Shown in pieces: positions 1 to 64,000 of a stretch of DNA of 64,000 bases. The DNA lies in contig NZ_VCEK01000003.1 in assembly GCF_005862235.1 (NCBI RefSeq), positions 788,079 to 852,078 of the forward strand, read 5' to 3'. Every line of letters starts with the position of its first letter. The first letter of the stretch is position 1. The translations under genes and the position numbers were made by a program. The DNA is from Saccharomonospora piscinae. Lineage in GTDB: Bacteria > Actinomycetota > Actinomycetes > Mycobacteriales > Pseudonocardiaceae. The notes beneath the pieces are model-generated. The model made no database searches and was not told the origin of the DNA. It saw only the letters and a list, made by a program, of their open reading frames with translations.

Positions 1-1186
1 GCTCCCGGCCTTCGGGCTGCTTGAGCACGTCGAGCAGCGGCTTCAGCGTCTCGTCCCACTTGATCTGGTTGCCGTCCTCGGACGGCTGCACCGCCGGCTT
101 GCCACCCTCGAAGACGATCGTGGCGTCCTTGCCCTTCTGCTCCGTCTCGGCGAGCTCGGGCTCGACTCCCGCGATGATCTTCTTCTGATCGATCTTGGGG
201 ACCAGCGAGCCGTTCTTGGCCTCGAACGACAGGCCCTCGGCGATCTCCGCCGGTTCGAGCGTGCCGTCGGCGCCCTCGCCGCGGACCACGACGGGCCCGG
301 ACATGGCGGGCTGAGCCACCTCGCGCAGCGTCCGCTGCACCTCTTCCATCGGCACCGTCACCGGGGTCGACGCGACCGGCAGCGAGAGCTGCTCGCCCGA
401 CGCCCAGTGGGTGAGGATCGTGTCGCGGGCCTGGTCGCCCTCCAGCTGCTGACCCTGCTTCGGCTCGACCGGCTTGGCCTGCGCGTTCTCGAAGGCGATG
501 TTGCCCTCGACCGGCTCCTGGTCGATGTCCTTGCGCAGTGCCTTCATGGCGTTGTCGAACTGGTTCGGCTCGGCCTGGGTGACCACGCCCAGCTCGGTCG
601 TGCTGAAGAACGAGCCGATCCGGGTGAACGGATTGAGCGGCTGGTCGCCCGCCTGCTCCAGCGTCGCGTTCCAGTCGAGCGCGAGGCCCGCCTGCTTGGG
701 GTCGAGCTCGCCCGACACCTCGCCCGCCGTGTACGCGACGGGCTCGTTGAGCCTCGGCTCGATCTGTTCGCGCAGCTCGTCCTCGGCCTCCGAGTGGCTC
801 ATGCCGCCGACCTCGACGCCCGCCACGCTCACGCCGCGGGGAATGTCACCGTTGGTCACCAGCAGGTCGAATCCGTACAGCAGGACGAGGAAGCCGAACA
901 CGGCCGCGGCGACGATCGCGGGCCTGCGCCAGCGAGGCTGCCCGGCGGAGTCCTGTGGTCCGTTCGGAGGACCTGGTGGTGGGTTTCCACCGGCACCACC
1001 GAAGGCTCCCGCGGGTGCGAACTGCTGCGTCGCCGCGTCGTACTGTTCAGTAGGCGCATCCTGTGCGCCGAAATACTGAGTGCGTGCGGTGGCGTTCGGG
1101 TCCGGCGGACCCTGTTGCTCAGTGACTCGCGGAAGTATGTCCGTCTGGTCGCTGTGCGATTCGGGCCACTGGCGATCCTGCTGCAA
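1..1186 (-). CDS. VanW-family cell-wall protein, N-terminal part (runs off window)
   Basis: The minus-strand frame reads about 395 codons and continues past base 1, so the C-terminus is missing. After a TTG start come roughly 80 Gln/Pro/Gly-rich cytoplasmic residues, one transmembrane helix (residues around IVAAAVFGFLVLLYGFDLLV), then an extracellular part that matches the repeat usually preceding VanW domains (putative peptidoglycan-binding PF12229-like segments, e.g. GVSVAGVEVGGMSHSEAEDEL and a second copy near EGLSFEAKNGSLVPKID). The VanW domain itself would lie beyond the edge. The start is set by GGAGGGG five bases before TTG at 1184-1186. Family proteins are single-pass, surface-exposed and of unclear biochemical role; the link to vancomycin resistance is only by name. 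The long plus-strand frames over this region are shadows. Confidence 0.8.
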   Translation of the reverse strand, partial: MQQDRQWPESHSDQTDILPRVTEQQGPPDPNATARTQYFGAQDAPTEQYDAATQQFAPAGAFGGAGGNPPPGPPNGPQDSAGQPRWRRPAIVAAAVFGFLVLLYGFDLLVTNGDIPRGVSVAGVEVGGMSHSEAEDELREQIEPRLNEPVAYTAGEVSGELDPKQAGLALDWNATLEQAGDQPLNPFTRIGSFFSTTELGVVTQAEPNQFDNAMKALRKDIDQEPVEGNIAFENAQAKPVEPKQGQQLEGDQARDTILTHWASGEQLSLPVASTPVTVPMEEVQRTLREVAQPAMSGPVVVRGEGADGTLEPAEIAEGLSFEAKNGSLVPKIDQKKIIAGVEPELAETEQKGKDATIVFEGGKPAVQPSEDGNQIKWDETLKPLLDVLKQPEGRE

Positions 1187-1476
1187 GGCAACCCCTCCAC
1201 GTCCGGCGTCGACAGGCCAGGACTCCGCAGGCCAAGATACGGGTGGCCGCCGTCGCCGTGCCACGAACCCCCCTCGAGTGACCAAGGTCGCATCGTCGCA
1301 GGTCATGGCGGTGGCTGTCGGTCCAAATGCCCGTGGGGGGCCGGAATTGACGCGCGGTGGGTGAGGTACCAGTTTGATTTCATTGCGATCGCCGTGCGCC
1401 GGGTATCCGGCCGGAGATCGCTTCCGGCGCCGTCGAGCTGAACCAAATGCCGGAAACGCACCGCAGGGAGGCTTTT
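1187..1476. other. Divergent intergenic region, nothing recognised
   Basis: About 290 bases separate the VanW-family gene (minus) from the phosphoesterase (plus). It must hold two divergent promoters, but I see no convincing -10/-35 pair, no RNA gene and no small ORF with a good ribosome binding site other than the two starts themselves. Confidence 0.5.
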
Positions 1477-1977
1477 GTGCGCGTGCTGGTCCTGTCCGAC
1501 ACCCACGTGCCCGACCGGGCACGCGACCTCCCCGCGCCCGTGTGGCGGGAGATCGCCGAGGCCGACGTGACGATCCACGCGGGTGACTGGGTCGGGGAGA
1601 GGCTGCTCGACCGGATTGAGGCCGTGGCGGGGCGGCTCGTCGCGGTCCACGGCAACAACGACGGCCCGGCGCTGCGGCGGCGGTTGCCCGAGGTGGCCCG
1701 CGTGGAGCTGGACGGTCTCCACGTGGCCGTCGTCCACGAGACAGGGCAGGCCCGGGGCCGCGAACGGCGCTGTGGCCGGCTCTTTCCCGACACCGACCTA
1801 CTGATCTTCGGTCACAGTCACATCCCGTGGGACTCGGAGACGGAGAACGGGCTGCGGTTGCTCAATCCCGGTTCGCCGACCGACCGGCGCAGGCAACCGG
1901 CCGCGACCTACCTCACGATGGAGGTGGCCGCCGCGCGCCTGCACGACCTCCGCCTGCACGCGCTGCCCCGGAGGTGA
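1477..1977 (+). CDS. YfcE/MJ0936-type metallophosphoesterase
   Basis: A 166-residue calcineurin-like phosphoesterase. Metal-ligand motifs appear in family order: LSDTHVPD near the N-terminus (D-x-H), HAGDW (G-D), GNNDGP (G-N-H/D), VVHE, and GHSHIP followed by LLNPGSPTDRR. The length suits the small single-domain YfcE class, which hydrolyses phosphodiesters using two divalent metals in the cytoplasm; the natural substrate cannot be read from sequence. I chose GTG at 1477 because CAGGGAGG lies six bases upstream; an in-frame ATG at 1447 would add ten residues without a binding site. The stop abuts the GTG of the next gene, so the two are probably co-translated. Confidence 0.85.
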   Translation: MRVLVLSDTHVPDRARDLPAPVWREIAEADVTIHAGDWVGERLLDRIEAVAGRLVAVHGNNDGPALRRRLPEVARVELDGLHVAVVHETGQARGRERRCGRLFPDTDLLIFGHSHIPWDSETENGLRLLNPGSPTDRRRQPAATYLTMEVAAARLHDLRLHALPRR

Positions 1978-2997
1978 GTGGTGAACCCCGTCGGAGTCCT
2001 GCGGCAGATCGCCCTGCACCTCGAACGCGCGGGCGCGCCGACCTACCGGGTCCGTGCGTTTCGCAGGGCGGCGGGCGTGGTGGACGACCTCAGCCGCGCC
2101 GAGCTCGAACGCCGGGCCGCGGACGGCACCCTGACCGAGCTGAGCGGCATCGGCAAGACCACGGCGGGGGTCATCGCGGAGGTTCTCGCGGGGCGCGAGC
2201 CCGCGTACCTCACCGAGGTCGCGGGCGGCGCGGAGAACCTTCCGGACGGTGGTGCGCTGCTCACCGCGCTGCGGGGCGACTGCCATTCGCACTCGGACTG
2301 GTCCGACGGCGGCAGTCCGATCGAGGAGATGGCCGAGGCCGCCCGGGCACTCGGGCACGAGTACCTCGTGCTCACCGACCACTCGCCCCGGCTGACGGTC
2401 GCTCGCGGACTGAGCGCCGACCGGCTGCGTGAGCAACTCGACGTGGTCGCGGGCCTCAACGCGTCCTACGAGCGCGACGGCACATCGTTCCGGGTGCTCA
2501 CGGGCATCGAGGTGGACATCCTGGAGGACGGCGGTCTCGACCAGGAGCCGGAGCTGCTCAACGAGCTCGACATCGTGGTGGCGAGCGTGCACTCGCACCT
2601 GAGGATGGAACGGCGGCGGATGACCGAGCGCATGGTGGCCGCCGTGTCGAACCCGAGGGTCGACGTCCTCGGCCACTGCACGGGGCGCCTGGTGACGGGC
2701 CGGGGGAGACCCGAGTCGGAGTTCGACGCCGACGCCGTGTTCACCGCGTGCCGGGAGCACGACGTCGCCGTGGAGATCAACTCGCGGCCCGAACGGCTCG
2801 ACCCGCCGCGCCGGTTGCTGTCCCGCGCGCGGGAACTGGGATGCCGGTTCGCCATCGACACCGACGCGCACGCGCCCGGGCAGCTGGGCTGGCAGTCCTA
2901 CGGGTGCGCCCGCGCGCTGGAGTGCGGGGTGCGTGCCGAGGACGTCGTCAACACACTGCCCGCCGAGCGCCTGCTCGCGTGGGCGCACGGTGACTGA
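1978..2997 (+). CDS. PHP-domain phosphoesterase, PolX-like without the polymerase palm
   Basis: A 339-residue protein whose first 90 residues resemble the DNA-polymerase-beta/PolX helix-hairpin-helix region (YRVRAFRRAA, ELSGIGKTTAGVIAEVL), followed directly by a PHP domain: DCHSHSDWSDGG, LTDHSPR, GIEVDIL, VASVHSH, DVLGHCTGR and a final DTDAHAPGQ. Each carries the His/Asp ligands of the trinuclear metal site. The nucleotidyltransferase palm found between these parts in full PolX is absent. Such stand-alone HhH-PHP proteins are usually annotated as PHP hydrolases, possibly 3'-5' exonuclease or phosphatase in DNA repair; that role is inference. GTG at 1978 (or 1981) follows GGAGG at the end of the preceding gene, so translation is coupled. 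Confidence 0.85.
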   Translation: MVNPVGVLRQIALHLERAGAPTYRVRAFRRAAGVVDDLSRAELERRAADGTLTELSGIGKTTAGVIAEVLAGREPAYLTEVAGGAENLPDGGALLTALRGDCHSHSDWSDGGSPIEEMAEAARALGHEYLVLTDHSPRLTVARGLSADRLREQLDVVAGLNASYERDGTSFRVLTGIEVDILEDGGLDQEPELLNELDIVVASVHSHLRMERRRMTERMVAAVSNPRVDVLGHCTGRLVTGRGRPESEFDADAVFTACREHDVAVEINSRPERLDPPRRLLSRARELGCRFAIDTDAHAPGQLGWQSYGCARALECGVRAEDVVNTLPAERLLAWAHGD

Positions 2998-3053
2998 GAT
3001 CTCCACGCGGGCAGGCCGGTCGACAGGAAAGGTACGGGCGTACTAGAAATGGG

Positions 3054-4247
3054 GTGGTGTCCTTGCCCCGTTCCGGTTCCGACGGTGCCGCCGAGCCGGT
3101 CTCGCCGCTGCGCCACCGCTCCTTCGTCCTGATGCTGCTCGCCTCGGCGGGCACGTTCTCCGGATTCTCACTACTGCTCCCTGTGGTGCCGTTGTGGGCG
3201 GTACGGCAGGGAGCGGGCGCGTTCACGGCGGGCGCGGCGACCGGGATCTTCATGGCCAGCACCGTGCTCGCCCAGGTGGGCGTCCCCGCCTTCGTGCGCC
3301 GGTACGGCTACCGGGCGGGACTCGTGCTGGGCGCGGCGCTGATCGGGCTGCCCTCGGCGCTGCTGGCGGTGTTCCCGTCACCCGGGGCGATCCTCGCGCT
3401 GTCGTTCGTCCGCGGCCTCGGCTTCGGGCTCAACACCGTGTGCGGCAGCGCCCTCATCGCGGAACTGCTGCCGAAGGGTGCGCTGGGCCGTGGCTCGGGT
3501 CTCTACGGCCTGGCGGTCGGTGTGCCGCAGCTCATCGGCCTTCCCGCCGGAACGGCCATCGCGGAGAACTGGGGGTTCGGTCCCGTCTTCGTGCTCGCGA
3601 CGGTGCTCCCGGTGCTGGCGATCGTGCCGTTGCTCGGGCTGCCCCGGACACACCAGCGCACGGCCGAGCCCGGCGAGGGGCTGGGCGGCATCGCCGAGGT
3701 GGTGTCGGCCACCTGGCGGCCCTGGCTGCCGATGCTCGCCGTCTCCACCGGCTACGGCGCGCTGGCGACGTTCCTGCCGATCGTGCTGTCCCCCACCGTG
3801 GCGGCCGTGGCGCTGCTCGTGGCCCCGGCGGCGGCGATGCTCGCCCGCTGGATCGCGGGCCACTTCGGTGACCGGATCGCGGGACCCGGACGGATGCTGC
3901 TGCCCGCGCTCGCGGCCGGGGCGATCGGGCTGCTGGTGTTCGCCTTCCTCGCCGAGCGCGACGGCCTCGACGTGGTCGTGGTGGTGGCGGTGGCCCTCTT
4001 CGGCGCCGGTTTCGGGGTCGTCCAGAACGACGCCCTGGTCGTGATGTTCGCTCGCACCCCCGCGGCGCAGGCCAGCGTCGCGTGGAACGTCGCCTTCGAC
4101 GCCGGGCAGGGGCTGGGAGCCGTCGCGGTCGGCGCGGTGATCTCCGCGACCACCGCGGGCGCCGCGTTCGGAATGCTGGGTGTGGCGGCGCTGGCGCTGC
4201 TCCCGGTGGCGTGGAAGGCGGGCCGCGCGGTCGCGGGCAGCGGTTAG
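3054..4247 (+). CDS. MFS transporter
   Basis: A 397-residue membrane protein with twelve hydrophobic segments in two halves separated near residue 200 by a charged loop (GLPRTHQRTAEPGEG). The first half has typical major-facilitator features: GTFSGFSLLLPVVPLWAV in helix 1, the helix 2-3 loop VRRYGYRAGLVLGAALIG, and RGLGFGLNTVCGSALIAELLP in helix 4. It is probably a proton-driven exporter of small molecules, but nothing identifies the substrate. The frame begins at overlapping GTG codons at 3054 and 3057. Its TAG stop lies inside the TAGGCT box that appears to serve as -10 of hisH. Confidence 0.85.
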   Translation: MVSLPRSGSDGAAEPVSPLRHRSFVLMLLASAGTFSGFSLLLPVVPLWAVRQGAGAFTAGAATGIFMASTVLAQVGVPAFVRRYGYRAGLVLGAALIGLPSALLAVFPSPGAILALSFVRGLGFGLNTVCGSALIAELLPKGALGRGSGLYGLAVGVPQLIGLPAGTAIAENWGFGPVFVLATVLPVLAIVPLLGLPRTHQRTAEPGEGLGGIAEVVSATWRPWLPMLAVSTGYGALATFLPIVLSPTVAAVALLVAPAAAMLARWIAGHFGDRIAGPGRMLLPALAAGAIGLLVFAFLAERDGLDVVVVVAVALFGAGFGVVQNDALVVMFARTPAAQASVAWNVAFDAGQGLGAVAVGAVISATTAGAAFGMLGVAALALLPVAWKAGRAVAGSG

Positions 4248-4256
4248 GCTGGGCGC
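4245..4256 (+). promoter_or_regulatory. -10 box for leaderless hisH
   Basis: TAGGCT at 4245-4250 overlaps the MFS stop codon and is followed by six bases (GGGCGC) and the GTG of hisH. No ribosome binding site is visible, so transcription starting at the GTG itself is the simplest reading. The same TAGGCT plus six-base arrangement precedes hisF. Confidence 0.6.
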
Positions 4257-4886
4257 GTGGCTTCAGTCGTCATCCTTGACTACGGTTCCGGCAACCTCCG
4301 TTCCGCCGAACGCGCCCTGCTGCGCACCGGCGCCGATGTGCAGGTCACCGCGGACCATCGGGCGGCGCTGGAGGCCGACGGCCTCGTCGTGCCCGGAGTG
4401 GGGGCCTTCGCCACCTGCGTCGACGGGTTGCTCTCCGTGGGCGGCGACCGCGTGATCGACATGCGGCTCGCGGGGGGAAGGCCGGTGCTGGGCATCTGCG
4501 TCGGCATGCAGGTCCTGTTCGAACGCGGCGTCGAGCACGGGGCCGAGGCCAAGGGCGTCGGTCAGTGGCCCGGCACCGTGGAGCGGCTCGACGCCGACGT
4601 GCTGCCCCACATGGGGTGGAACACGGTCAGCGCGCCCGAGGACTCACAGCTGTTCGCGGGCCTGCCCGGCGACACGCGGTTCTACTTCGTGCACACCTAC
4701 GCCGTGCGGCGCTGGCAGCTGCGCTCCGAACTGCCCGGCGCGGACCCGCTGGTGACGACCGCACACCACGGCGAGGACTTCGTCGCCGCCGTCGAGAACG
4801 GCCCGCTGTGGGCCACGCAGTTCCACCCGGAGAAGTCCGGTGACGCGGGTGCGCACCTCCTGCGCAACTGGGTTCGGACCCTCTGA
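4257..4886 (+). CDS. hisH: Imidazole glycerol phosphate synthase, glutaminase subunit
   Basis: A 209-residue class I glutamine amidotransferase. DYGSGNLRS at the N-terminus, the nucleophile Cys81 in LGICVGMQ, the oxyanion region PGVGAF and the catalytic His190/Glu192 in QFHPEKSG are all present. HisH makes ammonia from glutamine and channels it to HisF, which is encoded about 3.4 kb downstream; together they form imidazole glycerol phosphate and AICAR in histidine synthesis. The length is normal for the family. It is followed 35 bases later by priA, with the HisF gene beyond an inserted minus-strand gene. Confidence 0.97.
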
Positions 4887-4909
4887 GCTGCTGTGAGTCC
4901 CCGGCTTCC

Positions 4910-4921
4910 TATAGTGGGCCG
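4910..4921 (+). promoter_or_regulatory. -10 box for leaderless priA
   Basis: TATAGT at 4910-4915 followed by six bases and the GTG start. With no purine-rich site in between, this looks like a leaderless start distinct from hisH read-through. Confidence 0.6.
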
Positions 4922-5656
4922 GTGAGTTTCACACTTCTTCCGGCCGTGGACGTGGCCGACGGGCAGGCCGTACGGCTGGTACAGGGCGAGGCGGGCACCG
5001 AGACCTCCTACGGATCGCCGCTGGAGGCGGCGATGTCGTGGCAGCGCGACGGCGCCGAGTGGATCCATCTGGTGGACCTCGACGCCGCGTTCGGCAAGGG
5101 CTCGAACCGTGACCTGCTGGCCGAGGTCGTCGGCAAGCTCGACGTCGACGTGGAACTGTCCGGCGGCATCCGGGACGACGAGTCGCTGGCCGCCGCGCTC
5201 GCCACCGGCGCGCGCCGGGTGAACCTCGGCACGGCCGCGCTGGAGGACCCCGAGTGGAGCGCGCGGGTGGTCTCCACCCACGGTGACCGCGTCGCCATCG
5301 GGCTCGACGTGCGCATCACCGAGGACGGCCACCGCCTCGCCGCTCGCGGCTGGACTCGTGACGGTGGCGGGCTGTGGGAGACGCTGGAACGGCTCGACCG
5401 GGACGGCGCCGAGCGTTACGTGGTCACCGACGTCAGCAAGGACGGCACGCTGCGGGGCCCGAACGTCGACTTGCTGCGGGAGGTCACGGTGCGGACCGAC
5501 GCCGCCGTGATCGCCTCGGGCGGCGTGTCGAGCCTCGACGACCTGCGGGCACTGGCGACGCTGGAGCGCGACGGCGTGGAGGGCGCGATCGTCGGCAAAG
5601 CCCTGTACGCGGGAGCGTTCACGCTGCCCCAGGCGCTGGCCGCCGTCTCGGGCTGA
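4922..5656 (+). CDS. priA: Bifunctional phosphoribosyl isomerase A (HisA/TrpF activities)
   Basis: A 244-residue (beta-alpha)8 barrel homologous to HisA. Catalytic aspartates Asp10 (LPAVDVADG) and Asp170 ([10 protein letters not shown]) are present, as are both phosphate-binding loops ([18 protein letters not shown]). Loop 5 reads [11 protein letters not shown], with Arg142 and Trp144 as in mycobacterial PriA, the features that let one enzyme isomerise both ProFAR (histidine) and PRA (tryptophan). Actinobacteria generally lack trpF, and none is found among trpE-C-B-A here, so this enzyme probably serves both pathways. That dual use is established for the family and inferred for this gene. Confidence 0.93.
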
Positions 5657-5715
5657 GGTGCCGCGAAGGCCACCCTCGCCGCACGGGACGCGGTGAAGGT
5701 GGCCTTCGCGGCACC
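5657..5715. terminator. Long perfect inverted repeat between convergent priA and GT-C gene
   Basis: GGTGCCGCGAAGGCCACC at 5657-5674 is exactly complementary in reverse to GGTGGCCTTCGCGGCACC at 5698-5715, an 18-bp stem around a 23-base loop. It starts at the base after the priA stop and ends just before the convergent gene's stop, the position of a bidirectional terminator. The same core (GCGAAGGCCACC / GGTGGCCTTC) recurs at 13981-14037, so it may also be a dispersed repeat element. Confidence 0.7.
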
Positions 5716-5720
5716 ACCCG

Positions 5721-7535
5721 TCAGCGGGCGGCGGCCTCCGGGCGCGCGGGAAGCTGGTCACTGCGCTGGTCGCCCGGGGGCGGTTCCGACAGGCCGGTCT
5801 GGCCCGGCCGCAGAGTGGGGCCGCATTCGCGCAGCGGGGACACCCCCGCCCGGTCCTCCACCCAGGCCGCCTCGCGGTCGGCGTAGTCGCGCACCTCGGC
5901 GAGCAGTTCCGGTGTGCGCACCACCGACTTGCGTACCCAGTCGCCGTGTGGCGCGCCCTGGTAGACGTCGAAGTGGATGGGGTAGTAGTCGCGTTTGAGC
6001 CTCGGGTCCCAGCCCAGGCCCGTGCCACTGCTCCACGGCTCACGCACGTGGACGAACGTCGGCTTGGCCTGCCCGTAGACGTAGTCCACCTGCGCCCGGC
6101 GATCTCCGTCTCGCGCCATCTCCGCGAAGCCCGCGTGGGTCAGGCCCGCCATGTCGATCAGCGTGAGCCTGCTGGTCATGGCCGCCCCACCGAGGTCGGG
6201 CAGCAGCAACGACGCCTCCTCAAGGCCGAGGACGTCGGCGTAGCCGTTGAACACCCGCCCGAAGCGGTCGGCGACGTAGCAGGCGGTGATGTTGGGCTGC
6301 GCCTGGAACTCCTCGGACGACTCGGCGAACGCGGCCGAGGTCGGCAGCAGCGCCGCGACCAGCGCCGTCACCAGCCACGCGCGGGCGCGCACGCTCGCCG
6401 TGCGCAGCACCTCGACCACCGCGAGGACCGCCGCGAGCGACCCGAGCACCCAGATCGGGGTCGCGAAGCGGTACTGCTCCATCCAGTCGGGTTCCAGCAC
6501 CGCGTAGGCGAGCACCGCGAGCCCGAGTGGCACCAGCACCGCGAGCAGCCCGGGCCGCCACCACGGCGCCCTGGAGAGGGCCACCGCGAGCACGGCGACC
6601 ACCAGCAGCACCGCCAAGGCGCCCGCGTAGCTGACCAGCTCGCCGGGCCGGGTCAGGTCGCTGACCGTGGGCAGGTCCTGCGCCTTCGCGATCGACGGGC
6701 TGGACAGCCACTGGCCGAACGTCATGAAGCGCCAGAGAAAGTACCCGCCCACGGGCACGGCGAAGGCCAGCGTCGACTCGACGCAGCGGCGAAGGCTGGG
6801 CAGCCACGTCGTCCGTCGCACCTGGGTGAGCAACAGCAGTGGATACGTGCCCGCGTAGATCAGCCCCTCGGGGCGGGTCAGTGCCGCCAGCGCGGCCAGC
6901 ACACCCGCGCCTACGGCGATCTTCGTGGTGAGCAGCCGGTTGTCCAGCACGGCGCGGAACAACAGCACGGCCTGCGCGGTGAGCACCAGCCCGTACAGCG
7001 GGTTCTCCAGCCCCGAGAAGCTCCAGATCACGAACGAGGGAACGGCGGCGAGCACGGCGCCGAGCGCGAGGGGTACCACCCATGCCCTGGCGAACACCCG
7101 GCGCGCCGCGACGTAGCTCAGAGCCAGGATGCCGGCGCAGCAGAGCAGTGCCAGCGCCTTGGGGAAGAGCACGTAGTCCGGGACACCGAAGATCATGCCG
7201 TGGTCGAACAGCCCCACCACCCTGCCGAGCATCAGCAGCAGCAACCAGGTCGGGTTCGAGTACCCCTCGACTGCGGCGGCTCCGGGCTGGACGACCGGTC
7301 CGAGCCCCTCCGTGACACTGCGCGCGTAGGCGAAGGTGATGGCGGAGTCGTCGATGAGCCAGTGTCCGTAGAGCGACGCGTGCAGCCCGATCAGTGCCGT
7401 TCCGACGGCCACCGAGGCGGCAGGCGCGAGGGCGGCGAGCCTGCCGCGCCGTGAGTCCCCCCGTGGTGGGTCCGCGCCCTCGGCCGACTGCGGCTCAGGG
7501 GCGGATCGCGCCTTCCGCGCCGAGGCGAGTGTCAT
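5721..7535 (-). CDS. GT-C type membrane glycosyltransferase-like protein (AftB-like)
   Basis: A 604-residue polytopic protein. After one N-terminal helix, residues about 60-100 read WLIDDSAITFAYARSVTEGL and AAVEGYSNPTWLLLL, matching the acidic first loop and V-E-G-Y-S/T-N-P-W motif that I associate with AftB-type arabinofuranosyltransferases and related GT-C enzymes using polyprenyl-phosphate sugars. Some ten further hydrophobic segments follow, then an extracytoplasmic C-terminal domain of about 170 residues. A role in arabinogalactan or another cell-wall polysaccharide is therefore plausible; the exact activity is not readable. ATG at 7535 is the only reasonable start; longer extension into hisF antisense sequence is a shadow. 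It sits alone on the minus strand inside the histidine cluster. Confidence 0.75.
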   Translation of the reverse strand: MTLASARKARSAPEPQSAEGADPPRGDSRRGRLAALAPAASVAVGTALIGLHASLYGHWLIDDSAITFAYARSVTEGLGPVVQPGAAAVEGYSNPTWLLLLMLGRVVGLFDHGMIFGVPDYVLFPKALALLCCAGILALSYVAARRVFARAWVVPLALGAVLAAVPSFVIWSFSGLENPLYGLVLTAQAVLLFRAVLDNRLLTTKIAVGAGVLAALAALTRPEGLIYAGTYPLLLLTQVRRTTWLPSLRRCVESTLAFAVPVGGYFLWRFMTFGQWLSSPSIAKAQDLPTVSDLTRPGELVSYAGALAVLLVVAVLAVALSRAPWWRPGLLAVLVPLGLAVLAYAVLEPDWMEQYRFATPIWVLGSLAAVLAVVEVLRTASVRARAWLVTALVAALLPTSAAFAESSEEFQAQPNITACYVADRFGRVFNGYADVLGLEEASLLLPDLGGAAMTSRLTLIDMAGLTHAGFAEMARDGDRRAQVDYVYGQAKPTFVHVREPWSSGTGLGWDPRLKRDYYPIHFDVYQGAPHGDWVRKSVVRTPELLAEVRDYADREAAWVEDRAGVSPLRECGPTLRPGQTGLSEPPPGDQRSDQLPARPEAAAR

Positions 7536-7649
7536 GTCAACACTGTAGAGAGCCGTCTCGTCGCCGCACGTTCGGGCCACACGGGGCGTGACCGACCGGG
7601 GCGGTGCGCGTGCGTGGCCTCGCCCGGCCGAACCCGCCCCGCGCCCGGT

Positions 7650-7661
7650 TAGGCTGAGCGC
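7650..7661 (+). promoter_or_regulatory. -10 box for leaderless hisF
   Basis: TAGGCT at 7650-7655, six bases, then ATG. Identical box and spacing to hisH, and no ribosome binding site. Confidence 0.6.
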
Positions 7662-8435
7662 ATGTCCGTCGCGGTGAGAGTGATCCCCTGTCTCGACGTC
7701 GACGCGGGCCGCGTGGTCAAGGGCGTCAACTTCGCGGGCCTGCGCGACGCGGGCGATCCCGTGGAACTCGCCCACCGCTACGACGGTGAGGGCGCGGACG
7801 AGCTGACCTTCCTCGACGTCACGGCGTCGTCGGGTGACCGGGAGACGACCTACGACGTCGTACGCCGCACCGCGGAGCAGGTGTTCATCCCGCTCACCGT
7901 GGGCGGCGGCGTGCGCAGCACGGACGACGTGGACCGGCTCCTGCGCGCGGGGGCCGACAAGGTGAGCATCAACACCGCGGCCGTGGCCAGGCCGGAGCTG
8001 CTCGGCGAGGCGTCCCGACGGTTCGGGGCACAGTGCGTGGTCCTGTCGGTCGATGCGCGGCGGGTGCCCGAGGGAGGCAGCCCGACCCCGTCCGGCTTCG
8101 AGGTCACCACCCACGGTGGTCGCCGGGGCACCGGCATCGACGCCGTCGAGTGGGCGGCGCGCGGGGAGGAACTCGGCGTGGGCGAGATCCTGCTGAACTC
8201 CATGGACGCCGACGGCACCAAGGAGGGCTTCGACCTGCGCCTGCTCGAACTGGTGCGCGCGGCCGTCCGGGTTCCCCTGATCGCGAGCGGCGGGGCGGGT
8301 GCGGTGGAGCACTTTCCGCCCGCGGTGCGGGCCGGTGCCGACGCGGTGCTGGCCGCGAGCGTCTTCCACTTCGGTGAACTCACGATCGGGGACGTCAAGG
8401 CGGCGTTGCGCCACGACGGGGTGGAGGTCCGGTGA
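7662..8435 (+). CDS. hisF: Imidazole glycerol phosphate synthase, cyclase subunit
   Basis: A 257-residue (beta-alpha)8 barrel. The catalytic Asp near residue 12 ([17 protein letters not shown]) and a second Asp in [15 protein letters not shown] are conserved, together with phosphate-binding VGGGVRS and IASGGAG. HisF uses ammonia delivered by HisH to cyclise PRFAR. Its stop overlaps the GTG of hisI by four bases (GTGA), so the two are translationally coupled. Confidence 0.97.
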
Positions 8436-8794
8436 GCGCGCTCGACCCCGATCTCGCGCGCAGGCTCAAGCGCAATGCCGACGGCCTGGTGTGCGCGGTG
8501 GTCGTGGAGCACACGACGTCGGCGGTGCTCATGGTGGCGTGGATGGACGACGAGGCGCTGCACCGCACGCTGACGACCCGGCGGGCGACCTACTTCTCCC
8601 GCAGCAAGGGCAGGCTGTGGGTCAAGGGCGAGACCTCGGGGCACACGCAGTACGTCCGCGAGGTCCGGCTCGACTGCGACGCCGACACGCTGCTCGTGCG
8701 CGTGGAGCAGACCGGGCCCGCCTGCCACACCGGCACCACCACGTGCTTCGACACGGACGAGCGGCTGTTGCTGGCCGACCCCGCTGACGGGTGA
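8432..8794 (+). CDS. hisI: Phosphoribosyl-AMP cyclohydrolase
   Basis: A 120-residue single-domain HisI without the HisE pyrophosphatase fused to it, as is usual in actinobacteria. Family signatures are visible: [28 protein letters not shown] (with the conserved SR..LW.KGE), the metal-site run [21 protein letters not shown] and the Cys of TCF. It opens the purine ring of phosphoribosyl-AMP in the third step of histidine synthesis. Overlap with hisF places it in the same transcript; trpE follows after 69 bases. Confidence 0.96.
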
Positions 8795-8863
8795 GAACGC
8801 CCGTCGAGGGCGGTGACAAGCCCGCCGACACCGGGACGTCCCGTGCTCGGCACAATGAGGGGC

Positions 8864-10417
8864 ATGGTGACTGCCCAGACTTCCCCTGCCGGAACCCGCG
8901 GACTGGGCGAGGTCAGCCCGGGTCGAGACGACTTCAGGGCGCTCGCAGGCGATCGCCGCGTGATTCCCGTGGTGCGGCGGTTGCTCGCCGACGCGGACAC
9001 GCCGGTGGCGCTGTACCGCAAGCTGGCGGGTGACCGGCCCGGCACGTTCCTGCTGGAGTCGGCCGAGAACGGGCAGTCCTGGTCGCGCTGGTCGTTCATC
9101 GGGGTCAACAGCCCGGCGGCGCTCACCGTGCGCGACGGCCGTGCCGTGTGGACCGGTACGCCGATCGCGGGCCTTCCCACCGAGGGCGACCCGCTGAGCG
9201 TGCTGCGGGAGACGTTGTCCGTGCTGCACACCGAGCCGCTGCCGGGCCTGCCGCCGCTGACCGGCGGTCTGGTCGGCTACGTCGGCTACGACGCCGTGCG
9301 CTGGATCGAGCGCCTGCCCGAACTGGCGGAACGGGACCTCGACATCCCCGAGCTGACGATGCTGCTGGCGACGGACCTCGCCGCCTACGACCACCACGAG
9401 GGCACCGTCACGTTGATCGCCAACGCGGTGAACTGGGACGACTCGCCGGAGCGGGTGGACGCGGCCTACGACGACGCGATGGCCCGGCTCGACGTCATGG
9501 CCGAGCGGCTGTCGGCGCCGGCCCCCGCCACCAACGCCGTGTTCGACCGGCCCGCGCCCGAGTTCGCCCGGCAGCGCAGCAAGGACGACTTCCACGCGGC
9601 GGTGCGCCGCGCGGTGGAGGCCATCCACGCGGGCGAGGCGTTCCAGGTGGTGCCCTCGCAGCGCTTCGAGATGGCCACGGGTGCCGACGCGCTGGACGTG
9701 TACCGGGTGCTGCGCACGTCGAACCCCAGCCCGTACATGTACCTGTTGCGGCTGGACGGGTTCGACATCGTCGGGTCCAGTCCCGAGTCGCTGGTGACGG
9801 TGCGTGACGGGCGGGCGACGACGCACCCCATCGCGGGAACCCGCTGGCGGGGCCTCGACCCGGAGGAGGACGCCCAGCTCGCCAAGGACCTGCTCGCGGA
9901 CGAGAAGGAACGCGCCGAGCACCTCATGCTCGTGGACCTCGGCCGCAACGACCTGGGCAGGGTCTGCCGTCCGGGCAGTGTGCGCGTCGTCGACTTCTTC
10001 ACCGTCGAGCGCTACAGCCATGTGATGCACCTGGTGTCGACCGTGACGGGGGAGCTGGCGGAGGGGGCCACGGCGTTCGACGCGGTGCTGGCCTGCTTCC
10101 CTGCGGGCACGCTGTCGGGTGCGCCGAAGGTGAGGGCGATGGAGCTGATCGAGGAACTGGAGCCCGTCCGGCGGGGGCTCTACGGCGGCATCGTCGGCTA
10201 CCTCGACTTCGCGGGCGACGCCGACACCGCCATCGCCATCCGCACCGCGCTGATGCGCGACGGGGTGGCCTACGTGCAGGCCGGTGGCGGTGTGGTGGCC
10301 GACTCCGACGCCGACTACGAGGACAACGAGTCGCTCAACAAGGCGAGGACCGTGCTGTCGGCCGTGGCGGCGGCGGGCAGCATGGCCGCGGTGAAGGCGG
10401 CCGAGCCCGGTGGCTGA
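8864..10417 (+). CDS. trpE: Anthranilate synthase component I
   Basis: A 517-residue chorismate-utilising enzyme. It has an N-terminal Trp-binding region ([18 protein letters not shown], containing the LLES element linked to feedback inhibition) and the catalytic chorismate-binding domain with [50 protein letters not shown] and the final [19 protein letters not shown]. It converts chorismate plus ammonia to anthranilate; the TrpG amidotransferase is not in this window. A CACAAT box ends seven bases before ATG 8864, and GAGGGG lies between, so the start could be leaderless or use that weak site. No Trp-rich leader peptide is visible upstream. Confidence 0.95.
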
Positions 10418-11000
10418 CTCCGAACGGCGTCCACTGTGGATCGTGGTGGCGTTGCTCGTGCTCGCCGCGGCGGGGCTCTGGGCGGCGTCGTCGCTGACGT
10501 GGCTGGACCTGCCGCCCGGCAGCGGTTACGAGGGTGAGCTGCGCGAGAGCCTGACCGGCGGTGACCTGGTGCCGTGGCCCGGACCGCTGGCGCTGCTCGC
10601 GCTGGCCGCCGTCGCCGCCGCACTGGCCCTGCGTGGAGTCGCGCGCAGACTGCTGGGCGTGGCCCTCGCCGCTGCCGCCGTGTGGGTGACGGTGCTGGTC
10701 CTCGGCGGCTCGGCCTACGAGGCGTACGAGGCCGCGCCCGCCGTGCGCGCCCCCGGGTACGACACCCTGCCCGGCTCGCCGTCGCGGACCTGGTGGGGGC
10801 CCGCCGCCGCGCTCGCGAGCGCGGCGCTGCTGGCCTCGGCGGGGGTGCTGCTCGCCTGGCGCGGGCACCGGATGCCCCGCATGGGTGCGAAATACTCCGC
10901 ACCGGGTGACGAGCGGAGGCGCGCGGCGGCGCCGGATCCCGACGCCGACCTGTGGAAGGCCCTGTCCGAGGGGAAGGACCCGACGGAACGCGATCGTTGA
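10410..11000 (+). CDS. Trp biosynthesis-associated membrane protein (TIGR02234 family)
   Basis: A 196-residue protein with four hydrophobic segments: residues about 10-28, 50-70, 75-98 and 125-145. The sequence [17 protein letters not shown] after helix 1 and the position between trpE and trpC match the actinobacterial TIGR02234 family, whose function is unknown but which is consistently linked to tryptophan genes. GTG at 10410 overlaps the trpE stop by eight bases, showing tight coupling. A short hydrophilic tail rich in Asp/Arg/Lys ends the protein. Confidence 0.85.
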
Positions 11001-11101
11001 CGCCGGTGTTTATGCGTGGCGGACAAGGCGAAACACGACCCGAGGCCGATGCGTGGCAGCACGCGGGTTAGCATCGAACCGGCGGGAAGGGGAAGGTTTT
11101 T

Positions 11102-11161
11102 GTGAGCCACCTTGCGAGTGAACCAACAGGTGTCGTGACTCTCGGTGGGGCCGCCCGGTGA
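11102..11161 (+). CDS. Short upstream ORF (19 codons) coupled to trpC
   Basis: GTG at 11102 is preceded by GGGAAGG and a T-rich spacer, the best ribosome binding site in this intergenic stretch. The 19-residue frame ([19 protein letters not shown]) ends in a TGA that overlaps the trpC GTG as GTGA. It holds no Trp codon, so it is not a classical attenuator peptide. It may be a translational coupler that loads ribosomes onto trpC, or simply chance; no homologue is known to me. Confidence 0.35.
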
Positions 11162-11967
11162 GCGTTCTGGACGACATCATCGCAGACGTTCGGGCCGATC
11201 TCGCGGAGCGCGAGGCGGCACTGCCGTTCGACGAACTGAAACGCCGCGCGGCGGCGGCACCCGATCCCCGGGATGCCATGTCGGCCCTGCGCGAGTCCGG
11301 GATCGCCGTGATCGCGGAGGTGAAGCGGCGCAGCCCCTCCAAGGGTGACCTCGCGGCCATCCCCGATCCGGCGGCGCTCGCGAAGGACTACGAGGACGCC
11401 GGAGCGCGAGTCATCAGCGTGCTCACCGAGCGTCGCCGCTTCGGCGGTTCGCTGGCCGACCTCGACGCGGTGCGTGCGGCGGTGGATGTTCCGTTGCTGC
11501 GCAAGGACTTCGTCGTGAGCCCGTACCAGGTCCACGAGGCGCGGTTGCACGGTGCCGACGTCGTGCTGCTGATCGTGGCCGCACTGGAGCAGAACGCGCT
11601 CGTGGCGCTGCTGGACCGGGTCGAGTCGCTGGGCATGACCGCGCTGGTGGAGGTGCACAACGCCGAAGAGGCCGACCGGGCGCTGGAAGCGGGTGCGTCG
11701 GTGATCGGCATCAACGCCCGCAACCTCCACACGCTCGAAGTGGACCGGGACGTCTTCAGCAGGCTGGCCCCCGGCCTGCCGATGGACACGTACAAGATCG
11801 CGGAGTCCGGCGTGCGCGGCCCCGGTGACCTGATGGCCTACGCGGGGCACGGGGCCGACGCGGTCCTGGTCGGTGAGGGGCTGGTCGCCAGCGGCGATCC
11901 CAAGGGGTCGCTGGTCAAGCTCGTGACGGCGGGATCGCACCCGGCGTGCCCGAGGCCGAGCAGGTGA
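11158..11967 (+). CDS. trpC: Indole-3-glycerol phosphate synthase
   Basis: A 269-residue (beta-alpha)8 barrel. Conserved elements are [15 protein letters not shown] (catalytic Glu and Lys), [38 protein letters not shown] (second catalytic Lys), [26 protein letters not shown] and [10 protein letters not shown]. It closes the indole ring in the fourth tryptophan step. It begins at GTG 11158 immediately behind the short upstream ORF and its last 22 bases overlap trpB, so the C-terminal PACPRPSR tail is encoded over the trpB start. Confidence 0.96.
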
Positions 11968-13184
11968 GTGCCATGCCCGAGCACGGCTCCCACGACCCGG
12001 ACGAGCGGGGTCACTTCGGTCCGTACGGCGGCCGGTATCTGCCCGAGGCGCTGATGGGCGCCCTGGACGAGCTGGCGGCCGAGTACGACAAGGCGCGGAC
12101 CGACCCCGCGTTCACGCAGGAGTTCGGCAAGCTGCTCTCGGGCTACGCGGGCAGGCCGTCGCTGCTCACGGAGGCGCCCCGGTTCGCCGAGCACGCGGGC
12201 GGTGCGCGGGTGTTCCTCAAGCGGGAGGACCTCAACCACACCGGTTCTCACAAGATCAACAACGTGCTGGGGCAGGCGCTGCTCACCCGGCGGATGGGCA
12301 AGACCCGCGTCATCGCGGAGACCGGAGCCGGTCAGCACGGCGTGGCCACGGCCACGGCGTGCGCGCTGCTCGACCTCGAGTGCGTGGTCTACATGGGTGA
12401 GGTCGACACCCAGCGGCAGGCGCTCAACGTCGCCCGGATGCGGCTGCTCGGGGCCGAGGTGGTGCCGGTGAGCACCGGGTCGCGCACACTGAAGGACGCC
12501 ATCAACGAGGCCCTGCGCGACTGGGTGACCAATGTGGACAGCACGCACTACCTGCTGGGTACGGCGGCCGGTGCGCACCCGTTCCCGTTGATGGTGCGCA
12601 ACTTCCACCGGGTCATCGGCGACGAGGCCCGTGCCCAGATCCTCGAGGCCACGGGCAGGCTGCCCGACGCCGTGGCCGCGTGTGTGGGTGGCGGCTCGAA
12701 CGCCATCGGCATCTTCCACGGGTTCCTCGACGACCCGGACGTGCGGCTGGTCGGGCTCGAACCCGGAGGCAAGGGCCTCGACTCCGGTGAGCACGGAGCC
12801 ACGCTCACCGAGGGAACGCCAGGCACGTTGCACGGTGCGCTGTCCTACCTGTTGCAGGACGAGGACGGCCAGACCACCGAGGCGTACTCGATCTCGGCGG
12901 GACTGGACTATCCCGGCGTCGGCCCTGAGCACTCGTGGCTCAAGGACAGCGGACGCGCCGAGTACCGTGCCGTCACCGACGCGGAGGCGATGGACGCGTT
13001 CCAGCTGCTGTCGAAGACCGAGGGCATCATTCCCGCGATCGAGTCGGCCCACGCGCTGGCCGGTGCGATGCGGCTCGGCCGGGAGCTCGGGCCGGAGGCG
13101 CTGCTGCTGGTCAGCCTCTCGGGCAGGGGCGACAAGGACGTGGACACCGCCGCCCGGTACTTCGAGCTCGTGGAGGACGTGTGA
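11946..13184 (+). CDS. trpB: Tryptophan synthase beta chain
   Basis: A 412-residue PLP enzyme. The Schiff-base lysine is in [11 protein letters not shown], the phosphate cradle in [10 protein letters not shown], and the family blocks [27 protein letters not shown] and [12 protein letters not shown] are all present. It condenses indole with serine after indole is tunnelled from TrpA. GTG at 11946 gives the full product; an ATG at 11973 is the alternative. The stop overlaps trpA by four bases, typical of the trpBA pair. Confidence 0.97.
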
Positions 13185-13966
13185 GCACGCTCGGCCTGCT
13201 GTTCGAGACGACCCGGCAGCAGCGGCGCGCCGCGCTGGTGGCGTATCTGCCCGCGGGCTATCCCACCGTGGCCGCGTCGAAGACGTTGCTCGGCGCGACG
13301 ATCGACGCCGGGGCCGACCTGGTGGAGATCGGGGTTCCGTACTCCGACCCCGTGATGGACGGGCCGACCATCCAGGGCGCCGCCGACGCCGCACTGCGCA
13401 ACGGCTTCCGGCTCAAGCACCTGTTCGAGGTGGTGGAGTCGGTCGCGGCCCGGGGCGGCAGGGCCGTGGTGATGACCTACTACAACCCCGTGTACCACTA
13501 CGGCGTGGACGCGTTCGCGCGCGATCTGGCCTCGGCAGGCGGCCTCGGGCTCATCACGCCGGATCTGACGCCGGACGAGGGCGGGGAGTGGCTGACCGCC
13601 GCGAGCGAACACGGGCTCGACCGGATCTTCCTGGTGGCGCCGTCGTCGTCCGACGAGCGCATCGCGTTGACCACGAAGGCCACGACGGGCTTCGTCTACG
13701 CCACGGCGGTGATGGGTGTCACCGGCGCGAGGGAGTCGGTGGGCACGAACGCCGCCGAGCTGGTGCGGCGCACCCGGCAGCACACCGACCTCCCGGTGGG
13801 TGTGGGTCTCGGAGTGCGGTCGGCCGACCAGGCGGCGGAGGTCGCGGGTTTCGCGGACGCCGTCATCGTCGGCTCGGCACTCGTGGCCAAGGCGGGCGAC
13901 GGCCCCGACGCGCTGGGCTCGCTCACCGCCGAACTCGCCGAGGGAGTCCGGCGCCCCCAGCACTGA
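13181..13966 (+). CDS. trpA: Tryptophan synthase alpha chain
   Basis: A 261-residue barrel. The catalytic Glu lies in [17 protein letters not shown] and the catalytic Asp in the following loops ([11 protein letters not shown] region); the phosphate site is GVGLGVRS and VIVGSALV. It cleaves indole-3-glycerol phosphate to indole and glyceraldehyde-3-phosphate. GTG 13181 overlaps the trpB TGA. The gene is followed by a hairpin repeat and then lgt. Confidence 0.97.
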
Positions 13967-13978
13967 TCACCTGCGCGG

Positions 13979-14038
13979 GGTGCCGCGAAGGCCACCCTCA
14001 CTGCGTCTGATGCAGCGAAGGTGGCCTTCACTGCATCA
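13979..14038. terminator. Nested inverted repeats after trpA
   Basis: TGCCGCGAAGGCCACC at 13981-13996 can pair with GGTGGCCTTCACTGCA further on, and the second half is itself palindromic: GATGCAG-GAAGG...CCTTC-CTGCATC at 14009-14037. The sequence family is the same as the stem at 5657-5715. Its position right after the trpA stop and before lgt's own promoter argues for a terminator or attenuating hairpin. Confidence 0.6.
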
Positions 14039-14055
14039 GCCCGGGCACGGCGCGC

Positions 14056-14067
14056 TACGGTGACGGG
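14056..14067 (+). promoter_or_regulatory. -10 box for leaderless lgt
   Basis: TACGGT at 14056-14061 followed by six bases and GTG, directly downstream of the trpA hairpin. This would let lgt be expressed independently of the trp operon. Confidence 0.55.
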
Positions 14068-15144
14068 GTGAACACCGCCTCGGCTCTCTTCGTCGCGAAC
14101 ATTCCGAGCCCGGACCGCGGAGTCTGGCAGCTCGGGCCACTGGACCTGCGCGCCTACGCCCTGTGCATCATCGCGGGGATCGTGCTCGCCATCTGGTGGG
14201 GTGAGCGGCGCTGGGTGCGGCGCGGCGGCTCGAAGGGCACGATCATCGACATCGCGGTGTTCGCGGTCCCGTTCGGGCTGGTCGGCGGCAGGCTGTACCA
14301 CGTCATCACCGACAACCAGCTGTACTTCGGTGAGGGCAGGGACCCGATCCGGGCGCTCTACATCTGGGAGGGCGGCCTCGGCATCTGGGGTGCCATCGCG
14401 CTGGGCGGCGTCGGCGCCTGGATCGCCTGCCGTCGCAGGGGCATCCCGCTGCCCGCGGTCGCCGACGCGATCGCTCCCGGCATCCTGGTCGCGCAGGCCA
14501 TCGGACGGCTGGGCAACTACTTCAACCAGGAGCTGTACGGCGGTCCGACCGACCTGCCGTGGGGACTGGAGATCTACGAGCGGGTCGACCCCGCCACCGG
14601 CGCCCCGGACCCCCTGAACGGTGTGGCGGTCACCGACATGCCGGTGCAGGTGGTGCACCCGACGTTCCTCTACGAGATGCTGTGGTGCCTCGGCGTCGCG
14701 CTCCTGCTCGTGTGGGCGGACCGCCGGTTCCGGCTCGGTCACGGCCGCGTGTTCGCGTTGTACGTCGCCGGATACACGGCGGGCCGGTTCTGGATCGAGC
14801 TGATGCGCACCGACCAGGCCAACGAGATCCTCGGCCTGCGGGTGAACGTGTGGACGTCGATGTTCGTGTTCGCCGGTGCGGTGGTCTACTTCGTGCTCGC
14901 GGCTCGCCGGGGGCCGAGGGAGGTCCCGGAGACGCTCGCCACCGAGCCCGACGACGACTCGGGCGAGCACCGGGACGCCGACACCACCGACACCAGCGGC
15001 ACCACCGATACCACCGAGGGCGACGACCGGGACTCCACCGCTCCGGTTCCGGCGGCGGAGCGGACCGAGGCCGAGACGCGAGCCGATCGCGACGCGGATC
15101 AGTCCGGCGCCGACGCGGAGGGCTCGCGACGCGGCGAGTCGTGA
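14068..15144 (+). CDS. lgt: Prolipoprotein diacylglyceryl transferase
   Basis: A 358-residue inner-membrane enzyme with seven hydrophobic segments. The signature QAIGRLGNYFNQELYGGPT (Arg-x-Gly-Asn-x-x-Asn) and GGRLYHVITD, HPTFLYEM and GRFWIELMRTD identify Lgt, which transfers diacylglycerol from phosphatidylglycerol to the lipobox cysteine of prelipoproteins, here including BtuF next door. As in other actinobacteria, a hydrophilic Thr/Asp/Glu-rich tail of about 70 residues follows the last helix. The last 46 bases overlap the 3' end of btuD on the opposite strand. Confidence 0.95.
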   Translation: MNTASALFVANIPSPDRGVWQLGPLDLRAYALCIIAGIVLAIWWGERRWVRRGGSKGTIIDIAVFAVPFGLVGGRLYHVITDNQLYFGEGRDPIRALYIWEGGLGIWGAIALGGVGAWIACRRRGIPLPAVADAIAPGILVAQAIGRLGNYFNQELYGGPTDLPWGLEIYERVDPATGAPDPLNGVAVTDMPVQVVHPTFLYEMLWCLGVALLLVWADRRFRLGHGRVFALYVAGYTAGRFWIELMRTDQANEILGLRVNVWTSMFVFAGAVVYFVLAARRGPREVPETLATEPDDDSGEHRDADTTDTSGTTDTTEGDDRDSTAPVPAAERTEAETRADRDADQSGADAEGSRRGES

Positions 15145-15938
15145 GTGCGGTCGCGCTCGGAGCGCACGGGCGCCACGACCGGATGCCCCGCCGAGGTGGT
15201 GAGCACCTCCACCTCGGCCGCGTAGTGGCGCCGTAGCCGGTCCGGGGTCAGGACCTCCCGGCCCGGGCCCGTCACGACCACCTCGCCACCGTCAAGCAAC
15301 AGCAGTGTGTCGGCGTACTGCGCGGCGAACGTCAGGTCGTGCAGCGTGGTCACCACGGTGGTGCCGTCCTCGGTGCGCAGCCGGTCGAGTCGTTCGAGCA
15401 GGACCTGTGCGTGGCCGACGTCCAGGCCCGTGGTGGGCTCGTCCAGCAGCAGCACGCGGGTGCGCTGGGCCAGCACCCGCGCGAGGACCGCCCGCTGCTG
15501 TTCGCCTCCGGAGAGGGTGTCGAGCCTGCGCCCGGCCAGGTCTGCCAGATCCAGCCGGTGCAGCGTGTCCCGTACGACTCGGTGGTCGGCCTCGCCCTCC
15601 CTGCCCAGCGGGCTCAGGTGCGGCGTGCGGCCCAGCAGCACGTAGTCGGTGACGGTGAGTCTGTCCGGTAGCACCGGGTTCTGTGCCGCGTAGCCGAGCT
15701 GCGTGGCGCGCTGCCTGCGGGTGAGCGTTGCGGTGGAGGTGCCGTCGAGTTCGATCCGGCCGGTGTGGCCGACGATGCCCGCGATGGCCTTCAACAGCGT
15801 GGACTTGCCCGCGCCGTTGGGGCCGACGATCGCCAGCCAGCTGCCGGGAGCCAGTGTCGTGGAGACGTCGCGCACCACCGGGGTGTCGCCGGTGTCGCCG
15901 TAGTACACGCTGACCTCGGCCAGCCTCAACGCGGTCAT
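15099..15938 (-). CDS. btuD: Vitamin B12 ABC importer, ATP-binding protein
   Basis: A 279-residue FepC/BtuD-type ATPase. Walker A is GPNGAGKST, the Q-loop AAQNPVLPD, the signature LSGGEQQR, Walker B VLLLDEPTTGLD and the switch His in TTLHDL. It pairs with the upstream permease, whose stop it overlaps by four bases (ATGA). The C-terminal 30 residues are hydrophilic and overlap lgt antisense. Assignment to B12 rather than siderophore or haem import rests on the cobalamin riboswitch ahead of the operon. Confidence 0.88.
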   Translation of the reverse strand: MTALRLAEVSVYYGDTGDTPVVRDVSTTLAPGSWLAIVGPNGAGKSTLLKAIAGIVGHTGRIELDGTSTATLTRRQRATQLGYAAQNPVLPDRLTVTDYVLLGRTPHLSPLGREGEADHRVVRDTLHRLDLADLAGRRLDTLSGGEQQRAVLARVLAQRTRVLLLDEPTTGLDVGHAQVLLERLDRLRTEDGTTVVTTLHDLTFAAQYADTLLLLDGGEVVVTGPGREVLTPDRLRRHYAAEVEVLTTSAGHPVVAPVRSERDRTHDSPRREPSASAPD

Positions 15939-16987
15939 GGGGTCCGTCCCTTCGTGGTGCGCAGGACGAGGGCGAAGAACGGTGCGCCCGCGAAGGCGGT
16001 GACCACGCCCAGCGGCAGTTCACCGGGCATCGCGGTGCGGGCCACGTAGTCGGCCAGGATGAGAAACGCGGCGCCGCCGAGCAGCGAGAGCGGCACGATG
16101 ACGCGGTAGCTCGCCCCGGCGAGCAGTCGCACCACGTGCGGGACCACGATGCCCACGAAGCCGATCAGCCCGCTCACCGCCACGGCCGCCGCGGTGGCCA
16201 GCGACGCGGCACCCAGCAGCACGAACCGCAGCAGCCCTGGGCGCAGTCCCAGCGACGCTGCCTCGGCGTCGCCGAGCGCGAGCACGTCGAGCAGGCGCGC
16301 GCAGGAACACAACACCACCGCCGCGACCGCGACGTAGGGCAGGGCCAGCCACACGTCGGACCACCCGGTGACGTTGAGGCCGCCGAGTGTCCACGTGTAC
16401 ACCTGCTTGATCGTGTCGGTGTTCCACTGCTGCACGAACGTCTGGATGGCCGTGAGGAACGCCGTCACGGCGACTCCGGCCAGCAGCAGGGTGCCGGTGC
16501 CGTGGCCGGCCGATCGGCCGAGCAGCCAGCTCAGCCCCACGCCGCCCAGCGCGCCCGCGAACGCGGCGAGCGGGACCGGCCCCACCAGCCAGCTCGTCAC
16601 CGCGGGCGCGAGCACCATGACCAGCGTCGCGGCCATCCCGGCCCCGGCCGCCGCACCCAGCAGGTACGGGTCGGCGAGCGGGTTGCGGAACACGCCCTGG
16701 AACGCGGCGCCCGCCCCGGCCAGCGCCGCACCGACGATGCCGGCGAGCAGCACCCTCGGAGCCCGCAGCTCCCAGACGATGGCCGCCTCCCGTTCCGACA
16801 GCGGGGAGGTGGTGCCGGTGACCTGCGCGACGATCTCGCCCACGACCCGCTGCCAGCCCAGCTCTCCGGAGCCCACCACGACGGCGAACCCGCAGACCAG
16901 CACCAACCCGGCCAGGGCAGCCAGCACCGTGCGTATCCGCAACCGGGTGGTGGCCGGCCGGGGGCGGCGCCGTACCGAACGGAGCAC
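15935..16987 (-). CDS. btuC: Vitamin B12 ABC importer, permease
   Basis: A 350-residue FecCD-family permease with about ten membrane segments. Typical blocks are RAPRVLLAGIVGAALAGAGAAFQGVFRNPLADPYLLG, LGGLNVTGWSDVW and GLIGFVGIVVPHVVRLLAG (the conserved G-I/F-V-P-H element contacting the ATPase), then ADYVARTAMPGELPLGVVTAF. GTG at 16987 starts two bases after the btuF stop; a longer frame over btuF is a shadow. Two copies would dimerise with two BtuD subunits. Confidence 0.88.
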   Translation of the reverse strand: MLRSVRRRPRPATTRLRIRTVLAALAGLVLVCGFAVVVGSGELGWQRVVGEIVAQVTGTTSPLSEREAAIVWELRAPRVLLAGIVGAALAGAGAAFQGVFRNPLADPYLLGAAAGAGMAATLVMVLAPAVTSWLVGPVPLAAFAGALGGVGLSWLLGRSAGHGTGTLLLAGVAVTAFLTAIQTFVQQWNTDTIKQVYTWTLGGLNVTGWSDVWLALPYVAVAAVVLCSCARLLDVLALGDAEAASLGLRPGLLRFVLLGAASLATAAAVAVSGLIGFVGIVVPHVVRLLAGASYRVIVPLSLLGGAAFLILADYVARTAMPGELPLGVVTAFAGAPFFALVLRTTKGRTP

Positions 16988-16989
16988 GG

Positions 16990-17925
16990 TCAGGCCGCGG
17001 CCCGCGTGACGGACTCGGCCACGGTGTCCACGAAGTCGGTGATCCGTGGTGCCCAGCGCGAGGCCGTGTCGTCGTCCAGCTCCACGATCCCGTCCTCTCG
17101 CACCGCGGTGAGCGTGTCCCAGCCCGGCCGCTGCGCGACCGTCTCGGCGTCCTGCCCGCAGCACCGCGTGTCCGCGAGGAACACCAGATCGGGGTCGGCC
17201 TCGAGGACGCGCTCGGCGGACAGCTGCGGGTAGCCACCCTGGGCGCTGGGGTCACCCTGGTCGGCGATGTTGGTGAGCCCGAACAGGTCGTAGACCTGCC
17301 CGATGAAGGTGGCCGAGGTGACGCTGTAGAAGCTGGGGTCCAGCTCGTGGTAGTAGCTCAGCTCCGTGCCCGCGTCGCCGGTGTCGGCGACCAGTTTCTC
17401 GATCTCGGAGCGCGTCTGTTCGGCCAGGTCGGCGCCGTTCTGCCGGTGCCCGGTGGCCGTTCCGACGAGCTCGAACTGCGTGTACATCGCGTCCAGCGAC
17501 TGTGGCGCGGGCAGGACGAGGGTCGCCGTGCCGGTGCCCGCGAGCGACTCGGTGAGCTTGCCGTCGGTGTCGGACTCCACGATCACCAGGTCGGGGTCGT
17601 GGCTCGCGATCCGCTCCGGGTCGGGAGTCAGCCCGGACAGGTCCGTGCGCGGAGCCTGCTCGGGCGCGGTGGACATCTCGTCGACCGCGACCACCTGATC
17701 GCCCGCTCCCACCGCGTACAGCGTCTCGGTGGTGGACGGGGACAGCGACACGATGCGCTCGGGGCGCTGCTCCAGCGTCACCGAGGGCGCGCCCTCGGGG
17801 CTCAGTTCCACGGGGAAGTCCCCGCTGCCCGCCGCTTCGGGGGCCGGGTCGTCCTCGCGTTCCGCGCAGGCGGTGAGCGGCAGGACGAGCAACAGCGGCA
17901 GGAACAGCAACCGTCTGACACGCAC
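16990..17925 (-). CDS. btuF: Vitamin B12 ABC importer, substrate-binding lipoprotein
   Basis: A 311-residue secreted lipoprotein. The signal peptide ends in the lipobox LTAC. The mature part is a class III binding protein: RPERIVSLSPSTTETLYAVGAGDQVVAVD, GLTPDPERIASHDPDLVI and a second lobe with GGYPQLSAERVLEADPDLVFL. GTG 17925 is preferred because GAGG sits seven bases upstream; ATG 17943 would add six residues. The riboswitch lies immediately upstream, so B12 should repress the operon. A CC pair (DTRCCGQDAE) in the second lobe is also seen in related binding proteins. Confidence 0.85.
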   Translation of the reverse strand: MRVRRLLFLPLLLVLPLTACAEREDDPAPEAAGSGDFPVELSPEGAPSVTLEQRPERIVSLSPSTTETLYAVGAGDQVVAVDEMSTAPEQAPRTDLSGLTPDPERIASHDPDLVIVESDTDGKLTESLAGTGTATLVLPAPQSLDAMYTQFELVGTATGHRQNGADLAEQTRSEIEKLVADTGDAGTELSYYHELDPSFYSVTSATFIGQVYDLFGLTNIADQGDPSAQGGYPQLSAERVLEADPDLVFLADTRCCGQDAETVAQRPGWDTLTAVREDGIVELDDDTASRWAPRITDFVDTVAESVTRAAA

Positions 17926-18026
17926 GATGAAACCTCGACTCATCGGCCGGCGCGGGGGGCCGCGCCGAGACCGTGGTGCGGTCGCGGACGCCGCACCTCT
18001 GCGCCGGAGGTGGTAAGGGCGTCACG

Positions 18027-18165
18027 TGAACGGCGAGGCGACCTGGCTCGGGCCCGCGCCTCGCGCACTCTCCGTGTCCGGAGAGGGGCGGGGTGTCACA
18101 GCGGGTCCCTCACAGTTGCGGCACAGCGCCGGAATCTCACCGGACTTCGCTCCCGCGCACGTCGG
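18027..18165 (-). promoter_or_regulatory. Cobalamin riboswitch
   Basis: Read on the minus strand, the leader of btuF contains the conserved cobalamin-aptamer core GAAGTCCGGTGAGATTCCGG followed by CGCTGTGCCGCAACTGTGA (complement of 18110-18148) and, further on, GAGCCAGGTCGCCTCGCC (complement of 18032-18049), matching the B12-box elements CCGGTGAAATTCCGG, GCNCGCAACTGT and GCCAGGAGACCTGCC. A GC-rich hairpin (GGCGCGG / CCGCGCC) just before the btuF start could be the expression platform hiding the ribosome binding site. A -10 TACTGT at 18170-18175 and a GTTTAC box at 18192-18197 would place the transcript start near 18163. Confidence 0.88.
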
Positions 18166-18169
18166 AGTG

Positions 18170-18197
18170 ACAGTACCAGCCCGGTCGTCACGTAAAC
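18170..18197 (-). promoter_or_regulatory. Promoter of the btuFCD riboswitch transcript
   Basis: On the minus strand GTTTAC and TACTGT are separated by 16 bases, and the predicted start falls just upstream of the riboswitch P1 stem. Confidence 0.5.
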
Positions 18198-18199
18198 TC

Positions 18200-18374
18200 G
18201 GAGACTGAATTCGATGAAAGTCCGGCGCGCGGATCGTGACGCTTCCGTGCGGTGAATGGGCGCTTCGGCCCATGTCCAGGATGTTTCCCAGGTGTTAAAG
18301 TCGCGCTCGTTGACGGGCCATTGTCGTCCCGTGCCCAGCACGAACACAGCACGACGACGACGCAGGAGGTCCCT
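18200..18374 (+). promoter_or_regulatory. gltB leader region
   Basis: About 175 bases between the divergent btu promoter and gltB. TAAAGT at 18296-18301 is a fair -10 box, but the -35 at the right distance (TGTCCA) is weak. The AGGAGG at 18364-18369 sets the TTG start of gltB. I see no further riboswitch or leader peptide. Confidence 0.35.
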
Positions 18375-21300
18375 TTGATCTTCTCCGCGATCCCCGAGCG
18401 GCAGGGCTGCTACGACCCTGCCGCCGAGACGGACTCCTGCGGAGTGGCCATGGTCGCTCACGTCCGGGGACTGCGGTCGCACAGCATCGTCACCGACGGT
18501 CTCACCGCGCTGACGAATCTCGACCACCGTGGAGCGGCCGGCGCCGAGCCGACGAGCGGCGACGGTGCGGGCCTCCTGCTGCAACTGCCGGACGAGCTGC
18601 TGCGAGCGGAGGCGGGAGTACCGCTGCCGGAGCCGGACGAGCGGGGCCGGCACCGCTACGCGGCCGGAATCGCGTTCCTGCCCAGCGAGAACGCCTCGCG
18701 GCGGCGCGCGGTCGAGTTGGTGGAACGCATCGCGGTCGAGGAGGGGCTCGCCGTGCTGGGCTGGCGTGAGGTGCCCACCGACGCCGACGCGGCGGACGTC
18801 GGCCCCACGGCCCGGTCGGTGATGCCGCACTGCGCGATGCTGTTCGTGGCCGACCCCCCGGACGCCGAGGGACGGCGCCGTGCGGGCATCGACCTCGACC
18901 GGCTCGCGTACTGCCTGCGCAAGCGGGCCGAGCACGAGAGCGAGGCCGCCGGGTGCGGCGTGTACTTCCCGTCGCTGTCGTCGCGCACGCTGGTGTACAA
19001 GGGAATGCTGACGCCGGTGCAGCTGCCCCTGTTCTTCCCTGACCTGGCCGACGAGCGGCTGGTGAGTGCCATCGCGCTCGTACACAGCCGGTTCTCGACC
19101 AACACCTTTCCGTCGTGGCCGCTGGCGCACCCGTTCCGGTTCGTCGCCCACAACGGGGAGATCAACACCGTGCGGGGCAACCGGAACCGGATGCGGGCCA
19201 GGGAGGCGCTGCTGGAGTCGGACCTCCTGCCCGGTGATCTGAGCCGGTTGTTCCCCGTGTGCTCGCCGGAGAGCTCCGACTCGGCGTCCTTCGACGAGGT
19301 GCTGGAGCTGTTGCACCTCGGTGGCCGGAGCCTGCCCCACGCGGTGCTCATGATGATCCCGGAGGCGTGGGAGAACCACGGCACGATGGACGAGCGCCGC
19401 CGGGCGTTCTACCGGTTCCACGCCAGCCTGATGGAACCGTGGGACGGCCCCGCCTGCGTCACGTTCACCGACGGCTCGCTGGTCGGCGCGGTGCTCGACC
19501 GCAACGGCCTGCGGCCCGCGCGCTGGTGGCACACGGACGACGACCGCGTGGTGTTCGCCAGCGAGAGCGGTGTGCTGGACGTGCCGCCGGAGCAGGTGGT
19601 CGCCAAGGGCAGGCTGAATCCGGGGCGCATGTTCTGCGTGGACACCGAGGCGGGCAGGGTCGTCGACGACGACGAGATCAAGTCGGACCTGGCGGCCCAG
19701 GCCCCGTACGGCGACTGGGTCCACGCGGGACTGCTCTCGCTCGGCGACCTGCCCGACCGCGACCACATCACCCAGTCCCATGCCGCCGTGACGCGCAGGC
19801 AGATCGCCTTCGGCTACACCGAGGAGGAGTTGAAGATCCTGCTCGGCCCCATGGCGACAAGCGGTGCCGAACCGGTGAGCTCGATGGGCTCGGACACGCC
19901 CGTGGCCGTGCTCTCCCAGCGTTCCCGGCTGCTGTACGAGTACTTCAAGCAGGGGTTCGCTCAGGTGACCAATCCACCGCTCGACGCCATCCGCGAGGAG
20001 CTGGTGACGTCGATGAGCCGCGTGATGGGGCCCGAACAGAACCTGCTGGCACCCGGGCCGGCCTCGTGCAGGCACATCCAGCTGTCCTCGCCGGTCATCG
20101 ACAACGACGAGCTGGCCAAGCTCATCCACGTCAACGACGACGGCGACCTCCCCGGATTCGCCTGTACTATCCTTTCCGGACTGTACGATGTCGAGGGTGG
20201 CGGAGCGGCGCTGGCCGATGCCGTCGCCCGTGTGCGGCGCGAGGCGTCGGAGGCGATCGCCGCCGGAGCGCGCATTCTCGTGCTGTCGGACCGCGACTCC
20301 GATCATCGGATGGCGCCGATTCCCTCGCTGCTGCTGGTCGCGGCCGTCCACCACCATCTAGTGCGCACCAAGGAACGGTTGCGGGTCGCGCTCGTCGTGG
20401 AGTCGGGGGACGCCCGCGAGGTCCACCACGTCGCGCTGCTGCTCGGGTACGGCGCGGCGGCGGTGAACCCGTACCTGGCCTTCGAGTCGCTGGAGGACCT
20501 CGTGGCTCAGGGCGCGATCACGGACATCGAGCCGAGAGCCGCCGTGCGCAACTACGTCGCCGCGCTCAACAAGGGCGTCCTCAAGATCATGTCCAAGATG
20601 GGCATCTCCACGGTGGGCGCGTACACCGGCGCCCAGGTCTTCGAGGCACTCGGCCTGTCGCAGCAGGTACTGGACGAGTACTTCACCGGCACGGTGTCGA
20701 AGCTGGGCGGTGTCGGACTCGACGTCCTCGCGGAGGAGGTGGCGCTGCGCCACCGGCACGCCTACCCCGACAACCCGACGGAGTTCGCCCACCGCGGCCT
20801 CGACAGCGGCGGCGAGTACGCCTACCGGCGAGAGGGTGAGCTGCACCTGTTCACCCCCGAGACCGTGTTCCTGCTCCAGCACGCGGGCCGGTCCCGGCGG
20901 GAGGAGGCGTACCGGAGCTACGTCGACGAGGTGAACCGGCTCAACCGCGAGGGCGGGGTGCTGCGCGGGATGTTCTCCTTCCGCGAGGGAGTTCGCGAGC
21001 CCGTGCCGATCGACGAGGTGGAGTCGGTCGAGTCGATCTGCCGCCGGTTCAACACCGGGGGCATGTCCTACGGTTCGCTGTCGATGGAGGCGCACCAGAC
21101 GCTGGCCATCGCGATGAACACCCTCGGCGGCCGGTCCAACTCCGGCGAGGGCGGTGAGGACCCGGAGCGGTTGCACGACCCGTTGCGGCGCAGTGCCGTG
21201 AAGCAGGTCGCGAGTGGCCGGTTCGGGGTGACCAGCGAGTACCTCGTCAGCGCCGACGACATCCAGATCAAGATGGCGCAGGGAGCCAAGCCCGGCGAGG

Positions 21301-22940
21301 GCGGGCAGTTGCCGCCCAACAAGGTGTATCCGTGGATTGCCACCACCCGGCACTCCACCCCGGGAGTGGGGCTGATCTCACCGCCGCCCCACCACGACAT
21401 CTACTCCATCGAGGATCTGGCGCAGCTGATCCACGACCTGAAGAACGCCAACGAACGGGCGCGTGTCCACGTCAAGCTGGTGAGTTCGCTCGGCGTCGGC
21501 ACGGTCGCGGCCGGAGTGTCGAAGGCCCACGCCGACGTGGTGCTGATCTCGGGCCACGACGGCGGTACGGGCGCCTCGCCGATGAACTCCCTCAAGCACG
21601 CGGGAACCCCGTGGGAGATCGGGCTGGCCGAAACGCAGCAGACACTGCTGCTCAACAACCTGCGGGACCGGATCACCGTGCAGGCCGACGGCGGCTTCAA
21701 GACGGGACGGGACGTGATCGTCGCGGCACTGCTCGGCGCCGAGGAGTACGGCTTCGCGACCGCGCCGCTGGTGGTGGCGGGCTGCGTGATGATGCGCGTC
21801 TGCCACCTGGACACCTGCCCGGTGGGAGTGGCGACGCAGAGCCCTGACCTGCGCGAGCGCTACACGGGCCAGGCCGAGCACGTCATCAACTTCTTCCGGT
21901 TCGTGGCGCAGGAGGTGCGGGAGTACCTCGCGGCGCTCGGGTTCCGTTCGCTGGACGAGGCCGTCGGCAGGGCCGAGGTGCTCGACGTCGACGAGGCGGT
22001 GACGCACTGGAAGGCCCAGGGCCTCGACCTCTCGCCGGTCTTCAGCGTGCCCTCGGAGTTCGCCGGCGAGCGCCGCAAGGTACGCGAGCAGGACCACGGG
22101 CTCGATCAGGCGCTGGACCGCACGCTGATCCAGCTCGCGGGTGCGGCGCTGGAGGACGCGCGGCCGGTTCGCGTGGAACTGCCGGTGCGCAACGTCAACC
22201 GGACGGTCGGCACCCTGCTGGGCGCGGAGGTCACCCGCCGCTTCGGCAGCGGCGGGCTCCCGGATGACACGGTCAGCGTGGCTCTGACCGGGTCGGCGGG
22301 GCAGTCACTGGGTGCCTTCCTCCCGGCGGGAGTGACGCTGGACCTCGTCGGCGACGCCAACGACTACGTCGCCAAGGGGCTCTCCGGCGGCCGGATCGTC
22401 GTACGGCCCGGCGCGGAGGCCGCGTTCGCGGCCGAGGACCAGGTGATCGCGGGCAACACCATCGCCTACGGCGCCACCTCGGGTGAGGTGTTCCTGCGGG
22501 GCCAGGTCGGTGAGCGGTTCGGCGTGCGGAACTCGGGTGCGCTGCTCGTCGCCGAAGGGGTCGGTGACCACGCCTTCGAGTACATGACCGGCGGGCGCGC
22601 GGTCGTGCTCGGCCGGACGGGTCGCAATCTGGCCGCGGGCATGTCGGGCGGTGTCGCCTACGTGCTCGACCTCGACGAGCGCCAGGTCAACACGGCGATG
22701 GTGGACCTGCTCGCGCCGGACGAGCAGGAGCTGGCCTGGCTCAGGGACGTCGTCGAGCGGCATCTCGAACACACCAAGTCGACGGTGGCCGCGTCCCTGC
22801 TCGGGGACTGGCGGCGCCGGTCGGCCGGTTTCACCGTGGTGATGCCGACGGACTACCGCCGCGTGCTGGAGGCGACGAAGGCGGCTCGGGCGCGGGGGAG
22901 GAATGTCGAGGAAGCGATCATGGAGGCGGCACGTGGCTGA
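18375..22940 (+). CDS. gltB: Glutamate synthase (ferredoxin/NADPH type), large subunit
   Basis: A 1521-residue protein, normal for GltB. A 21-residue propeptide precedes the N-terminal nucleophile Cys22 ([15 protein letters not shown]) of the class II glutaminase domain (to about residue 400). The central domain, the FMN barrel ([53 protein letters not shown]) with the 3Fe-4S cysteines in [15 protein letters not shown], and the C-terminal beta-helix ([16 protein letters not shown]) follow. It forms glutamate from glutamine and 2-oxoglutarate with GltD. TTG at 18375 is chosen because AGGAGG is six bases upstream; earlier ATGs lack one and would block propeptide processing. Confidence 0.96.
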
Positions 22941-23077
22941 GCATGGTGGAGCAGTCGCGTGTGCCGACCGGGTGCGGGTGTCCCGCGGGATTCGGAGGCA
23001 GCACGTGGCTGAGCATGGTGGGGCAGTTGCGTGTGCCGACCGGGTGCGGGTGTCCCGCGAATCTCTGGAGGCGGTAC

Positions 23078-23086
<9 letters not shown>
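22922..23086 (+). repeat. 72-bp tandem repeat spanning the gltB-gltD junction
   Basis: Two near-identical units, 22922-22993 and 22994-23066, plus the first 20 bases of a third from 23067. Each begins with GGAGGC, a five-base spacer and CGTGGCTGA, so each carries a Shine-Dalgarno site and a GTG-GCT start like that of gltD. Unit 1 overlaps the last codons of gltB, and the third partial unit is the real gltD start. Units 1 and 2 differ at only a handful of positions; unit 2 is one base longer, which changes the frame entering gltD. Confidence 0.9.
22933..23085 (+). CDS. Possible small repeat-encoded peptide between gltB and gltD
   Basis: Starting from the GTG of the first repeat unit (GGAGGC upstream), an open frame of 50 codons runs through both units as two copies of a 24-residue motif beginning [18 protein letters not shown], ending at a TGA just inside gltD. 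Whether it is made is unknown. It could be translated at the expense of gltD because all three start modules have equally good binding sites. Alternatively a frame from ATG 22943 would fuse the repeats to gltD as an N-terminal extension. Confidence 0.25.
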
Positions 23087-26036
<2,950 letters not shown>

Positions 26037-26049
26037 TCACGGGCCCTGT

Positions 26050-27426
26050 TTACGGGCAGAGCTGGCGCAACGCCGCCATCGACTTGGTGACGGCGTCGGC
26101 CAGCGCTCCCGCGTCGTCCACGGCGTCGCCACCGAGGTGCAGGCCCACGTGGACTCCGCCCCGGTACGTGGAGACGGCGAAGCCCACGGACTGGTGCGGC
26201 GCGAGCGGGACCACCGGGTAGGCCTCGCGCAGCGGGGCACCGGCCAGCGACAGCGGCACACCGGGCAGCGGCACGGCGGTGACCACGGTGTCGAACAGCG
26301 CCGGGGCGGTGTGCGCGACGGTGCGTGTGGCCAGCCGGTGGACCGCGCCCGGGATCCGCTCGGCGAGCACGGGGAGCGCGCCCGCACCCCGCCGGGTCCC
26401 GGCCCGCTTGTGGCCGTCCATGTCCCGGCTGACCGCGTGCAGTCGCTCCAGCGGGTCCTCGGTGCCGACGGGCAACTCGCAGAGGTAGGCGGACAGTGCG
26501 TTGCCGCCCGCCTCGGCACCGCGACGCCGCCGGGTGCTCACGGGGACGAGTGCGCGGAGCTCGCGCGGATCGGCACCCCGGTTGCGGTGGCGCAACCACT
26601 CGCGCAGCGCTCCGGCGAGCACCGCCAGCACGACGTCGTTGGTGGTGCCGCCGTGGGCCTTGCGCACGCGCCGGACGTCGTCGAGGTCGAGCCGGACCAG
26701 CCCGAGCCCTCGGCGGGCCGAGTCCGTGGTCAGGGTCGGCGACAGCGGATACGGCCGGACGGCGCGCAACAGCGAGCCCGCGATGTGCGCCGACTCGGCG
26801 GCGGTTCCGACCACGCGCTCGACGGTGGAGCGGGTGCCGTCCCACCACGTCCGCAGGAGTGGTGCCACGCCACTGTCGGGGCCCGGCTCGGTGGCGCCGT
26901 CCCGCGAGCAGGCAGGCGGGGCCACCGCACGGGGCGCGGTGGTGTCGTCGAGCAGGCCGAGCGCGAGTTCGGCGGCTCCCGCGCCGTCGCACAGCGCGTG
27001 GTGCAGCTTCACCAGCAGTGCGAATCCGCCCTCGGGCAGTCCCGTCACCACCTGCGCGTTCCACAGCGGAGCCCGCGTGTCCAGTGGGGTGGACAACCAC
27101 CGTGCCGCGTGCTGGGTGAGTGGGTCGGCACGCAGGGCACCGTCGGGAACGGCACCGTCGGCACCGAGATCGTGGGTGCCGACGTGGCAGGCCGGGTCGA
27201 AGTCCGGATCGCTGTACCAGTGCGCGCCACCCGTGAGTTCGGTTCGCACCCGCAGGCGCAGGCGTGGCAGCGCACGGGCGCGCTCCGCGACGAGCGAGGC
27301 GATCCGCTCCCCACCGGGACATCGCCGCGTGGCGAACACCCCGACGGCACCCATGTGCATGGGTGTCGACGGGTCGTCGATACACAGGAAGGCGATGTCC
27401 AGTGCGCTGAGCCGGTCGGCTGGCAT
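26050..27426 (-). CDS. Wax ester synthase/diacylglycerol acyltransferase (WS/DGAT)
   Basis: A 458-residue WS/DGAT-family acyltransferase. The catalytic HHxxxDG motif is HHALCDG near residue 137, preceded by the start block LSALDIAFLCIDDPSTPMHMGAV and followed by GGTTNDVVLAVLAGALREWL and the PLPGVPLSLAGAPL / SVGFAVSTYRGGVHVGL end. Such enzymes use acyl-CoA to make triacylglycerol or wax esters at the membrane or lipid droplet; actinobacteria carry several paralogues with varied or weak activity. ATG 27426 is chosen since GAGAGG is five bases upstream; GTG 27441 would add five residues. It lies downstream of the PASTA kinase on the same strand. Confidence 0.88.
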   Translation of the reverse strand: MPADRLSALDIAFLCIDDPSTPMHMGAVGVFATRRCPGGERIASLVAERARALPRLRLRVRTELTGGAHWYSDPDFDPACHVGTHDLGADGAVPDGALRADPLTQHAARWLSTPLDTRAPLWNAQVVTGLPEGGFALLVKLHHALCDGAGAAELALGLLDDTTAPRAVAPPACSRDGATEPGPDSGVAPLLRTWWDGTRSTVERVVGTAAESAHIAGSLLRAVRPYPLSPTLTTDSARRGLGLVRLDLDDVRRVRKAHGGTTNDVVLAVLAGALREWLRHRNRGADPRELRALVPVSTRRRRGAEAGGNALSAYLCELPVGTEDPLERLHAVSRDMDGHKRAGTRRGAGALPVLAERIPGAVHRLATRTVAHTAPALFDTVVTAVPLPGVPLSLAGAPLREAYPVVPLAPHQSVGFAVSTYRGGVHVGLHLGGDAVDDAGALADAVTKSMAALRQLCP

Positions 27427-27562
27427 CGGCGCCTCTCTCACAGAAGTCGGTGACGTGGTTCACTGCCGTCGCCGGCTGGGACAGTGCGGAAACCGCCGCA
27501 CCACAACCCATGGTCGGCCACGTCGGCGCGGTGGGCGAGACAGGCGGGTCAGGACCGCGCGA

Positions 27563-29518
27563 TCAGGGGATCACCGACAGGTTGACCGTCGAACCGGGTT
27601 CGACGAGCGAGCCCCTGTCCGGGTCCTGCCGCACCACGAAGCTGATGGGCCCGCGCGAGTCGTCGCCCGACACCTCGAAGCCCGCCTCCCGCAGGATCGA
27701 CACGGCCTGTTCGGTGCGACGGCCGACCACCGACGGCACCTCCACCGCGTTCGAGAGGATGACACCCACCCGATTGCCCTGCTCGACGGTGCTGCCGCCC
27801 TCGGGCTCGGTGCGCACCACGTGCCCGGCCGGTGCGTTTCCGGAGAACTCCTCGCCCGCCTCGTACGGTTCGAAGCCCGCGTTCCGCAACGCCTGGAACG
27901 CCTGGTCCCTCGGCTGCCCGGTGAGGTCGGGCACGGGTGTCGGCGGTGGTCCCTTGGATCGCACGACGGTCACCGCGTCGCCGACGTTGGCCTGACTGCC
28001 CGGTTTCGGTCGCAGGGTGACCACGTCGCCCTCGGGTACCGACTCGCTGTACTCGTCGGCCTCGGGGTTCAGCCTGGGCTCCAGTTGAACGTTCCGGACG
28101 GCGCGTTCGGCCTCCGGCACCGAGGCACCGGCGCGCACGTCCGGCACCACCGGTTTGCCCAGGGAGATCACGACGCTCACCTCGTCGTCCTGCAGTGCGC
28201 GCGAGCCCCCGGCGGGATCGCTGCGGATCACCGTGCCGGACGGGGTGGTGTTGTGGCGCTCCTCGGTGACGACGGGAGTCAGCCCCGCCTGCCGCAGGGT
28301 GGTCTCCGCCTCCGCGCGGCTCAGGCCGTCGACCGGCGGGACGTCCACGTAGCGGCCGGACGAGAACCACCACACCCCGGTGCCGATGCCGCCCAGGAGC
28401 AGCAGTGCCACGAGCGCCAGCACGGCCACGGGCGCGCGCCGCCGCGCGACGGCCCCGGAACCCGCGGTCTCGTCGCGCGGTTCGGCCTGCGGGTCCGTGG
28501 CGTGCCGGGGCAGCGCCTGCGTGCCCCGGGGGCCCGCGACGGAGCCGGTGACCGCGGGCATCGCGGGCACGGTCAGTTCGGAATCGGTCTCGGGCGCGCT
28601 GTCGGTGGCGGGCCGGGTGACGACCGGGATGGCCGACCGCCGCAGTTCCAGTTCGGTCGCCACCCGGCCGAGTTCGGCGAGGAACGCCTCGGCCCCTCCG
28701 GGCCGGGCCTCGGGATCGCGCCGGGTGGCGCGCAGCACCAGTTGGTCGAGCGCGGGTGGTACGTCGGGGGCCTGCTCGCTCGGCGGGGGCACGTCGTCGT
28801 TGACGTGGCGATAGGCCACGGACAGCGCGGTGTCGCCCTGGTAGGGGACCTGCCCGGTCAGCATCTCGTAGAGCAGGATCCCGGTGGAGTAGACGTCGGA
28901 GCGCGGGTCCGCCGCGCCGGTGGTGACCTGCTCGGGTGACAGGTACCCGACGGTTCCGAGGATGAGGCTCGTACTGGTGGTGCCCGCCCCCGCCGCGGCG
29001 CGTACCAGGCCGAAGTCAGCCACCTTGACGACACCGTCGCCGTCGGCGCCGCGTCCGAGCAGCACGTTCTCCGGCTTGACGTCCCGGTGGACCAGTCCGG
29101 CGGCGTGGGCGGCGGTGAGCGCCGACAGCACCTGCTGGGTGATGGTGACGGCCAGCCCGGCGTCGAGCCTGCCCCGCTGGTCCAGCAGATCGCGCAGGGT
29201 GCCACCGGCGACCAGTTCCATCACGAGGAATGCCGTGGGGTTCTCGGGGCCAGCCGACGTGTCGAACCCCTGGTCGTGAACCGCGACGACGTGCGGATGG
29301 TGCAGCCTGGCCGCGGACCTGGCCTCCCGCTCGAAGCGTTCGACGAACGACCGGTCGCCGGCGAACCGCGCGTCCATGATCTTGACGGCCACCGGCCGGT
29401 CCAGCCGGGTGTCGACCCCGCGATAGACCGCCGACATGCCACCCCTCGCGAGGAGGTCCCCGACGCGGTAGCGCCGGTCGAGGAGGGCGCCGGTGAAGCT
29501 GGTTTCCGTGCGTGTCAC
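27563..29518 (-). CDS. Ser/Thr protein kinase with four PASTA domains
   Basis: A 651-residue transmembrane kinase. The kinase domain (1-285) has all key residues: Gly-rich GGMSAVY, Lys46 (AVKIM), HRD 144-146 (VHRDVKPEN), DFG 168-170, SPEQ and DVYSTGILLYEMLTG. A Pro/Thr-rich juxtamembrane linker precedes one helix (363-385), then four PASTA repeats (about 390-651) that in relatives bind peptidoglycan fragments or lipid II. Its position beside the Rv2175c-like gene corresponds to M. tuberculosis pknL, which lacks PASTA domains, so the architecture here is that of PknB. A TAGGAT box ends eight bases before GTG 29518. Confidence 0.92.
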   Translation of the reverse strand: MTRTETSFTGALLDRRYRVGDLLARGGMSAVYRGVDTRLDRPVAVKIMDARFAGDRSFVERFEREARSAARLHHPHVVAVHDQGFDTSAGPENPTAFLVMELVAGGTLRDLLDQRGRLDAGLAVTITQQVLSALTAAHAAGLVHRDVKPENVLLGRGADGDGVVKVADFGLVRAAAGAGTTSTSLILGTVGYLSPEQVTTGAADPRSDVYSTGILLYEMLTGQVPYQGDTALSVAYRHVNDDVPPPSEQAPDVPPALDQLVLRATRRDPEARPGGAEAFLAELGRVATELELRRSAIPVVTRPATDSAPETDSELTVPAMPAVTGSVAGPRGTQALPRHATDPQAEPRDETAGSGAVARRRAPVAVLALVALLLLGGIGTGVWWFSSGRYVDVPPVDGLSRAEAETTLRQAGLTPVVTEERHNTTPSGTVIRSDPAGGSRALQDDEVSVVISLGKPVVPDVRAGASVPEAERAVRNVQLEPRLNPEADEYSESVPEGDVVTLRPKPGSQANVGDAVTVVRSKGPPPTPVPDLTGQPRDQAFQALRNAGFEPYEAGEEFSGNAPAGHVVRTEPEGGSTVEQGNRVGVILSNAVEVPSVVGRRTEQAVSILREAGFEVSGDDSRGPISFVVRQDPDRGSLVEPGSTVNLSVIP

Positions 29519-29611
29519 AGCGGTCGATCCTACGGTCGGGGCCGGGGTGGGGAGAGCGGCGCGCACCTCGCGGGGGTGGTGAGGTGAACGGGCCTGCTCT
29601 CGGACGCCCTC

Positions 29612-29623
29612 GATTATGGCAAG
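29612..29623 (+). promoter_or_regulatory. -10 box for leaderless Rv2175c-like gene
   Basis: GATTAT at 29612-29617, six bases, then GTG 29624. It is divergent to the kinase promoter within a 105-base gap. Confidence 0.45.
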
Positions 29624-30001
29624 GTGGAGACCGTGAGTGCGATTCCAGTCGCTGATGACGTACTTGACCCGGACATCGCCGTGCTGACCGTGGCGGAGGT
29701 GGCGAACACGCTCGGTCAGTCGGAGAACAAGGTCCGCCAACTTCTGCGTGAAGGGCACCTGATCGCGGTGCGCAGGCGTGGCGAACTGTCGATCCCGGCC
29801 GAGTTCCTCGGCCCCAACGGCGTGATCAAGGGACTGCCCGGGACCATCACCGTGCTCTCGGACGCGGGCTTCAGCCGTACCGAGATGCTGCGGTGGCTGT
29901 ACTCGGAGGACGACACCCTGCCGGGGGTCACTCCGATCAACGCGCTGCGGACCAGCCACGGAACGGAGGTCAAGCGGCGCGCGCAGGCGATGGCGTTCTG
30001 A
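29624..30001 (+). CDS. Rv2175c-like DNA-binding protein (kinase substrate family)
   Basis: A 125-residue protein resembling mycobacterial Rv2175c: an N-terminal winged helix-turn-helix (LTVAEVANTLGQSENKVRQLLREGHLIAVRR) followed by a helical tail ending EVKRRAQAMAF. Rv2175c binds DNA and is phosphorylated by PknL on a Thr in its N-terminal tail; here that tail is short (VSAIPVADDVLDPDIAVLTV), with Thr near residue 22. The divergent arrangement with a Ser/Thr kinase is conserved, so the two probably form a kinase-substrate pair. GTG 29624 fits a leaderless start; GTG 29633 is the alternative. Confidence 0.85.
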   Translation: METVSAIPVADDVLDPDIAVLTVAEVANTLGQSENKVRQLLREGHLIAVRRRGELSIPAEFLGPNGVIKGLPGTITVLSDAGFSRTEMLRWLYSEDDTLPGVTPINALRTSHGTEVKRRAQAMAF

Positions 30002-30031
30002 TCGGCGTGGACTGCCCCGCCACCGCACGAC

Positions 30032-30092
30032 GCGGTGCGCGACCCGCGAAGGCGTGGCCGCGCACCGCATCCGGTCACCTCATCGGTGACCG
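30032..30092. terminator. Paired hairpins between convergent Rv2175c-like and cutinase genes
   Basis: GCGGTGCGCG at 30032-30041 pairs perfectly with CGCGCACCGC at 30059-30068, and a second stem GGTCACC / GGTGACC follows at about 30073-30091. Lying between two convergent stops, they look like a bidirectional terminator. Confidence 0.6.
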
Positions 30093-30103
30093 CCGGTCAC
30101 CCG

Positions 30104-31015
30104 TCAGTACGGGCAGGTCGAGCGGTACTCCTCGATGGCGTACTCGCTGGGGTTCGGGCACAGGAACTGGCTGTAGCGGGTGTCCTCGTCCACGAACCGC
30201 TTGAGCCACGAGATCGAGTACTTCGCGATCGTGGTGTTCGAGATGTTCGGAGCGAAGTGCGAGGCGCCGCGCAGTTCGAGGTACGCCTTCTCCAAGGAGT
30301 CCGGCAGGCTCTCGTAGAACGGCTCCGAGTGGGTCCGCACCGACGCGATCGAGTCGTTCTCGGCACCGATGATCAGTGTCGGGACGGAGACCTCGCCCCA
30401 GGTCTTGTCCAGATTCCACGGGGTGAGCGGGATCGACGCCTTGAGCGAGGGCCGGTCCGCCGTGGCCTCCAGCGAGCCGCCGCCTCCCATCGAGTGCCCC
30501 ATCACCGCGAGCCGGTCCCCGTCGAGAACCTCCCGCACGTCGCGGTCGCTGTCCTCGACGAGGTAGTCGAGCGCGGCCAGCAGCTGGTCACCACGCTGGC
30601 CGGGCTGGTCGAACCGGGTGTTGGTGTCGATGGTGAACACCACGAAGCCCTGCGAGGCCAGCCGCTCGCCGTACCACTCCATGCTGCCCTGGTCGGCGGT
30701 GTAGCCGGGAGCGATGGCGACGCCGCCGAAGGTGCCCTCGCTGGTGTCGGTGGGGTAGTAGATGGTGCCGCCGTCGAACCCGGAGACGAGTGACGACACT
30801 CGCTCCTCGTCGACCGAGAACGATCCGCGGATCGCCTCGATGCTGTCCTCCGACGGGTCGGGCCCGCGCTCGTAGGGGTTCTCCTGCGCTGGGGTGACGT
30901 CCGCGCCCGCCACGCCCGCTCCCAGCAGACCGCCCGCGACGGCGAGGGCCGCGGTCATCGCGCCTGCCGCCCGCGCCATTCGGCCTCGGGGGCCGGTGAT
31001 GCTCCGGATTCGCAC
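30104..31015 (-). CDS. Secreted polyester hydrolase/cutinase, Cut190-like
   Basis: A 303-residue alpha/beta hydrolase with a signal peptide (cleavage expected after GAGVAGA). From memory it aligns nearly end to end with Cut190 of Saccharomonospora viridis (304 residues), including [22 protein letters not shown] and the C-terminal [16 protein letters not shown]. The catalytic triad is Ser175, Asp221, His253; the oxyanion region is GYTADQ; Cys286-Cys301 would form the C-terminal disulfide. Such enzymes cleave cutin, triglycerides and aromatic polyesters. Two of three calcium-site-2 ligands (Glu219, Glu295) are kept, but the third position is Arg249. AAAGGAG lies seven bases before GTG 31015. 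Confidence 0.9.
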
Positions 31016-31124
31016 TGCGTCGCTCCTTTGCGTCGAGTCCTCACTTCGGCGGCGTCGTTGCCACCGGTGTTCGCCCGAAAACGAACCGTGGTGATTCTGG
31101 CCCCGGAGCGACGGATGGGGCATC

Positions 31125-31155
31125 GGTGAAATCACCAGTTGCTACCGATCGGTAG
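31125..31155. promoter_or_regulatory. Two adjacent palindromes between luxR-type gene and cutinase
   Basis: GGTGAAATCACC (31125-31136, two mismatched centre bases) and the perfect 14-bp palindrome CTACCGATCGGTAG (31142-31155) lie about 110-140 bases upstream of the cutinase start and just after the LAL regulator stop. CTACCGATCGGTAG has the look of a TetR-type operator; alternatively it is a small terminator of neither gene. No T-tract follows. Confidence 0.4.
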
Positions 31156-31177
31156 GTGTTGGTGGCGTGGGGCGCGG

Positions 31178-33988
31178 TCAGTGGAAGTGCGCGGCGAGCT
31201 CGACACGGGAGCGCACGTCGAGCTTGGCGAAGATGTTGCGCAGGTGGTGGTCCACCGTGCGGTGGCTGATGAACAGGCGGGCCGCGATCTCCTTGTTGGT
31301 GGCGCCCTCGGCCACCAGCTGGGCGATGCGTTCCTGCTGAGGGCTCAACCCACTCGCTCCCCGGCGCGGCGCTGCCACCCTGCCCCGGCCGGGATGGCCG
31401 CAGGCGCGCAGCTCGCGCGAGGCGCGTTCCACCCAGTGCGTCGCGCCCAGATCGTCGAACAGGTGTACCGCCTCGCGCAGCACGTCCCTGGCCTGGCCCG
31501 GGCTGCGGGAGCGGCGCAGGTGCGAGGCGTACAGCAGTTGGGTGACGGCCAGGTCGTAGGGCGAGTCGGCCTCCCGGTGCAGGGTGACCGCCTCGGTGAA
31601 CCGCGCCCTGGCTTCGCCGTCGTCCTCGGCCAGCAGCGCGTGGCAACGGTGTGCCAGTGCGACCCGGGCGGTGCCTCCGGTGGTCGCGGCCCAGCCCTCG
31701 AAGGTCTCCAGGGCCCGCCGCGCGGTGTCCCGTTCGCCGCAGCGCGCCGCCGCCTCGACGAAGTGCGGGACCGCCATGACCCGCAGCGGCACGCAGTGGC
31801 GGGACCGGCCGACGGCCATGGTGCGAAACCGGTCGAACGCCTCGGCGGGCCGGTCGTGTGCGAGGTCGACACAGGCGGCCGCCCACGCCGCGAGCGCGCT
31901 CGGTCTGCCCAGCCCGCGTTCGACGAGTTCCGACTGCGCCGTGCGCAGGCGGGCGAGTGCGGTGTCCTGGTCGCCCTGCAACGCGGCGAGCATGGCGAGG
32001 ACGGTGACGTGGTCGACGGCCGAGTTGGACTGGCCGAGTGAGCGCGCCACCTGGAGTCCTTCCAGCGCCGCCGTCGTCGCCGTGGCGAGCTGCCCGGACA
32101 GCAGCGCCGACAGCGCCGCGTACACCAGCGCCCACGGCACCCCCGACTCGTCACCGCGGGCGCGGGCCGCGACGGCGGCGCCGAGGGCCAGGTCGCGGGA
32201 ACGTTCGGCGTCGCCCAGCGTGAACGCTGCCTGGCTGGCCAGCGTCTTCGCGGTCGCGTCGGGGGTGTCCTCGCCGAGCCGGACCAGGTGCCGCAGGGGG
32301 CCTGCCGCGTCGCGGTGCCTGCCGAGGAACGTGGCCGACATCGCGGTGAAGTGTTCCTGCACGACCCTGGCGACCGGCCACGATTCGGGTCCGCACAGGG
32401 CCGCCGCGTCGCGTGCGGTGTGGCAGTACCGGGCGTTGTCACCCGCCACGAAACTGGCTTCGCCCGCCAGCATCAGTGCGGTGGCGGCGAGTTCGCCGTG
32501 GGTGGGAGCCAGCATCCGGGCCGTGGACACGAGTTCGGTGGCGGCCACCGTCGGATCCCCGCGCCGCAGCTCGATCTCCCCGGCCAGGCGGCTAATGCGG
32601 GCTCCGAGTGCCCGGTCGGCGAGCGGAACTGCCGTGCGCAGTGCCGTTCTGGCGCGCTGGGGACGGCCCGAGGCCCAGTGGTCGGCGGCGGCGGCCACGA
32701 GCCGCCGGGCGCGCTCGCCGGGCCGGGGCGAGAGCACCGCGGCGCGCTCACCCGCCGCGGCGGCCGTGGCATGGGCGGCGGCCGCGCGTGCCCGGCTTGC
32801 CACGGCGTCGAGCTCGCGCACCAGCTCGGGTGAGGGGGCGGTGGCGGTCGCCGCCCGGTGCCACACGGCCCGGTCGCGATCGCCCGCCCGCTCGGCCTCC
32901 GCAGCCAGCCGTTGGTGCGCCCTGGTGAGGTCGCGGGGCGGCAGGACCGTTCGGACTGCCGAGGACACGACGTCGGGGGCGAGGCGCACGGCGTCCGTCT
33001 GGGACGTGACGAGACCGTGGCGGGCCGCCTCGGCCAGCGCCGACCCGTCGTCGCGCGCGACAGCCCGATGGGCGGGCCCGCTGTCGAGGTCGCCCGCTAC
33101 GGCGGCGATCGCCACCACGTCACGCGCGGCGGGGGACAGCGCCCGCACGCGGGCGGCGAGGGCGCGGCAGAGCCTGCCGTCGGCCGGCGGTGCCTCGGGT
33201 GGGCTCGCCCGGCCACAGAGGTGATCGGGTGTGAGGCTCTCGGCGAGTTCCACCAGCGCCAGCGGGTTGCCGTCGGCGATGTCCACCAGTGTGTCGGCGA
33301 GATCGTGAGGCAGCGCCGAGCCGAGCCGGTCGTGCAGCAGGGTCCTGGCGTGCTCGTCGCTCAGCCCGCCGAGCCGCAGCTGCGGCAGTCCGGTCCACGG
33401 CGCGGGTCCGGCAGGGGAGCCCGCGCTCTCCACGGCCAGCACGAGGACCATGCCCGCGCGCCCGGCTCGACGGGCGGCGAACGTGAGCGCGGCCAGCGAG
33501 GGGTCGTCGAGCAGGTGGGCCGCGTCGACGCAGCACAGGACGGGTCGCGTCCGCGCGGCGGCACCGAGCAGCGCCGCGACGGCCGACGGCACCGCGAGCG
33601 GCGCGCCGCTCACACCACTCACACCGCTGTCGCCGCTGATACCGCTGGCGGCGGGCAGGCCCCAGACCGGGCGCAACGCCTGCGCGCGGTCCGGCGGCAG
33701 CAGCGCCGCCAGCTCCGTCAGCGGGCGCAGGAGCTGTTCCAGTCCCGCGTAGGCAACCCCGGACTCGGCGGCGCTGCCTTCGGCCCGCAGCACCAGGGCA
33801 CCGTCGGCCCGGTCGCTGAGGGCATCGAGCAGGGCCGACTTGCCCGAACCGGGTGCCCCGGCGACGACGATCCCGGCGCCGCGGCCCCGGGCGGCGACCG
33901 CGAGCAGCTCGGTCAGGGTCGCGAGTTCACGGTCCCGTCCGCGCACCGGCCGGGCGCGGGCGGGCGTGTCATCCCACACGGCGAGCAT
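31178..33988 (-). CDS. Large ATP-binding LuxR-family (LAL) transcriptional regulator
   Basis: A 936-residue regulator. An N-terminal AAA/STAND ATPase has Walker A VAGAPGSGKSALL (residues about 42-54) and Walker B PVLCCVDAAHLLDD; the middle 500 residues are helical tetratricopeptide-like repeats; the C-terminal 65 residues are a LuxR helix-turn-helix (LSPQQERIAQLVAEGATNKEIAARLFISHRTVDHHLRNIFAKL). LAL proteins activate catabolic or antibiotic genes after binding an inducer. An odd Ser/Gly run (ASGISGDSGVSGVSGAP) interrupts the ATPase domain around residue 115. It lies just upstream of, and on the same strand as, the cutinase gene, which makes control of that gene a reasonable guess. Confidence 0.9.
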   Translation of the reverse strand: MLAVWDDTPARARPVRGRDRELATLTELLAVAARGRGAGIVVAGAPGSGKSALLDALSDRADGALVLRAEGSAAESGVAYAGLEQLLRPLTELAALLPPDRAQALRPVWGLPAASGISGDSGVSGVSGAPLAVPSAVAALLGAAARTRPVLCCVDAAHLLDDPSLAALTFAARRAGRAGMVLVLAVESAGSPAGPAPWTGLPQLRLGGLSDEHARTLLHDRLGSALPHDLADTLVDIADGNPLALVELAESLTPDHLCGRASPPEAPPADGRLCRALAARVRALSPAARDVVAIAAVAGDLDSGPAHRAVARDDGSALAEAARHGLVTSQTDAVRLAPDVVSSAVRTVLPPRDLTRAHQRLAAEAERAGDRDRAVWHRAATATAPSPELVRELDAVASRARAAAAHATAAAAGERAAVLSPRPGERARRLVAAAADHWASGRPQRARTALRTAVPLADRALGARISRLAGEIELRRGDPTVAATELVSTARMLAPTHGELAATALMLAGEASFVAGDNARYCHTARDAAALCGPESWPVARVVQEHFTAMSATFLGRHRDAAGPLRHLVRLGEDTPDATAKTLASQAAFTLGDAERSRDLALGAAVAARARGDESGVPWALVYAALSALLSGQLATATTAALEGLQVARSLGQSNSAVDHVTVLAMLAALQGDQDTALARLRTAQSELVERGLGRPSALAAWAAACVDLAHDRPAEAFDRFRTMAVGRSRHCVPLRVMAVPHFVEAAARCGERDTARRALETFEGWAATTGGTARVALAHRCHALLAEDDGEARARFTEAVTLHREADSPYDLAVTQLLYASHLRRSRSPGQARDVLREAVHLFDDLGATHWVERASRELRACGHPGRGRVAAPRRGASGLSPQQERIAQLVAEGATNKEIAARLFISHRTVDHHLRNIFAKLDVRSRVELAAHFH

Positions 33989-34056
33989 CTCGACAGTGTT
34001 ACGCCTTGATCACCGTGCGGGAAGACGTGAGCTCGGATTCCCACCGATCAGCCGGG

Positions 34057-34845
34057 TCAGCCGTTGCGGCTGTCCCGCCACGCCAGCCACTCGCGCAGTG
34101 TGCTGAGGTCGTAGTCCGGGCCGCCCGTGCTCACCGTGAACAGCGTGATGCCGAGTTCGGCCAGCTGGTCGGCGGAATCGGCGGGCGAGCCGGACACGCC
34201 GACCGAGCGCTCGATCTCGGCGGGATCGCGGCCCACGTCGGCGCAGTGCCCGTCGAGCACCTCCACCTTGCGGGCGGCCACCTCGACGTCACCGAAGCCG
34301 TGCCAGATGTCGCCGTGCCGCGCCACGAGCCGCAGCGTCTTCCTCTCGCCACCGCCGCCGATCAGCATCGGGATCTTGCGGGTGGGCGCCGGATTCAGCG
34401 CCGCGAACCGCTTCTCGATGCGGGGCAGTGCGTCGGCGAGGTCGGCGAGCCTGCCACCGGCCGTGCCGAACTCGTAGCCGTACTCGTCGTAGTCCTTCTG
34501 GAACCAGCCCGCGCCGATGCCCAGGATCAGCCTGCCGTCGCTGATGTGGTCCACGGTGCGCGCCATGTCGGCCAGCAGTTCGGGATTGCGGTAGCTGTTG
34601 CAGGTGACCAGCGCGCCGATCTCCACCCGGGAGGTGGCCTCGGCCCAGGCACCGAGCATGGTCCAGCACTCGAAGTGCTTGCCCTCGGGATCGCCGCTCA
34701 ACGGGTAGAAGTGGTCCCAGTTGAACAGGATGTCCACGCCCATGTCCTCGGCCTCCGCCGCGGCACGGCGAATGCGGTCGTAGTCGGCGTGTTGCGGCTG
34801 GATCTGAAGGCCGATCCGGAAGGGCCGTGTCGTGTGGGTCGTCAT
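34057..34845 (-). CDS. LLM-class F420-dependent oxidoreductase
   Basis: A 262-residue luciferase-like monooxygenase fold. N-terminal FRIGLQIQPQHADYDRIRRAAAEAEDMGVDILFNWDHF, GALVTCNSYRNPELLADMARTVDHISDGRLILGIGAGWFQKDYDEYG and IPMLIGGGGERKTLRLVARHGDIWH are typical of the actinobacterial F420 subgroup. The substrate is unknown. Its ATG overlaps the crtI stop by four bases (ATGA), so it belongs to the carotenoid transcript and may act on an isoprenoid, though that is inference. M. tuberculosis has a related gene (Rv2161c/Rv2172c type) near idsA2. Confidence 0.85.
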   Translation of the reverse strand: MTTHTTRPFRIGLQIQPQHADYDRIRRAAAEAEDMGVDILFNWDHFYPLSGDPEGKHFECWTMLGAWAEATSRVEIGALVTCNSYRNPELLADMARTVDHISDGRLILGIGAGWFQKDYDEYGYEFGTAGGRLADLADALPRIEKRFAALNPAPTRKIPMLIGGGGERKTLRLVARHGDIWHGFGDVEVAARKVEVLDGHCADVGRDPAEIERSVGVSGSPADSADQLAELGITLFTVSTGGPDYDLSTLREWLAWRDSRNG

Positions 34846-36356
34846 GGTGCCGACAGTAGTGGGGCTCGCCGGCTCGCGCGGTCGGCGAGCACCCGTTCCG
34901 CGGCGAGCCTGCCCGACACCAGCACCGGGGGAATACCCACACCCGGGGTCGTGCCGCAGCCCGCGAGGACGACGCCCGCCGCGCCCCGGACCCGGTTCGC
35001 GGGCCGGAACGGCCCGGTCTGGCCCAGTGTGTGCGCGAGGGAGAACGGGGTGCCCGCGCCCAGCCCTTCGGCGGCCCAGGTGAGCGGCGTCGCGACCCGC
35101 TCGAGTGTCAGGTCGTCGCCGAGTCCGGTCACGCCCCGGGTCTCCAGCGTGCACAGCAACTCGTCGCGGTAGGCGGCGGTGACGCGCGGCCAGTCCACGC
35201 GGGAGGTGCGCAGGTTCGGAGCGGGGGCAAGCACGGTGACGATGTCGCGGCCGGGCGGGGCCAGGTCCGGGTCGGTGGCCGTGGGGCGGGTCACCAGCAG
35301 CGACGGATCGCTCATCAACCGGCCCCGGCGCACCACTTCGGTGAACGTCTCCCGCCAGGCTTCCCCGAAGAACAGGCTGTGGTGGTCGAGCTCGGGCCTG
35401 CGGTGCGCGGTGTGCCCGTACAGCACCACGGCGGACGGCGAGTACCGCGCCCGCACCGGCCGTCGCGGGGTCCGGCCCAGCAGCGCGTAGGCGGTGTGGA
35501 GTTCGGTCGCCAGCACGACGGCCCCACAGCTGATGCGGTCGCCCGTTTCGGTGTGGACGGCGCGCACGCGGCCGTCGGTGGTCCGCTCCAGCCGCGTCGC
35601 CGCCGTGCCCAGCCGCACCGTCGCTCCCGCCGAGCGCGCCGCGGCCGTCATCCCCCGGGCGAGCTGTCCCATGCCACCCTTCGGGTAGTACACCCCGGCG
35701 ACGGTGTCCATGTAGGCGATCACGCCGTAGGCCGCGAGCGCCCGCATCGGGTCCAGCCCGGCGTAGAGCGACTGGAACGTGAACAGCCTGCGCAAGCGTT
35801 CGTCGCGCAGGAACCGGGCCGTCTTCGCGCCCAGCCTCCCGAAGCCGCCGAGTGCCGCGAGCCGGGCCAGTTCGGGCCGGGCGAGGTCGCGCACCGAGTC
35901 GAAGTTCGCGCCGATGAACGTGTCGCGTTGCGCGGCGTAGAGCTCGCTCAGCCAGTGGCGCAGTCTCCGGTAACCCTCCGCGTCGGCGGCTCCGGCCACC
36001 GCGCGGATCTCGGCCTCCATGGCCTCGGCGTCGGTGTGCAGGGCGATGGTGCTGCCGTCGGCGAAGTGCGCGCGGTAGGCGGGGTCGAGCCGGACGAGTG
36101 TCACCCGATCCGCCGTGGTCTCGCCGACGGCGGCGAACGCCTCGTCGAGCAACTCGGGCATCGTGAACACGCTCGCGCCCAGGTCGATGCGGTGTCCGTG
36201 CAACACCCGGTCGGCCACCCGCCCACCGGGCTCGGAGTCCCGTTCCAGCACCGTCACGCTGCGACCCGCGCCCAGCAGGTGCAGCGTCGCGGACAGCCCG
36301 GCCAGGCCCGCGCCCACCACCACGACGTCGGCGTGCTCACTCGTCTCGCGGTCCAC
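34842..36356 (-). CDS. crtI: Phytoene desaturase-type carotenoid oxidoreductase
   Basis: A 504-residue FAD amine-oxidase-fold enzyme. The dinucleotide motif is VVVVGAGLAGLSATLHLLGAG with ERDSEPGGRV after it; HRIDLGASVFTMPELLDE, QSLYAGLDPMRALAAYGVIAYMDTVAGVYYPKGGMGQLARGM and the C-terminal AGVVLAGCGTTPGVGIPPVLVSGRLAAERV are CrtI-family blocks. It would introduce double bonds into phytoene or a related polyene. With the polyprenyl synthase upstream it suggests carotenoid synthesis, but no phytoene synthase (crtB) is in the window, so the exact step (CrtI, CrtN or CrtD-like) is open. Confidence 0.85.
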   Translation of the reverse strand: MDRETSEHADVVVVGAGLAGLSATLHLLGAGRSVTVLERDSEPGGRVADRVLHGHRIDLGASVFTMPELLDEAFAAVGETTADRVTLVRLDPAYRAHFADGSTIALHTDAEAMEAEIRAVAGAADAEGYRRLRHWLSELYAAQRDTFIGANFDSVRDLARPELARLAALGGFGRLGAKTARFLRDERLRRLFTFQSLYAGLDPMRALAAYGVIAYMDTVAGVYYPKGGMGQLARGMTAAARSAGATVRLGTAATRLERTTDGRVRAVHTETGDRISCGAVVLATELHTAYALLGRTPRRPVRARYSPSAVVLYGHTAHRRPELDHHSLFFGEAWRETFTEVVRRGRLMSDPSLLVTRPTATDPDLAPPGRDIVTVLAPAPNLRTSRVDWPRVTAAYRDELLCTLETRGVTGLGDDLTLERVATPLTWAAEGLGAGTPFSLAHTLGQTGPFRPANRVRGAAGVVLAGCGTTPGVGIPPVLVSGRLAAERVLADRASRRAPLLSAP

Positions 36357-36400
36357 GGCACTCCCTCTCGCTCGGGACGCTCCGCGGCGGCCGCAGAGCG

Positions 36401-37486
36401 TCAGGACGTTCTGCGGGTTGCCCGGTCGGCGAGTTCCGTAAGCCGGGCTTCGGCCGGTTCCGCGAGCGCCGCCCTGCGCAGTGAAGCCAGTGCCGTGCCG
36501 GTCAGCTCCTCGATCCGGCGCTCGACCTCCGCGACCGCGCCGACGTCCACCAGCGCGGCGCGGACGTCGTCGACCTCCGCGCCGGTCAGCCGGTGATCAC
36601 CGACCGCGTCGGCGATCACCTTGCGCTCACCGTCGCGGCCCTGCTCCTCCGCGTACGTCAGTCCCAGCGCCAGCAGCAGCGTGCGCTTGCCCTCGCGCAG
36701 GTCGTCCCCGGCGGGCTTGCCCGTCACCGAAGGATCGCCGAACACCCCGAGCAGGTCGTCCCGCAGCTGGAACGCCACACCGAGGTCGCCGCCGAAGTCC
36801 AGCAGGGCGTCGATCAGTTCCGGTGCGGCCCCGGCGAGGGCGGCGCCCAGGTGCAGCGGCCGCTGCACGGTGTACGCGGCGGTCTTGAGCCGGTCGACCC
36901 GCAGCGCCGCCTCGGCGGAGGCGTCGCCGGTGGCCTGGGTGTGGACGTCGAGGTACTGGCCGGCGAGGACTTCTGTGCGCATGGCGCGCCACGCGGGCCG
37001 CGCTCCGGCGAGCGTGGTGGGCGCGAGGCCCGACTCGGCGAACATGTCCTCGGCCCAGGCCAGCGCCAGATCGCCGATCAGCACGGCGGCGGCCTGCCCG
37101 AACGCCTCCGGCGAGCCGAGCCAGCGGCGCTGCGCGTGATGCTCGGCGAACGCCACGTGCACGGTCGGGGACCCCCGGCGCGAGTCGGAGGAGTCGATGA
37201 CGTCGTCGTGGATGAGCGCGCACGCCTGAATCAGCTCCAGACTCGCCACCGCCCGCAGCACGCCCTCCGCCTCGGCCGAGCGGGGATCGCCGCCCGCGCC
37301 GCGCCAGCCCCACCACGCGAAGGTCGGGCGCAGCCGCTTCCCGCCCCCGAGCACGAAGTCGCTCAGGGCGTCGACCGCCGGACCGAACGTGGGCTCGACC
37401 TGACGGATCGGAATCCCCGCCCGCCGCAGGAAGTCGGTGAGAACACGGTCGATCTCGGACGGCAGGTCGGTGTCGAAGTCGGGCAT
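36401..37486 (-). CDS. Polyprenyl (geranylgeranyl-type) diphosphate synthase
   Basis: A 361-residue trans-isoprenyl synthase, related to mycobacterial IdsA2 (Rv2173). First Asp-rich motif ALIHDDVIDSSDSRRG with GGGKRLRP before it; second motif QLRDDLLGVFGD with GKPAGDDLREGKRT after it. It elongates DMAPP/FPP with IPP; the chain length is uncertain, but the residue before the first motif (CALIHDD) is small, compatible with a C20 product feeding CrtI. GACGAT ends six bases before ATG 37486, which may be another leaderless start. First gene of the carotenoid operon. Confidence 0.88.
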   Translation of the reverse strand: MPDFDTDLPSEIDRVLTDFLRRAGIPIRQVEPTFGPAVDALSDFVLGGGKRLRPTFAWWGWRGAGGDPRSAEAEGVLRAVASLELIQACALIHDDVIDSSDSRRGSPTVHVAFAEHHAQRRWLGSPEAFGQAAAVLIGDLALAWAEDMFAESGLAPTTLAGARPAWRAMRTEVLAGQYLDVHTQATGDASAEAALRVDRLKTAAYTVQRPLHLGAALAGAAPELIDALLDFGGDLGVAFQLRDDLLGVFGDPSVTGKPAGDDLREGKRTLLLALGLTYAEEQGRDGERKVIADAVGDHRLTGAEVDDVRAALVDVGAVAEVERRIEELTGTALASLRRAALAEPAEARLTELADRATRRTS

Positions 37487-37541
37487 GGCTCCATCGTCGC
37501 AGGCGAGAGAAAAGCGGTGCTCGCCCGTCTCGGGCGCGCGG

Positions 37542-37553
37542 TAGCGTGCTGCC
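37542..37553 (+). promoter_or_regulatory. -10 box for leaderless DUF885 gene
   Basis: TAGCGT at 37542-37547, six bases, then ATG; no ribosome binding site between. Confidence 0.5.
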
Positions 37554-39227
37554 ATGAACGTCCACGAGATCTCCGACCGGTTCGTCGACGACTTCGCCGC
37601 GGCCCACCCCGTCCTGGCGACAGTGATCGGCACGGACAAGCACGACGATCAGCTCACCGACTACTCCCCGGAAGGACACGCGGCCAGGGAGGCGCTGCTG
37701 CGCTCGGCCCTGCGCGACATGTCGGCAGCCGAGCCCGCCGACGACAGCGAGCGGCTCGCCAAGGCCGTGTTCGTGGAGCGCGTGGGCAGCGAGCTTGAAG
37801 TCCACGAGACCGGGCTCCAGGAGGCGGCGCTCAACACGATCGCGAGTCCGCCGCAGGACGTGCGCATGGTGTTCGACCTCATGCCCACCGCGACGACACG
37901 GGACTGGGAGACGATCGCGGCCCGGCTGACTCAGGTTCCCGCCGCGTTCGACGGGGTGCGCGCCTCGCTGCTGGCGGCGGCGGAGAAGGGCAGGGCCCCC
38001 GCGTTGCGGCAGCTCACCAAGGTCGCGGAGCAGGCCGAGGTGTGGGCGGGACTCAGCGGCGGCACCGGCTACTTCGAACGCTTCGTCGACGGTGCCGAGG
38101 CGGTCGGGGACCTGCCGGAGTCGCTGCGGGGCGACCTGCGGCACGCGGCGCAGCGGGCACAGGAGTCCTACGCCGAGCTGGCCGGGTTCCTGCGGGCCGA
38201 ACTCGCCCCCGAGGCGCCCTCGAAGGACGCACTCGGCGAGGAGGTCTACCGGCCGTGGTCGCGGTACTTCCTCGGTGCCGACGTCGACCCGCGTGAGGCC
38301 TACGAGTGGGGCTGGGAGGAGTTCTCCCGCATCGAGCGCGAGGCCAGGGAGGTCGCCGACCGCATCAAGGCGGGCGCGACCATCGCGGAGGCCGCCGAGG
38401 TGCTCGACGCCGACCAGCGCTACCACGTGCGCGGCCAGGACGAGTTCCAGGAGTGGATGCAGCGTTTGTCCGACGACGCGCTGAGTGCGCTGCGCGGATC
38501 GCACTTCGAGATCTCCGACGAGATCATGAACCTGGAGTGCCGCATCGCCCCGCCCGGCGGGCCGGTGGGCGCCTACTACACCGGCCCGAACGAGGACTTC
38601 AGCAGGCCGGGCCGCATGTGGTGGTCGGTGCCCCAGGGCAAGGACGAGTTCATCACCTGGCGTGAGGTCAGCACCGTCTACCACGAGGGCGCTCCCGGCC
38701 ACCACCTCCAGATCGCCACCTCGGTGGCCGAGCGGTCACTGAACCGGTTCCAGCGCATCCTCGCGATGACCTCGGGCCACGCCGAGGGCTGGGCGCTCTA
38801 CGCGGAGCGGCTCATGCAGGACCTCGGCTTCCTCTCCGACGACGGCAACCTGCTCGGGATGCTCGACGCCCACCTGTTCCGGGCCGCCCGCGTCATCGTG
38901 GACACCGGGATGCACCTGGAGCTGGAGATCCCGCGTGGCACCGGCTTCCACGAAGGCGAGCGCTGGACCCCCGAGCTCGGGTTGGAGTTCATGCTGACCC
39001 GCACGATCACCGACGCCGACCACGTGTACGACGAGATCGACCGCTACCTCGGCTGGCCGGGTCAGGCCCCGGCCTACAAGCTGGGCGAGCGGCTGTGGCT
39101 GCAGGCGCGTGAGGAGACGCGCCGACGCCAGGGCGACGCGTTCGACCTCAAGGCGTTCCACACCAGCGCGCTGCGCATGGGCGGCATGGGACTCGACACC
39201 CTGCGGGACCAGCTCGCGGCCTCGTGA
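37554..39227 (+). CDS. DUF885-family protein (predicted zinc metallopeptidase-like)
   Basis: A 557-residue cytoplasmic protein of the DUF885 family, common in actinobacteria. The putative metal motif is STVYHEGAPGHHLQ near residue 373-386 (H-E-x5-H-H), with GHAEGWALYAERLMQDLG after it supplying a further Glu, and GLEFMLTRTITDADHVYDEIDRYLGWPGQAPAYKLGE near the C-terminus. This layout resembles gluzincin carboxypeptidases, but activity has rarely been shown and no substrate can be inferred. No signal peptide. Confidence 0.85.
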   Translation: MNVHEISDRFVDDFAAAHPVLATVIGTDKHDDQLTDYSPEGHAAREALLRSALRDMSAAEPADDSERLAKAVFVERVGSELEVHETGLQEAALNTIASPPQDVRMVFDLMPTATTRDWETIAARLTQVPAAFDGVRASLLAAAEKGRAPALRQLTKVAEQAEVWAGLSGGTGYFERFVDGAEAVGDLPESLRGDLRHAAQRAQESYAELAGFLRAELAPEAPSKDALGEEVYRPWSRYFLGADVDPREAYEWGWEEFSRIEREAREVADRIKAGATIAEAAEVLDADQRYHVRGQDEFQEWMQRLSDDALSALRGSHFEISDEIMNLECRIAPPGGPVGAYYTGPNEDFSRPGRMWWSVPQGKDEFITWREVSTVYHEGAPGHHLQIATSVAERSLNRFQRILAMTSGHAEGWALYAERLMQDLGFLSDDGNLLGMLDAHLFRAARVIVDTGMHLELEIPRGTGFHEGERWTPELGLEFMLTRTITDADHVYDEIDRYLGWPGQAPAYKLGERLWLQAREETRRRQGDAFDLKAFHTSALRMGGMGLDTLRDQLAAS

Positions 39228-39232
39228 CCGGT

Positions 39233-39268
39233 GGCCGTCCGCTTCACTCCCGGGTGAGGCGGACGGCC
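39233..39268. terminator. Bidirectional hairpin between DUF885 and exchanger genes
   Basis: GGCCGTCCGC at 39233-39242 and GCGGACGGCC at 39259-39268 form a perfect 10-bp stem around a 16-base loop. It overlaps the last codons of the convergent exchanger gene. Confidence 0.65.
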
Positions 39269-40611
39269 TCCTGCTCGTCCGCCCGCTGGAGCACGTCGAA
39301 CGGGGTGGCGAGCCCGTCGCGGACCACTCGCCTCGCGTCGCGGAACCGGCGGGTGAGCAGCACCAGCGACAGCAGGACGTAGATCGCGCTGAGCACCGCG
39401 ATGATGATGCGGTCGGTCTCCGTGGGCAGCACGATGCTCGTGACGAACTGGATGAGGAACAGCACGAGCAGTGTCGTCGCCCAGCGGGCCGTCATGGTCA
39501 GCGACACCAGGATCGACACCGCGAACAGCGACTGCGCCGCCGTGATCATCAGCTCGAAGCGCTGGTGCAGGTCGATCGGCAGCCCGTCGAAGGAGCCGCT
39601 GGAGATCGCGAAGACGATCGGGATGGTGCCCACCAGCAGCGTCCACTGGTTCACCTTGCTGGAGATCAGCGTCCCCAGCGACGAGCTGGCGTGCAGCTTC
39701 CACGCGAACAGGCATGCCACGATCAGTTCCGGCGATTCGCTGGCCAGCGGCGCCACCCACTGCACGAGCAGGAAGTGGTCGATACCGAGATCGGTGCCCG
39801 TGTCGACGAGGTTGTGCGCGAAGTGTTCCGCCGTCGCGAGGATCACCACGGCGGCGAAGGCGAACATGCCGCCGTAGAGCCAGCGGCGGGCCGACTTCGG
39901 CCGCGATCCGATCCAGCCCGAGGTGCCCGTGAGTTCCGGCTCCTCCACCGGTGCCTTGGACAGCCGCCACGCGTACGCCACGAACAGCGACACCAGCACG
40001 GCGGCGTCCACGAGGGTCAGCGAGTCCCGCAGCGGGAAGTGCAGCGAGTACACGGTGGCCGCCCCGAGGAAGAAGACCTCCACCGACATCCGCCGGGGCA
40101 GCTTGACCCAGCCCAGGTGCGTTGACGCGCTCTGCCCACCGCCGCGGCGGCGCGCCCGCAGCACGGCGATGGTCGCGACCAGCACCACCAGCGGCCAGCC
40201 GACGCCCACGAGGATCCGGTTCGCACCGGTCATGTTCGCCAGCGCCAGCGAGCACGGGTTGGCGCCGTCGGCCTGTGCCATGCAGTGGCCCTGTTCGGCG
40301 TTGATCTGCCCGGCGTTCATGGTGAATACGAAGTCCACCGCGTACTCCGGCAGGACGGCGAGAAACGCCAGCAGCGCGAGTGCGAGCCCGCCGTTGATGT
40401 CCACCTGCGCCGCCTCAGCGGCCCAGGACAGGATGAACGCCGCGCCCACGATCGCGATGCCGTAGACCAGCGCGGCCAGCGGTGCGGCGAGAGCCGGAGC
40501 GGCAAGACCGAGGTAGTCGGCGGCCCCGATGTAGAGCCCGGGCACCGTCACGAGTCCCGCGATCGGCAGGTAGGGCGGCAAATGATCAGGATGGTCCGGC
40601 ACCCGCACCAT
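39244..40611 (-). CDS. Sodium/calcium exchanger-family membrane protein
   Basis: A 455-residue polytopic protein with about eleven hydrophobic segments. The two inverted-repeat alpha motifs of the NCX/CaCA superfamily are recognisable: FLAVLPEYAVDFVFTMNAG with NMTGANRILVG in the first half and WVAPLASESPELIVACLFAWKL with LISSKVNQWTLLVGTIP in the second (Glu residues central to ion binding). It probably exchanges Ca2+ for Na+ or H+. The extracytoplasmic stretch EQGHCMAQADGANPCS inserts a possible disulfide pair into the first motif. ATG 40611 follows GGGTGGGG; GTG 40608 is an alternative. Confidence 0.85.
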   Translation of the reverse strand: MVRVPDHPDHLPPYLPIAGLVTVPGLYIGAADYLGLAAPALAAPLAALVYGIAIVGAAFILSWAAEAAQVDINGGLALALLAFLAVLPEYAVDFVFTMNAGQINAEQGHCMAQADGANPCSLALANMTGANRILVGVGWPLVVLVATIAVLRARRRGGGQSASTHLGWVKLPRRMSVEVFFLGAATVYSLHFPLRDSLTLVDAAVLVSLFVAYAWRLSKAPVEEPELTGTSGWIGSRPKSARRWLYGGMFAFAAVVILATAEHFAHNLVDTGTDLGIDHFLLVQWVAPLASESPELIVACLFAWKLHASSSLGTLISSKVNQWTLLVGTIPIVFAISSGSFDGLPIDLHQRFELMITAAQSLFAVSILVSLTMTARWATTLLVLFLIQFVTSIVLPTETDRIIIAVLSAIYVLLSLVLLTRRFRDARRVVRDGLATPFDVLQRADEQEAVRLTRE

Positions 40612-40676
40612 GTTCCCCACCCCCGAGTGATCAAAACAACGGCCGACTGGGCTGTCCCGGTATTGGCCCCCCGGGA

Positions 40677-40688
40677 TAGCATCGCGCC
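40677..40688 (+). promoter_or_regulatory. -10 box for leaderless upstream ORF
   Basis: TAGCAT at 40677-40682, six bases (CGCGCC), then GTG 40689. It has the same geometry as hisH, hisF and lgt. Confidence 0.5.
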
Positions 40689-40730
40689 GTGCATCCGGTG
40701 TTTCTCGCCACCCCGCCCCCGCGCTCCTGA
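40689..40730 (+). CDS. Leaderless 13-codon upstream ORF before EamA gene
   Basis: GTG 40689 to TGA 40730 encodes MHPVFLATPPPRS. It has no binding site but sits exactly six bases after a TAGCAT box. Its stop codon lies in the loop of a hairpin (CCCCGCG 40717-40723 / CGCGGGG 40731-40737), and three consecutive prolines precede the stop. The arrangement suggests a regulatory leader peptide whose translation state controls the hairpin. No homologue is known to me. Confidence 0.4.
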   Translation: MHPVFLATPPPRS

Positions 40731-40874
40731 CGCGGGGCGATCCGACGCTCACCGGCAGCGGTTGCGGCCGTTGCCGTGTCGCCGCTGTGCCGACCTGCCG
40801 CCGTCGGTGGGTCCGACGTGCCCCGTGTCGTCTGTCGTGACCTCTTCGACTTCCGACGATGGAGCGCCTGTCCC

Positions 40875-41837
40875 ATGTCTTCGATCCCCGCCGCGCGCCC
40901 GCGCGCGGCCTCCCTCAGCCTGATCACCGCCGGGGTGCTCTGGGGCACCGGTGGCCTCGCCGGTGCCGTGCTCTCCGACCGTGCCGGGGTGTCGTCGTCC
41001 GCGGTGGCGGTGTACCGGTTACTTCTCGGCGGCGCGTTCGCGCTGCTCCTGCTGGCCTGCACGGGCCGTCTGCGAGCGCTACGAACGCTGCCCCGCACCG
41101 GCGAGGCGGCGCGTCGCCTGCTGGCCGCCGGGGCGCTGCTGGCGGTCTTCCAGGCCTGCTATTTCGGGGCGGTGGCTCTTACCTCGGTCAGTGTCGCGAC
41201 CATGACCACCATCGGCAGCGTGCCCGTGTTCGTGGCCGTGGCTGTCGCGATCGTCGACCGGCGGCTGCCCGGCACGGTCACCACGATGGCGATCGCCTGC
41301 GCCGTGCTGGGACTGGGGCTGCTCACCTGGTCGCCCGGCGACGTGACCGGCGGCGGGCAGCTCGTCGGCGGGGTGGCCTGCGCGCTCACCTCCGGTGCGG
41401 GATTCGCGGCCCTGACCCTGGTGAACCGCAGGCCGGTGGCCGGGCTGGACCCGTTGCGCACGACGGCGTTCGGCTGCCTCGTGGGCGGCGCGCTGCTGGT
41501 GCCGTTGGCCGTGTGGATGCCGGGTGAGGTAGTGGGACGGCTGTTCGAGGCCGGTCCGGACGTGCTGGCGACCGCGCTGTACCTCGGTGCCGTGCCGACG
41601 GCGCTGGCGTACGCCGCCTACTTCCACGGGCTCGGCGGTTCCCGTCCGGTCGTGGCCGCGCTGGCGGCGCTGCTGGAGCCGCTGACGGCCGCGGTGCTGG
41701 CGGCGGTGCTGCTGGGTGACGACCTCGGAGTCGTCGGCTGGTGCGGTGCCGCGCTGCTCGTGGCCGCCGTGGCAGTCGGTTCCCTGCGCCCGGCAACCGG
41801 GGCCCGGGATGTTGATCGGGAACCCGTGCCTGGTTAG
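40875..41837 (+). CDS. EamA/DMT-family transporter
   Basis: A 320-residue ten-helix drug/metabolite transporter with two EamA halves: SLITAGVLWGTGGLAGAVLSDRAGVSSSAVAVYRLLLGGAF at the start of the first, and LTSGAGFAALTLVNRR / LYLGAVPTALAYAAYFHGL ... AALLEPLTAAVLAAVLLGDDLG in the second. Relatives export amino acids, nucleosides or other metabolites; the substrate here is unknown. ATG 40875 is weakly supported by GGAG twelve bases upstream. The 145-base leader carries a 13-codon ORF and hairpin. The TAG stop forms part of the next gene's -10 box. Confidence 0.85.
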   Translation: MSSIPAARPRAASLSLITAGVLWGTGGLAGAVLSDRAGVSSSAVAVYRLLLGGAFALLLLACTGRLRALRTLPRTGEAARRLLAAGALLAVFQACYFGAVALTSVSVATMTTIGSVPVFVAVAVAIVDRRLPGTVTTMAIACAVLGLGLLTWSPGDVTGGGQLVGGVACALTSGAGFAALTLVNRRPVAGLDPLRTTAFGCLVGGALLVPLAVWMPGEVVGRLFEAGPDVLATALYLGAVPTALAYAAYFHGLGGSRPVVAALAALLEPLTAAVLAAVLLGDDLGVVGWCGAALLVAAVAVGSLRPATGARDVDREPVPG

Positions 41838-41846
41838 TGTCGCGCC
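41835..41846 (+). promoter_or_regulatory. -10 box for leaderless DUF3237 gene
   Basis: TAGTGT at 41835-41840 begins at the EamA stop codon and is followed by six bases and GTG 41847, the same layout as at hisH. Confidence 0.5.
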
Positions 41847-42311
41847 GTGGACATACCGGAACTCGGACTCGACCGCCTGGCCCGCGTGAGTGTGGAACTC
41901 GACGAGATCCTGACGGTCGGGCCCATCCACGGCGGGGTGCGGCGGGTCGTGCCCATCACCGGTGGTCGCATCGACGGTGACCGGCTGAGCGGTGAGATCC
42001 TTTCCGGCGGTGCCGACTGGCAGCTCGTCCACGACGACGGCAGCACCACGATCGACACGAGGTACACCGCGCGCACGCACGACGGCGCGCTGGTGTATCT
42101 CGCCACGTCGGGCGTGCGGCACGGTCCCGAGGACGTGCTCCGGCGCCTGTTCGGCGGCGAGCCGGTGGACCCGCGTGAGTACTACTTCCGCATCGGGGTC
42201 CGGCTGGAGACCGGGGACGAGCGGTACTCGTGGCTCAACCGCACGGTGTTCGTGGCGAGCGCGGCGCGGTTCGCCGACGCCGTCGTCTACGACCTGTACG
42301 CCCTCAGGTGA
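41847..42311 (+). CDS. DUF3237 (UPF0311) family protein
   Basis: A 154-residue beta-rich protein matching the DUF3237 family: GPIHGGVRRVVPITGGRIDGDRLSGEILSGGADWQLVHDDG, then TIDTRYTARTHDGALVYLATSGVRHG and the final YSWLNRTVFVASAARFADAVVYDLYALR. These proteins form a small barrel; no function is established. Its 3' end overlaps the convergent GNAT gene by eight bases. Confidence 0.85.
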   Translation: MDIPELGLDRLARVSVELDEILTVGPIHGGVRRVVPITGGRIDGDRLSGEILSGGADWQLVHDDGSTTIDTRYTARTHDGALVYLATSGVRHGPEDVLRRLFGGEPVDPREYYFRIGVRLETGDERYSWLNRTVFVASAARFADAVVYDLYALR

Positions 42312-42870
42312 GGGGCAACGTCCGGCCCAGCACCGCGAACGGCCGTGGATCACCCGCGAACCGGTAGTCGCGCAGCACGTCGGTGAAGCCCAGCCTGCGG
42401 TAGAGCTTCCAGGCGCGCGTCGGGCCCTCGGGCGTGGACAACAGCACGTGACGCTCGTCGACGCCGTCCAGCAGGGTGCGCAGCAGTGCCTCGCCCAGAC
42501 CGCGCCCGTGGTGGTCGGGGCGCACGTGGATCTCCGTAAGCTCGAAGTAGTCGGTGAGCCAGGCTTCGGCGGTGTCCTGGCCCTCGCGGTCCAGCACGCC
42601 CCGGCGCACCTGCTCGTACCACCACTGGCCCGGGCTGCCCCGGTACCCGTACGCCACGCCGACGAGGGTGTCGTCCGCGTCGAAGGCGGCCACACTGCGC
42701 CAGCCCGTGCGCAGCACGTGGGTGAGCCACATCGGTGCCCGCTGCTGTGCCGTGTGGGGCGGGTAGTTCATGGCCGCCACGTAGACCGACAGGGCGTCGG
42801 GCAGCAACGCCCGGAACTCCTCGCCCGTGAGCCGGGCGACGCGGCGGTGGCCTGCCGAGGTGGCGGTCAT
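42304..42870 (-). CDS. GNAT-family N-acetyltransferase
   Basis: A 188-residue acyl-CoA-dependent acetyltransferase fold. The acetyl-CoA site is IHVRPDHHGRGLGEALLRTLLDG (R/Q-x-x-G-x-G/A), preceded by AFDADDTLVGVAYGYRG and followed by KLYRRLGFTDVLRDYRF. The acceptor is unknown. Translation from ATG 42870 overlaps the stop of the YbaK-like gene (ATGA), so the two are coupled. Confidence 0.85.
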   Translation of the reverse strand: MTATSAGHRRVARLTGEEFRALLPDALSVYVAAMNYPPHTAQQRAPMWLTHVLRTGWRSVAAFDADDTLVGVAYGYRGSPGQWWYEQVRRGVLDREGQDTAEAWLTDYFELTEIHVRPDHHGRGLGEALLRTLLDGVDERHVLLSTPEGPTRAWKLYRRLGFTDVLRDYRFAGDPRPFAVLGRTLPLT

Positions 42871-43430
42871 CGGGGGACGGCTTTCCCGGTCGTACCGGCG
42901 CTCGACACCGTGGCGGCGATCCCGCCGGTCGCCGCCACCAGGTCGGCGGCCGTGGTCGGGAACAGGGTGTGCGGGTGCCCTGCGGCGGCCCACACCGTCT
43001 CGTGGTCGCTCAGTGCCACGTCGACCACGGTGGTGATCGGGGCGGGGTGACCCACCGGTGCGACGCCGCCGATGACCTGCCCGGTGTGCTGCCGGACGAA
43101 CTCCGGGGAGGCCCTGCCGACGTTGCGCGCGCCGGTGAGCGCGGCGAGGACGGCGGTGTCGGCGCGGTGCGCGCCCGAGGTCAGCACCAGCAGCGGTGCG
43201 TGCGCGCCGTCCGTCGTCGTCATGCGGAAGACGAGGCTGTTCGCGATGGCTCCCACCGCGATCTCCAGCGCGGCCGCGGCCTCGGCCGCGGTGCGGACGG
43301 CGTGGGGCAGGTACTGGATGCGCCCGGCGCTGTGCGGCTGTCCCGCCGCGGTGAGGGCGGCGGCCACCTTCGCGACGGACGGGTGTTCGAGCGTGGGAGA
43401 GCTGCCGGGTGTGTCGCTCATACCGCTCAT
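42867..43430 (-). CDS. YbaK/ProX-type aminoacyl-tRNA deacylase
   Basis: A 187-residue protein of the YbaK editing-domain family: GRIQYLPHAVRTAAEAAAAL, AIANSLVFRMT (conserved Lys position reads N here, as in some subfamilies), LTSGAHRADTAVLAAL, RASPEFVRQHTGQVIGGVAPVGHP and VDVALSDHETVWAAAGHPHTLFPTT. Members hydrolyse mischarged Cys- or Ala-tRNA(Pro). Start at ATG 43430 or 43421; neither has a strong binding site. It is divergent from the LexA-boxed HEPN gene. Confidence 0.85.
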   Translation of the reverse strand: MSGMSDTPGSSPTLEHPSVAKVAAALTAAGQPHSAGRIQYLPHAVRTAAEAAAALEIAVGAIANSLVFRMTTTDGAHAPLLVLTSGAHRADTAVLAALTGARNVGRASPEFVRQHTGQVIGGVAPVGHPAPITTVVDVALSDHETVWAAAGHPHTLFPTTAADLVAATGGIAATVSSAGTTGKAVPR

Positions 43431-43516
43431 GAGATCACGCCTGCGCCGGGCGTGCGACGCAGCTCGCCCGGTTCCGGGGTTGAACGAGCGGCGGAGGCGG
43501 GCTAGCCTGGACTTGT

Positions 43517-43532
43517 TCGAACACACGTTCGA
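43517..43532. promoter_or_regulatory. LexA (SOS) box upstream of HEPN gene
   Basis: TCGAACACACGTTCGA is a full match to the actinobacterial SOS consensus TCGAAC-N4-GTTCGA. It lies 152 bases before the HEPN gene and 86 bases before the divergent YbaK gene; the TTGTTC just ahead of it on the plus strand could be a -35 box, which favours the HEPN side. Confidence 0.85.
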
Positions 43533-43604
43533 CACTGCGGTGGTCGGGGGCCGGGCTTCATGTCCGGCGGGTCGCTGACGGGGTGCGCTCGGCGGGCGAC
43601 CCTC

Positions 43605-43650
43605 GGGTGTCCGGAACGGCGGTGGGGGAAGCACCGCTCACCGGACACCC
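43605..43650 (+). other. Strong two-part stem-loop in the HEPN gene leader
   Basis: GGGTGTCCGG (43605-43614) pairs perfectly with CCGGACACCC (43641-43650), and inside it GCGGTG (43619-43624) pairs with CACCGC (43632-43637). It sits between the LexA box and the ribosome binding site, 33 bases before the start codon, where it could act as an attenuator or a terminator. No U-tract follows. Confidence 0.65.
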
Positions 43651-43683
43651 ACCGGCCGCCGCGATGGAAGGAGAGGTGCAGCG

Positions 43684-44259
43684 ATGACGGTGGAATTCGC
43701 GCGGGGATTCGCGCGGGGATTCGCGCCGCGCCACGAGGCGGTGTGGCCGACGCCGTCCCGCGCCGCCGGCGCGGCATCCGGTGATCGGGTGGCCTCGGCC
43801 GCGCCGCTGTTCGAGCCACGGCCGCCCGCGCCGCCCGACGCGGTGTCGCTGCTCGCGCAGGCACGGCGTGGCCTGGCCGAGGCCGGTCGGGAGGCCGCGC
43901 CCGCCGCGCGGTTCGAGGCGTCGTACCTGGCCGCCCTGCGTGCCGCCGCGGCCGTACTCGTGGTGCGGGGAAGGCCCCACCGTCGCGCGGCCAAGCCCGA
44001 GAGCGCGTGGCGGTTGCTGGCGTCGACCGCGCCCGAACTGGGCGAGTGGGTCGAGTACTTCGCCGCGCACTCGGCCACCCACGCGGCCGCACAGGCGGGT
44101 ATCACGCGCCGGATCGACACCGCGCTGGCCGACGAGCTGCGGGCCAGAGCGGGCGAGTTCGTGGTGCTGGGACACCGCGTCGTCCACGGTGAGCACCGCG
44201 ATCCCGGGACACCGGGCTGCGGGGCACGGTCCAGGGCCCCGCGTCGGCGGAGGCGCTGA
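43684..44259 (+). CDS. SAV_6107-type HEPN-domain protein, SOS-regulated
   Basis: A 191-residue mostly helical protein resembling the SAV_6107 HEPN family: LLAQARRGLAEA, ARFEASYLAALRAAAAVLVVRGRPHRR, KPESAWRLLASTAPELGEWVEYFAAHSATHAAAQAGI and ADELRARAGEFVVL. HEPN domains often act as RNases or nucleotide-binding scaffolds; I do not see an unambiguous Rx4-6H catalytic motif, so an enzymatic role is uncertain. GGAGAGG lies seven bases before ATG 43684. A threefold 12-bp repeat near the 5' end encodes ARGFARGFAPR. The upstream LexA box implies induction by DNA damage. It abuts the next gene (TGA then ATG). Confidence 0.8.
   Translation: MTVEFARGFARGFAPRHEAVWPTPSRAAGAASGDRVASAAPLFEPRPPAPPDAVSLLAQARRGLAEAGREAAPAARFEASYLAALRAAAAVLVVRGRPHRRAAKPESAWRLLASTAPELGEWVEYFAAHSATHAAAQAGITRRIDTALADELRARAGEFVVLGHRVVHGEHRDPGTPGCGARSRAPRRRRR
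43692..43727 (+). repeat. 12-bp triplicate repeat in HEPN coding start
   Basis: GGATTCGCGCGG occurs in about three consecutive copies (first and last imperfect), encoding the ARGFARGFAP run at residues 5-13. Confidence 0.7.
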
Positions 44260-45027
44260 ATGGCCGGAGCGAGCGTCGTCGACCACGGCAGGCTGCTTGA
44301 CGTGATCGGCTACGAGGTGGAGTTGCTGGCGGAGGCCGCGCGTGCCGCACCGCCGGTCACCGCCGTGCCGACGTGTCCGGGTTGGACACTCAGCGAGGTG
44401 GTGCGCCATGTGGGCAGCGTTCACCGGGCGGCGGATCACTGGCTCACCGAGGGGCAGAGCCCGCGCCGGTGGCAGCGTGACCCTGCGCCGGGGCAGACCG
44501 TGCGCGGCTACCTGCGCGAGAGTGCCGACCTGCTGCGGCGCACGCTCGCCCGCCGGGACGCCTCCGACCGCGCTGCCACGTGGTGGGACGCCGACCCCAC
44601 CGTCGGGTTCTGGTGCAGGCGGATGGCGCACGAGACGACCGTGCACCGGATCGACGCCGAGCAGGCGGCGGGGCTCGCCTCGGCGGAGATCCCGCCCGAC
44701 ATCGCACTCGACGGCATCGACGAGGTGCTGCGGCTGTGGTGCGGTCACCGGCTGCCGATGCTCGGCGTCAGCGGCACGCGGCGCGGTTCGGTGGGTGTGG
44801 CGGCCGGTGCGGGCCGGTGGGTCGCGGACATGACACCGGAGGGCACCGTCGTGCGGCGCGTCACCGCCGGGGGAAGCGACGACCCGGTGGACGCGGTGGT
44901 GTCAGGGGAACCCGCTCGCGTGTTCCTGTGGTTGTGGGGACGGCAGGGGCCCGGCGCGGTCTCCGTCTCGGGGGACGAGGACGCCGTCGGGCAGTTGTGG
45001 GCGCTGCTGCGCCTGGCCACGCGGTAG
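44260..45027 (+). CDS. Maleylpyruvate isomerase-family mycothiol-dependent protein
   Basis: A 255-residue DinB/mycothiol-dependent fold (TIGR03083 type). The N-terminal helical bundle has TCPGWTLSEVVRHVGSVHRAADHWL and a later FWCRRMAHETTVHRIDAEQAAG, giving His residues expected for the divalent metal site; the C-terminal part is a sterol-carrier-like domain (DPVDAVVSGEPARVFLWLWGRQGP). Actinobacterial members use mycothiol for isomerisation or transfer reactions. It starts immediately after the HEPN stop, so it is likely in the same SOS-linked transcript, an unusual association. Confidence 0.85.
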   Translation: MAGASVVDHGRLLDVIGYEVELLAEAARAAPPVTAVPTCPGWTLSEVVRHVGSVHRAADHWLTEGQSPRRWQRDPAPGQTVRGYLRESADLLRRTLARRDASDRAATWWDADPTVGFWCRRMAHETTVHRIDAEQAAGLASAEIPPDIALDGIDEVLRLWCGHRLPMLGVSGTRRGSVGVAAGAGRWVADMTPEGTVVRRVTAGGSDDPVDAVVSGEPARVFLWLWGRQGPGAVSVSGDEDAVGQLWALLRLATR

Positions 45028-45031
45028 CGCC

Positions 45032-45760
45032 TCAGCACGAGACCGTCACGTCGGCGCCCGCCGCGAAGGACACGTGGACGTGGTCGAGGTGGTTGGCCGT
45101 GGGACTGCCCCTGTCCTCCATCACCGACCATCCACTGCCGCTGTTGATGCGTTGTTCCCAGATGACGTAGGTGATGCCGAAGTCATCCTGGTTCGCGATC
45201 AGGTACTCGGCGATCGCGTCGCCCGACTCCGGGTCGACCATGAAGTCCAGCGCCAGTCCGGCGGGATGATCGCTGGCGTTGGCCCGGCTGGCGCGTCCGC
45301 CGACGGAGTCGACGGCGAACCGGTCCAGCACATGGTGGCCGACCTGCGCCACGTGTGGCTCGGTGCCCTCGAGGTCCGTGGCGCACGGCGCGGGCTCGGG
45401 CGCGGGTGGTTCGGCGGGCTCCTCGGTGGTGGGCTCGGGCTCCTCCGTGGGCTCCGGTTCCGGCGGCTCGGGTTCCGGGGTGGTGGACGGGGTCGGTTCC
45501 GGTGAGGTCGTACGCTCCGAGGTGGCCGAAGTGGCCGTGGTGGAGGTCGCGGTGCTGGTGGGCGCGCTGCTCGGCGTCGTCCTGGTGGCGTCGGACGAGA
45601 CGGCCAGCGCGGCGGGCATCGTGTCCTCGTCCTGGACCAGTCCGGTGGTGGTGTAGACCGTGAGCGCCAGTGCTCCGGCGGCCACCGTGCCCAGCGCTGC
45701 CGGGCGGATCCACCCCGCCGCGCGTCGGCGATGGCGTGCGGCTCGATGTCGACCTGCCAT
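45032..45760 (-). CDS. Secreted/membrane-anchored protein with M15-like C-terminal domain
   Basis: A 242-residue protein: Arg-rich start, one hydrophobic helix (about residues 18-38), a Ser/Thr then Pro/Glu-rich stalk (to about residue 125), and a C-terminal domain with ASDHPAGLALDFMV (H..D), ITYVIWEQRI and NHLDHVHVSF (H-x-x-H). The His/Asp spacing resembles the metal site of D-Ala-D-Ala peptidase-like (M15/ARB_07466-like) domains found in actinobacterial exported proteins. A role on peptidoglycan is plausible but not proven. The Pro/Glu stalk is probably extended in the wall. Confidence 0.75.
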   Translation of the reverse strand: MAGRHRAARHRRRAAGWIRPAALGTVAAGALALTVYTTTGLVQDEDTMPAALAVSSDATRTTPSSAPTSTATSTTATSATSERTTSPEPTPSTTPEPEPPEPEPTEEPEPTTEEPAEPPAPEPAPCATDLEGTEPHVAQVGHHVLDRFAVDSVGGRASRANASDHPAGLALDFMVDPESGDAIAEYLIANQDDFGITYVIWEQRINSGSGWSVMEDRGSPTANHLDHVHVSFAAGADVTVSC

Positions 45761-45899
45761 GTCCCTGTACTCCCGTGCTCTCCCGTGATCGCGGCGCCGG
45801 TCAGATTAAGAACCGGCAACGGCGAAGTCACGAGAGAGTGGGGATGGACACAGAGTGGTAACGATCAGCGTGTTGAGGCGTGTCGTTACAGTGACTGTC

Positions 45900-46400
45900 C
45901 TATCGGGACCAGAACCAGTCCGTGCTCCTGGCGGCACGCAGTGCCTGTTTGCGCCGTTGCGGAGTGAGCCGGTCGAGATACAGCAGGCCGTCGAGGTGGT
46001 CGACCTCGTGCTGCAGGCACTGCGCCAGCAGTCCGCTGCCCGACACCGTGACCGGCTCGTTGCGCAGGTCCACACCCTTGACCGTCGCCCGCACCGCCCG
46101 CTCGGTCGGAAACGACAGCTCCGGGACCGACAGGCAGCCTTCCATGATCTCCTCGCGCTCATCGGAGGTCTCGACGATCTCCGGGTTCAGCACGTAGCCG
46201 CGCTCTCCGGCCACGTCGTAGCTGAACGCGCGCACCCCGACACCGATCTGCGGCGCCGCGAGCCCCGCCCTGCCGGGCGCGGCCACCGTGTCGAGCAGGT
46301 CCTCCACCAGCGCGCGAGTGGAGGCGCCGAACGTCGTCACCGGGTCCGTGGGTGACTTCAGCACCGGGTCGCCGAAGTACCGCAACTCCCGCATGGCCAT
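45900..46400 (-). CDS. def: Peptide deformylase
   Basis: A 166-residue deformylase with all three metal motifs: GRAGLAAPQIG, EGCLSVP (Cys ligand) and QHEVDHLDG (HExxH). It removes the N-formyl group from new proteins using Fe2+ or Zn2+. ATG 46400 lies nine bases after AGGGAGG; ATG 46394 is an alternative. The short leader contains a GAGCC pentamer run at about 46426-46446. Confidence 0.93.
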   Translation of the reverse strand: MAMRELRYFGDPVLKSPTDPVTTFGASTRALVEDLLDTVAAPGRAGLAAPQIGVGVRAFSYDVAGERGYVLNPEIVETSDEREEIMEGCLSVPELSFPTERAVRATVKGVDLRNEPVTVSGSGLLAQCLQHEVDHLDGLLYLDRLTPQRRKQALRAARSTDWFWSR

Positions 46401-46474
46401 GATCGTGTTCCTCCCTGAGCGTGCGCCGAGCCGAGCCGAGCCGAGCTTAGCCACGTCGCGTTCCGCGGCCCGGC

Positions 46475-49400
46475 TCACGCCCGCAGCCGCAACCCCTTGG
46501 GCGTGGCGCGGAACCCGGCCTCGCGCAGGACGGTCGCCAGCTCCGACGTCAGCACCTGCTCCCCGTCGGCGCGCTGCACCCGCAACTGGCCGAGCCAGCC
46601 GTCGCGGACCGCACCCGACAACGCCTCGGCGCCCGCCCGCAGAGCGGCCTCGTGGGTGGTGAACGACAACAGCGACCGGCCACCCCGCTCGACGTAGAGC
46701 GCGGGTGAGCCGTCCACCAGGACGGTGAGCGCGCCGGCCTTCCTCGCGGGCCGGTGCCGGGTGTCCCCCACCACCTCGGGCCAGGGCAACGCGGCACCGT
46801 AGGGCTGTGCCGGGTCCGCCGCCGCCAGCACCACCGCCGCGCCCTCGGCCCGCCAGCCGCCCGCCTCCGACACCGCGCGCAGCCGGTCGACCGCGCCCCG
46901 CGCCGCGAACTGGGCGGCGCCCAGCCCCTCCACCACGTAGCCACGCACGACCTGCCCCGAGTCCTCCATGCCACGCAGCACCTTGTAGATCCCGGAGAAC
47001 CCGCCGCTGACCCGCTCGGTCTCCAGCGCCCCCCGGGTCAGCACACCGTGCCGCTCCAGAAACGACTCCGTGCGTGCGTGCGCGCGCCGCGTCGGGTCGG
47101 ACTCGCGGGACGGGGTCAGGCCCCAGCGCCCCGCCACCGTCGGCGGGCCCGAGCGACTCGGCATGGTGGGACGTCCCGCCCGCAGCCGCGCGTAGCGGCC
47201 CCGTGGTGCCGAGCGGCGTGGCCGGTGCGCCGCGCCCCGCCCCGTGACCTGCGCCCGCAGCGGCGCCAGAGTGTCACCCGACACCAGTCCGGCCCAGACC
47301 ACGTCCCACAGCGCGGCGACGACGTCCGCGTCGGTGCAGGGCTCGTCCAGCAGGACCGACACCCGGTCGACCAGCTGCCGGAAGAACAGGCCGCCGCTGT
47401 CCAGAGTGGACACGATTGCCCGGTGCAGCGGCCCGTGCGACGCGGTGTCCTCCACGTCCGGCAGCAGCAGGTCGGCCACGTCCGTCGGGGCCAGCGCCAC
47501 CCAGCCGTCACCCCCGGACAACGAGCCGCAGCCGCACCACGTCACCTCACCCGCCACCGTCAGCTCGTCGAGCAGCGCGGGGTAGTAGCCCGGCAGCCTG
47601 CTCGGCAGCACCAGCGACTCCAGCGCGCTGGCGGGCAACGGTGCCCCCGCGAGCTGATCCACCACAGCCAGCACGTCGTCCGCGGTCGGCGCGGAGTGAC
47701 GGCGCGGCCGGGCACCCGCCCCGTGCCAGCTCGGCAGGAACCGGCCCAGCGCGGCCTTCTCCACGGGCTCCACCTCGGCGCGCAACCGCGCCAGCGACGC
47801 GCGCCGCAGGCGCCGCAGCACCGCCGCGTCGCAGTACTCCGGCCCCGGATCGTCGGCCTGCGGCCGGAGTTCGCCGCGCACCAGCGTGCCGCTGCTCGTC
47901 AGCCGGTCGAGCACTCCGGTCACCACCGCGGGACCCAGCCCGAACCGGACGGCGGCATGCCGCGCCGGAAACGGTCCCCGCGTCCGCGCGAACCGCATCA
48001 GCAGATCGCCAAGAGGGTCGGCGACCGGCTCGGTGAACGCCTCGGGAACCCCGACGGGCAACGCCACCCCGAGCGCGTCCCGGACCCGGCCCGCGTCCTC
48101 GATCGCCAGATACCGCTTTTCACCCGCGATCCGCACCTCGATCGCGCGCCGCTGTGCCACCAGCCGGTCCAGCCACTCGGGCAGGACACCCCGGGCCGCC
48201 GCCTCCTCCGCCGAGAGATCGCCGAGAAAGCGCAGCAGGTCCGCCGTGTCCTCAGGACCCCGCGCATGCCGTTCGGGGTCGAGCCGCTGCAACGAGCGCT
48301 CCACCTCGGCGATGACGTCGGCGTCCAGCAGCTCCCGGATCGCCTCCGTGCCCAGCAGCTCCGCCAGCAGCGTCGAGTCCAGCGACAACGCCGCCGCGCG
48401 CCGCTCGGCCAGTGGCGCGTCCGTCTCGTAGAGGAACATGCCGACGTAGCCGAACAGCAGACTCCGCGCGAAGGGTGAGGCCGAGGGCGTGCGCACCTCC
48501 ACGACCCGCACCGACCGCGCCGCGATGTCGGACATCAACTCCCGCAGCCCGCCCACGTCGTAGACGTCGCGCAGGCACTCCCGCATGGCTTCCAGCACCA
48601 CGGGAAACCGCTCGTACTTCGCCGCGACGCCGAGCAGTTGGGACGCCCGCTGCCGTTGCTGCCACAGCGGTGTCCTGCGGCGGGGGTCGCGGCGTGGCAG
48701 CAGCAGGGACCGCGCCGCGCACTCCCGGAAGCGGGCCGCGAACAGGGCCGACCCACTCACCTCCGTGGCGATCAGCGACTCCACCTCGTCGGGGTCGAGC
48801 ACCACGTCCTCGACTCCGATCACCACCTCCTGGCCCTCGTCGTCCAGCGCGTCGGGCAGCCGCAGCACGATCCCGTCGTCGGAGTGCGCCACCTGCGCGT
48901 CGACGCCCCTGCCGTCGCGCAGCCGTGCCGCCACGGCCAGCGCCCACGGCGCGTTCACCTGCGCGCCGAACGGTGAGTGGACCACCACCCGCCAGTCGCC
49001 CAGCTCGTCGCGGAACCGTTCCAGCAGCACGGTGCGGTCACTCGGCACATGGCGGGTCGCTTCGCGCTGCTCGGCCAGGTAGGCGAGCAGGTTCTCGCAG
49101 GCCCAGTCGTCGAGCCCCGCCTCGGCGGCCCTGCGCGTCGCGGCCTCGCGGTCGGAGGTCGCCAGGGAACGCAGGAACCGGCCGAGCGCCCGGCCGAGCT
49201 CCAACGGCCTGCCCGGAGCGTCACCGCGCCAGAACGGCATCCGCGCGGGCTGGCCCGGTGCGGGGACCACCACGACCCGGTCGTGGGTGATGTCGGTGAT
49301 CCGCCACGACGACGTGCCCAGCAACACCGTGTCGCCGACCCGGGACTCGTAGACCATCTCCTCGTCCAGCTCACCCACCCGGGAGCCCGGTCGTTCGCCG

Positions 49401-51112
49401 TCACCCGGGGTGGTCACCGTGAACAACCCGCGATCGGGGATCGTGCCGCCCGAGGTGACCGCGAGCCGCTGCGCGCCGGGCCTGCCCTCCAACGTTCCCG
49501 TCACCCGGTCCCACGTGATCCGCGGGCGCAGCTCGCCGAACTCCTCACTCGGATAGCGTCCGGCGAGCATGTCGAGCACCGCGTGCAGCGCGTCGTCCGG
49601 AAGTGCCGCGAACGGTGCCGCCCGGCGCACCGTGGCCGCCACCTCCTCCACCGTGCGGGGTTCGATCGCCACCATCGCCACCAGGTGCTGCGCCAGCACG
49701 TCCAGCGGGTTGCGCGGGTAGCGCAACGCCTCGATGGCCCCCTCGGCCATGCGTTCGGCCACGACCGCACACGACACGAGATCGCCACGGAACTTCGGGA
49801 ACATCACGCCCGTCGACACCGCTCCCACGTGGTGTCCGGCCCTGCCGACGCGTTGCAGCCCCGACGCCACCGTGGGCGGCGCCTCCACCTGGATCACCAG
49901 GTCGACCGCACCCATGTCGATGCCCAGCTCCAGCGAGGACGTCGCCACCACGCACGGCAGCGCCCCCGACTTCAACTGCTCCTCGACGTGGGTCCGCTGC
50001 TCGCGCGACATCGAACCGTGGTGTGCCCGCGCGACCACAGGGGCCGTCTCGGCCACCGGTGCGGTGACCCCGGACTGCGCGACCGCCTCGGCGGGGAACG
50101 CGTACTGCTCCCGCGTTGTCTCCGCTTCCGCCCGCTCGGCCGCCAGTTCGTTCAGCCTCGCCGTCAGCCGCTCCGCGAGCCGGCGCGAATTCGCGAACAC
50201 GATGGTGGAGCGGTGGGCGTTCACCAGGTCGAGTACCCGCTCCTCCACGGCGGGCCAGATCGACGCCCTGCGGGGTGTCGCCGCGATGTCCTCGCCCGGA
50301 TCGGCCTCGCTGGGCAGCGGGGCCGGTTCCGGTGCCGACGGCCGCTGGTCGAGGTCGGCCATGTCCTCGACCGGCACCTCCACCCGCACCTCGACGGACT
50401 TCGGCGACGCGGGTTGCACGACCGTCACGGGCCTGCCCCCGGACAGGAACGTGCTCACCTCGTCCACCGGCCGCACCGTCGCCGAGAGGCCGATGCGCTG
50501 GGCGGGAGTGTCGAGCAGGTCGTCGAGCCGTTCGAGCGACAGCGCGAGGTGCGCGCCCCGCTTGCCGCCCGCGACCGCGTGGACCTCGTCGACGATCACC
50601 GTCTCGACCCCGCGCAGCGACTCCCGCGCGGCGGAGGTGAGCACCAGAAACAGCGACTCCGGGGTGGTCACCAGGATGTCCGGCGGCGTGCGCGCGAACG
50701 ACCTGCGCTCCGCCGCGCTCGTGTCACCCGTGCGGGAGCCCACCGTGATGTCCGGCGCCTCCTGGCCCAGCCTGCGCGATGCCTGCGAGATCCCCGCCAG
50801 CGGAGCCCGGAGGTTGCGCTGGACGTCGACCGCGAGCGCCTTGAGCGGGGAGACGTAGAGCACGCGGCAGCGCCGCCCCCGTTCCGGCGCGGGCGCCGTC
50901 GCCAGCCGGTCGAGCGCCCACAGGAACGCCGCCAGGGTCTTGCCCGACCCGGTGGGTGCGATGACCAGCGCGTCCTCGCCCGCTCGCGCCGCCTGCCAGG
51001 CTCCCGACTGGGCGGCGGTCGGCTCGGCGAAGGCCCCCGCGAACCAGTCCCGGGTCGCGGGGGAGAACAGTCGCAGCACGTCGGTGTTCGCGTCCTCGGG
51101 CACGCTCTCCAT
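46475..51112 (-). CDS. lhr: Lhr-type ATP-dependent helicase
   Basis: A 1545-residue SF2 helicase of the long Lhr class. Motif I is IAPTGSGKT (52-59), motif II VDEVHAV (175-178), motif III LSATVRP; motifs IV-VI follow in the second RecA domain (IVFANSRRLAERL, ATSSLELGIDMGAVD, QRVGRAGHHVG). A winged helix and the Lhr core come next, and the last 600 residues form the C-terminal extension seen only in full-length Lhr. Mycobacterial Lhr is a 3'-5' DNA/RNA:DNA helicase induced by DNA damage. It is divergent from the Hsp70-like gene; I see no LexA box in that 120-base gap. Confidence 0.95.
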   Translation of the reverse strand: MESVPEDANTDVLRLFSPATRDWFAGAFAEPTAAQSGAWQAARAGEDALVIAPTGSGKTLAAFLWALDRLATAPAPERGRRCRVLYVSPLKALAVDVQRNLRAPLAGISQASRRLGQEAPDITVGSRTGDTSAAERRSFARTPPDILVTTPESLFLVLTSAARESLRGVETVIVDEVHAVAGGKRGAHLALSLERLDDLLDTPAQRIGLSATVRPVDEVSTFLSGGRPVTVVQPASPKSVEVRVEVPVEDMADLDQRPSAPEPAPLPSEADPGEDIAATPRRASIWPAVEERVLDLVNAHRSTIVFANSRRLAERLTARLNELAAERAEAETTREQYAFPAEAVAQSGVTAPVAETAPVVARAHHGSMSREQRTHVEEQLKSGALPCVVATSSLELGIDMGAVDLVIQVEAPPTVASGLQRVGRAGHHVGAVSTGVMFPKFRGDLVSCAVVAERMAEGAIEALRYPRNPLDVLAQHLVAMVAIEPRTVEEVAATVRRAAPFAALPDDALHAVLDMLAGRYPSEEFGELRPRITWDRVTGTLEGRPGAQRLAVTSGGTIPDRGLFTVTTPGDGERPGSRVGELDEEMVYESRVGDTVLLGTSSWRITDITHDRVVVVPAPGQPARMPFWRGDAPGRPLELGRALGRFLRSLATSDREAATRRAAEAGLDDWACENLLAYLAEQREATRHVPSDRTVLLERFRDELGDWRVVVHSPFGAQVNAPWALAVAARLRDGRGVDAQVAHSDDGIVLRLPDALDDEGQEVVIGVEDVVLDPDEVESLIATEVSGSALFAARFRECAARSLLLPRRDPRRRTPLWQQRQRASQLLGVAAKYERFPVVLEAMRECLRDVYDVGGLRELMSDIAARSVRVVEVRTPSASPFARSLLFGYVGMFLYETDAPLAERRAAALSLDSTLLAELLGTEAIRELLDADVIAEVERSLQRLDPERHARGPEDTADLLRFLGDLSAEEAAARGVLPEWLDRLVAQRRAIEVRIAGEKRYLAIEDAGRVRDALGVALPVGVPEAFTEPVADPLGDLLMRFARTRGPFPARHAAVRFGLGPAVVTGVLDRLTSSGTLVRGELRPQADDPGPEYCDAAVLRRLRRASLARLRAEVEPVEKAALGRFLPSWHGAGARPRRHSAPTADDVLAVVDQLAGAPLPASALESLVLPSRLPGYYPALLDELTVAGEVTWCGCGSLSGGDGWVALAPTDVADLLLPDVEDTASHGPLHRAIVSTLDSGGLFFRQLVDRVSVLLDEPCTDADVVAALWDVVWAGLVSGDTLAPLRAQVTGRGAAHRPRRSAPRGRYARLRAGRPTMPSRSGPPTVAGRWGLTPSRESDPTRRAHARTESFLERHGVLTRGALETERVSGGFSGIYKVLRGMEDSGQVVRGYVVEGLGAAQFAARGAVDRLRAVSEAGGWRAEGAAVVLAAADPAQPYGAALPWPEVVGDTRHRPARKAGALTVLVDGSPALYVERGGRSLLSFTTHEAALRAGAEALSGAVRDGWLGQLRVQRADGEQVLTSELATVLREAGFRATPKGLRLRA

Positions 51113-51234
51113 GATGCGCGCGGCACCGACGTTCCGGCCCGGTGCCGGATGTGACCCGGCGGGTGCGTCCTCACGGCGGCGGCCGACGTGAAAGCATCAC
51201 CGCGGCTTCTCGGGAACTCGACAAGGGAGAACTG

Positions 51235-53205
51235 GTGGGGACTCTGTCCGTCGATCTCGGTACGTCCAACACCGTCGCCGTACTCTCGGCACACGGAAGG
51301 CAACCCAGAGTCATCGACGTCGACGGCTCGGCCACGATGCCCTCGGCGGTGTTCGCCGAGGAGGGGGGCGGCCTCGTCGTCGGCAGGGATGCCGAACGCA
51401 GGGCGCGGCTCGACCCGACCCGCTTCGAGCCCAACCCGAAACGTCGCGTCGACGAGCAGACCCTGCTGCTCGGCACCGACGTCGTACCCGTCAACGAGGC
51501 GCTGGCGGCCGTCCTGCGCCGCGTGCTCGACGAGACCGTGCGCCAGCTCGGCGGCGCACCGCCCGAGGAGGTACGCCTCACCCATCCGGCCCAGTGGGGG
51601 CCCGTGCGCCGCAACGTCGTGCTGTCGGCGGCCCGCCTCGCCGGGATGGGCAACGCCGTCACGCTGGTTCCCGAACCCGTGGCCGCCGCCGCCCATTTCG
51701 CCTCCTTCCCGGGCAAGACCCTCGCTCCGGGCCAGACGCTGGCCGTCTACGACCTGGGCGCGGGCACGTTCGACGTCGCCGTCCTCGGCGCCACCCAGAA
51801 CGGGTTCACGGTGCTCGCCGAGGACGGCCTTCCCGATCTCGGCGGGCTCGACGTCGACCAGGCGCTGCTGGTCCACGTGGGCAGGGAGGTCTCCCACAGT
51901 GACCCGCAGCGCTGGCAACGCCTGCTGCGACCCGAGTCCACCGCCGACCGGAGGGCCCGCCGCGCGCTGCAGGAGGACGTGAAGGCGGCCAAGGAGGCGC
52001 TTTCCCGCCTGCCGCAGACCGAGGTCCCGATGCCCGAGCCGTTCGCCGACGTGCTCGTCACCAGGGCCGAGCTGGAGGCGCTCGTGCGCCCCGCGATGCT
52101 GCGCAGCGTCGAGCTGCTCGCCCGCACCGTCCGCTCCGCGGGTCTGAACCCGGCACAGCTCGCCGGGATCTACCTCGTCGGAGGGTCCAGCAGACTCCCG
52201 CTCGTGGGGAGTCTGCTGGCCGAGAAACTCGGCGTCGTGCCGTCCAGCCTCGACCAGCCCGAGACCGCGGTGGCGTTCGGCGCGCACCATGTGGGCCCCG
52301 ACGGGCTCACCATGCGAACGCAGCAGGTCGACGGTGACGTGGCGGCCCCGGCCGCGGGCCCGTTCTCGCCGCCGTCGGGCGTCGTCGGCCCCACCCAGGC
52401 CACCTACCCGGCCGGGCAGCCACCACAGCCAACACAGCCAACACAGCCATCACAGGTACCGCAGGCCCAGCAGACGGCGCCCGCCCACCAGTACGCACAC
52501 CCCGGGGCGCCGTCCTACCCAGCCGGAGCCGCGACGCCCGCCTCCGGCATGGCGGGGGAGAGTGCGCCCACCGCCCAGTTCCCCTCGGTGCCCGCACGGT
52601 CGTCTGGAGGCGGCGGGAAGCGGGGCCGCACCGCGTGGCTCGTGGCCTCGGTCGCGGCCGTGGTGCTGCTCGGCGGGGTGGCGGCGTTCGTGTTCTGGCC
52701 GTCGGGATCGGCCACCACGCACACCGCACAGCAGTGCGCCTCGCCCGGCACGCCGGACCAGCAGGGCTTCACCGGATGTCTGCGCCAGCTCGCCGGTACC
52801 GTGCCGGACGGCAACAGCTGCGCGCCGGGAACCGGTACGGGGGCGGCGGCCGCCGCCAACGAGGCGGACCTGGGCACCACGGTGACCTGCTCGGCACCCG
52901 GTCTGCCGGGCGCGCAGATCACCTATCTGCACGCCGCCTCCCGCGACGCCATCGAGCAGTACACCGACGGCCTGCTGAGCCGCACGGGCGGCGGGGACCA
53001 GGTGCAGGCGGCCTGGGAGGGCAACGGCCTGGCCGGTCGCTACGCCGCCTCCGCGGGCCGCAATTCCTCGGTGGTCGTGTTCACGGTCGACGACCGACCG
53101 CTGGCGGGGTTCGTCTACCAGGTCAACGTCACCGGCGAGGGCGAGGTCACCCCGCCCGACGAGATGGCCGACTACTTCGAGCGCACCGTGCAGCCCGGCG
53201 GGTGA
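51235..53205 (+). CDS. Hsp70-like ATPase with transmembrane helix and extracellular domain
   Basis: A 656-residue protein: an Hsp70/actin-type ATPase (1-360) with phosphate loops VDLGTSNTVAVLS and VYDLGAGTFDVAVLG and the adenosine motif GIYLVGGSSRLPLVG; no substrate-binding domain of DnaK type. A Pro/Gln/Thr-rich linker (QPPQPTQPTQPSQ) leads to one membrane helix (about 465-487) and an extracytoplasmic domain of about 165 residues with four cysteines. Such fusions are common in actinobacteria and have no settled role; signalling across the membrane is one idea. AAGGGAG lies upstream of GTG 51235. Confidence 0.85.
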   Translation: MGTLSVDLGTSNTVAVLSAHGRQPRVIDVDGSATMPSAVFAEEGGGLVVGRDAERRARLDPTRFEPNPKRRVDEQTLLLGTDVVPVNEALAAVLRRVLDETVRQLGGAPPEEVRLTHPAQWGPVRRNVVLSAARLAGMGNAVTLVPEPVAAAAHFASFPGKTLAPGQTLAVYDLGAGTFDVAVLGATQNGFTVLAEDGLPDLGGLDVDQALLVHVGREVSHSDPQRWQRLLRPESTADRRARRALQEDVKAAKEALSRLPQTEVPMPEPFADVLVTRAELEALVRPAMLRSVELLARTVRSAGLNPAQLAGIYLVGGSSRLPLVGSLLAEKLGVVPSSLDQPETAVAFGAHHVGPDGLTMRTQQVDGDVAAPAAGPFSPPSGVVGPTQATYPAGQPPQPTQPTQPSQVPQAQQTAPAHQYAHPGAPSYPAGAATPASGMAGESAPTAQFPSVPARSSGGGGKRGRTAWLVASVAAVVLLGGVAAFVFWPSGSATTHTAQQCASPGTPDQQGFTGCLRQLAGTVPDGNSCAPGTGTGAAAAANEADLGTTVTCSAPGLPGAQITYLHAASRDAIEQYTDGLLSRTGGGDQVQAAWEGNGLAGRYAASAGRNSSVVVFTVDDRPLAGFVYQVNVTGEGEVTPPDEMADYFERTVQPGG

Positions 53206-53212
53206 GCCCGGC

Positions 53213-53335
53213 TCACTTCCTGCGGTTGCGCAGGAGGCTGATGATCAGCACGATGACCGCGCTGCCGACCACGGCGATGGAGGCCAGCGTCAGCGCGGTG
53301 GACTCGAGGTCGGAGAAGCCCTGGGCGAGCACCAT
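53213..53335 (-). CDS. 40-residue single-pass membrane microprotein
   Basis: A short frame from ATG 53335 (GGGTGAG four bases upstream) to TGA 53213 encodes 40 residues: an acidic/polar start MVLAQGFSDLESTALT, a 20-residue hydrophobic helix (ASIAVVGSAVIVLIISLL) and a basic end RNRRK, i.e. N-out/C-in topology. The clean helix, positive-inside tail and good binding site make it a real gene. It is convergent with the Hsp70-like gene; the two stops lie within one palindrome (GTGAGCC-C-GGCTCAC, 53202-53216). It is divergent from DUF3046. Function unknown. Confidence 0.75.
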   Translation of the reverse strand: MVLAQGFSDLESTALTLASIAVVGSAVIVLIISLLRNRRK

Positions 53336-53363
53336 GTGCTCACCCTACGGGGTACGCGGGGGC

Positions 53364-53376
53364 TACGCTGGTGCCG
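53364..53376 (+). promoter_or_regulatory. -10 box for leaderless DUF3046 gene
   Basis: TACGCT at 53364-53369, seven bases, then ATG 53377. Confidence 0.45.
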
Positions 53377-53571
53377 ATGCGAGTCACGGTGTTCCGGCGG
53401 CTGATGGCCGAGGAGTTCGGCACGACGCGGGCGGAGATGCTGGCCGCCGACCACGTGTTCGGCGGGCTGGGCGGTCGCACGGTCGAGCAGGCGCTGGCGG
53501 ACGGGATCTCCGCCAAGGAGATCTGGCGGGCGGTGTGCGCGGAGTTCGAGGTGCCGGCCGAGCGCCGCTGA
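53377..53571 (+). CDS. DUF3046 family protein
   Basis: A 64-residue protein corresponding to mycobacterial Rv2738c, which also sits just upstream of recA. It starts MRVTVFRRLMAEEFGTTRAEMLAADHVFGGLGGRTVEQALADG and ends with SAKEIWRAVCAEFEVP. The family is small, helical and confined to actinobacteria; its function is unknown, though the fixed link with recA-recX hints at a repair role. Confidence 0.88.
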   Translation: MRVTVFRRLMAEEFGTTRAEMLAADHVFGGLGGRTVEQALADGISAKEIWRAVCAEFEVPAERR

Positions 53572-53607
53572 GCGAAGGGCGGGGCCGGCCGGAGTGTCGC
53601 GTCGACC

Positions 53608-53630
53608 TCGAACACGTGTTCGGCTATCGT
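53608..53630 (+). promoter_or_regulatory. recA: recA promoter with LexA (SOS) box
   Basis: TCGAACACGTGTTCGG at 53608-53623 matches the SOS consensus at 15 of 16 bases, directly followed by a -10 box TATCGT at 53625-53630. LexA bound there would cover the promoter. The untranslated leader to recA is then about 140 bases. Confidence 0.85.
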
Positions 53631-53774
53631 GTTGTCCACAATCGCGCCCACCTGTGGACAACCGCGCCGGTGGAGCCGCGGACTGTCGGACCCGGCCCGT
53701 AACGTCGGACTCAACAACAGACCTTCCACGGACTCGGTACCAGTCCGATACCAACAGCCAATGAGGTGGAATCC

Positions 53775-54812
53775 ATGCCCGCAGCACCGGACAAGGGCAA
53801 AGCGCTCGACCTGGCCCTTGCCCAGATCGACAAGCAGTTCGGCAAGGGGTCGGTCATGCGGCTCGGCGAGGACAGCAGGCCGCCGGTCGAAGTCATCCCG
53901 ACGGGTGCCATCGCGCTGGACATCGCCCTGGGTATCGGCGGGCTGCCCCGCGGCAGGGTGGTGGAGGTCTACGGTCCGGAGTCGTCCGGTAAGACCACGG
54001 TGGCCCTGCACGCGGTGGCCAACGCCCAGAAAGCGGGCGGGATCGCGGCCTTCATCGACGCCGAGCACGCGCTCGACCCCGAGTACGCCAAGACTCTCGG
54101 CGTCGACACCGACGCGCTGCTGGTGTCCCAGCCGGACACCGGTGAGCAGGCGCTGGAGATCGCGGACATGCTGATCCGCTCCGGCGCACTCGACATCCTG
54201 GTGATCGACTCGGTCGCGGCACTCGTGCCCAGGGCCGAGATCGAGGGCGAGATGGGTGACTCCCACGTCGGTCTCCAGGCACGGTTGATGAGCCAGGCGC
54301 TGCGCAAAATCACCGGTGCTCTGCACAACTCGGGCACCACGGCGATCTTCATCAACCAGCTCCGCGAGAAAGTCGGCGTGATGTTCGGGTCGCCCGAGAC
54401 GACGACGGGTGGTAAGGCACTGAAGTTCTACGCCTCGGTGCGGCTCGACGTGCGCCGGATCGAGACGTTGAAGGACGGTGGCGAGCCGGTCGGCAACCGG
54501 ACGCGCGTGAAGGTCGTGAAGAACAAGGTCGCGCCGCCGTTCAAGCAGGCCGAGTTCGACATCCTCTACGGCGTGGGTGTCTCCCGCGAGGGTTCGCTGA
54601 TCGACATGGGTGTGGATCAGGGCATCGTGCGCAAGTCGGGTGCCTGGTACACCTACGAGGGCGACCAGCTCGGCCAGGGCAAGGAGAACGCGCGGCGGTT
54701 CCTGCGCGAGAACCCCGACGTCGGCAACGAGATCGAGAAGAAGATCAAGGAGAAGCTCGGCATCGGGGCACAGGAAGCCGAGGACGGCGCACCCGCCCCC
54801 GTCGACTTCTGA
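53775..54812 (+). CDS. recA: Recombinase RecA
   Basis: A 345-residue RecA. Walker A is GPESSGKTT (67-75), Walker [10 protein letters not shown], loop L1 [12 protein letters not shown] and L2 [22 protein letters not shown]; the C-terminus ends in an acidic tail ([12 protein letters not shown]). It forms filaments on single-stranded DNA, pairs homologous strands and stimulates LexA self-cleavage. The reading frame is continuous, without the intein present in M. tuberculosis RecA. ATG 53775 follows GAGGTGGA; GTG 53766 would add three residues. Confidence 0.98.
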
Positions 54813-54814
54813 CC

Positions 54815-55342
54815 GTGCGCGGCTCGATGTCCGAGCTGCCGCCGGACGAGGCGTGGAAGAAGGCCAAGGAGGTCTGCTTCGACCTCCTGGCCGCCCGTCC
54901 CCGGAGCAAGGACGAACTCCGGCAGGCGCTGCGGCGCAAGGGTTTCGACGACGATCTCAGCGAGCAGCTGCTCGGCAAGCTGGACGACTCGGGCCTCGTG
55001 GACGACGCGGCCTTCGCCGAGTCGTGGGTTCGCTCCCGCCACGCCTACCGGGGACTGGCCCGCCGCGCGCTGGTGTCGGAGCTGACCCGCAAGGGAGTCG
55101 ATCCCGAGATCGCGGCCGAGGCCGCGAGCGAGGTCGATCCGGAGTCGGAGGAGGCTCGCGCGCGGGAGCTGGTGCGCAAGAAGCTTCGCACCATGACCGA
55201 CGTCGACGAGCAGAAGGCCACCCGCCGGCTGCTGGGCCTGCTCGCCCGCAAGGGCTACTCGCAGGGCCTGTCCTACCGGGTGGTCCGCGACGAACTGCGC
55301 GACGCGGGCGCGGAATCCACCCTGCTGGACGAAGCGGAGTAA
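54815..55342 (+). CDS. recX: Regulatory protein RecX
   Basis: A 175-residue helical protein with the three-helix repeats of RecX: AKEVCFDLLAARPRSKDELRQALRRKGFDDDLSEQLLGKLDDSGLVDDAAFAESWVRSRH, RGLARRALVSELTRKGVDPEIAAEA and RRLLGLLARKGYSQGLSYRVVRDEL. It binds RecA filaments and limits their growth. It begins two bases after the recA stop (GTG 54815, or ATG 54827), the normal recA-recX operon. Confidence 0.94.
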   Translation: MRGSMSELPPDEAWKKAKEVCFDLLAARPRSKDELRQALRRKGFDDDLSEQLLGKLDDSGLVDDAAFAESWVRSRHAYRGLARRALVSELTRKGVDPEIAAEAASEVDPESEEARARELVRKKLRTMTDVDEQKATRRLLGLLARKGYSQGLSYRVVRDELRDAGAESTLLDEAE

Positions 55343-55343
55343 C

Positions 55344-55406
55344 CGTGTCCGCAGCCTGCGTAGCCGTGTCCGCAAGTTGTGTAGTCGTGTCCGCAGTTCA
55401 CGTGCC
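55344..55406 (+). repeat. 21-bp tandem repeat, three copies, after recX
   Basis: CGTGTCCGC starts at 55344, 55365 and 55386, an exact 21-base period; the units read CGTGTCCGCAGCCTGCGTAGC, CGTGTCCGCAAGTTGTGTAGT and CGTGTCCGCAGTTCACGTG. It fills the gap between recX and the convergent lipase-maturation-factor gene and shows no hairpin, so it is not an obvious terminator. Confidence 0.8.
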
Positions 55407-55417
55407 GCCGGGACGGG

Positions 55418-56860
55418 TTAACCGGGTACCGGAGTGCCGTCGGTACCCAGATGACACACCCGGACGACGGTGCCGACCGGTTCCCGCACCCACCAGGCAC
55501 GGGTCGAGGCCCGTTCGGCGCGAGTCGTGAAGCGATAGTGGAACAGCCGTGCCCGCACATGGGTGGGGGCGGCTCCGGCGAACGGGTCGTGCCGGAGCAG
55601 CGCGCGCACCTCGGGGTCGCCGGTGAGCAGCCGGGTCACCAGTGCGGGCAGCCAGCGCCCGCCGTAGCGGGGTGAAAGGGCCACGAACCAGAGCAGCCAG
55701 TCCAGACGCAGGTGGTACGGCGCGACCTGGGGTGGTCTGCGGTACGGGTCGCCGGGCTTGCCCTTGAACTCGAACTCGTGCCACACCGTGTCAGCGCCGA
55801 CGGCGTCCGCATCGGTGCCCTCGACGATCACCTCGTACCGGTCCCGGGTCACCGTGCCGAACGCGCCGTAGGTGTTGGCCAGATGGAGGGGGTTGAAGCT
55901 GAAGTTCATGAGCTGCCCACGTCCGAGCAGGTTGCGGACGGGCCAGTAGCTCAGCACCACGATCAGCACCGTCACCGCGAGTACGACCGCATGGTACCAG
56001 GTGGGCGGCGCGGCGAGGTCGGTCGGCGGCGGCACCCCGAGCAGCGCTCCGTCGAGCGCGGGGACGGCCAGTGTCATGGTGAGGGCGTTCAGCCAGGCGA
56101 AGTTGCCGCTGAGCAAGAGCCAGCCCTGCGTCACGATGACGACGCCCGCCGCCACGCTCGCGGCCGGTTGCGGTGCGAAGAGCACGAACGGCACCACCAG
56201 TTGCGCCACGTGGTTCGCGCCCGCCTCGACGCGGTGTGCCCAGCGCGGCAGGTGGTGGAAGTGCCAGCTCCACGGTCCGGGCATCGGCTGGGTCTCGTGG
56301 TGGTAGTACAGGCATGTGAGATCGCGCCAGCACCGGTCGCCCCGCAACTTGATCAGTCCCGCGCCGAACTCGACCCGGAACAGGACCCACAGCAGGAGCA
56401 GCAGGGGCAGCAGCGGCACGCCGGTGTGGGCCGGGCCCAGAAAGATCGCCAGAAAGCCCGTTTCCAGCAGCAGCGACTCCCACCCGAACGAGTACCAGAC
56501 CTGCCCGACGTTGACGATCGACAGGTACAGCACCCAGGGCAGCGCCCACAGCAGGAGGCATCCCCACACGGGCAGCAGGTCGGCGACGCCGACGAGCAGC
56601 GCGCCCGACACCGCGATGCCGGTCCAGGCGAGTGCGCGGAAGGACCGGTCGGAGTAGTGCAGGTGGAACAGGCTGGGCGAGCGACGTAGCGGTACCCGGC
56701 GCACGAATTCGGGCACGGGCAACAATCCGCGCTGCCCGAGCAGGACGCGGAACTGGTTCAGCGCGCTGGCGAAGGCCACCAGGTAGAGGGCGGCCAGCAG
56801 GCGCTGGAACAGCAGCCGCGACGACCAGTAGTCGTCGGCGATGAGCCAGTCCCACGACAT
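55418..56860 (-). CDS. Lipase maturation factor-family membrane protein
   Basis: A 480-residue protein with about ten hydrophobic segments. The LMF signature occurs in the middle: FGWESLLLETGFLAIFLGP, RVEFGAGLIKLRGDRCWRDLTCLYYHHETQPMPGPWSWHFHHLPRW and the C-terminal non-membrane domain WHEFEFKGKPGDPYRRPPQVAPYHLRLDWLLWF. In animals LMF1 helps lipases fold in the ER; bacterial relatives are widespread and uncharacterised, possibly assisting secreted enzymes. It is tempting, but only inference, to link it to exported hydrolases such as the Cut190-like enzyme. Confidence 0.88.
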   Translation of the reverse strand: MSWDWLIADDYWSSRLLFQRLLAALYLVAFASALNQFRVLLGQRGLLPVPEFVRRVPLRRSPSLFHLHYSDRSFRALAWTGIAVSGALLVGVADLLPVWGCLLLWALPWVLYLSIVNVGQVWYSFGWESLLLETGFLAIFLGPAHTGVPLLPLLLLLWVLFRVEFGAGLIKLRGDRCWRDLTCLYYHHETQPMPGPWSWHFHHLPRWAHRVEAGANHVAQLVVPFVLFAPQPAASVAAGVVIVTQGWLLLSGNFAWLNALTMTLAVPALDGALLGVPPPTDLAAPPTWYHAVVLAVTVLIVVLSYWPVRNLLGRGQLMNFSFNPLHLANTYGAFGTVTRDRYEVIVEGTDADAVGADTVWHEFEFKGKPGDPYRRPPQVAPYHLRLDWLLWFVALSPRYGGRWLPALVTRLLTGDPEVRALLRHDPFAGAAPTHVRARLFHYRFTTRAERASTRAWWVREPVGTVVRVCHLGTDGTPVPG

Positions 56861-56908
56861 CCCGTCAGCGCGCCCTCCCCGACGGGTGGCGGGCCCGCCG
56901 CGTCGTGC

Positions 56909-57544
56909 CTAGGTCGCCGGTGTCCGCCTCAGCGTGGAGGCTTCCTTCGCCAGTGTCTCAATGCGCGCGTAGTCGTGCGTGGCGAGCGCGTCCCGGGGGG
57001 TGAGCCAGGAGCCGCCGACGCAGCCGACGTTGGGCAGGGCGAGGTAGTCGCCCGCGCCGGCCGCGGTGATTCCGCCGGTGGGGCAGAAGCGGAGGTGCGG
57101 CAACGGCCCCCCGATGGCCGCCAGCGCGGCGGCGCCACCGCTGGCCTCGGCGGGAAAGAACTTGAGGGTGTCGAGCCCGCGTTCGGTGAGCCGGAGGGCT
57201 TCGGAGACGGTCGCGACACCCGGCAGTAGCGGCAGACCGGTGCCCTCGGCGGCGTCGAGCAGTGTGTCGGTGGTGCCGGGCGTGACGAGGAAGGCCGCTC
57301 CCGCGTCGGCTGCCTCCCGTGCCTGTGCGGGGGTGACGACGGTGCCCGCGCCGACGACCACGTCGGGGACCTCGGTGGCGACCCGGCGGATCGCGTCGAG
57401 TGCGGCGTCGGTGCGCAGGGTCAGCTCCACCACGCGGATGCCCCCGGCGGCGAGTGCTTCGGCCACGGGTACGGCCTGATCGGCGTCGTGCAGCACCACC
57501 ACCGGCATGACCGGGGAGATCGTGAGCAGGTCGGGGGCGTTCAT
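56909..57544 (-). CDS. eda: 2-keto-3-deoxy-6-phosphogluconate (KDPG) aldolase
   Basis: A 211-residue class I aldolase. The Glu of [50 protein letters not shown] and the Schiff-base Lys in [12 protein letters not shown], then [16 protein letters not shown], are all present. It splits KDPG into pyruvate and glyceraldehyde-3-phosphate, the last Entner-Doudoroff step. Its ATG overlaps the edd stop by four bases. Confidence 0.95.
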
Positions 57545-59409
57545 GCGCGTTCCCTCGCCTCGGCCGGGGTGGTGTCGGGTTCGGTGCTCGCCGGAGTAGC
57601 GAAGACGCTCGCGCCGAGATCGGCCGGGCCCACGGCGCCGCGCAGCGTGGCGAAGAGTTCCCTGCCGTTGCCGTACCAGGCGTCGTCGGGCGGTGCGGTC
57701 GCCGGTGTCCGTGCGGCCAGCGTGGTGGCGTCCACGAGCAGGTCCAGTTCACCGGCCTCGGCGTCGAGCCGGATGATGTCGCCGTCCTCGACCAGCGCGA
57801 GCGGCCCGCCCGAGGCGGATTCGGGGGTGACGTGGATGGCGGCGGGGACCTTGCCCGAGGCGCCGGACATCCGGCCGTCGGTGACGAGCGCGACGCGGTG
57901 ACCGCGGTCCATGAGGACGCAGAGTGCGGGGATCAGCGCGTGCAGTTCGGGCATTCCCTTGGCCTTCGGCCCGTGGTGGCGCACGACCACCACGACGTCG
58001 CGGTCGAGTTCGCCCGCGCGGAAGGCGGCGGTGAACTCGTCCTGGGTGGCGAACACGCGGGCGGGGGCGCGCACGGCGCGGTTGTCGGGCGTGACGGCCG
58101 AGACCTTGATGACCCCGCGACCGAGGTTGCCGGACACCATGCGCAGCCCGCCCTCGGGCGCGAGCGGGTTGTCGGCGGTACGCAGCACGGTGTCGTCGAG
58201 GCTGCGGGTGGGCACGTCGCGCCAGGTCAGCTCACCGTCGTCGAGCACGGGCTCCTGGCGGTAGCGGTCGAGCCCCCTGCCGGCGACCGTCTCGACGTCG
58301 GGGTGCAGCAGTCCCGCGTCGAGCAGGGTGCCGACGAGCACCTGCACGCCTCCGGCGGCGTGGAAGTGGTTGATGTCGGCGCTGCCGTTGGGATACACGT
58401 GGGCGAGCAGTGGCACGGCCGCCGACAGTTCGGCGAAGTCGTCCCAGGTCAGCGTGATGCCTGCTGCGGCGGCCACGGCGACGAGGTGCAGCGTGTGGTT
58501 GGCGGAGCCGCCCGTGGCGAGCAGGCCGACGAGCCCGTTGACGATCGTGCGCTCGTCGATGACGCGGGCGAGCGGCGTGTACTGCTCGCCGTGTGAGATC
58601 TCGACGATGCGGCGTGCGGCGTGTTCGGTGAGCGCCCTGCGCAGCGGTGTCCCGGGATGGACGAACGTGGCGCCGGGCAGGTGCAGGCCCATCATCTCGA
58701 CCACGAGCTGGTTCGAGTTCGCGGTGCCGTAGAACGTGCAGGTGCCGGGGGAGTGGTACGAGGCGGCCTCGGCGTCCAGCAGGTCCTCGCGGGTGGCCTT
58801 GCCTTCGGCGAAGAGCTGCCGGATACGTGCCTTCTCCTTGTTGGGCAGCCCGGACGGCATCGGTCCCGCCGGAACGAGCATGGCGGGCAGGTGTCCGAAC
58901 GCGAGTGAGCCGATGAGCAGCCCCGGCACGATCTTGTCGCAGACCCCGAGCAGGAGTGTGCCGTCGAACATCTCGTGCGAGAGCGCGACTCCTGTGGCCA
59001 TCGCGATGACGTCGCGGCTGAACAGCGAGAGCTCCATCCCGGAGCGGCCCTGGGTGATGCCGTCACACATGGCGGGCACGCCGCCCGCGAACTGGGCCAC
59101 GCCACCCGCGTCCCTGGCCGCGCTCTTGATCCACTCCGGGAACTCGGCCAGCGGCTGGTGCGCGGAGAGCAGGTCGTTGTAGGCCGACACGATCGCGATG
59201 CCCGGCTTGCGGGCCTCGCGGACGACGCGCAGATCCGGACCCGAGCAGGCGGCGAAGCCGTGGGCGAGGTTGCTGCAGCCCAGCCCGGCCCGGGTGGGGC
59301 CTTCGCCTGCGGCGTCGGCGACGCGGTCGAGGTAGGCCCGGCGGCTCTCGGCGCTGCGGTCGGCGATGCGGGCGGTGACGTCGGCGATGACGGGATGAAG
59401 GAGGCTCAA
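57541..59409 (-). CDS. edd: 6-phosphogluconate dehydratase
   Basis: A 622-residue IlvD/Edd-family dehydratase. Fe-S cysteines are in [41 protein letters not shown] and [11 protein letters not shown]; the C-terminal block [25 protein letters not shown] closes the family. It makes KDPG from 6-phosphogluconate. TTG 59409 is the start, with GGAGAA seven bases upstream. The pair edd-eda gives this organism a complete Entner-Doudoroff lower arm, which is not universal among actinobacteria. Confidence 0.95.
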
Positions 59410-59509
59410 CGGCGGGTTCTCCGGTCGCTACACGGGTGGACCCACTCGCAGCCAACTACGCACAGTAGGCGAGTGGGGGCGCGAGACGGCGGCGTTGACG
59501 TCGCGACAC

Positions 59510-59619
59510 TGTGACAACTGGCACGATACAGCCCAGGTCCGGTGCAACAAAATCGATCCAGACCCGCCGTGTGAGTGATCTTGGTCACGTCAAACGGTCG
59601 GGGTGTGCTACTTGTCACA
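59510..59619 (+). promoter_or_regulatory. Three CRP-like palindromes upstream of the sdh operon
   Basis: Sites of form TGTGA-N6-TCACA occur at 59510-59525 (TGTGA..GCACG), 59574-59589 (AGTGA..TCACG) and 59604-59619 (TGTGC..TCACA). The last two are centred exactly 30 bases apart, three helical turns. They lie in the 278-base divergent gap between edd and the sdh operon and could control either. Confidence 0.5.
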
Positions 59620-59687
59620 TCCGCAGGTCCAAGGCAGAGTCGGCCGTACCGGCGTCGGACTCGGGCCAACGAACTCGGAGGGTGAGC

Positions 59688-59978
59688 ATGTCCAGTGCCG
59701 AAATGACGGAGCTGCGCCGGGCGATCGGCCAGCTCAGACAGTGTGTTGGAGCGTTGCGGGCACGCTACGGCGAGGCGCCTGCCGTGCGCAGGATCGTCAA
59801 CGACGTCGACCGGTTGGACATCGACGCCGGCGACCTCGCGGACGCGCCCCCGGTGCCGCCCCAGGGCGCGGCGGGTGCCGTGGATGTCGTCAAGATTCCC
59901 GACACGCCGTACGACCCCGCGCTGTGGAAGGGCGCCGACGACGAGGGCGTGGGTGGCTACCAACGTGACCAGCACTGA
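59688..59978 (+). CDS. Rv0250c-like small protein, first gene of sdh operon
   Basis: A 96-residue soluble protein resembling mycobacterial Rv0250c, which also precedes the Sdh1 genes. The first half is helical (MSSAEMTELRRAIGQLRQCVGALRARYGEAPAVRRIVNDVDRLDIDAGDL) and the second half ends with DVVKIPDTPYDPALWKGADDEGVGG. Function unknown; operon position suggests assembly or regulation of the complex. GGAGGG is five bases before ATG 59688. Its 3' end overlaps the membrane subunit by 26 bases. Confidence 0.8.
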   Translation: MSSAEMTELRRAIGQLRQCVGALRARYGEAPAVRRIVNDVDRLDIDAGDLADAPPVPPQGAAGAVDVVKIPDTPYDPALWKGADDEGVGGYQRDQH

Positions 59979-60819
59979 CCACACGGATCGGGGCGAGACC
60001 ACGGAACCCGGCGACCGCGCGGCGCCGGGCAGCGGCCCCGCGCGCACGCGGGTGGCGCTGGACAGGCGCACGCTGCGGACCGACCGGTGGTGGGTGCCTC
60101 CCCTGCTCACCACGCTGGGGCTCGCCACGTTCGTGGTGTACGCGACCGTGCGCTCGTTCATGCGCGAGGGGTACTGGGACGCGGAGAACCACTACCTCAC
60201 GCCGTTCTACTCGCCATGCCTGAGTGAGTCGTGCGTACCGGGGTCGAGCCACTTCGGCACACCGATCGGCGAACTGCCGGGGTTCATCCCGCTCGCGTTC
60301 CTGTCGTTGCCGTTCCTGCTGGGCTTCCGGCTCACCTGCTACTACTACCGCAAGGCCTACTACCGCTCGGTGTGGTTCGCGCCCCCTGCCTGTGGGGTCG
60401 CCGAGCCGCACGCGCGGTACACCGGGGAGACGCGGCTGCCGCTGATCGTGCAGAACGCGCATCGCTACTTCTTCTACGCCGCCGTCCTCATCACGGTGAT
60501 CAACACCTACGACGCGGTACTGGCCTTCGGGGGCGAGCGCGGTGTCGGGATCGGGCTCGGCAACATCGTGTTGCTGGTCAACGTGTTCTTCCTCTGGTGC
60601 TACACGCTGTCGTGCCACTCCTGCAGGCACGTCACCGGGGGCAGGCTGAAGCACTTCTCGAAGAACCCGATCCGGTACCGAATCTGGACGCAGGTCAGCA
60701 AACTCAACGTCCGCCACATGCAGTTCGCGTGGATCACGCTGGGCACGCTGGTGCTCACGGATCTCTACGTCTGGCTGGTGTCCACGGGCACGATCACCGA
60801 CCTGCGCATCGTCAACTGA
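59953..60819 (+). CDS. sdhC: Succinate dehydrogenase (Sdh1-type) membrane anchor
   Basis: A 288-residue membrane protein with five helices, equivalent in place and length to mycobacterial Rv0249c. After a polar start it has WWVPPLLTTLGLATFVVYATVRSF, a loop with HYLTPFYSPCLSE, then LPFLLGFRLTCYYYRKAYYRSVWFAPPACGV, NAHRYFFYAAVLITVINTYD, LWCYTLSCHSCRHVTGG and KLNVRHMQFAWITLGTLVL. The repeated histidines in helices 3-5 are candidate haem b ligands. It anchors SdhAB and passes electrons to menaquinone. GTG 59953 is chosen; GTG 59965 is possible. Confidence 0.85.
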   Translation: MATNVTSTDHTDRGETTEPGDRAAPGSGPARTRVALDRRTLRTDRWWVPPLLTTLGLATFVVYATVRSFMREGYWDAENHYLTPFYSPCLSESCVPGSSHFGTPIGELPGFIPLAFLSLPFLLGFRLTCYYYRKAYYRSVWFAPPACGVAEPHARYTGETRLPLIVQNAHRYFFYAAVLITVINTYDAVLAFGGERGVGIGLGNIVLLVNVFFLWCYTLSCHSCRHVTGGRLKHFSKNPIRYRIWTQVSKLNVRHMQFAWITLGTLVLTDLYVWLVSTGTITDLRIVN

Positions 60820-60853
60820 CTCGGACGACACAACTGAAGGTGGCCAACTTTTC

Positions 60854-62770
60854 ATGACCGAGGTCGAACGGCACAGCTACGACGTGGTGGTGATCGGTGC
60901 CGGTGGGGCCGGACTGCGAGCCGTGATCGAGGCGCGGCAGCGTGGGCTGTCCGTCGCGGTGGTGTGCAAGTCACTGTTCGGCAAGGCGCACACCGTCATG
61001 GCCGAGGGCGGGTGTGCGGCCTCGATGGGTAACGCGAACCCGAACGACGGCTGGCAGGTGCATTTCCGCGACACCATGCGTGGCGGGAAGTTCCTCAACA
61101 ACTGGCGCATGGCGGAACTGCACGCCAGGGAGGCGCCCGAACGGGTGTGGGAGCTGGAGACGTACGGCGCGCTCTTCGACCGCACGGCCGACGGGCGGAT
61201 CAGCCAGCGCAACTTCGGTGGTCACACCTATCCACGGCTGGCGCACGTCGGCGACCGCACGGGCCTCGAACTCATCCGCACGATGCAGCAGAAGATCGTG
61301 TCACTGCAACAGCAGGACTTCGCCGCGCACGGGGACTACGAGGCGAAGCTCAAGGTGTTCGGCGAATGCACGATCACGGAGCTGCTGACACAGGACGGCG
61401 CTGTCGCGGGTGCGTTCGGGTACTGGCGGGAGTCAGGGCGGTTCGTGCTGTTCGAGTCGCCCGCGGTGGTGCTGGCCACGGGCGGCATCGGCAAGTCCTT
61501 CACGGTGACGTCGAACTCCTGGGAGTACACCGGAGACGGGCACGCACTCGCGCTGCGGGCGGGCGCCGACCTGATCAACATGGAGTTCGTGCAGTTCCAC
61601 CCCACCGGGATGGTCTGGCCACCGAGTGTGAAGGGCATCCTCGTCACCGAGGGTGTTCGGGGCGACGGCGGAGTGCTGCGCAATTCCGAAGGCGAGCGGT
61701 TCATGTTCCGCTACGTTCCCGACGTCTTCAAGGGTCAGTACGCGGAGACGGAGGAGGAGGCCGACCGCTGGTACGAGGACCCGGACAACAACCGCCGCAC
61801 GCCGGACCTGCTGCCGAGGGACGAGGTGGCCCGGGCGATCAACACGGAGGTCAAGGAGGGCCGGGGCTCCCCGCACGGCGGCGTGTTCCTCGACATCGCC
61901 AGCCGGATGTCGTCCGAGGAGATCCGGCGCAGGCTGCCGTCGATGTACCACCAGTTCCGCGAACTCGCCGACGTCGACATCACGGCCGAGCCGATGGAGG
62001 TCGGGCCCACCTGCCACTACGTCATGGGCGGGATCGAGGTCGACCCCGACACGGCGTCGTCCGGCGTGCCCGGTCTGTTCGCGGCGGGTGAGTGTTCCGG
62101 CGGCATGCACGGGTCCAACCGGCTCGGCGGCAACTCGCTGTCGGACCTGCTGGTCTTCGGGCGCAGGGCGGGGCTCGGGGCCGCGGACTACGTCGACTCG
62201 CTCGACAGCAGGCCATCGGTGTCCGAAGTGGATGTGGCGGTCGCCGCGAGGGCGGCGCTCGCCCCGTTCGACCCGCCGCGCGACGGGCTGCGGGCCGAGA
62301 ACCCGTACACCCTCCAGACCGAGCTCCAGCAGTGCATGAACGAACTGGTCGGCATCATCCGCACCGCCCCGGAGATCGAGACCGCGCTGGAACGGCTCGA
62401 CGCGATCCGCGAACGGATTCGCGGTGTCGCCGTGGAGGGACATCGTCAGTACAACCCGGGCTGGCACCTGGCTCTGGACCTGCGCAACATGCTGATCGTC
62501 AGCGAGTGTGTGGCGCGGGCGGCGCTGCGGCGGACCGAGAGCCGGGGCGGGCACACCCGCGACGACCATCCCCGGTTGGACTCGCGCTGGCGCAACACGC
62601 TGCTCGTGTGCTCGGCCGACGACCGCGAGGCCCCGGTCCCGAGGGTGGAGGTCACGGCGAAGGAGCAGGTCCCGATGCGCGACGACCTGTTCTCGCTGTT
62701 CGAGCTGACCGAGCTGGAGAAGTACTACACCGACGACGAACTGGCCGACCATCCGGAAAGGACGGCCTGA
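60854..62770 (+). CDS. sdhA: Succinate dehydrogenase flavoprotein subunit
   Basis: A 638-residue flavoprotein. FAD motif VVVIGAGGAGLRAVIEARQRG, covalent-flavin His in LFGKAHTVMAEGGCA, substrate/catalytic region FVQFHPTGMVWPPSVKGILVTEGVRGDGG and YVMGGIEVDPDT...GSNRLGGNSLSDLLVFGRRAG. It oxidises succinate to fumarate (or the reverse) on the cytoplasmic face. The sequence is closer to the Sdh1/Frd-like group than to the mitochondrial-type SdhA. RBS AAGGTGG lies upstream of ATG 60854. Confidence 0.95.
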   Translation: MTEVERHSYDVVVIGAGGAGLRAVIEARQRGLSVAVVCKSLFGKAHTVMAEGGCAASMGNANPNDGWQVHFRDTMRGGKFLNNWRMAELHAREAPERVWELETYGALFDRTADGRISQRNFGGHTYPRLAHVGDRTGLELIRTMQQKIVSLQQQDFAAHGDYEAKLKVFGECTITELLTQDGAVAGAFGYWRESGRFVLFESPAVVLATGGIGKSFTVTSNSWEYTGDGHALALRAGADLINMEFVQFHPTGMVWPPSVKGILVTEGVRGDGGVLRNSEGERFMFRYVPDVFKGQYAETEEEADRWYEDPDNNRRTPDLLPRDEVARAINTEVKEGRGSPHGGVFLDIASRMSSEEIRRRLPSMYHQFRELADVDITAEPMEVGPTCHYVMGGIEVDPDTASSGVPGLFAAGECSGGMHGSNRLGGNSLSDLLVFGRRAGLGAADYVDSLDSRPSVSEVDVAVAARAALAPFDPPRDGLRAENPYTLQTELQQCMNELVGIIRTAPEIETALERLDAIRERIRGVAVEGHRQYNPGWHLALDLRNMLIVSECVARAALRRTESRGGHTRDDHPRLDSRWRNTLLVCSADDREAPVPRVEVTAKEQVPMRDDLFSLFELTELEKYYTDDELADHPERTA

Positions 62771-62771
62771 C

Positions 62772-63527
62772 ATGGGCTACGAGGCGACGCTGCGGGTGTG
62801 GCGCGGAGACGACGGCGCGGGGGAGCTGCGCGACTACACCGTGGAGGCCAACGAGGGCGAGGTGGTTCTCGATCTGATCCACCGGCTCCAGGCCACGCAG
62901 GCTCCGGACCTGGCGGTGCGGTGGAACTGTAAGGCGGGCAAGTGCGGGTCCTGCTCGGCCGAGGTGAACGGCAGGCCGCGACTGCTGTGCATGACCCGGA
63001 TGTCGGTGTTCGGCCGCGACGAAGTCATCACGGTGACACCGATGCGGACCTTCCCCGTGGTGCGCGACCTGGTCACCGACGTGTCCTACAACTACGTCAA
63101 GGCACGCGAGATCCCGGCGTTCACGCCTCCGGACGACCTGGCGCCCGGCGAGTACCGCATGCACCAGGTCGACGTGGAACGCTCGCAGGAGTTCCGCAAG
63201 TGCATCGAGTGCTTCCTCTGCCAGAACGTCTGCCACGTGATCCGCGACCACGAGGAGAACAAGACCGCGTTCGCCGGACCCCGGCACCTCATGCGCATCG
63301 CCGAGCTGGAGATGCATCCGCTCGACGCGGCCGACCGGACCCAGGAGGCACAGACGGAACACGGCCTCGGGTACTGCAACATCACGAAGTGCTGCACGGA
63401 GGTCTGTCCCGAGAACATCCACATCACCGACAACGCGCTGATCCCGATGAAGGAGCGCGTCGCCGATCGCCGCTACGACCCGGTGGTGTGGCTGGGCAAC
63501 AAGCTGTTCCGCCGAAACCGCGACTGA
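62772..63527 (+). CDS. sdhB: Succinate dehydrogenase iron-sulfur subunit
   Basis: A 251-residue protein. The 2Fe-2S cysteines are in WNCKAGKCGSCSAEVNGRPRLLC; the 4Fe-4S/3Fe-4S ligands in CIECFLCQNVCHV and CNITKCCTEVCPENI. It links SdhA flavin to the membrane anchor. It begins one base after the sdhA stop and is the last gene of the operon; a strong terminator follows. Confidence 0.95.
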   Translation: MGYEATLRVWRGDDGAGELRDYTVEANEGEVVLDLIHRLQATQAPDLAVRWNCKAGKCGSCSAEVNGRPRLLCMTRMSVFGRDEVITVTPMRTFPVVRDLVTDVSYNYVKAREIPAFTPPDDLAPGEYRMHQVDVERSQEFRKCIECFLCQNVCHVIRDHEENKTAFAGPRHLMRIAELEMHPLDAADRTQEAQTEHGLGYCNITKCCTEVCPENIHITDNALIPMKERVADRRYDPVVWLGNKLFRRNRD

Positions 63528-63529
63528 TC

Positions 63530-63583
63530 CGACGACGAGGCCGCCACTTCCCGGAGGAACGTGGCGGCCTCGTGGCGTCGTCG
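63530..63583. terminator. Bidirectional terminator after sdhB
   Basis: CGACGACGAGGCCGCCAC (63530-63547) pairs with GTGGCGGCCTC (63561-63571) and GTCGTCG (63577-63583): an 11-bp perfect inner stem plus a 7-bp outer stem, between convergent stops. Confidence 0.8.
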
Positions 63584-63585
63584 GC

Positions 63586-64000
63586 TCAGGCAGGCTTGCC
63601 GTCGGTGAGCACGCCTTCCTCGGTCTCGGCCGTCACGTCCACGGCCAGCGACTTCTTGCTGCGCCGGTTGCGCGATTCCAGCCACTTCGCGAAGCCGGTC
63701 AGCGCCAGGCACATGAGGATGTACATCGCACCGACCACGATCGTGATCGGGATCAGCGGGCGGCCGAACTCCAGGCTGCCGCCGAGGTAGCGGGCGTAGC
63801 GGAGCAGCTCCTCGTAGGTGATGAGGAAGCCCAGAGCCGTGTCCTTCAACAGCACCACGAGCTGGCTGATGATGGCGGGCAGCATCGCCCGCAGCGCCTG
63901 GGGCAGCAGCACGAGCCGCATGACCTGGGTCTTGCGCATGCCGATCGCGTAGGCGGCCTCGCTCTGTCCCTTCGGCAGCGAGAGGATGCCTGCGCGGAAC
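63586..64000 (-). CDS. Glutamate/amino-acid ABC transporter permease, C-terminal part (GluD-like)
   Basis: The final 138 residues of a polar-amino-acid permease; the start lies beyond base 64000. The EAA loop is FRAGILSLPKGQSEAAYAIGMRKTQVMRLVLLPQALRAMLPAIISQ, followed by LLKDTALGFLITYEELLRYARYLG and a last helix PITIVVGAMYILMCLALTGFAKWLESR, matching GluD of actinobacterial gluABCD. It would import glutamate or glutamine. A hydrophilic tail of about 25 residues follows the last helix. Confidence 0.88.
   Translation of the reverse strand, partial: FRAGILSLPKGQSEAAYAIGMRKTQVMRLVLLPQALRAMLPAIISQLVVLLKDTALGFLITYEELLRYARYLGGSLEFGRPLIPITIVVGAMYILMCLALTGFAKWLESRNRRSKKSLAVDVTAETEEGVLTDGKPA

Follow-up and report, generated by a model that had tools for sequence, protein, structure and literature searches.

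The repeat that separates gltB from gltD in the window, a stretch of 64,000 nucleotides from Saccharomonospora piscinae, is probably one locus of a dispersed, MIRU-like family of elements at coupled gene junctions, where ribosomes would be relayed to the downstream gene through small open reading frames lying behind start-covering hairpins. The identities of gltB and gltD were confirmed via NCBIfam (PRK11750, TIGR01317). Read directly from the sequence, GGAGGC occurs at 22922, 22994, and 23067 and is followed each time by CGTGGCTGA, with GTG codons at 22933, 23005, and 23078 and TGA codons at 22938-22940 (the end of gltB) and 23083-23085. The preliminary description of this DNA had reported three such start modules, the first over the gltB stop and the third being the gltD start, within a 72-bp tandem repeat, and both points hold. 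Tandem Repeats Finder places the repeat at 22921-23085 with a period of 72, 2.3 copies, and 89% matches, and its score of 272 is the highest among the 11 rows returned for the window. The spacing between the two genes consists of two 72/73-bp units and a third start module, and each unit begins with X (Shine-Dalgarno sequence and start), continues through a loop to X', which is antisense to X, and to a GC-rich hairpin, and ends with a spacer that leads to the next X (Table 1). The two reading frames pointed out earlier are also present: one of 50 codons, which opens with GTG 22933 over the gltB stop at 22938 and closes with the TGA at 23083 over the gltD GTG, and an extended gltD frame of 547 amino acids from ATG 22943. 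However, the three starts do not appear to be equal, as had been supposed, because each of the two upstream unit starts sits in a predicted 14-bp stem.

Table 1. Features of the gltB-gltD junction, in coordinates of the window
Feature	Position	Strand	Remark
gltB, glutamate synthase large subunit	18252..22940	+	ORF from the first in-frame GTG; true start maybe further in
X1, RBS and GTG 22933 overlapping the gltB stop	22922..22940	+	native junction
Unit 1 hairpin P1, 5' arm with GTG start	22925..22939	+	predicted; fold of 22920-22965
Unit 1 hairpin P1, 3' arm X'1	22952..22965	+	antisense to X1
Unit 1 conserved core	22966..22986	+	with P2 hairpin GCGGG-TGT-CCCGC
X2, second RBS/GTG(23005)/TGA module	22994..23012	+	
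Unit 2 hairpin P1, 5' arm	22997..23011	+	predicted; fold of 22992-23037
Unit 2 hairpin P1, 3' arm X'2	23024..23037	+	alternative partner: gltD start
Unit 2 conserved core	23038..23058	+	exact copy of core 1
Possible relay ORF	22933..23085	+	GTG over gltB stop, 50 codons, TGA over gltD GTG
X3, RBS and native gltD GTG 23078	23067..23085	+	TGA 23083-23085
gltD, glutamate synthase small subunit	23078..24586	+	

The junctions of relatives support the earlier proposal of an ancestor in which gltB and gltD overlapped. The 8-nt overlap, GTGGCTGA, is unbroken in Saccharomonospora saliphila (genome G007, which matches S. saliphila YIM 90502 with 100% identity over 4449 bases, L181 against L084) and in the outgroups. 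The junction of S. saliphila (L185) reads ATGGAGGCAGCCCGTGGCTGATCCGAAGGG, without an insert, and although gltD in this draft genome is broken by a 100-base gap beyond roughly residue 175, the junction itself is continuous. In Amycolatopsis sp. MtRt-6, Saccharopolyspora subtropica, Saccharopolyspora elongata, and Lentzea aerocolonigenes, GGAGGC and CGTGGCTGA likewise lead straight into gltD. One to five units are found at this junction in six other Saccharomonospora, and it is also filled in Prauserella shujinwangii and P. cavernicola. The tandem expansion suspected earlier is supported by this variation in unit number among species (0 to 5), and no relative among the junctions read had a gltB-gltD sequence of equal length that was diverged and non-repeated. 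Compared with an element-free junction, a filled one contains, per unit, about 53 bp of element and a second copy of the RBS/start module of about 19 bp. We infer from these sequences that the element was inserted into junctions; it would have spread by insertion at coupled junctions, followed by tandem expansion and contraction. A second gltB-gltD pair (G000:C7:201043; paralogues in the genus, L172-L182), with a GltD about 60% identical, carries the element in several species, again at the overlap, and lacks it in others.

The preliminary description had explained the array as a tandem duplication of the start module, which stands for the RBS/start part; the remaining ~53 bp per unit is instead a member of a family that recurs at numerous other junctions. 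A local duplication of the gltD start module alone, with no dispersed element, would account for the duplicated RBS/start part and for the variable tandem copy number, but it is highly improbable and is contradicted by the dispersed copies, since the ~53 bp recurs at unrelated junctions of the genome and of the genus and is absent from element-free junctions. The conserved core, GACCGGGTGCGGGTGTCCCGC, was searched together with its two preceding bases. In the genome of S. piscinae (4.9 Mb), 17 core matches with at most 3 mismatches were found at 9 places, 15 of them within one mismatch, and the reversed-pattern control gave no match. All 12 genomes of the genus, S. piscinae included, contained the core, with a single control match across the whole set. 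At the level of the family, 67 of 150 genomes matched within 2 mismatches, a figure that is an upper bound because half of the loci from other genera (15 of 30) do not look like the element by eye. Outside the family but within the same class, 245 genomes gave no match to the core within 1 mismatch.

A covariance model gave 25 matches at E ≤ 0.1, the last of which were chance-like. Among 18 named genomes, matches at E ≤ 0.001 were found in P. shujinwangii (7), P. cavernicola (6), P. rugosa (7), Saccharomonospora saliphila (10), Saccharopolyspora subtropica (13), Saccharopolyspora elongata (7), Nocardia transvalensis (2), and L. aerocolonigenes (1, weak and resembling coding sequence), and the other ten gave none. 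In a sample drawn from across the order, 9 of 61 genomes matched; four belong to the family and scored strongly, and the five outside it, matched only at E values of 1e-4 to 7e-4, look like chance by eye. Both copies in N. transvalensis (L319 and L327) combine a perfect core with a long-stemmed hairpin, at mnhC-like and thiolase-like junctions as judged by eye, suggesting that the element also occurs outside the family, either by transfer or because of a wider spread. A known Rfam RNA family was rejected as the identity of the element, as 10 loci gave no match at the gathering score. No published description of this repeat family was found in the titles and abstract beginnings of the best-ranked literature matches, which lay mostly outside subscription journals.

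For the analysis of sites, places with at most 2 mismatches to the core were collected from the 12 genomes, which gave 70 clusters with 127 units; 13 single places with 3 mismatches lie outside the collection. The units sit mostly at stop/start junctions of co-directional genes and in gene orientation. A TGA stop was located 19 to 39 nt 5' of the core in 64 of the 70 clusters (GTGA in 33, ATGA in 16, and CTGA in 15). A downstream start was located in 59 clusters, 13 to 22 nt past the core in 49 of those, by a simple ORF finder, a few results of which are wrong or doubtful (e.g., L216 and L257) and which in some arrays picked a start inside the array. The junctions, named by eye from translations, include gltB-gltD (two paralogues), pheS-pheT, zwf-opcA, nuoE-nuoF, lysA-hom, pyrB-pyrC, pcaH-pcaG, rplE-rpsZ, ABC transporter pairs, and the positions preceding cobO and mog. 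Single units were found in 32 clusters, two units in 25, three in 9, four in 2, and five in 2, which are minimum counts, diverged units being missed. In two genomes (L196 in G001 and L242 in G006, around 1500), an element copy lies inside a gene that is NuoG-like by eye; the frame of this gene stays open through the copy, and the inverted repeat is kept.

Lying 5' of the cores is an antisense arm, X', whose pairing partner is X, the RBS/start region of its own unit. In the window, the fold of unit 1 reached −23.1 kcal/mol (z −3.23) and that of unit 2 −19.7 kcal/mol (z −1.89), the latter being only moderately better than shuffles, of which 13 of 200 were as good; the core alone folds no better than shuffles (z 0.19). 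RNAalifold on 57 units recovered the X:X' stem together with the core hairpin GCGGG-TGT-CCCGC. These 57 were taken from 69 listed units, and the covariation test leans towards structure because weak hairpins (L230, L238, L234, L235, and L241) are among the 12 units dropped by hand; the swap test described below includes them. Within this alignment, 91.3% of cells at paired positions were paired, compared with 78.3% for shuffled alignments and 38 to 53% for slid structures. Double changes were seen in 12 of 17 pairs (9.2 after shuffling) and in 128 cells (against 42.9), and the covariation value of 0.399 (0.168 when shuffled) was reached by 0 of 500 shuffles.

The match of X' to its locus was examined by swapping X' among junction groups. 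After N-containing, short-flank, and duplicate units had been dropped, 102 distinct units of the 127 were used, in 16 junction groups defined by the upstream protein (L252, L215/L207, and L256 placed by hand); L196 and L242 (NuoG-like) and L229 and L257 (non-element-like or chance) were excluded here as well as from the relay and G.U/A.C tests. The mean minimum free energy was −21.2 kcal/mol with a unit's own X' and −14.4 kcal/mol when X' was borrowed from other groups. Of the 102 units, 69 ranked in the best 5% of swaps; an earlier assignment to 18 groups, with L216, L217, and L224 misplaced, gave 65 of 102 and changed the numbers little. At the four RBS-start pairs of the outer stem, own X' formed 2.49 Watson-Crick pairs and swapped X' 1.42, with 0 of 5000 swaps as good, even though some units of the swap tests had a wrongly placed RBS, which works against this result. 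The fit was poor for rplE-rpsZ (median rank 0.60), the L234/L241 group (0.41), and nuoE-nuoF (0.13). The start codon was fully paired in 63 of the 85 units with a locatable start. In three lysA-hom loci (L212, L251, and L252; G010 and G009), an extra A in X (GTGAAGC) is matched by an extra T in X', and the start of the gene itself, where visible (L212 and L252), lacks this A, so that the insertion is compensated in the stem. Another unit (L305, G009) has a 14-bp stem with an X unlike the start region of the following gene, its X' being matched to its own X only.

The kind of mismatch tolerated in the stems also bears on the level at which they are maintained. Mere decay of an inverted repeat gives both transitions alike, and similar numbers of G.U and A.C mismatches would therefore be expected from it; random inverted windows of the same loci did show 23,362 G.U and 23,501 A.C mismatches (32,524 windows out of 150,000 scanned). 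The X:X' stems contained 1190 matches, 56 transversions, and 124 G.U versus 14 A.C mismatches. Part of this excess reflects composition, because the base composition of X predicts that 62% of transitions are G.U-compatible, compared with the 90% observed. G.U exceeded A.C in 13 of 16 junction groups, with ties in the other 3, and with one unit per group the median was 20 G.U versus 2 A.C. No G.U excess was found at zwf-opcA (7 versus 7). In other genera, a set of 19 rows chosen by eye gave 18 G.U and 5 A.C; it comprises 15 of the 30 loci L134-L163, three from the order-wide sample, and L010, with L163 and L285 being one place. Taken together, the fit of X' to its locus, the covarying pairs, and the occurrence of G.U and not A.C mismatches point to selection on the mRNA fold.

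How translation might pass such a structure can be considered for gltB-gltD. A ribosome that ends gltB at 22938 would re-initiate at the overlapping GTG 22933 and open the hairpin, and the same ribosome would then translate the small relay ORF and stop at 23083 atop the gltD GTG. Coupling would thereby survive 145 bp of extra DNA, and the hairpins would bar free ribosomes from the unit starts. An overlapping stop-start chain reaches the downstream gene in 50 of 53 arrays (L207, L215, L216, and L252, by hand, as well as arrays without a found stop or start, were left out). However, frame-shifted controls did so in 72 of 106 cases, and a conserved relay-ORF frame was for this reason rejected as strong evidence; the relay ORF is only weakly better than chance, which agrees with a relay and falls short of proof. 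In gene pairs of H. volcanii and E. coli, reinitiation is nearly gone at about 20 nt and coupling drops steeply with distance (PMC10666635), suggesting that a relay would be required across 145 bp. In a synthetic operon of E. coli, re-initiation was lowered by stable hairpins that follow stop codons (PMC7518266), and the element could by the same token damp coupling instead of keeping it. Both the native −8 overlap of gltB and gltD and the covering of starts by hairpins are in keeping with translational coupling, whether through RNA unfolding or through termination-reinitiation (PMC12548453, PMC10666635); in contrast to ordinary coupling as presented there, the coupling site here is interrupted and rebuilt by a repeat. 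The element also resembles ribosome termination structures, in which a stable mRNA hairpin at the stop codon affects re-initiation (PMC7518266). Those are ordinary local folds that are depleted inside operons, whereas the fold considered here is brought to the junction by a dispersed element and takes in the next start.

A different role can be suggested tentatively, namely that the array is a regulatory tuner in which each X' pairs with its own or the next start, so that the array forms a chain of alternative hairpins, ribosome traffic sets the downstream:upstream ratio, and copy number tunes it. In the predicted fold of 22994-23100, X'2 pairs with the gltD start, and an effect of the last X' on the GltB:GltD ratio through such predicted alternative pairing is possible. 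Across 65 arrays, the last X' paired with the sequence after the last core, which is usually the gene's own start, at a mean of −21.5 kcal/mol compared with −16.2 kcal/mol for swaps (L251, at a contig end, was skipped). Several gene pairs at element junctions are, by name, subunits of one enzyme. Nevertheless, only 30 of the 65 arrays beat 95% of swaps, and wherever X nearly duplicates the gene start, complementarity of the last X' is automatic. The 107-nt fold of unit 2 with the gltD start (22994-23100) was no better than shuffles (z −0.43), and the copy number of units is not conserved.

The element could also be a selfish repeat without a regulatory role, the hairpin and the relay ORF being kept since copies that disturb downstream genes are lost, and we give this reading slightly less than an even chance. 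Presence and copy number vary at the same junction among related species, some relatives lack the element, a generic and less adapted form exists, and a copy lies in the open frame of the NuoG-like gene of two genomes. The locus-matched hairpin at most junctions, however, seems to go beyond the needs of simple tolerance.

Mycobacterial interspersed repetitive units (MIRUs) are said to have been described by Supply et al. in 1997, for example at senX3-regX3. The element resembles MIRUs in being short, dispersed, tandem, located at start codons, and apparently mobile; MIRUs also contain a small ORF that is coupled to the gene after it, as is proposed here for the relay ORF (PMC12548453, PMC4213456). 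They insert at start codons, and their ORF couples to the gene (PMC12548453). MIRU units measure 77 and 53 bp, and the ~72-bp units here consist of an insert of ~53 bp and a start-module copy. The accessible parts of the two MIRU accounts (PMC12548453, PMC4213456) differ from our element in making no mention of a locus-matched antisense arm or a start-covering hairpin. Homology with MIRUs, which were compared by description only, received no support from the covariance model in mycobacterial genomes: 78 genomes inferred as Mycobacterium gave 3 hits near E 0.001, none convincing, and M. genavense and M. scrofulaceum gave no match. The insertion target of MIRUs is DTGA; the tetranucleotides that end in the upstream TGA at the element clusters are GTGA in 33 and ATGA in 16 cases, but also CTGA in 15, of 64. 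By analogy of position, size, tandem behaviour, and likely coupling, the element would work like MIRUs, with no sequence kinship detected. This suggests that mycobacteria are not the only bacteria with MIRU-like elements and provides a concrete structural reason for the tolerance of such elements inside coupled operons of central metabolism. The family also offers dozens of natural replicates, with one element at varied junctions and copy numbers and element-free junctions in relatives, which allow us to ask how ribosomes cross actinobacterial gene boundaries and in what way a mobile element becomes fitted to the site that it enters.

Other small repeats share fewer of these properties. The BOX, RUP, and SPRITE repeats of pneumococcus are structured, small, and interspersed, often near genes, but in the available text of PMC3049150 they are not placed at coupled starts and no locus matching is described. 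REP-like palindromes, which a RAYT (Y1) transposase would mobilise, are like the element short, dispersed, and hairpin-forming; this origin is very unlikely, because Y1_Tnp (PF01797) was found in 4 of the 12 genus genomes and the element in all 12, which leaves RAYT mobilisation unsupported. No transposase for the element was identified among the 12 genus genomes with the one family searched, Y1_Tnp.

The origin of X' may be approached through the different forms of the element. A generic arm, CGCTCATGAAAGCC, was found with at most 2 mismatches in 16 of 182 distinct sequences, a set that includes chance core matches. These sequences lie at different junctions in Saccharopolyspora, Prauserella, Saccharomonospora, and further genera, and several of them also share the X GGAGGCGTCATGAGCGA. 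At lysA-hom, a junction assigned by eye for part of the loci, the generic arm is present in L232 and L320 (P. rugosa), and an arm matched to the local GGTGTCGTG is present in L004, L293, L296, L307, L212, and L251. This graded series suggests stepwise adaptation from a generic to an adapted arm, with the direction read from sequence comparison. Templated copying of X at insertion is doubtful as the sole origin of X', given the generic X' at different junctions and the lysA-hom series. A fuller scenario, which we regard as somewhat unlikely as a whole, is that a mobile element, generic at first (X GGAGGCGTCATGAGCGA, X' CGCTCATGAAAGCC), enters a coupled junction and that compensatory evolution or templated copying then makes X' complementary to the local RBS/start, which would give each operon its own start-gating hairpin, with tandem copies forming an alternative-hairpin chain that sets subunit ratios. 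There is also a second, long form of the element, in which a long GC-rich hairpin replaces the short core hairpin; 23 exact matches were found in 10 of the 12 genomes, two of them in the genome of S. piscinae. In this form (G000:C6:383339 and C6:448010; L292-L314), a stable hairpin of variable sequence lies between GACCGGG and, mostly, GGGTGTCCCGC, and the long form may be the full element.
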